Of a stretch of 34,099 nucleotides of DNA, positions 1-34,099 are shown in pieces. The notes beneath the pieces were generated by a model. That model was not told where the DNA came from. It did no database searches and saw nothing but the letters and a program-made list of their open reading frames with translations. Position 1 is the stretch's first letter; every line of letters starts with the position of its first letter. The position numbers were made by a program, and so were the translations under genes. The stretch is from the NCBI RefSeq assembly GCF_000003605.2, contig NW_003119925.1, positions 26,612-60,710 of the forward strand, in the 5' to 3' direction. The DNA is from Saccoglossus kowalevskii (lineage: Eukaryota > Hemichordata > Enteropneusta > Harrimaniidae).

Positions 1-598
1 GACTAATGCCTAGCTACAATGCTAGTAATATCTAATTATGTCAACGTTACACACTATGGGATGACATCATAATAATTATGTGATCTCTAGTGATTAATCA
101 GCATTAAATGAACAACAGTTAATAATTACCGGCATTGTAGCTAGGTCTAACACTGGTTTTAAATATCATGTTTTGATTCCAGGATGTAAAGTAAGTTACC
201 ATGTAAGCTCATTTGTGAGACTGATACTGTTATAATGTATCCGAGTATAAAACGGTTTTATACATAGTAGTAGTTGTTACATTGTAATTGTATTGTGGGC
301 ATTTTGCAGCAGCCATCCAAACACAATATTTAAATGAAGTGCAGCAGAGTTCACAATGCTGACATTTCCAAGGCATAATTGCCTTGGCATAAAGAAATAG
401 TATCCAAAAAATCTGTAATTTTCAAAAAGTACCAAGGGGAACTTCTAGGGCATCGAAGCAATTGCCTTTGATGCCTCCATGAAGTTCAAGCTTTTGTGGA
501 GTGGGGTATAGTAAGTTGAACACCATCTCGATACTAGGCTAACTATAACTGTATGCTTTCATTGGACACTGCTCCATCTTGCTATTTTTTTGTTTCAG
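1..598. other. Upstream NCAPD2 intron (3' part)
   Basis: No coding exon of NCAPD2 could be found before the acceptor at 597-598. The stretch holds a small MITE-like inverted repeat at its start and otherwise unremarkable AT-rich sequence. Confidence 0.6.
7..146. mobile_element. MITE-like inverted-repeat element, about 140 bp
   Basis: CCTAGCTACAATGC at 9-22 is repeated in perfect inverted form at 132-145, and similarity continues inward (GTAAT-AT on both sides). CTAA flanks the unit on both sides (3-6 and 147-150), a possible target-site duplication. There is no coding capacity. The family is not recognised. Confidence 0.5.
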
Positions 599-719
599 TA
601 ATTGGATCCAAAGTAGACACCTGGAATAAAATTGAGAAAGATGTAACTGTTGCAGTGCAGGAAGTATGTAAATCTGAAACTGAGAAACAAGAATTCAGTG
701 GAGATGTTGATGTTGATAG
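599..719 (+). CDS. NCAPD2: NCAPD2 exon a (first in window)
   Basis: The acceptor is TTTGTTTCAG at 589-598. The exon carries two bases of a split codon, then 39 codons including DTWNKIEKDVTVAVQEV, which aligns with the region just before the variable acidic linker in vertebrate CAP-D2. A GT donor in the right phase is not available; AG|GCGAGT at 718-725 gives phase 2, which is what the next exon needs. An earlier GTATGT at 665 looks like a donor but has the wrong phase. The upstream exon, and therefore the start codon, is outside the window. Confidence 0.85.
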
Positions 720-3700
720 GCGAGTTAAAAAAGTTTTATTAAAATTTGCTGTATTGTGAGCACACATAAATTGCATTTATTGGTATTGCATACTTGTTAA
801 ATAATATGAGGTTATTACGAGAATACCTCAAAGTGTGCACAAAGACAGTACAGCTGGAATATCGACCAGCACACAGCGGAGGTCTATGCACAGCGTACTG
901 TCTGAGTAGTGTATCGGAAAGTTTCTGCGCCGTTTTAACGCTGTATCTATCGCCATTGAAATATTTTTGGAGTAATTTTATTGTATTTGGTGTCCAGACA
1001 CATTGTCAGCTGGTGTTGCTGGGAAGTATTCACAGAGAAAAATACATTTGAGAAAGATTTCATGTTGTACGGCAGTGCGGAAGTGCGCAGCTCAAAAAAA
1101 TATATTTATGACTTGAAAGTTCAATCGGCAATTCGGTAAGAGGGCACCAGCCAAGAGTATCAGGGCGCTGCACCCTTGTTCCGCAGTTTAGAGAAAAGCC
1201 TGATAAAAGGTATGCTTTCAAGGAAGTTGAGTTGAGGGCTTCAAGTTTAATATTCAGATGACGTGTTGGGGTAGATTACCTTAAAATGAATGATCTTGTT
1301 TCAATAATAGCTGACTATTTTGAAATCAGCTTAATGGCATTCAGATGGGGCTTCATGGCGATAACTTTTATGGCCCTCAGTGAATTTTGTGTTTGTTAAA
1401 AAATCTATTCATATGGTTTGAACCTGAATAATAGACGTAAAATGAATACTTTTCTGGATTTACATGATAGCACTATATAAACCTTTTCACCACCACACTT
1501 TCTCACCCAAATTTTTCTGTTTTTTTTTTTTTTTCTTGTATTCTTCAATATTTCTGGAAATGAACCCTATCGATAATTTTGGAGCCAACAGACAAAATTT
1601 ATGTCAATTTACTCAAAAAAGTTATTTTTGTCCCAGGCTTCTGAAGGAAATTGTAGATTTTAAACGGGACTATTTTGTGAAAAGGTTGCAGATTCTGTCG
1701 TAAATTCGCCCTGGGCTGTTGAACGGCAGTTTGGGTTTTTCTAAAAATAAAATGGGACAATTTTTCGGCAGTTTTTTAAGGTGTTATTTTAATCTTTTCT
1801 GATGCCTAAAAGTTTCACCGTAGCCTATTCAAGAGTATGATGTTTATTGCGACTAGCGTGAATGGGTAAGCTTTGTTTCGACAATGAGCTGTTACCCCTG
1901 AAAACAATGTTTATAAATGTTTAAATTAATCTTCAAATGCTCAGTTTATCTTTTTTATTTAAAAACAAATCATGCCGCTTTCCCATCAAAATCCAAGCCA
2001 AAAGATCGTACAACAACATCAGCAAATCTCTTTCGCGCTGCATTCAATAACATTAACATATTTAAATGAGCTATTGTAATTTGAACACGTTAGCATCATC
2101 CATCATTTTCATTGGTTAATTAGCGATTTGACCTGTCAGGTCAAAGAACACAGGCCCAGGTCAAAACCTGGCGGATATTCATTTTGATTACAATGAAATA
2201 AGTTGAAATTTATTTTTTGCACGTTATTATAATCATTACCAGGTAATAATCAACAATTGTGAAACGCAGCATGACCGGATTGCGCTGCCGCGATCATTTG
2301 CTAATAAAATGGATAAAAAATAATTGCATTTGGCGCACAAGGTTCATTAAGGTGATTTTTTTGGAGAAAGATGCGCGGTCTACTTTTTAGTCCAGCAAGA
2401 AAAAATTGTATAAAATTTTAGATTAGCTTCTGCAATAGTTTAGTTTTGGATGGTCCAATTGCCGGTGTTGAATGTTGGCATAGGTGCATTTTCAATGAAA
2501 ATATAAGCCCCCCCCCCCCCAAATATTTGATGATCATTTTTAGTCCCTGTTCGGACACAGTCCGAAAACGGGGACTTATGTTTTGACCTCTGTGTGTGCG
2601 CGAGTCCAGACCTGTATCTTAGACATGCCTAGACCAATCACAATCAAACTTCACACATACATCATACATGACAATATTAATGTATATTGTCATGTATGAT
2701 GTATGTGTGAAGTCAATCAATTTGTTTCATGATCTGATTCAAGATGGCCGAATGGTAGCCATTTTTGTACTGAAAATTCATCAAAATTAAGCATTTCTCA
2801 TCTGTTTACAGATGGATTTTGTTCAAACTTGGACATTATAGGACCTTGATGCACATCATTTTGTTTTTCAGATAAGATTAAAAATGGCCGACTGGTGGCC
2901 ATTTTGTTTAATGAATGTGGTTCTAGTACCATATTTTTTTACTTTGACTGATTATGTTCAAATTTTAAGTATTTATTATACATCATGTCATAGATATACA
3001 GATATATTGGTTTGACGATCCTATTAAAAATGGCCAAATGGTTGCCATTTTTGTGCTAAAAAATCATCAAATATCAAGCATTTCTGACATTTATGGATGG
3101 ATTTCGTTAGAACTTGGTACATACGTTGGACATTACGGGTTCCTGATGCACATCATTTTATTTTTCAGATTGGATTCAAAATGGCTGACTGGTAGCCATT
3201 TTGCTTTAATGAATTGGATTCTAGAGCCATATCTCTGACATGCTTTGACTTATTATGTGCAAATTTTATATATTCATTATACATCATATTATAGATATAT
3301 ATATGTATTAAAAATGGCTGATTTTGTTTTAATTAATGCTGTTCCAGAGCAATATCTCTCAATGTGGACAAGTACTCGTTTGTTCAGATACAAATGTCAA
3401 TCATTTTAATCATATTCCTGACATGGTTATATTCCAGCTATATTACTATAAACAAAACTATATATCTTAAATTCAATAACTAGCGGGGACTGTGCCATGC
3501 ATGGCTTGTTGAAATTTTGAACCCCAAATAAGGGCCCATCATATTTTTCGAATGGGCAAATTTACGACAGAATCCGGTAGTATGTAAGCATTTCATCATA
3601 TTTAGTTCTCTTACTTTCTTTCAGTGTATTGGATGATATTTATAAGCTGCTTGAACAGGAGCATTTCAACCAAGCCACATTACTGCTGTTGTCCGCCATG

Positions 3701-6700
3701 GAAGAGTTTCCTGGAAATGAGTTATTCCGAACCACACCACTGGGAAGTCAAGATGACAGTTTTCTGCAGACGCAAGAATCAACAGAAGAAAAGTAAGAGT
3801 TATTCATGTGAAAGTGATTTATTTCTGCGGTTTGGAAAAGCCACTTATTTCCGTGGTTTGGGCCACCGTTGTTTGTTTGACGTACTTTACCAAATATCAA
3901 ATTTCAACATTAGCACTGACTTATTATCCCAAGGCTTTATTTTTATAAGAGCCAGTGGAAATGTTGTAAAAGCTTAGATGTATTTTTTTTTCTCCTAAGA
4001 AATTTACTTGCTTAACCCCAAATATTAGACATTGTCATGATGGATGTCTCATTTGACAGACTTATTTTAATCTACACGCCAATTTATGCCACTTAGATCT
4101 CCATGGATACCACTATCACTAGTGACAAAATCATGTGCCATGGAGAGATATATTTTAAATGGTATTCATACACAATATTTCTGGATGAGAATTGGAATAA
4201 TTGAATAATGCTATTATGTGTCATTTACTTGTTCACAGTTCAGAGTCTCTGGAACCAAGTTCTGAACTGAATAAAGAAGAGATCCGTGTGTTGAACACAT
4301 TAAAGGCTGTGTTTCTTAGTAAGTAAATTCCAGGCTTTGGTATGACTTTTTAAATCCTAACATTTTCCACTTTAAATTTCTGTGAATTATTTTTACATCG
4401 AACTCTGTAAAAATACTAGCTGCTCCAAGCAATGTTAAATCAACGACAGTTTAGACAGATACTTTAACATCTTCAAAATGAATGCTTTAATACCTATTTA
4501 CTTAGTGCTATATACAGTAAATCTCATAATTTTCTTTTAAATATTACAGGTTGGCATGACGACGATGAAGGTCCCATCCCTGCACCAATAGAGCTATCAC
4601 CAAGTACTATGAAATCAACTAACCAAGAAGATGACATTGTTAATGATGTTTCAAAACAACAAATCTTAGTCCAATATCTCAAGGTATTGTTTTTTCTATA
4701 ATACTGGTAATAGATTTTTTTCCTTATTCTCTTCACCTCACTTGTCTTCAGCCTCAATCTCGGACACTGTAACACAATATTTTCTAGATTTCTGAAAGCA
4801 AATAAACAAGTATGCCATAATTTCTAAGATAGTATACAGTAATTAATTCAAAAGCTAACTTTGAATTCTACTCTATTATGATAAATTACTAGTGACAAAT
4901 ATAGCTCCATTTAATTGAACACGCAACCTATGAAAATGAGATTGAAATTAATAAAAAAGGGGTGCTGATATAAAATAGAATTTTAGCATTTTAGCATTAC
5001 CCTGTACAGTATTTACAACAAACTGTTTGAGGACATATAAATAGTTTGTTATAGTGAAGTGTTCACTATAATGAATTACATGATACATTGGATTTGTTAT
5101 GAGTGAGAGACGTGCAATATCTCCTGCTTGCTTCGCATTGAATTTTGAAAAAGAAAAACATTTGAAATGTCAGTTTCGTTTGCAGTTCGACAAATTTAGT
5201 GACACTCTAAGATACCGAAAACTCGATCATAACTGAATTTGCATAAATGCTTGGCAATGTTCAACTGCAAACAATTCCACATAACCAGATATATTGCGAA
5301 TACTGTTACATTTTACATATGACACATACTTCTCATACATTGTTCAACATAAGCTATTAATAATATACAGATCCAATACTGTAATGCCATTTATTTTCAC
5401 TGACATTTAATTCACCTTGTTTTTTAATTTCATGAATTTGTCAAGGAAAATGAGTTATTTTACATGTTCATGTAGATTTAATTTAGCGACTTTTTCCTAT
5501 CAGACAAAATGAATAGCAAAATTAGAATCCAGTGAATGATTAATGCATTTACAGTAGTGAATTCATACATGCATGTGTTTCTAATAGAGCAATTATTTGT
5601 GAAACACTGGTAGTATTCTCATATATGCCTCCTCTGATTTCAGGATTGTGTCTCCTTTGCAAGTCAAATACAGACAGCAGTACCATTGATTTGTAAATTA
5701 TTGAGTTCTAAAACTCCGTCTGATGTTATGGAAGCCATTGATTTTTTTGTCACTGCTTTTGAATTTGGTGTGAGTAATTCCCTGGAAGGAGTAAGGCAGA
5801 TGTTAGCGTTAATCTGGTCTAAGGAACCCAGTGTAAAGGAAGCTATTGTTGCAGCTTACAAGAGACTCTACTTGAATACTACTGCTAACAATAATAGGTT
5901 GGTAATAAATACAAGAGACATAATATTACTAATTAAGAATGTATGGTTGATATGAATTAAGCCAATGAAAAAAATCATGCACTTCTGATTTCAACTTTTT
6001 AAGATAGTTTAAAAAGTGTATAATTGTTGATTTAGACAAAAGTAATGAACTTTTGTAGGATGCCATACTTCTCAAGAAATAGATGAAGGGAAGATAAAGT
6101 CGTAGTGGTGAAGTGTCTAGTGTTGGGCATCATGAACTAATCTTATAGAGATTTTTTGCCTTCTTTCAGCATTTTCTTTGATTTCCTTATTACATGTACA
6201 ATGTATGTCAATTTGTTATCAATGGAGAGCGCCCTTCAACCTTTTGTTCAATAACTTCAATGTTATTATCAACAAATATCTACTAAAATTGTTCCGTTCA
6301 TATGCTGTGATCTTCCCTATTCTTTTGTAGTACATCTTATGCTGTGATCTGTCCCACCAATGTAATGATCTGTCCACCCTTACATATACAGGGCAAACCA
6401 TGTGATAGTATTTTTATTAAACCAATCAAATCTACAGACAACAGCTGGCCCTAATGAGATATTACTATTACTGTAGCTAGGTATTAGTGAATTGGTGTAT
6501 TGCGAGTGATATGCCACATTCATGTTATTATAAGAAACCTGAAAACTCACAGACTGCACTGTTTAATTTCCTTTTTTACAGAGCTCAATCAGTGGCTGTT
6601 GTTAAAAACCTGACTGCACTGATTCACGGAGCCACAGTTGGAGAGTTGAAATCACTGGAAGCTTTGGTAATGGAGTTTGTAGAGAATCAGGAAATCAACA

Positions 6701-9700
6701 ACAATGTAATACAAGTATTATGGGAAAGATTTACTCTAAAGATTCCTGGTACCTCAACAGATGAGAGTAAAGCTGCATTGCTTTTGTTAGCAATGGCTGC
6801 CAAGTAAGTAGTATTTTATCAAAGGCCCAGTTAGTTATTCCAGCAGTTGATCAGTGCAATGTAATGATCCTTGCTATAGCAAATTGTCTGAAAAATGAAT
6901 TCAAGAAATAAAACCAGTTCAAGCAGTTCATTCATTAATTCTTTGAAACAAGGTACACTAATTAATGCAATTGTTTTTTGTTTTTGTTTTTTACAGAAGC
7001 GATGTTAACGTAGTACGTAGTAACATTGATGTTCTTGTTAGCACTGGTTTATCAGAGAGAGCCCATGATGACTTTATGCTTGCCAGAGATTCATGTATTG
7101 CCTTGCTTAAACTCATACAGAAAAAAAAGGTATTTTTTTGTCATACTGAACATTCCTTGAAAATTTACTTTAAATGAAAATGGCTTTGAAGATCTCTGAG
7201 ACTATTCTCAATGCTCCATTCTCTATGTCCAATGTTTACCTCATGAAGGATGGAATGCTATTTGAGGTCTGAGATACATTCTATTTAACATTTCCTTTCT
7301 GTAAATTGGTCTGTGACTTACATTTTTTTTTAATTATTTCAGTTCTTTTGTAAGCAAGATGGGGTTTTCTGAATTGTGGTGCACCTTTAATTAGTGCCTC
7401 TTGCAGTTCTGTACTGATTATGGTTTAATGGTGACAGCAATTAATTTATATCATTCAAATTGTGGGCTTATAGTTTTTGAATGAGCTACTACTTCATACT
7501 AGTTATTGGTTAGAATGTTGCTGCAGTTTAGCAGCTCTTATTGGCTGCTTAAGCTATTTTGATATTACGTCGCGGCCATAGAGCTGCAGATCGCGTCCAT
7601 TGAGAACCGCACAGTTCGCCATCCCGGGGCGCACGCTATTTTTGATGTTATCGAACGATTTCAATGAAGTTTAAGACGAATAAAAGTTATCCTTGCAAAC
7701 ACAAACATCTTAGGTATCTACTGACCGAAAATGAAGGACTATTTCTTCTTGAAAAGTATATATTTCTGTGTATAATTAGACCGAACGTAATTTAATCGAT
7801 TGAACGACAGGATTTCAAGATGACCTCTGTCATGTGACCTGAGCACATGACAATGACGAAGCATGCGCAGTTTACATTTTAACTGAAAATTGAGAATGGC
7901 AGGTTCTTGTATTCATTGTGGAGATGAGTTCCAGAAGAAAGTTAAAGGGTATCGCAGGCAATCCATTGCATCTAGACTTAAAACCTCAGAAACTGTTGAC
8001 AATGCATTAGTGAATGTTCTAAAGCTGAAACCCATTACCCCGTTGGCTTGCTGTCTCTTTCCGCATAATATTGAGGAGCATTGGTGGTAAAATATACATC
8101 ATGCTTTTGCCATACCCTGTTGGTAATGTGGCCAATGTGTGTATATTATTTAAAATACAAGTAGTACCTTCTACTTGTTGAGCTTTTAAGTCAAATTTAA
8201 AAATATGGTCAAAAGACTCAACAATTTTGTCCTTTGTCAATTCCATGCTGTCTGCTCCTGTCACTTGTTACACCCGTTGGCAAGTTACAAGATTATTTTT
8301 AGATTTTTCACACTATATAAATAAAACTGCTTAAAACAATATTTTTAATAATACATGTACTTTATTTGAGTCACTTAATGGTGAAATGAAATTAAAATTA
8401 TAAAAAGCCATCTGTCGTTGTTTCGTCACATAAAGCGCTGTCCCAGACAGGCGCCGTCTGCTTTAGTCACGCGATTACACTCGTCACTAAAAGAGCCAAG
8501 TCACGTGATAGAGGTCAGCTTCAAAATGGCGGCGTTCAATCGGAGGTTTCACTTCGGCACAGTTTTAACGTGAAATAGTCTCATTTACACGGGCAAATTT
8601 GCTTAAAGCTTGCTGTAATCAGTAACAGATATATTTGTGAGAACATATTTGTCTATTTTTTCCTGCAAGTCGAGGTAATTTTATTACAATCACAATTTTA
8701 ACGATACATAACTGGCATATTTAAAAATCTGTGCATTTCTTTAGGGAAGGGAACTGCAGCTCTCTGGTCGTCCCGCAACGTATACCACGACCAAGAGAGC
8801 TGCATAAACTGCAGCAAGTTAGAATGCTGTTCACCCTCTCACCACCAGTTTCCTTTTTTCATCACAAAATAGTCCTGTTTATACATGTAGTCTGTACTTT
8901 CTTCCTTCAGAAGATTGGGACAAAAATAGCCAAATTTTGAATAAAAATTGAAAATTTTGTCTGATGGCTCCAAAATTAAGGTTCATTTCCAGAATTATTG
9001 AAGAATATAAGAAAATAGTGCAGAAAAATCTTGACAAGAAAGTCTAGTGGTGAAAGGTTAAAATGATATACGTAGAAGACTGGAAAGATGAATTGACATG
9101 TGTATTATTTGTTCACAGGTCAAAGGTGGAGAAGCGGAAGAACCATTTCGTTTCCCAAAAGATCATGAGATGTTTGATAAATTAACAGAATTAATTGTCA
9201 AGGGTAAGAAACATGTCTCAGTCTTTCAAATATTTGTATAGACACGGGATAGAATAGGGAAGCATATGTTGGTTCATGGAAATATGTTATGTTTAATAAT
9301 TGTAATGTGAACCCCTCCCTGATTCAACAAATTTGGATAATTTGTGCTTAAATTGATTATCAACAAAATTTAGTTGAAAGCACTTACAATACTGAAAAAA
9401 TTAAACTGTAAAGTTGTCATCGTCCTTGAATACACCGGTACAGTGATTGAAACTGGATATATTGAGCTATTTATAATTATATACCGGTATTGTCTTCACT
9501 ACATTAAATCCTGTCATGCACAGCTACTAATGTAGATCACTAAATTGTTTAAGAATTAATTACGTCACTCCTTCACAGTCCAAACTGAGAAAGCCTCATA
9601 AATGGCTGCATGCTAAGACTTATAGTTTTGCCTGCTCAGTTTTAACCCAATAATATTTACAAATCAAATTCTTCAAGTTACTGTCTCAGGATACATATAT

Positions 9701-12700
9701 AATGCTGTACAAGCAGGAACATCCCTGTATTTTCTTCCCTTTTAATGTTCTCTTAAATGCAGTGGCAAAATAGCCTAATAATATAATAAACTCAAAAGTC
9801 TGGTGCGCATTTCAAATTAATCTTAATGAAAGAAGTTTTGCATTAAATATTTTGTGGTTCTGATCTTCAATTCAATGACATACTAAGATGCTGAAAACTC
9901 AATTATAACAAAGTTTACAGAACTGCTTGATTTTCAGCTATTAACATGGTTATCTTGCAAATACTTGCATTTATTATATTATGTCTATTGCTTGATATGT
10001 CAGAGCCTTCAAACAAAGTTTTATACAACAATATAACTACAACTTTAATATTTTTTACAGCAAAAAAGATAATTTTATACTGGATTTAGAACTTAGTGGT
10101 TTGAATTCCCTTCAATATATTGTGTAAACATATACTCCATAGACATATACTCCATATTTTGTTATCCACTATGTTTTGTTGTTGTAGGTATTAGTAAATT
10201 AGATGATCCATTCTGGGTGCCCATGACAGAACAAGCCATCAATGTTATTTATAGACTTGGTGAGCAGCCTGACATTCGATGTGCAAGTATAATAAAACAG
10301 CTTATAGAAGTTGTTCTTGGAGACAGTGAACAAGGTAACAGACAATTTGACATGTTGTAGTAGTTCTATCCCCCTTTACATGCTACCTAGTTTATGGTGC
10401 TATACACCAAATAGGAGTGACTTGTATTACGGCCAAGTATTATTTTCCCTTCAGTTCCACAGTCCACTTCCAGCAAAACAAGGAACATTTCATATTGTAA
10501 AACACAAAAAAAAAACTATGTCAACAGAGAATTTTAAAAGTCAATAATCACTGACACAAAAAAAGAGTCTGTGTAACCTGTAATACTGAGACTTGCTTAC
10601 TTTAATTCCAAATAAAATAAAGTAATCAACACTAACTTGAATTTCAAAGCAGATGATCTCAAGAATGTGGAACCGAAATGTCATCCTCGCGTATTAGCAC
10701 GATTCCTGGCCTTTGCTGGACACGTGGCTTTCCAACAACTCTACTACTTGGATGTGAGCATGCTTGGAGAACTGAAGCGACGCCGTAATATCCAAGACAA
10801 TAGAAGAGAGGCTGAGAAAAACAAGGCAGCCAAAAATAAGCGTAAATCCAAGGTAAGTAATTGCTGGATTGCGAGTGTAAGATGCAGTGGATAACATAAA
10901 TGTTGTCAAACACATCAATAGGTCTTATGCATGACCCCTGAAGGTCACACATCCTGGTACTTTCTGACCCCTAAAGGTCACACATCCTGGTACTTTCTGA
11001 CCCCTAAAGGTAGTAGTTCCAGTATGGGGGGAAAAAAATCTTGGAAATCCAGGCAGTTATGGCTACTAAATGAAATATGGCCTAATTTATCTTGCCACAT
11101 ACCGGTTGTTGAGGTTGGATTTCCAACAGTATGACTAAAAAAACTTGGAATTCTGGCTGTATATGGTAAAAATATTGGGCCAGTATGAAATAGTTATTAC
11201 TGAAATTAGATAAGGATGGTGGCACGAATGAGCTCATCAATACCGTGAATCAGGACTAGTTTGGATTTCCATTGTCAAATATAAAATTTTGAACTTAGTA
11301 AATTAGCATATAAGAGTTATATTTGGAAATCCTACTCTGTATGGTGTCACAAAGAAACTCATCAACACCATAAGTAAGAAACTATAGTTTTGGATTTCCA
11401 TTACTGTATGGTGAATGGTGATTTGGAAATAAAACTTTGTATGACTTATACACCCATGGAAATTATACCCTGTATGAAGTAAACACACAAGCTCATCAAC
11501 AGGGGGGGGGGGGGTGCAGATATAAACTGGAATGGCCCAATGTTGTACCTAATTTTTTGCCATATAGTTTTTCAATTTTAATGCTTACATTGTGTCTGTA
11601 ATAGATGTGAATGCCCGCCAAGCAGCAAATTGTCCACCTAATAGTTTTCCACTCTCTCCTGTTGTCAAGTCTACTGTTCCTGTGATCTATGTAACCATGG
11701 CATTTAGAACAGTGGTTGTGATGACAGGAGAAATCAAACATTTGAGACAAACAAATTTTTGTGGTTTTCTCACTCTCAATATGATCTAAATAGCCAGTGT
11801 TTGGGCTTAATGATTAATAATGTGAATTTGTCTCCTCACAAAGTCCTAGGATGTGTGACTGTTATTGGTGATGCATTGGACTTATTATATCAAGCAATCT
11901 GTTTGGAGCACTAATGTAATTCAATAAAATGTAATGGAAATATTTCTACAAATTGGTATTCATTTCTATATAATTATCACAATAATCATTGTTTAAATCA
12001 ATAAGATATACATAGATTTATTTGATAATCATACATATGCCAAAATATATCCATGTCTGTTTTGGTTTGCCTATTTGTGAGAAGGATTTTCCCCTTGTGA
12101 CCAATTGATTTGATTTGGGTAGAGGTCAAGATACAGTTTCCATGGATATGGGGTCCTTTGGAAGGATTTTTCAATTTTCACCATTGCCAGCTAGGGTAAA
12201 AGTATATATAAAACTATATATTATAATATCTAATGCCATACCTTGTACAAATTAAGTTTCAGATACAATAAGGTACATAGCTTTCTAGATATTAAAAATG
12301 ATTTTTAACAATGTAGAATATTTCTATCTATACTGTAGGATGGCAATGAACCAAGCATGGAGGAGGATATGGGTCTGACTGGGGCTGTAGCTGATGATGC
12401 TGAAGCCGAATATATGAAAAAAGTCCTTGATACTGAAATAGTGACTGGTAAACAGACTTTTTGAAAAATATTTACTAATTTTTGTGAGAGTTGGATAATT
12501 TTTTTTAAATTTATCACTAATGTTGAACGAGACCTATAGCAAATATGAAAATATGTTCATTTCATACAAAACTAATAAAGGAATTACAGAAAAATGCATA
12601 AACATGTTGTAAAAAGTTACTGGCAAAAAACGCTATACATAATTTAAACTTTTTTTAATATTCCTTTGATGCAGGTAATAGTTTACTAGCAATGCTGTCA

Positions 12701-15700
12701 CCACTAATCACTGCTGTGTGTAGCAACCATACTAAGTATTCAGACTCTGTATTGAAAACTGCTGCTGCCATGGCATTAGCAAAATTTATGTTGGTTAGCT
12801 CGGAATTCTGTGAAGCTCATCTACAATTGTTATTTACTGTCTTGGAGAAGGTAAGATTTACAGTCTGCTTAATTTAGAACCCAGGCAATATTTTGTGTAT
12901 AACTGCACTCTGAATTATATAACAAATAATGACATCACTTGCACTGAACCACAAAGAATGATGACATCACTTGCACTGAACCACAAAGAATGGTGACATC
13001 ACTTGCACTGAACCGCAAAGAATGGTGACATCACTTGCACTGAACCACAAAGAAAGATGACATCACTTGCCCTGAACCACAATGAAAGATGACATCACTA
13101 ACACTTACAGCCGTTCTGAGAATTATTCGGACAGTCAGTTAGCAAAATGACTTGCAACTTTGCAAAACACTTTGGTCTTTGCCCAATCTAGACTTGTCGG
13201 CGCCACTTGAGTGACGGGCGCGTGGTTTGGGATTACTATTTCATAGGGGTTGTCGGCTTGGTGAATTGCAAGTATTATCTAGTGTGCGTTTACAGCAACC
13301 ATTCTTTATTTTTTTATAATTATATTGTAATTATTTTCAGTAATTTTGAAAATCACAAGTTGGGTGTTGCTTAAATCTCTCGAAAAATGTTAACCCCTCG
13401 CTCATTTTAGTCAGTTGTACCTGTTACAAAAATGGACTAGACATAATAACGGTCGTTATACCCTGTCATTTTCAAACTGCAGTTGAAAAAGTGATTCGAT
13501 CAAGGAAGGCACTTTTGATTTGACAAAGTCCATCAAACTGTTATAATCAAGTTTTCCGTCCGTGTATCCCTGATGTACTCTCTCACCTCGGTATAAAATC
13601 TGAATTTGATACATAATGCACCAGTAATGTGAAAACAACTTTTAGTTTGGCTCCAAACTGTTACGAAACTGCAGCGTGTCCCGCTAAGAATCTTTACTTT
13701 GAGCCTTCCCGCCAACGACAAGTTCATTAATACCTGGGGTTACTCAACACTCGGCAGTTATTTTGTAAATTGCGCTATGTCAGGTGGACTCAGATGGTTA
13801 TAACAATTTAACACTTTGAATGCATATACAACATATAACCTGTTAATATATGGTAACCAACGCGTGCCGATTTGAAAATAGCGTTTTACCAGCATCTTGC
13901 AAGACAATGGAATGATTCTAATTGTGGGCGTGCCAATACAACGGCGCCATCAAGTCTAGATTGGAAAGTGTTTTGCATAGTTCCAAGATATATTGCTAAC
14001 TGACTGTCCGAATAATTCTCAGATCGACTGTAAAAGAAAAATGACATCACTTGCACTGAACCACAATAAAAGATGACATCACTTGCCCTGAACCACAATA
14101 AAAGATGCCATCACTTACACTTAACCACAAGAAAGATAACATCACTTGCACTGAACCACAATAAAAGATGACATCACTTACACTTAACCACACAGAAAGA
14201 TGACATCACTTGCCATGAACCACAATGAACGATGACATCACTTGCACTGAACCACAATGAACGATGACATCACTTGCACTGAACCACCAAGAAAGATGAC
14301 ATCACTTGCACTGAACCACAAGGAAAAATGACATCACTTACACTTAACCACAAAGAATGCTGACATCATTTACACTGACCCCACAAAGAAAGATGACATC
14401 ACTTGCCCTGAACCACAAAAATGATGACATTACTTGCACTGAACCACATAGAATGGTGACATCACTTGCACTGAAAGACACTTTACTAATTTGTACGACT
14501 TTCTCCATTTATGTCCTTGGAATTGTTGGTATTTTTATTCTTATAGATCTGTAAAAACAAAAAAATCATGCTATCATAAAAATAAATAAATTTTTTTGTG
14601 TCAGTGCAACATTTAATATTGCTCAACGTAATGCCAAACATAAAAAGAAGATTCTATTTTTGCTTTGTCTGTAATGCTAAAATGGAAAGTGAAATATATT
14701 GTGGGACTTTGTCTGTTGTGGCTATTGTCATCATATCATTGTTATTGTGGTCCAAGCTGTACATGTATGCTTGACTGGTCAAGAGTAAAGATATATTACT
14801 GTCTTGTGTTCAAAATTGTGTGTTGAGTCTCTTGCCTGTCACTGAAATAACCGATTTAGCATTTTATGTAAATTATTTTTTTGTTTTTGATTTATTCCAG
14901 TCAAGTGAAGCTACAATTCGTGCCAACACTATCATTGCATTGGGTGACTTGACGTTTAGATTTCCTAACCTCATTGAGCCATGGACACCAAATCTCTATG
15001 CAAGGTAAAACCAGGATTAAAGTGGTTCGAAATCTGAGACAGCTTTAACAGAAACAATATGTGAAATTAAGTCCTTAACAATTGTTTTAACAAAGATTTC
15101 ACAGTGACAATCTGAAATTAAGCAAATCTTAAATCCAAGTAGTAGATTACATCATCAGAGAGATTGTAGGTTTGACTCCCATGGTCGGCTACACACTTAA
15201 AAGTTAGAAAAGAAAGTACATCATGCTAATGTGCTAGGTTCACGGCATTCGTAACGGTATTTGAGAGAATGACGTCCTTTCAGATGGGGGCGTGTCACTG
15301 CACGTAAAAGATTCAGTTGTACTTGTCGCAAAGTATGGCAGGACACCTGATGTGTACCTCTCAATACATTTGTATGCATGACCTGAGCTGTCCCTCATTT
15401 ATGAGTTTGTAAATGTGCTCAGAACCTGTTTACAGAAAATAATTGTACAATATATGAGTGGTTAGTATGCTTCTTCAATCACATAAACACTAAATAAGTA
15501 ATCAAAACCAGGATGTGCTGATATTTCGAGATAACATTTGAATGTTCTGAAGTGGAAAGTATTCCAAGTCTTTGGCATGCATATGATTGGTAGATTGAAC
15601 AAATGATTTGTTAATCTTACAAAGTATGGTAGTAATATTTATTACTTTTTCATTTTTAGACTACGTGATGATTCACCAATGGTTCGCAAAAACACGCTTA

Positions 15701-18700
15701 CTATCCTGACTCACCTGATATTGAATGACATGGTTAAGGTCAAAGGTCAAATAAGTGAAATGGCTATTTGCATTGTAGACGAAGACGATAGGATTTCTAA
15801 TATGTCAAAAATGTTCTTCCATGAACTTGCTAAGAAGGTAAAATATGTAGCCTTGTATGATTAGAATTTCAGCTACTGTAAATTAATTATTCACTGCGTT
15901 TTAATTTCGCTATTTTCGCTGATAAGTAAAATGCATTAAATTAAATTCATGTGAAAAATAGAACTTATTGTTTGCCTGTCAGATTCTAACCCAGTGAAAA
16001 TGATCAAAACTTTAAAATAGTAAAAATAAAAGGTTTTACAGTATTCAGACTTCTGCATGACTCTGATGAATAAATTACCAGTACTGAAAGTAGTTCAGAT
16101 AATTGTTATCAGTTATTGAGTTCCATTAATTCATGCTAAAGTACATTTGTACATTCTGATCCGCTTTACGTATCAGATACTGGTCCAAGCATAACTTAAT
16201 GTTTAGGCTAGCCTTAAACTGGCTTAAACCTAGCTCTCCTTGCTTTAAAAAAAACACATATTAAATTATACACAGTAATCTCTGCCTAGTAACATTAGTA
16301 AATTCTACAATGTTACTCACTTAAAAATTTATTATTTTTATTAAAATGCTGATAGCCGGCTTGAAAGTTAAGTTACTCACGGACTGACCTATATAACTTC
16401 TAGCTGACCAAGTTTTGCTTATTTTAAAAATGTTTCATATTTGTTATTGTTATCAATATATAAAACTCATTCTTAGTACCAGTATGTACCTAAGATTACT
16501 ACATATTAAGATTAAGACATATTTACACAAATTACTCAATTACACAATGTAGATATACGATGAAAGCAAAGCTAAGCTAGCTCTAAGTCAGCTTAATGTT
16601 AACTTACGCTTGGACTGTATTCATATGCATCTTAGTTTGCCTAAAATGTTTTTGTGCATATCTTAAAAATTTGTACACCGTTTGTATAAATGGGATTACA
16701 TAACAATTTTGTGGTGTACCCCTAAAATCAATTGAGGAGAAAACATGTTTAACTTGCAAGTTAAGAATGCACTTTCGTATTTTTGTCACTACATATTGAA
16801 CTAAATATGGTTTGTTTTATTCTTCAGGGTAACGCTGTATATAATATCATGCCAGACGTAATAAGCCGGTTATCTGATCCTGAGGTGGGTGTCAAAGAAG
16901 AAAACTTCAAGATAATAATGAGGTGAGAACGGATTATAAATTTCAGTTTGTTTTTCTCTGAAAGCTCAACATTTGACATTGAACTTATAAAAAAAAATTA
17001 TAGTTCAAAATAAAATCATTCAATTTTTGCAATAGTTTGATATGCACCTTCCACGCATTATGTGAGATCTCGAGTGAATGTAAAAGCATTTGTTACTAAT
17101 ACATGTCTATAAATATAGACAAGACTTAATGGTGCAATTGTTATGTTTGAAAACTTTCACTTGATAAATTGTATTGTATTATGTCCCAGTTTTCATGTTT
17201 GGCAATACAGCAATGCATTCTTAAATGTGACAATAATGACAACATCAATCAATGTGCTGCACAACCAAATAAACTATACTTTCTGTCAATTTCTGTTATT
17301 TTTTCAGATACTTGTTTTCCTTCATTCAGAAAGACAAACAATGTGAGAGTCTAGTTGAAAAATTATGCCATAGATTCAGAACAACAAGGTGAGTTTCTCT
17401 TCTCTTGCCTCATGCATAACCTCTACACACCATTACTAATTTTACAGTATGCATAATCATTTGCCATCTGCTTAGTCAAAGTCAAAGCTGTCATCAATGT
17501 TTTAAGCAAGTACAGTTACTGTATTATCTGAGCAGTTAGCTAGCTTTTAGCTGTATGGATTAACGCTAGCTTTTAGCTGTATGGATTAACGCTAGCTTTT
17601 AGCTGTATGGATTAACGCTAGCTTTTAGCTGTATGGATTAACGCTAGCTTTTAGCTGTATGGATTAACGCTAGCTTTTAGCTGTATGGATTAATGCTAGC
17701 TTTTAGCTGTATGGATTAATTCTAGCTTTTAGCTGTATGGATTAATGCTAGCTTTTAGCTGTATGGATTAAATGCTAGCTTTTAGCTGTATGGATTAATG
17801 CTAGCTTTTAGCTGTATGGATTAATGCTAGCTTTTAGCTGTATGGATTAATGCTAGCTTTTAGCTGTATGAATTAAATGCTAGCTTTTAGCTGTATGGAT
17901 TAATGCTAGCTTTTAGCTGTATGGATTAATGCTAGCTTTTAGCTGTATTGATTAATGCTAGCTTTTAGCTGTATGGATTTATATTTGGCTCCCTTTATAA
18001 ATTTTCGCCAGATTTTCATAAAACTTTCCATGTAGTTTGCAATCACTATATTATTGCTAAATTCAAAATAAAAATGTATGGTACCGAGTTACTTTTTGTC
18101 AAAAAAGTGACACAAAATCTGCATACACTGTGATTTTTAAGTTTCATTAATATCTATAAAAGTTTTATAAAAGTGACCATCAACACAGTTTATCGTAATT
18201 TTTATTGTCTCAATTTGACAATTGGCCATTGAAATACTAATTTGTGAAGTATTTTTCACATCATTGGGCAAAATTGCAATTTTAAAAACATACCAAGGTT
18301 AATTTTTCGTTAATATATGTTACTCTCCTTACTAAATCTAGAAAAGTTTTCGTCAGATTTCTTTTAAAATTTAATAAAATACTCAGCGAATTTAGCTCTT
18401 TTAATTCAATTAATAAAAATTTGGGGTATCCAATCCAGTATTTCTGGTAGAAGCAAAAATTAGGCCTAAAAACAGAATTTCCAGGCCTCCATCATGACTG
18501 CAAAATATTTGACCCCCTAAGTTGTTTAATATTATATGGCCATACATAAGCCATAGCTGAATATAGGATTGTAATAATAAATTGTAATTCAAGAATGAGA
18601 AGTAGTACCTTAAATGTAAAATTCTTGAAACAAGAATATTTTATTTATGCTTTTAAATAAATAAATAAATAAATGTCTTAAATCCAGACACAATATCATT

Positions 18701-21700
18701 TAATTATTACATACAGGTAGTACATTTCAAAGATTCAATGTTGCAGATAAAATATTAGAGATAAAAAAAATTGAATAGACATTTCAGTACAAAAATAAAT
18801 TTACCTCTAAATCTAACAAAACAATTTTCAATATTCCAGTAACTTACATTCACAATAATGAAAGTATGAACAAATTACATGAAAATCATAAATTATTGTT
18901 ATAAATCTCCATAATTAAATAGTGTTTAAATAGTCATTAATATTTTTTATGATTCGACTATCACGAGTAATCCTTGGTTTACTCCAGAATATCTCTGTTA
19001 GTTGGTTGATATTTTGACAATGGTGACACTCAACATGTAAAATACCTCCTAGACCATATCTGGTTTCTTTTTTACAAAACATGAGTGACAATGGTCCAAA
19101 TGAGCAGTAACGGCATTTTTCCAGCCCCTCAGCTAAAACAGCCAATTCCACAACTCTCCGGCCGTCCTGCCAACTTCGACTCGCTGGTATCGGAATGCTG
19201 TTTGTCCCTGGCGTGCTGTTATTTTTCGTAGGAGAAGCCGTATGATGATCATTACTTGCTAGGTTTACGTCGGCATCAATATTTTCATTACCTACATTGC
19301 ATAAAATGCGATTCATGGCATAAACATCATTTTTATCCGGATCTACGTAACCACCAGCGCTCGGGACAGTGTCACTGTCATTGTTGTTGTTACCGTTAGA
19401 CTCGGACTCGGTGATACTAACCCTGGTACTCACCACATCAGGGCTTACAAAAGTAACTCTCGCGTCGCTAATTTCATCGGTAATCAATTGTTTACAAGGA
19501 GAAGCCACAAATAGCCTTCTTTTCCCAACTTTTTTCAGTTGGTGCGGTTTTTTCCGAGAAGAAAACTTCCCTTTAGCGCATCGAGAGGCCGAAAAAACTT
19601 CACGCGACGCCATATTGGAACAGCATAACTGCTTAAGCTTAGGGTGTCCGACTTTCAAGTGTATTCAATATCGTTGACTTTTACGCGCACTTTTACGGCG
19701 AATGCCCGCGAACGACCTTAACGCTAGCTTTTAGCTGTATGGATTAATGCTAGCTTACAATTGTGCAGAATAATTCTGCCTAAATACTACAAAGAATATG
19801 TTGAAACTATTGGTCACAATGATACTCACTTTAAAAATGATAAGTTTTGATGATAGTTTTCGAAAGTTGAATTACACTGTACTGTATGCTAATATGCCCA
19901 AATATTTCTTAGAGTAAATGTAAATCCCTTTTTAGCCCTGACTGAACAGTCTTGGAGCTTATGGATTAGGTTCTGTCCATCTGTTCAGAAGTTCTCTCAG
20001 AAGTTCATGGACCAATATTCCCCAAACATGGTACATGGTTAATGCATGATGGTATACATATGTTTTTTTTCTGTTCAGATACAAACAGGGCTGACTGTCG
20101 GCCATATTGGATTCAAAAATAACCTAAAAACCTACGTATTATATATGTAGAGCGTAATCTCTAAGTTGTGCTTGCCCATTCTGTTCAATATCGGTGGCAG
20201 ACTTTTCAGATTTTTCAAAATTGGACGACTGGTGGCCAACTATCGCACAATGCACTATAACTTGGAATTGCGATATATGTTTTGTATTTTGTCAACATAG
20301 ACATCAGAGATTCACACATGTTAAATTGTCTGGCAGTCAAATTCATTAGTTCACTGTAGAACTGGTACATGGACTTGATCAAAATGGAGCATAGAAATGT
20401 TATATATGGAGGAACAAGGGGTTGTGGCATTTTTAGTGCTTGTATCCAATTCATTGGCAACTGCTTGTTTTGTTTTATTTTGAAAAATAATAGAAAGTAA
20501 TTTAATTTGTATATGACCTTCAGATGGTACAAAGCTTATTCCGATAGAAAAATGTTCTTTTACATAACAATCCAATTAGACGTTAGAAAAAGTCATAAAT
20601 TCTACTGAATTTAGTATGAAATGTCAGTTGTCATGGATGTTTGCATTTTGTGTAAACAAGTAATTTTCATATGTTGTATGGGGCCCACGTCGAACAAGAC
20701 ATGGTGTGACAACTGTCACTTTAATGATTGCTTAATGTTTATTATAGAACTGATCGTCAAGTACGAGACCTGGCATTTTGTTTAGCCATGTTAAACTACA
20801 GTGAGAAGGGCATACGAAAGTTACAAGAAAACTTTGTATGTTTCGGTGATAAACTGGCTGATGAAGAGGTTTATAACTGTTTCCAAAATGTCATTACAAA
20901 ATCTAAGAAGTTTGCTAAACCTGAAGTAAAGGTAGGTTTATCAGTACATCATTATAAAACTACTGTATTTATTCTATTAGTAGCAAATAAGATTATATAA
21001 ACAATAAATGTGACTATTGTCTTAATAAGTTACCGTACTTATCCGGGTAAGAGCCCATGCCTGGGCAAACGCCCACCCCCCACTTTTGACACAATAAAGG
21101 AGTTGAGGTCATATCTGGGCACACGCCCAGGGGGTCTTTTTCTACACAAAAAAAAAATATTTTCTATTCGTTGACTGTGGTTGTATTAACAGTTGACTTT
21201 CTTGAAGTCTGTCGTGATACTTATAAAAATTGTTAATTGCGTAAAACAAGGGGTGAACGCAAAATAGCTGTGACAGCCTTCTGCCTTCAGGGCAGCGCGT
21301 TCTGAATCATAACAGTCAGCAAGTCTATAAAAATATATATTAAGCAGAAACGGTAGTTCTCTTTTTGAAATATGTCATGGCCCTAAAAATGGCCGGCCGT
21401 TTGGTTTGTGCTTCCTTAGAAACGATTCAGGCAAATCGTATAAGAGAGCCGCAAGTGTCGCACTCGTTCAGCTTTAGCGCCGCCGACAATAAAACCAATG
21501 TTGCAATATTGTAGCAACCCGTACCTGGGAGAGTGGTTGAAATCACGTTATCNNNNNNNNNNNNNNNNNNNNNNNNNNNNNNNNNNNNNNNNNNNNNNNN
21601 NNNNNNNNNNNNNNNNNNNNNNNNNNNNNNNNNNNNNNNNNNNNNNNNNNNNNNNNNNNNNNNNNNNNNNNNNNNNNNNNNNNNNNNNNNNNNNNNNNNN

Positions 21701-24700
21701 NNNNNNNNNNNNNNNNNNNNNNNNNNNNNNNNNNNNNNNNNNNNNNNNNNNNNNNNNNNNNNNNNNNNNNNNNNNNNNNNNNNNNNNNNNNNNNNNNNNN
21801 NNNNNNNNNNNNNNNNNNNNNNNNNNNNNNNNNNNNNNNNNNNNNNNNNNNNNNNNNNNNNNNNNNNNNNNNNNNNNNNNNNNNNNNNNNNNNNNNNNNN
21901 NNNNNNNNNNNNNNNNNNNNNNNNNNNNNNNNNNNNNNNNNNNNNNNNNNNNNNNNNNNNNNNNNNNNNNNNNNNNNNNNNNNNNNNNNNNNNNNNNNNN
22001 NNNNNNNNNNNNNNNNNNNNNNNNNNNNNNNNNNNNNNNNNNNNNNNNNNNNNNNNNNNNNNNNNNNNNNNNNNNNNNNNNNNNNNNNNNNNNNNNNNNN
22101 NNNNNNNNNNNNNNNNNNNNNNNNNNNNNNNNNNNNNNNNNNNNNNNNNNNNNNNNNNNNNNNNNNNNNNNNNNNNNNNNNNNNNNNNNNNNNNNNNNNN
22201 NNNNNNNNNNNNNNNNNNNNNNNNNNNNNNNNNNNNNNNNNNNNNNNNNNNNNNNNNNNNNNNNNNNNNNNNNNNNNNNNNNNNNNNNNNNNNNNNNNNN
22301 NNNNNNNNNNNNNNNNNNNNNTTTTAAGGCCGAAAATGCATCAAAATCACGTATTTTCACAATTCCGGAACCGGATCTCAGTCATGCATGGATGGATTTT
22401 GTTCAGATTTAGTACAATCTGTTGTACATATGCAGGTGCATTTCGGATCAGACCACGGAAAGTGGTCTGCAATTTCGGTCATGATCTGCTTTGAATGTAT
22501 ATGTCACTCAAATATGAACGAAACGGGGACGTGTCATTGACAATGACTTGTTACTGTGTAAATTTGTAAATTATTATTGTTCTTGTATGACGGTTGATGC
22601 ATAATTTGTCGAGACCGGAAATCATTTCACGCAGTTTAACCCCTGACATTTTAATTCATTTTTAGTTCACGCGTATTGGGCGTGTTTGTCGGCGGGAAAA
22701 TCCTAATTCAAATGATTCCTCACTGTCGATTTTTATTATTTCTGGTTCATTTGTCACATTATAAGCAATACATTATTTTTGTTCTACTTCTAGTGTTGCA
22801 TATTGTTCATTTATTTCCGGTGCATGTTTTCATTTGCCGTTCTATTCCCTGCGGCAGTTCGATCGAACTGCGTGTTGTCAATTTTCACGAATTTTCGTTT
22901 TTTTTGCCGGGGATCTCCTGGCAAACGCCCACCCCTTCTTTTTGGCAATTTTCCATGTTCAAGACCCTGGGCTTATACCCGGATAAATACGGTATAATGA
23001 TCTAACATATACAATAAATTCATTTTTTGGTATATGTGTGGTTCTAATGGAACAAATACAGTAACATATTTATAAACATAGCAAGTAGTCCCAGTGTGAA
23101 AGTGTACAAATGTTTATCCTAATCATAAATATGACTACTTTTTACTTCAAAATGAAACATTCTTGGATACTGTGTTGTTGTCATGACTACTATTTTGCTG
23201 CATTTCCCAGTGCATGTATTGTACTTTCATAAAATATAAAACACCATTATTATTTCCATATTTCTAATTAAATTTCAATTATTGTAGCTTATATACATTT
23301 ATCAGATAAAAAGTAAAATATTATAGGAATAATAATAGTAATAACACATCAATCAATCCATGCATCTACTCCAACCATGCATTAACCAATCCTTTTTTAT
23401 AGGTCATAGTGGATGAACTTGAAGCTAAATTATTGGAATGCCACACCAAAGGAATGAGTGATGACCAGACAACACAAAAAGCACTTCAAGTTAGAAATAA
23501 AAAAACTCCAGGTAAGATTTATTACGTGATATACATAAAGATATTGTGTGTCATCAAACATTTCACTGGGTGCTTAAGACAGGTAGTCACAGAGACTCTC
23601 AAGAAATTCCTTCCTTTCCAATGCCATCAATTAATTAAATAAAATGCTAATGGCTGTGATTTTTAATTTTTTTTTTAATATAACCATGTAAAAATGACCA
23701 CATATTGTTTTAGACACAATTGCATGGACTACACACAAGATCAATATCACATAAAATGTGATGTAAAAACTAACATTCTAGTACCGGTAGTCGCCATTGT
23801 TGAAATTGGTCACATGATGGAAACAGTAGAAAATGTTAACACACATCTCAAACACATCTCTGAATTATGCTTGTGACATATTTTTGATATAAATCATGTT
23901 AAAAAAATTGATATTTAATTTAGCTAGCTGCCAATATAAGTGTTCCATTATATACAATGAGAAGTTCTCTCCCATAATGCATTGCACATATGTGCAGTAA
24001 CATGCTCAGTAGTAGAGCATTTAAATAGTACTCGAATTGCCTTAAGGTGGTCAGTGTTGAGAGAGAACTGTGTAAAAATGTTCTTTCTGTTTGGTATTCA
24101 AACCGATGCAAAGCTGATATGAAGTGACACAGGCACACAGTGATTTAACACAATAACAAATTGTACATTAATCTTGAAAAATTGTAGTTATAAAATATAT
24201 GATTTGAAAAATTAAAATAATTATGAAATTCAAATTCAAACAAAATAAGTGTAAAAACAAAAGAAATCAGATGCCACAAATAGAATAATTTTATTTTGTT
24301 CTTGAAAACAATAGTCTGCAAGATAACTTGATTTGGGGGGAAAACCATTTTGACTTTTGATCCCTACAAAATCAGTTCTGTTAGAGGACACACTGATTGA
24401 AAACCCAGGAAGAATTTGAACTTGTGACTTATCACTCATAGAAAGACTTAACAATGTACTCTCACCCCTCACCCTAACTAACTGTAACCCTCCAGCCCCA
24501 GCCCCCCAATTCAGCTGTATATGGGCCTCTAGATAACTATAAATGTTCTCAAGAATGGGCATATACAATTAATTTGAGGAGGCAATAGAGGGTAAAGGTC
24601 AGGTTAAAGTCAGGATTAGAGGTAGGGATACATTGGAAAGTCTTCCTTAATCCTGAGTGTATCATAGCAACCACTGTTACCACTACCACTGACTAGTATA

Positions 24701-25639
24701 CCCATATTATTGTTTTCAGGCAAAAGTCTAAAAGGAAAAACTCCAGCTAGACGACGAGTGCGATCAGGGAAAGATGTTGACAGTGATGACGAGTACAACC
24801 CGGGTACGAAAGGAATGAGAAGAAGTACTCGAAAACCATCTGGAGATAAAACAAAGAAAAAAATATTGTCATTTTCAGATGAAGATGATAGCGATCTTGA
24901 TTTATTCGATGTACAGGAAGTGGAGGAGGAGGGAAAAAAGTCAAATGAAATAGATAAAAAATTAAAAGGTAAACGATCATGAAAGATGTACAATAACAAT
25001 CACAACACATGCAATGTTTTTGATTTTTCATCTAATAAATAATGTTGTGTTTCCTGCAAACAAAACATTTTTCGTGCATGATAAATCTTGATAAAGCCTG
25101 ATTTGGTCAAGAATTGGAGTATCTTTAGTCAACTTTCACAAAATAAATCTCCATTTTTTTCAATTTTTTTTTAAACATTTTGATCATGATAAAAATAAGA
25201 ATATTTCTATTTGCAAAAATCTTTCAAAGTGTAAGTGATACTTATTTTAACCGACATATTTATATCAAACAAAATAACTTTTCTGAAGACGACAAAAATG
25301 ATTGACCTTTTAAAAAATTAACACTCTCTAGCAATGAAGTACATGGTGCAGATGTCACAAATCTTTCACAAACATGACAACTATATATAAAACATTGCTC
25401 ACACTGAACGGCCTTCCTTACACACATGTGTGTAATTAAAGCACATTGTTGTTAGAGGAATGATTTAATTTTACTTTGTTATATATTTCCTCTGTATTTC
25501 AGCTCTGAATGATAGTTTGAACAGTGCTGAAGAAAATAACGATCCTAACCTGGAACCTTCACCGTCATCAAGGCGTACAAGCAAGAGGAGGTTGTTACCG
25601 ACAGGGAGATCACGTACAAGATCGGGTGTCAACAGCTAG
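599..25639 (+). CDS. NCAPD2: Condensin complex subunit 1 (CAP-D2), 3' part, 20 exons
   Basis: This is the HEAT-repeat (HAWK) regulatory subunit of condensin I, which binds the SMC2/SMC4/kleisin ring and compacts mitotic chromosomes. Exons seen: 599-719, 3625-3792, 4239-4318, 4550-4683, 5644-5897, 6582-6803, 6997-7129, 9119-9203, 10188-10334, 10653-10852, 12339-12447, 12675-12850, 14901-15004, 15660-15837, 16828-16922, 17308-17388, 20748-20931, 23403-23511, 24720-24968, 25503-25639. Splice phases agree at every junction and give 987 residues plus a TAG stop. Family-typical stretches include LIWSKEP, IRFPN-like FRFPNLIEPWTP, MVKVKGQISEMA, ISRLSDPEVGV, SLVEKLCHRFRTTR and FGDKLADEE. Vertebrate CAP-D2 is about 1,400 residues, so roughly the first 400-500 lie upstream. 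The C-terminus is acidic, then basic. Homology is judged from remembered family sequence, not a search. Confidence 0.96.
2535..3530. repeat. Dispersed repeat with palindromic ~145-bp monomers
   Basis: AATGGCC or AATGGCT motifs with an inverted partner (for example AAAATGGCC...GGCCATTTT) recur near 2744, 2884, 3030, 3181 and 3314, at spacings of 140, 146, 151 and 133. The 2744 and 3030 units resemble each other more than their neighbours, as do the 2884 and 3181 units, so the larger period is about 290 bp. The left edge has AGTCCCTGTT...GGGGACTTATG and the right edge GCGGGGACTGTG, with AGTCCC inverted at the two ends. Related pieces occur at 19930-20320 and 22340-22560. Confidence 0.7.
2648..2713. 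repeat. Perfect 30-bp inverted repeat with 6-base loop
   Basis: Arms 2648-2677 and 2684-2713 are perfect reverse complements, with loop TAATGT. The arms begin ACTTCACACATACATCATAC. It lies near the left part of the dispersed repeat. Confidence 0.9.
3625..3792 (+). CDS. NCAPD2: NCAPD2 exon b
   Basis: The acceptor is CTTTCTTTCAG and the donor AA|GTAAGA. The exon encodes VLDDIYKLLEQEHFNQA followed by an acidic, Gln- and Ser-rich stretch (residues 40-95 of the fragment). It matches the KGRIYQLL...YKKAI helix of the vertebrate protein. Internal phase 2 joins to the next exon as AAT. Confidence 0.9.
4239..4318 (+). CDS. NCAPD2: NCAPD2 exon c
   Basis: The acceptor is TTGTTCACAG and the donor CTTA|GTAAGT. 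It encodes SESLEPSSELNKEEIRVLNT and a short hydrophobic end (LKAVFL), equivalent to the EETRLLNILGLIF segment of vertebrate CAP-D2. It ends in phase 1. Confidence 0.9.
4550..4683 (+). CDS. NCAPD2: NCAPD2 exon d
   Basis: The acceptor is AATATTACAG and the donor AAG|GTATTG. It encodes an acidic, Pro-rich linker and then SKQQILVQYLK, which corresponds to the conserved KQEMLVQYLQ of vertebrates. The linker is expected to be disordered and poorly conserved. It ends in phase 0. Confidence 0.92.
5120..5300. repeat. Diverged dispersed repeat, copy 1
   Basis: It shares a diverged series of words with 9800-9975, best at CTAAGATACCGAAAACTCGA versus CTAAGATGCTGAAAACTCAA, then ATAAC, GCATAAATGCTTG-like words and further matches upstream. 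The edges are uncertain and no TIR is seen. Confidence 0.5.
5377..5556. mobile_element. MITE, TACTGTAA family, copy 1
   Basis: The left end is TACTGTAATGCCATTTATTT followed by TCACTG. The right end read in reverse is TACTGTAAATGCATTAATCA followed by TTCACTGG. These make an imperfect TIR of about 27 bp, with TA at each outer end, as expected for elements that duplicate TA. There is no coding capacity. Confidence 0.7.
5644..5897 (+). CDS. NCAPD2: NCAPD2 exon e (HEAT region)
   Basis: The acceptor is TGATTTCAG and the donor AATAG|GTTGGT. It is the longest exon here (84 codons) and includes DVMEAIDFFVTAFEFGV and MLALIWSKEPSVKEAI, very close to the VIEFFVMVFQFGV and MLPLIWSKEPGVREAV segments of vertebrate CAP-D2. 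These are amphipathic HEAT helices. It is the strongest single exon for naming the gene. Confidence 0.95.
5898..6581 (+). other. NCAPD2 intron, nothing notable
   Basis: AT-rich intron sequence. A fragment near 6470 (CTGTAGCTAGGTATTA) resembles one end of the MITE at 7-146, but no full element is visible. Confidence 0.6.
6582..6803 (+). CDS. NCAPD2: NCAPD2 exon f (HEAT region)
   Basis: The acceptor is TTTTTTACAG and the donor CCAA|GTAAGT. It encodes helices with VVKNLTALIHGATVGELKSL, VIQVLWERF and AALLLLAMAAK. The vertebrate counterparts are ALIQNLSLLLVDASVGTIQ and VTQLLWERATEKV. It begins and ends inside codons (R and K). Confidence 0.94.
6997..7129 (+). CDS. NCAPD2: NCAPD2 exon g
   Basis: The acceptor is TTTTTTACAG and the donor AAAAAG|GTATTT. 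It encodes VVRSNIDVLVSTGLSERAHD and a Cys/Ile-rich helix ending in QKKK. It aligns with the IVGSNLDTLVSIGLDE segment of vertebrate CAP-D2. The following intron carries the 1.3-kb TIR element at 7518-8817. Confidence 0.93.
7509..7517 (+). repeat. Left 9-bp target-site duplication
   Basis: GTTAGAATG directly precedes the TIR and is repeated exactly at 8818-8826 after the other TIR. Confidence 0.85.
7896..8030 (+). pseudogene. Fragment of unknown CxxC protein in TIR element
   Basis: From ATG 7896 the frame reads MAGSCIHCGDEFQKKVKGYR and continues through a basic and then polar helix-like part (about 45 residues) to VLKLK. It has one CxxC pair (CIHC). After about 8030 the frame continues to a stop at 8090 but only as the antisense of the helicase fragment. 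It is therefore probably the first exon or N-terminus of an element protein joined to other DNA by deletion. The family is not recognised. Confidence 0.4.
8019..8246 (-). pseudogene. RecQ-like helicase N-terminal fragment in TIR element
   Basis: From ATG at 8246 the frame begins MELTKDKIVESF and includes TLATLPTGYGKSMMYILPP, a Walker A (motif I) of the RecQ/SF2 type (LPTGxGKS), preceded by a KAQQVEG-like Q-motif region. It stops at 8019 soon after LLNIMRK, so motifs Ia-VI (DEAH box onward) are missing. It faces the + strand CxxC fragment. It is a relic of an element-borne helicase, not a host gene. Confidence 0.65.
8755..8802. repeat. Hairpin inside right TIR
   Basis: GCAGCTCTCTGGTCGT (from 8756) is followed after a short spacer by its near-perfect inverse ACGACCAAGAGAGCTGC, with one extra base. 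It forms part of the subterminal structure of the element. Confidence 0.7.
8818..8826 (+). repeat. Right 9-bp target-site duplication
   Basis: GTTAGAATG, identical to 7509-7517, directly follows the right TIR. Confidence 0.85.
9119..9203 (+). CDS. NCAPD2: NCAPD2 exon h
   Basis: The acceptor is TTGTTCACAG and the donor AAGG|GTAAGA. This short exon encodes EEPFRFPKDHEMFDKLTELI, equivalent to PPFRLPQEHRLFERLRETV in vertebrates. It is too short to be seen as an open frame alone but fits by phase and homology. Confidence 0.92.
9204..10187 (+). other. NCAPD2 intron, mostly featureless
   Basis: Apart from the diverged dispersed repeat at 9800-9975, only AT-rich sequence is seen. ACCGGTA words at 9436 and 9482 are isolated. 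Confidence 0.6.
9800..9975. repeat. Diverged dispersed repeat, copy 2
   Basis: This is the partner of 5120-5300 in the same orientation, in a different NCAPD2 intron. The match is clearest at 9884-9930. Both copies are old by their divergence. Confidence 0.5.
10188..10334 (+). CDS. NCAPD2: NCAPD2 exon i
   Basis: The acceptor is TGTTGTTGTAG and the donor CAAG|GTAACA. It encodes KLDDPFWVPMTEQAINVIYR and LGEQPDIRCASIIKQLIEVV, matching HPDPLWIPFKEVAVTLIYQLAEGPEVICAQIL of vertebrate CAP-D2 closely in spacing. Confidence 0.94.
10653..10852 (+). CDS. NCAPD2: NCAPD2 exon j
   Basis: The acceptor is TTTCAAAGCAG and the donor TCCAAG|GTAAGT. It encodes PRVLARFLAFAGHVAFQQLY and LGELKRRR, then a basic Lys/Arg-rich run. 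The first part matches the LLSLAGDVALQQLVHLEQ...ELCRRR segment of vertebrate CAP-D2. Open frames on the opposite strand here are shadows. Confidence 0.94.
10933..11010 (+). repeat. 33-bp direct repeat, about 2.4 copies
   Basis: Units starting GACCCCTGAAGGTCACACAT (10933), GACCCCTAAAGGTCACACAT (10966) and GACCCCTAAAGG (10999) follow one another exactly. The short period and near identity suggest recent slippage. Confidence 0.9.
11035..11505. repeat. Degenerate tandem repeat (~125-140 bp)
   Basis: Words such as GGTGGCACGAATGAGCTCAT (11217), GGTGTCACAAAGAAACTCAT (11343) and CACAAGCTCATCAACA (11483) recur, with TTTGGAAATCC or GGATTTCCA words between them. The units are strongly diverged. It ends at a poly-G tract (11502-11514). 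Confidence 0.55.
12339..12447 (+). CDS. NCAPD2: NCAPD2 exon k
   Basis: The acceptor is TCTATACTGTAG and the donor ACTG|GTAAAC. It encodes MEEDMGLTGAVADDAEAEYM, almost the same as the conserved MEEELGLVGATADDTEAEL of vertebrates, a hallmark of CAP-D2. It ends in phase 1 and joins a glycine codon. Confidence 0.95.
12675..12850 (+). CDS. NCAPD2: NCAPD2 exon l
   Basis: The acceptor is TTTGATGCAG and the donor GAGAAG|GTAAGA. It encodes LLAMLSPLITAVCSN, TAAAMALAKFMLVSSEFCEA and LQLLFTVLEK. These match the AAASLALGKFCMISATFC and LRLLFTMLEK segments of vertebrate CAP-D2, at the start of the conserved C-terminal condensin region. Confidence 0.95.
12930..14480. repeat. 32-bp minisatellite split by a TIR element
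   Basis: TGACATCACTTGCACTGAAC followed by CACAAAGAA repeats with an exact 32-base step at 12930, 12962, 12994, 13026, 13058 and 13090, then is interrupted and resumes at about 14040 for roughly 14 more units. Each unit carries TGACATCA, one base from a CRE (TGACGTCA). It lies wholly in an NCAPD2 intron. Confidence 0.92.
13108..14030. mobile_element. 923-bp TIR element with TA duplication, inside minisatellite
   Basis: The left end is CAGCCGTTCTGAGAATTATT and the reverse of the right end is CAGTCGATCTGAGAATTATT. Both continue through CGGACAGTCAGTTAGCAA, TGCAAAACACTTT and CAATCTAGACTTG to GGCGCC, giving TIRs of about 97 and 88 bp. TA flanks each side (13106-13107, 14031-14032). Ends of CAGT/CAGC with TA duplication fit Tc1/mariner-like non-autonomous elements. 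Short open frames inside show no transposase, so it is probably non-autonomous. Confidence 0.85.
14901..15004 (+). CDS. NCAPD2: NCAPD2 exon m
   Basis: The acceptor is TTTATTCCAG and the donor GCAAG|GTAAAA. It encodes ATIRANTIIALGDLTFRFPN and LIEPWTPNLYAR, one of the most conserved parts of the family (vertebrate: IRFPNLVDPWTPHLYARL). It is preceded by the intron with the split 32-bp minisatellite. Confidence 0.95.
15115..15415 (+). mobile_element. Probable tRNA-derived SINE relic
   Basis: GGTTTGACTCC at 15169-15179 resembles a tRNA B box (GGTTCGANTCC). It is followed by GAGAATGACGTCCTTTCAGA and CACGTAAAAGATTCAGTTGT, word patterns seen in tRNA-derived SINE bodies of marine invertebrates (recalled, not searched). 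A clear A box and a tail were not found, so the edges are approximate. Confidence 0.45.
15660..15837 (+). CDS. NCAPD2: NCAPD2 exon n (Cnd1 domain)
   Basis: The acceptor is TCATTTTTAG and the donor AAGAAG|GTAAAA. It encodes LRDDSPMVRKNTLTILTHLI and NDMVKVKGQISEMAICIVDE, the core of the Cnd1 domain shared by CAP-D2 and CAP-D3. It ends with FFHELAKK in phase 0. Confidence 0.96.
15874..16043. mobile_element. MITE, TACTGTAA family, copy 2
   Basis: The left end is TACTGTAAATTAATTATTCA followed by CTG. The right end in reverse is TACTGTAAAACC..., with TTTTCACTGG further in. The ends and the inner CACTG match copy 1 at 5377-5556, so this is a second, diverged member in another intron of the same gene. 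Confidence 0.65.
16188..16619. mobile_element. TIR element, about 430 bp
   Basis: GTCCAAGCATAACTTAA at 16193-16209 is inverted at 16599-16615 as GTCCAAGCGTAAGTTAA, with TACTG and TACA just outside and looser GCTAGC/CTTAAGC similarity inward. The ends include TA. No open frame with recognisable homology is present; it sits in the intron before exon o. Confidence 0.6.
16828..16922 (+). CDS. NCAPD2: NCAPD2 exon o (Cnd1 domain)
   Basis: The acceptor is TATTCTTCAG and the donor ATGAG|GTGAGA. It encodes GNAVYNIMPDVISRLSDPEV, nearly identical to GNAIYNLLPDIISRLSDPEL of vertebrate CAP-D2, and ends in phase 2. Confidence 0.95.
17308..17388 (+). CDS. NCAPD2: NCAPD2 exon p (Cnd1 domain)
   Basis: The acceptor is TATTTTTTCAG and the donor ACAAG|GTGAGT. 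It encodes FSFIQKDKQCESLVEKLCHR followed by FRTTR; the vertebrate equivalent is TKDKQTESLVEKLCQRFRTSR. The exon has only 81 bases, so it is easily missed by ORF length alone. Confidence 0.94.
17539..17981 (+). repeat. 26-bp minisatellite, 17 copies
   Basis: GCTAGCTTTTAGCTGTATGG followed by ATTAAC or ATTAAT repeats 17 times with few changes. The proximal copies carry ATTAAC and the later ones ATTAAT, and three copies have one extra or changed base. It is cut off by the insertion at about 17982; one further copy follows the insertion. Confidence 0.95.
18654..18675. repeat. (AAAT)n microsatellite
   Basis: About five perfect AAAT units occur inside the 1.7-kb insertion. Confidence 0.85.
18915..19613 (-). 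CDS. Transposase-like zinc-ribbon protein (232 aa), probable relic
   Basis: The true ATG is at 19613 (MASREVFSASRCAKGKFSSR); the longer frame before it starts only with TTG. The N-terminal 45 residues are basic, the middle is disordered (Ser/Asn/Asp-rich), and residues from about 150 read SWQDGRRVVELAVLAEGLEK, then CRYC...C...CHHC. This GRRVVEL-x-LAEGL-CxxC pattern resembles the N-terminus of Mutator-like or related transposases in invertebrate genomes (family memory). The DDE core is absent: the frame ends 30 residues after the last CxxC. Either the element is truncated or this is only a first exon. It is antisense to NCAPD2 and inside its intron. Confidence 0.5.
   Translation of the reverse strand: MASREVFSASRCAKGKFSSRKKPHQLKKVGKRRLFVASPCKQLITDEISDARVTFVSPDVVSTRVSITESESNGNNNNDSDTVPSAGGYVDPDKNDVYAMNRILCNVGNENIDADVNLASNDHHTASPTKNNSTPGTNSIPIPASRSWQDGRRVVELAVLAEGLEKCRYCSFGPLSLMFCKKETRYGLGGILHVECHHCQNINQLTEIFWSKPRITRDSRIIKNINDYLNTI
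19722..19755 (+). repeat. Last copy of 26-bp minisatellite after insertion
   Basis: CGCTAGCTTTTAGCTGTATG followed by GATTAATGCTAGCTTA is one full unit plus the start of the next, in the same orientation as the main array 1.7 kb to the left. Confidence 0.95.
19930..20320. repeat. Dispersed repeat, related to 2535-3530
   Basis: It contains TCGGCCATATTGGATTCAAA (20098), GACGACTGGTGGCCAACT (20223) and the TGTTCAGATACAAAC words also seen near 3385. The order is the same as at 2535-3530 but more diverged. Confidence 0.5.
20748..20931 (+). CDS. NCAPD2: NCAPD2 exon q
   Basis: The acceptor is TTTATTATAG and the donor GTAAAG|GTAGGT. It encodes RQVRDLAFCLAMLNYSEKGI and NFVCFGDKLADEEVYNCF, matching RQQRDLAYCVSQLPLTERGL and FDCFGDKLSDESIFSAF of vertebrates. 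It lies after the 3.4-kb intron that contains the 26-bp minisatellite and the transposase-like insertion. Confidence 0.95.
21553..22321. other. Assembly gap (Ns)
   Basis: 769 undetermined bases in an NCAPD2 intron. Open frames across it are meaningless. The gap lies inside a repeat, which probably caused the assembly break. Confidence 1.
22340..22560. repeat. Dispersed repeat fragment, related to 2535-3530
   Basis: ATGGATGGATTTTGTTCAGA (22388), the TCATGATCTG word and AACGGGGACGTGTCATTGAC (22523) resemble parts of the 2535-3530 block, including its GGGGAC edge. The left part is lost in the gap. Confidence 0.45.
22854..22871. repeat. Perfect 18-bp palindrome
   Basis: GCAGTTCGATCGAACTGC is its own reverse complement. 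It lies inside the right part of the TIR element spanning the gap. Confidence 0.95.
23403..23511 (+). CDS. NCAPD2: NCAPD2 exon r
   Basis: The acceptor is CTTTTTTATAG and the donor CCAG|GTAAGA. It encodes VIVDELEAKLLECHTKGMSD, equivalent to AIIDEFEQKLRACHTRGLD of vertebrate CAP-D2, then enters the disordered tail with NKKTPG. The TPGK site straddles the junction with the next exon and fits the S/T-P-x-K/R CDK consensus. Confidence 0.94.
23512..24719 (+). other. NCAPD2 intron, nothing notable
   Basis: AT-rich sequence with several chance open frames on both strands, none with recognisable homology. AGTTCTCTC (23963) and GAGAGAACT (24059) form a weak inverted pair only. Confidence 0.6.
24720..24968 (+). 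CDS. NCAPD2: NCAPD2 exon s (acidic/basic tail)
   Basis: The acceptor is TGTTTTCAG and the donor AAAG|GTAAAC. It encodes a low-complexity, probably disordered tail: GKTPARRRVR (CDK-type TPAR), an Arg-rich patch, then SFSDEDDSDLDLFD, an acidic block with CK2-like Ser sites. Vertebrate CAP-D2 has a comparable mix of TP sites and an acidic VVFSSDESSEEDLS block. Open frames on the opposite strand are shadows. Confidence 0.9.
24969..25502 (+). other. Last NCAPD2 intron, nothing notable
   Basis: AT-rich sequence between the last two coding exons, without repeats or open frames worth calling. Confidence 0.6.
25503..25639 (+). CDS. NCAPD2: NCAPD2 last coding exon
   Basis: The acceptor is TGTATTTCAG. 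It encodes ALNDSLNSAEENNDPNLEPS and a basic end (SSRRTSKRRLLP, then SRTRSGVNS) before the TAG stop at 25637-25639. The vertebrate protein also ends in a basic Arg-rich tail. A candidate poly(A) signal follows at 25803. Confidence 0.9.
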
Positions 25640-25802
25640 TTGTTACTTTAATACACAGTAAATTTCAATATGCCACTATATCACAAGCTTAAAGGTTCAT
25701 GTATGCTGGCTGCAATGCAATCCTAACTGTATTGTGTGCTCTCCATTGAAATCCTAAATGTATATGTCTTCAATTTTTAATCTTGAAAAAGACAATATCA
25801 CA

Positions 25803-25808
25803 AATAAA
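25803..25808 (+). promoter_or_regulatory. Candidate poly(A) signal of NCAPD2
   Basis: AATAAA lies 164 bases after the stop codon, in AT-rich sequence. Position and motif fit, but other weaker signals (e.g. ATTAAA near 26115) exist and the cleavage site is not known. Confidence 0.45.
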
Positions 25809-27256
25809 CCCAAAATTCAAATTGTTATTCTGAATCATAAAACATACCTTACTTTGATTCTTATACATATTTATGTAAGTGTATGCACTACTAACAGAGC
25901 AAATACGATAATATAACAAAAAACAATTACAAAACAATGAATGTTGTAAAAATCCAGATATGCCAGCACTGGCATTCAGTGTGTTCAATTCATTAATCAA
26001 ATTTTACTAAATAATATAATCAACTTTGTACTTGTGTTACTTTCATTGTGTGGAATATTGTGTTTTTTTAAATGAAATTTGGTATTGTGTTTTTTACTCT
26101 ATTGCCTATCTGCCATTAAAGTATCACTGTGAGCTCTCACATGTAGCTTTATTGGGATTATTATTTGAATAGTTGATAATCTGATGTTGTGGGATTCTGT
26201 CTTGTTTGCAATTACTGTGGGCAGCAGTAATTAGAAACAAATTTGTTGTAAATTCATGAGTTTTGCAAGAAAAAGTGTCAGCAAAATAAATTTAAAACAA
26301 AGAACCAAATTAGAAACCAAAACAATCCCTGACATTCAGTTTTACGATTTTGTCAAATTCAGATCATCAAATATACCTAACTCCCAATAAAGCTTGGTGA
26401 TTGCTCCCAGAGTGCAACTTTAGACACAAGGCTATTTTTGACACGAACCATATTAATAATTTAAACAGTTTAGATTGCAATCCATAGGTTTTAAATCAAT
26501 CATGTTTTTTTGAGATTTTGATAAAACTGCCATTGTTATTTTAAACTCACTGTATATATAAAATGGATGACCATAGTTGGTCACACAAATGAAAACTATC
26601 AAATATTTCTCACGAGCACTGTAAACTATTGAATTTCAGACTCCAGTGATTTTACGTTTTTGAATATCTTCACTGGACAAAATTTGTGAAAGTTACTGTG
26701 ATTTCATTGTTCAAACGGCTGTGCTGCCATATTCACCAGATTTGTGGGGACATTACACATTTCATAATACTGCCAATACTGTGACAGAATTTTTCTTGGG
26801 GGAGGGGGGGCACCTTTCCTGTAAGTTGTGCTTTCCAACTTAAACAAACAAATGTGACAGATTTTATTGTTTGTATGACTGTAGTTAGTAACTAAATCTT
26901 CATTACAGACAGCTACAGACACTGATGCTGCGAATGACCCTCTTGCCCATCTACATTACCGAATTGCTAGATTTACAGTAAAGTTGTACACATTATCGTC
27001 ATGGAATTCTGAGGATATATAATTTAGATACTATGGGGGCAGCATATTAGTTTTTAATAATGTGAATTAGAATATTACCAACTTACTCAATAAACTCAGT
27101 AAATATTGAAAAGATTTAAATTGTCTGTATTTTTCTGGTTGAATTGACATGATCAGAAATCATCAGGGTATAATAACTCCCACAACTGAAGCAGACATGG
27201 GTTGCTGGACGATTGTTGACAATTTAAAAAAATATTTAGAAATACCTGAAGCTTAT

Positions 27257-28010
27257 TGGAAAGTTACATAGAAAGTACCAGTGATTGGTTTGACAGTCAA
27301 AAAACTTGGTTGGAAATTTGTAACGGTTGCCTGGAAAGTTGTAAAATTTAATAAGTCTGTTAGAAAGTCATAAAAGTTTCATTGCAAAAATGTTGGTTGT
27401 AAAGTCGTAGGAGTTGAATGTTGAAAAATCTGTTGTAAATATTGTAAAGTTGGTTGGAAGTCTGAAAAAGTGAATGGAAGCTTTAAATAGTCGTCGCACC
27501 ACTTGTGCGATATATTGGTCTCGTATAAACAAAAACAAAGATGTTGATTTTGACTGAGACGTTACGTTTGATTATGTAATTTTTAGGTGGTTGGAAGGTA
27601 TTTAGGAGTAATTCGTGCCCAGGTCAAATCTCATACTTGTGCTTTCCATTCAAAGAGCGCATTGGATTGTGGGAAAAACCAACACAAATGTCGCACATGC
27701 GCATCGACCACCGCCCTTTAATATTTAGGTAGAAATGTAGTCATAAAACTGGAATGGTAAGCTGTGTATGTTGTTTTAATAGTCTTATACGTCAGTTGGA
27801 AAACAGAAAATATTGATTGAAAAGTCCTAATTATTGCCTGGAAATTAAAAGAAAGAATTGAAGGAAAGTTTAGAAAGTACCATAGTGGAGAAATTTGGGT
27901 GGAATGTGGGAAAAAGGTTGGTAGGAAAGACGGTTAGAAAAACGGAAAGGTTTTTAGAAAGTCGTAAAAGTTGGTTTGAAAGTGCTAAAATGTGCCTGAA
28001 ACGGAAACGG
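27257..28010 (+). repeat. Degenerate GGAAAGTYGTAAAA repeat
   Basis: Words like TTGGAAAGT, AAAGTCGTAAAAGTTGG and AGAAAGTCATAAAAGTT recur irregularly at 27257-27490 and 27780-28010, with an unrelated, more CpG-rich stretch between (about 27490-27735). The 63-residue + frame at 27858-28049 is a by-product of this repeat (EKFGW, GKRLVGK, ESRKSW). Confidence 0.5.
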
Positions 28011-28621
28011 TTATGTCTGAAAATAGACTACAGAATAAGTGACACGTGATGACAAATGTATGTATCACAAACGTGTCCTGCCATGCATATCTGAGTCAGG
28101 TTTGTTTCCACTCGTAACTCTGTCGTTCATCTACACATATAAATGTTACATAACATTCTTGTACAGTAATGTGTATGCCAGGTAACACCTGCACTGAAAT
28201 GGTTCAGGGATTTCTAGAAAACTCGTATTGTGCCATAATTCAGTACGTGTTACAATTTTATAAATAAATGCTAATAAGAAGGAATGCATTTCAATTAGCC
28301 AAGGGTTCCTTATCCATAACTCTAATCCTAAACTTGCCCCTTGCCCCCCATTTTAATAATTTTAATTGTATATACCCTTTCAGGTAACTATAGAGAGAGG
28401 TTGAAATGTTAGGGGTGATGTAGGGGCTCAATAAACTTTATTTTATTGCCCACGATGATTATACGAATCTGACAATGGCGCCTCTAATATACATTTCAAT
28501 AAAATACCATTCTACGATTGCCAGGTGAAAACAAGCAGTGACTGACCGAGGCCATTGTTATTTGTTTTTGATCTATTTAAATTCCAAACATAACAGTATA
28601 TGAATATATATTAAGTATGAA

Positions 28622-28626
<5 letters not shown>

Positions 28627-28705
<79 letters not shown>
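28627..28705. repeat. (AT)39 microsatellite
   Basis: 79 bases of perfect alternating AT. The tyrosine/isoleucine open frame across it is not a gene. Confidence 0.98.
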
Positions 28706-28706
<1 letters not shown>

Positions 28707-28839
28707 CGGTGATGGTGTGTATGTGTTTACACAATCTCATAAAATACGAACAAACACGAATATTTATTGTGAATATGACGCACTCGATAAACATACGGTA
28801 CAGTTTACATGGCCACATAAACCGATGTGCAACAGCTGG

Positions 28840-29060
28840 TTCTAGTAGTCTCGCATGCAGTGTGGCTCAGTGACAACGCCCACAGTCAACGTACTCACTG
28901 GATGACGTAATTATCAGCGCGTGACACAGCTACTGTAGACGATGGGTGAAAGACACATCCACCTTTGAACACAGACATTAACAGGTACGTAATGGGCATA
29001 CTACATTGCAACCCAGTACACACCTCTCCGGACAATAGCGGTTGTTGGCATACTTCGCTG
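28840..29060 (+). promoter_or_regulatory. Candidate promoter / non-coding first exon
   Basis: A locally CpG-richer stretch with a CRE-like TGACGTAA (28903) and GCGCGTGACAC, ending in a strong donor-like ACAG|GTACGT at 28983-28984. A matching acceptor (TTCACTCTAG, to 31510) lies 115 bases before the TMEM74-like start codon. This would fit a 5' untranslated exon, but transcription is not shown by sequence. Confidence 0.25.
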
Positions 29061-31509
29061 TGTATGCACACATACTTATAACTCTTTCTGTGCGTACGTG
29101 GCAGTTCATTGTCACAGACCGCATTCTCACATCCATTCTCTTATAACATGCCATTTTCACGTGTTTTGATAATTATAATTTTGGCAATTATTTTGTCCTG
29201 TTGTGACTAATTTCCCCCATTCTGTCGTGTATTATGGGCTTAATCACAGCCCCTCTATAGAGGAACTGTGGCTTAATGTTGTTACTGGGGAAGGAGTGTT
29301 ACCATAGAAACGAGATGGCTAGACTATTACATAATAGAATCAGCTCTTACTACCAATAATTACATCGTATCGGCAACAAAGTTACAGCCTGCAAACGTTT
29401 TATTTTAGCGGTCATACATTCTAACTTTCAACTGTTTCCCACATGTTATGTTTTTCAAATTGCAGTGCATCGTTTTCACACAATAATTTTAAATTGCATG
29501 GTCAACTATCGACATCAAAAACCTATCAACGAGCGCAGTGAGTAATGACGTCATTTGAAAACTGTTCCAATGGTATTCCATCGGCCAATAGAAACCAATG
29601 AAGGGAATGTGATTGCTGTATCAGACATCGACTGCTTGGTGTAGTGTTTGGCATATTGGTTTAGGATTTTGGAGGTCCGACACATAATTGGACTATTTGC
29701 CTTGTGTCGTTCATTATTCGTGTATGCTTTCCATTCGCCCAAATCAAAACAAACGTACTATGGGTATTATTTTATAGAATACGGTAGTCCAACAGTCATG
29801 AAAGTGAATAAATGCATTCCCCATACATTATCGCAGTTTCGCGTGATAACAAGTTTTACGGTTCTGATACTTTCATACAAATCTCAGTAGTCTGATTGGT
29901 CCATGCAAGCTGAACTTTTGACATCATGACTGATAATTGGAAAATTGTTTCACTTACAACCTTAAATATATCGACGACTCAAAAATCGTACTTAATCGCA
30001 TGAGAATAAATTAACTGTAAGTAATGTTCATAGAACAGCAATAGTGTATGCAAATAAAATTAAACGAGAGTAGCTCACTAGCTGAATAAATTTCTGTTTT
30101 TACATTTTTTAAATACGTTTTTTAAATCAAATATTGTTAGGTCACTCACGGAATTTTCACTTTTTTTCGTCCATCAGCGTAGACAAGAAGAAGTGGGTAC
30201 TGAATCCGAATACTAAACTGAAAATCAAGCTTTATAGTATCCAAGATGGCCATTGTATTATTACGTCTCCCAAAATTCTATTTGTTTGTTAAAATTTATC
30301 TCGAGTATTACTGCGAACATTAAAATGTGCAAACACGTCATTATCGACAAATATTTTTATGACAGATCAGAATGTTCAACATAAATGTCACCATACATCA
30401 AGGAAAGTTTCACTTGAACAAATAAGTTAAGCAATAACTGGTAAATTTATTTTGAACCCTTAATCACAAAATGCAGGGATAATATAACAGATCGGTGAGG
30501 CAGCACATCGATTAGAACTACGTGAATGTATGCTACTATTTAATAAGTGTGGCGTAAACAATTAATTCAATGGCGACATGATGTAAATTCCGACAGATTT
30601 GTCTGATCCAAATAATCCCGTAATTCCATTCATTTTTAACTAGTATATTTTATTCGAGATTTTGATTTTCCAGCAAGAAATTATTGGTAAAATATGACAT
30701 CACCTCTGTCGCAGAAAGGAAAGAATTTCACCAATAACTTGGGAAATACTAATGCGAATTAGTTAACATTTTCTGTTTGCATATTACTCGTGTAATTTAA
30801 TAATTATGGAAATGAAAATTGTTTTGGTTGTTAAAAATCGAATGACACTTTTTCGGTCAACAGGTTATATATAACCTGATCTACTCTCATCGTTAAATTG
30901 TATCAAATATACGAAAATTGAGCATTGGTAGAAAAATGTTAAAATTAATATTTTAGTTATATTTTGTTATGACAACCATATATGGTTGGAACTGGTATGC
31001 TAACATGTTCTAAATTTTCAATCAATCTGTTATTCTTTAGAAGTTATAGATGAAATTATTTTCTCGATTTTTCACAACTTTACCAATCAACTCTTTAGAT
31101 TAGATAATCAAGGTAATGGACTACATATACTGATAAAAAGGTTTAATATGTAAGTAATGAAAAGTAACGGTTATATAAAAAAAAAATGTAAATTGTCTCT
31201 CCTGCATTAATGGAACTGATTCATCTGGGAGCGTTGTGTTGCCACCCTGGACTTGCCCTTTACTACTTCCACTTAGCGCGCCAGGATAGGTAAATTGCGC
31301 CCTCTATCGTATATAATGGATATTAATGCATTCATTGAAAATAATAAGCATTGAACTACATTTGTATTGTTAAACATAAAGAACGAATCTGCAATCTGGA
31401 ATTTATGTATGAACAAAAAAATAAAACTGGCTTATTAAGTAAAACAGTACTTTTCTTTATCCAGCTTTTGAACGCAAAACTAATTTCTAATATTTAACGA
31501 TTCACTCTA
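28984..31509. other. Gene-free stretch upstream of TMEM74-like gene
   Basis: AT-rich sequence with no supported gene or element. Two perfect palindromes lie close together: CAGGTTATATATAACCTG (30861-30878) and CAACCATATATGGTTG (30973-30988). Confidence 0.5.
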
Positions 31510-31625
31510 GGTAAACGTCTTGGTGACGTGACCGTTTCATTGTTCTAAGAAGACGCACTGACGACCATAGCTGTTATCTGTACCTGTTGAAAACATGTAC
31601 AAAATACATACATGCATATACGACG

Positions 31626-32171
31626 ATGATTGATGAAAGCGAATTTGTGTACGAATCATTGGATGACAATCTACGTAGCCATGGTAACATCCAATCAATG
31701 ACAACCCGAGAGTTCCCGCGCATGAGAATGAACATGACAGACGACGAGTCGTGCCGAAAGAAAACGGACTGCTTAGGAACTGTTGCTATGGCATGCATCG
31801 TTATTGGTGTACTGGGGGTTCTCGTTGGTTATTTAGTTCCTCGTCATACAAGTGCTAATCCAAACACAACGCCAGCTAGAGTTTATGAAAAATTAGATAA
31901 CTATTACGCCAATTTAGGAAAAGGGGCAAACATTAGTATAATGGTTGGATTGTGTTTTTTGACAACTGGGGGCGTTCTTATGTCTGGGCTTCTTTTCTGG
32001 TCAACGTGGCAAGTACATCGACAAAGAAGCGATAGTAGGCACGGTAGTAGGCACGGTAGTAGGCACGGTGGTGGGCATGTATCACAGGAAACGCAAGCCG
32101 ATAGGACGAGACTAATGGAAGCTGATGACAGCGAAATGCATTATGGGAGTACACAGAATGATGCACCATAA
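31626..32171 (+). CDS. TMEM74: TMEM74-like two-pass membrane protein, 181 aa, single exon
   Basis: The start is the first in-frame ATG, 31626 (MIDESEFVYESLDD); the frame runs further upstream only to a TTG. Residues 50-71 (GTVAMACIVIGVLGVLVGYL) and about 103-126 (ISIMVGLCFLTTGGVLMSGL) are hydrophobic membrane spans. Between them VPRHTSANPNTTPARVYEKL matches the YIVPR-x(6)-NP..N-x-x-AR-x-x-E.L pattern of TMEM74/TMEM74B, and the second span matches their GLCLLTLGGV. Both ends should face the cytosol. Vertebrate TMEM74 is linked to lysosomes and autophagy, and its coding region is intronless, as here. The tail holds an SRHG repeat and an acidic end. The N-terminus is shorter than in vertebrates. 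Whether it is the common ancestor of TMEM74 and TMEM74B cannot be told. Confidence 0.85.
   Translation: MIDESEFVYESLDDNLRSHGNIQSMTTREFPRMRMNMTDDESCRKKTDCLGTVAMACIVIGVLGVLVGYLVPRHTSANPNTTPARVYEKLDNYYANLGKGANISIMVGLCFLTTGGVLMSGLLFWSTWQVHRQRSDSRHGSRHGSRHGGGHVSQETQADRTRLMEADDSEMHYGSTQNDAP
32031..32069 (+). repeat. In-frame 12-bp repeat coding SRHG
   Basis: GGTAGTAGGCAC is repeated three times, the last unit with GGTGGTGGGCAT, encoding SRHGSRHGSRHGGGH in the cytosolic tail of the TMEM74-like protein. Translation of the complementary strand gives YRAY repeats, which is only a shadow. Confidence 0.9.
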
Positions 32172-33229
32172 AATACGATGTACGATTACAATGAGCGTGT
32201 TCAATACACAAATATGTAGAATACAATTCTCGCGTAGTAATACATGTACATGTATTGTATGTGAAAGGGAATATTTTTAGTTAAGTTTATACATTTCCAA
32301 TTTATCTTAAAATTACTTTATAATATACTATTTATTTCACGTTTTTGCAGGTTCCTGCAACTCATTATCAACCTGTTATATAAAGATATTATTTATAGAA
32401 AGAGTAAAGCAAAACTACCCCAGCTGTCTCTGTCTGTTTTCTCCGCTTCGCTACCGAAATAGGCTCCAGAACATTTGCTATACGATTCATGTTCCACCAA
32501 CTGTAATTTTGAAAAACACCCAATCATGTAAGACGTGTCAGTACTAAAGGATACCAATTGAACATTTCACAACTTGCGAGTCATTTAAACGCCAAAATTA
32601 TCCAAAATCATGTAGTTGTTTGCAATTGTTGTAATCCCGATCGCTATTCATGTTACATTTCCGAAGTCTCAGCAAATCAATGTACAATTAATGTAGCTGT
32701 GTTGAGATTATGTCAGTGGACAGACGAAACAAGTTTGAAACCGGAGTCTCTTTCGTTGTTTGAATGGAATAAAATGCCATTCACTAGCACCTTTATGAGA
32801 AAGTTTTCAGACGCTTTCTACGTACGTTTGTCGATTTAGTATACTAACAAATTAGGCTTGATGACTGTCGACAGTCTATTTTATAGGCGATAGGATTATT
32901 TCTGGTCGGGAAATGAATGGATTTAGAATTGTGCCAAATCAATTTTAAATAGTTGAATAATGTCGAAATCTTATAAATTTGAACGGGGAATAAAGTTTCA
33001 CTACACACTGCCCTACTGGACATGCCCTGATCTAATTCAACCCATCCTCAGCATTTGAGATCGATTCAATTCGATTTGAAAAAGTGCGCGTGGCTCAAAG
33101 TCTACAAGTGAATAGCTTTTTTTATCAAGACGATTTAAAGGTTCAAAATGTTCAAAAGTCTGTGCAATAGTTGCCGTCTCCGTCCAGTTAGTCCCGACAC
33201 TTTTATCAAGTGAGGTAAAGGTAGTAAAT
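32172..33229. other. 3' UTR and intergenic DNA
   Basis: A palindrome AATACATGTACATGTATT lies at 32239-32256 and an AATAAA at 32989-32994, about 820 bases after the TMEM74-like stop. The 93-residue frame at 32558-32839 begins with TTG and has no recognisable homology. Confidence 0.5.
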
Positions 33230-33271
33230 ATGGCGGAATTCTGGATGGACGTAGGCCGGTTCGTCGAAATG
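33230..33271 (+). CDS. Candidate first coding exon of unknown gene
   Basis: ATG 33230 in good context (AAATATGGCG) opens 14 codons, MAEFWMDVGRFVEM, followed at once by a strong donor ATG|GTAAGG in phase 0. The region around it is locally richer in CpG. The downstream exons would be outside the window, beyond the 32-bp minisatellite. The protein is not recognised. The overlapping 109-residue frame on the - strand has an ATG too (33366) but no recognisable homology; either or neither could be real. Confidence 0.35.
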
Positions 33272-33645
33272 GTAAGGATTGTAGCGTTAATGCTTACTCT
33301 AACAGATACTGAAATAATCACACTGTGGACACTGTAGATGGCTGATAAATTAACCGCTCTACCCATGGTCTCGTCCTGTACTGCAATGTTTTGTTAAAAT
33401 TACGCGTTTTGTGATAATTTCGGAACAGTTTGAAAAATGTATGCTGTAAAGTACTTTGTACTTTGTTGTACAGACTAGTGTGACGATATAGTATTTTCCC
33501 TGGAACTAGTCCACAGACTCAGGAACTTGTGGAACAATTAATCCGTAGACTCGAGAATACGTAAGATAAATTTAATCAACACATCCAAATATCAGATCAC
33601 ATGATCTATACTAGAATGATTTGTTTGTTCAAACAGTAATTAATT

Positions 33646-34099
33646 TTCAGCTGTCTAGGCGATGTACACATGTTGTGTTCAGCTGTCTAGGCGATATACA
33701 CATGTTGTGTTCAGCTGTCTAGGCGATGTACACATGTTGTGTTCAGCTGTCTAGGCGATATACACATGTTGTTTTCAGCTGTCTAGGCGATATGCACATG
33801 TTGTGTTCAGCTGTCTAGGCGATGTACACATGTTGTGTTCAGCTGTCTAGGCGATATACACATGTTGTTTTCAGCTGTCTAGGCGATAGACACATGTTGT
33901 GTTCAGCTGTCTAGGCAATGTGCACATGTTGTTTTCAGCTGTCTAGGCGATGTACACATGTTGTTTTCAGCTGTCTTGGCGATGCACAAATGTTGTTTTC
34001 AGCTGTCTAGGCGATGTGCACATGTTGTTTACAGCTGTCTAGGCGATGTGCACATGTTGTTTTCAGCTGTCTGGGCGATATGCACATGTTGTTTTCAGC
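33646..34099 (+). repeat. 32-bp minisatellite at window end, at least 14 copies
   Basis: TTCAGCTGTCTAGGCGATGT followed by ACACATGTTGTG repeats with an exact 32-base step from 33646 to the window edge. Variants (GATGTAC/GATATAC/GATGTGC, TGTG/TTTT) are shared between copies. Each unit contains CAGCTG, a canonical E-box. The array continues beyond the window. Confidence 0.97.

Follow-up and report, generated by a model that had tools for sequence, protein, structure and literature searches.

A non-autonomous DNA transposon of Saccoglossus kowalevskii, most likely related to AcademH, whose longer relatives carry facing helicase and DUF6589 genes

Within the window (the whole 34,099-bp stretch of Saccoglossus kowalevskii DNA analysed here), positions 7518-8817 hold a 1300-bp DNA transposon, an internally deleted, non-autonomous copy bounded by terminal inverted repeats (TIRs). 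We consider it probable that its parents possessed two convergent genes, one for a DUF6589 protein and one for a RecQ-type helicase, and that they belonged to AcademH, the likeliest of the groups compared and one known here by its description, not by its sequence.

Ends, target-site duplication and copy family

The outer inverted repeats are perfect over 13 bp (TTGCTGCAGTTTA at 7518-7530, with its exact reverse complement at 8805-8817), and directly outside them lies GTTAGAATG, an exact 9-bp target-site duplication (TSD) with its left copy at 7509-7517 and its right copy at 8818-8826. A preliminary description of this DNA had placed TIRs and an exact 9-bp duplication at 7509-8826, enclosing facing CxxC and RecQ-like gene fragments, and it was right about these features and their positions. 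Helitrons, to our knowledge, have neither TIRs nor a TSD, whereas both are present here. When the window was scanned for inverted 13-mer pairs within 6 kb, only one of 761 had a 9-bp flanking duplication, namely the element's own pair; the corresponding count in 40 simulated windows (order-1 Markov) was 0 of 385. Chance matches appear at looser settings, including a 10-bp/7-bp pair at 2648-2713 and pairs in a TA microsatellite near 28635 of the window, and at the 10-bp/6-bp setting 8 of 20,004 pairs score in simulated windows.

The left TIR (7518-7590, plus strand, on the side of the CxxC gene) consists of the outer repeat followed by an inner palindrome with arms near 7531-7538 and 7580-7587, while in the right TIR (8749-8817, minus strand, on the helicase side) the inner palindrome forms a hairpin when folded; the two ends are similar in their inner parts, each with a second, internal inverted repeat. 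The motif T-N-GCTGYRG opens the ends of three families, that of the window and two others found in longer relatives (C3001/C2545 and C374, see below), and an inner AGAGCT arm occurs in five of the six ends read, the C2545 end being without it; mean column identity across the ends is 48%. In DNA folding, the right end of the window element was more stable than its shuffles (z -5.48, 0 of 200 as good), and the same held for both ends of C374 (z -6.42 and -4.93) and for a 114-bp copy (z -9.75). At the C3001 end the hairpin is less pronounced (z -1.71), and neither the left end of the window element (z -0.92, 36 of 200 shuffles as good) nor the C2545 end (z 0.26) exceeds shuffled sequence. We accordingly no longer treat the inner hairpin as a constant feature of these ends.

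The search for TIR copies with 9-bp duplications that the same description had proposed was run over 572,110,611 bases of genome DNA in 4830 contigs. The element has at least 62 matches, from which loci were cut out for the best 30 (L001-L030; L014, L015 and L024 repeat places already listed). Matches to the left end, starting from base 1 of the element, recur in the genome at 88-98% identity. Requiring both termini with at most 2 mismatches in 13, 15 distinct copies qualify among the best 30 loci, and 12 of these 15 have an exact 9-bp duplication (a spurious pairing, L009 111-2843, was left out of the count). The other three have a 10-bp duplication (L004), a match at 7 of 9 positions (L020) and no duplication (L029). 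L004, on C502, is a 1.3-kb copy within a GT microsatellite, and its 10-bp duplication is ambiguous because the copy is inserted in the GT repeat.

Besides the window element, the best 30 of the at least 62 matches include three full-length 1.3-kb copies (C2917, C1417 and C502), which are 93-94% identical to it, or 96.9-97.7% when columns with gaps are excluded. All four have the same fused interior, indicating that one deletion derivative multiplied. A further element, C4771 (1343 bp), shares these ends and differs over most of its interior. Ten further copies among the best 30 loci are only 103-176 bp long and contain little beyond the two ends, showing how little sequence still got copied. 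Among the genome matches, the window's own family is not represented by any complete copy.

Facing gene fragments and their longer relatives

Inside the element, the CxxC gene start reads on the plus strand from 7896, and the frame with helicase motif I (LPTGYGKS) reads on the minus strand over 8264-8019. The CxxC start, truncated at 7896-8043 (parent-derived to about 8043 by eye), matches exons in the longer relatives C481 (58%, E 9e-6) and C2545 (41%, E 0.0013). The truncated helicase start occupies 8046-8264 and is 81% identical in DNA over 217 bases to another relative, C2074. By eye, the helicase similarity to that relative (L062:7617-8009) ends after RKETAS near 8046, and the CxxC similarity ends near 8044; the window element is therefore a pair of gene starts fused by an internal deletion, with its junction at 8040-8048.

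The preliminary description had called the minus-strand frame RecQ-like. In protein databases the fragment itself gave weak matches, to DEAD (E 0.0052, below the Pfam cut-off), RecQ4 (E 0.011) and RecQ (E 0.13); the exon in C2074 runs past the stop of the window fragment, and there (L062:7617-8009) RecQ4 is matched at E 4e-7. Scans of viral contigs with both fragments found no relative, and tblastn against phages gave weak helicase matches (best E 0.3). Further helicase pieces of C2074 (L062:4472-4690 and 3804-4082) match C3001, and part of this similarity extends to C481 and C374. At its right end, C2074 is 95% identical to the window element. C2074 comprises the helicase side only, broken by LINE-like ORFs (by eye), and with no left end reported it was dropped as a complete parent, as was C4456, which runs into a stretch of N.

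In C481, helicase exons lie on the plus strand (895 onward, and 3811-4275), whereas the minus strand holds the CxxC exon together with one for DUF6589. Here Helicase_C is matched on L055:3781-4284 (E 1.2e-9) and DUF6589 (PF20231) on L055:8081-8371 (E 7.1e-7), both over their cut-offs. Convergent helicase and DUF6589 or transposase-like matches occur in seven contigs (C481, C374, C3001, C2545, C1306, C4505 and C14), and no same-strand pair was seen among the contigs examined. The helicase piece of C1306 clearly belongs to the RecQ family (Bloom helicase, E 3.9e-15), while both pieces in C4505 carry a stop. The preliminary description had envisaged a parent with a helicase and a CxxC protein read from opposite ends; the convergent layout holds in all seven contigs, and the CxxC exon is found beside the two genes only in C481 and C2545, in each case on the DUF6589 strand.

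The association was also counted from each side. A facing transposase or DUF6589 match is present in 6 of the 11 contigs with a C481-type helicase match (C481 included), with no facing partner in C167, C3574, C1873, C4451 and C2074. Four of the five contigs that match the C481 DUF6589 exon (again including C481) have a facing helicase, C595 being the one without. Among nine DUF6589-family contigs, two (C1306 and C14) contain a helicase, six showed none in the 3-4 kb stretches read, and C1343 was left out of the reading.

The DUF6589-side gene is multi-exon in the longer relatives, and we infer that the CxxC and DUF6589 exons form one gene, encoding a putative catalytic transposase. C481 and C2545 have in common the acidic residues of the motifs WDNV, GD(G/Q) and DGE, a pattern that fits a putative DDE enzyme. 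Compared with solved structures, a 329-residue DUF6589 piece gave only weak zinc-finger matches.

Two relatives provide information on the ends of longer elements. C374 (L057:1529-8379) has 414-bp TIRs at 94.4% identity, flanked by GGTCACACA and GGTAACACA, which are alike at 8 of 9 positions; its ends were placed by eye because an exact scan for duplications of 7-12 bp gave only an unrelated 7-bp pair. This copy has an extra tandem piece at its left end and a stretch of N in its interior. One family is represented by two partial copies, C3001 and C2545, which share two stretches at 99.2 and 99.8% identity; the left end of one matches the right end of the other in inverted orientation (617 bp at 98.5%), and neither copy shows both of its ends. 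C481 yielded no convincing terminus, the 9-bp pair that agreed best on its inner side having 7 of 13 bases alike and being among a dozen such pairs. Within the transposon relative of C481, a long minus-strand ORF consists of near-identical GPSGDIGHGSTVGYT-type repeats (L056:143-1630). C481 also contains a minus-strand retroelement ORF, gag-like by eye (L056:3981-7106), whose end recurs inverted across the relative at L055:317-409, either by nested insertion or as an assembly artefact.

Assignment to a known group

AcademH elements are reported to encode a helicase, to have TSDs of 9 or 10 bp and to occur in animals and fungi (Kojima 2020, Mob DNA 11:15, as cited in PMC10045372; the description is also cited in PMC8290104 and PMC12210899). 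The present family agrees with that description in its helicase (truncated in the window, longer in L062 and the other relatives), in the 9 or 10 bp duplications of the copy set and in its animal host, and membership in AcademH is therefore likely; it differs from AcademH as described in that the window holds a non-autonomous copy. A connection between the helicase and nuclease of AcademH and AcademX and the lengths of their TSDs has been remarked on (PMC10045372), and helicases of AcademH and KolobokH are reported from fungi (PMC10799480). The preliminary description knew of no group with this facing layout and a 9-bp duplication; that no known group joins a helicase to such a duplication is not supported, given the account of AcademH, and the description's suggestion of an undescribed parent type is now the less likely reading.

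That suggestion could still take the form of a superfamily unrelated to Academ, with a DUF6589 transposase, a convergent RecQ helicase and 9-bp duplications. In its favor, no link between DUF6589 and Academ was found in the literature searched; nevertheless, AcademH as summarized in PMC10045372 already joins a helicase, 9-10 bp TSDs and animal hosts, and we regard a separate superfamily as unlikely, if the best placed of the alternatives. A more elaborate version, in which the transposase and the helicase of such a superfamily would act together on ends that can bear a nested hairpin, the helicase opening or extruding these palindromes ahead of insertion at a 9-bp staggered cut, is if anything a shade less probable.

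A Mutator-like element (MULE, Phantom or Rehavkus) that captured a helicase is improbable. Such elements share with ours the possession of TIRs and duplications of 8-11 bp, often 9 bp (MULEs 8-11 bp, Rehavkus 9 bp; PMC6446971), a range into which the copy set falls, and the window contains a Mutator-like transposase fragment elsewhere (18915-19658, minus strand; PF20700, E 3.4e-6, just over the cut-off). The main text of PMC6446971 does not use the word helicase, and a helicase and a DUF6589-type gene recur jointly in diverged families. When seven pieces from the transposase side of C481 were compared with Pfam, none matched a MULE family at E up to 1, and one of the seven is over the DUF6589 cut-off, the window family's own transposase being seen as a start only.

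KolobokH is a still weaker candidate. Kolobok duplicates TTAA, whereas 12 of the 15 both-ended copies here have 9-bp duplications of varied sequence. What the two have in common is the RecQ helicase, which in Kolobok-1_CCri, a DDD/E transposon, is encoded on the complementary strand; this is a precedent for a transposon with its helicase on that strand, and the same source describes KolobokH as found only in fungi (PMC9587614). Least probable of all is that the fragments are pieces of two unrelated host genes caught between TIRs, the case that the preliminary description had named as fatal to its own proposal: RecQ helicases do occur as host genes, but both fragments recur together with matching ends in three other copies, and their longer relatives adjoin in convergent orientation in C481 and C2545.

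Genomic setting and proposed mechanism

The element is inserted about 1.5 kb downstream of an exon at window 5686-5955 that matches condensin complex subunit 1 (E 1.4e-7). Since two ORFs, at 10637-10894 and at 6487-6807, had no match among solved chains at E 0.01, we place the element only provisionally in an intron of the condensin subunit 1 gene. Elsewhere in the window, a plus-strand ORF at 31587-32171 resembles Neurensin/TMEM74 (E 3.1e-6, just below the Pfam cut-off), and a weak plus-strand match to FAF1 at 20728-21000 (E 0.0015, below the cut-off) is possibly a host exon. Within the element, positions 7861-7870 and 8524-8538 resemble, by eye, what we take to be NRF1 and YY1 promoter sites; they lie ahead of the two starts, as though there were a separate promoter at each end.

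On the AcademH reading, the parents would have had two convergent genes that start at opposite ends and run toward the middle, the first encoding a DUF6589 protein whose N-terminal part holds a CxxC module, taken as the transposase, and the second a RecQ-type helicase. In the likeliest course, the transposase would drive insertion at a staggered cut of 9 bp in the target, which would yield the 9-bp duplication, and the helicase may act in opening the ends. The internal deletion kept both gene starts and the sequence preceding them, joined tail to tail, and the short copies presumably depended on proteins supplied in trans by longer relatives. If DUF6589 is the transposase of an Academ-type element, this would assign a role to a Pfam domain whose function is unknown, and the families with facing genes found here could then be used to study why RecQ helicases should be encoded by a DNA transposon.
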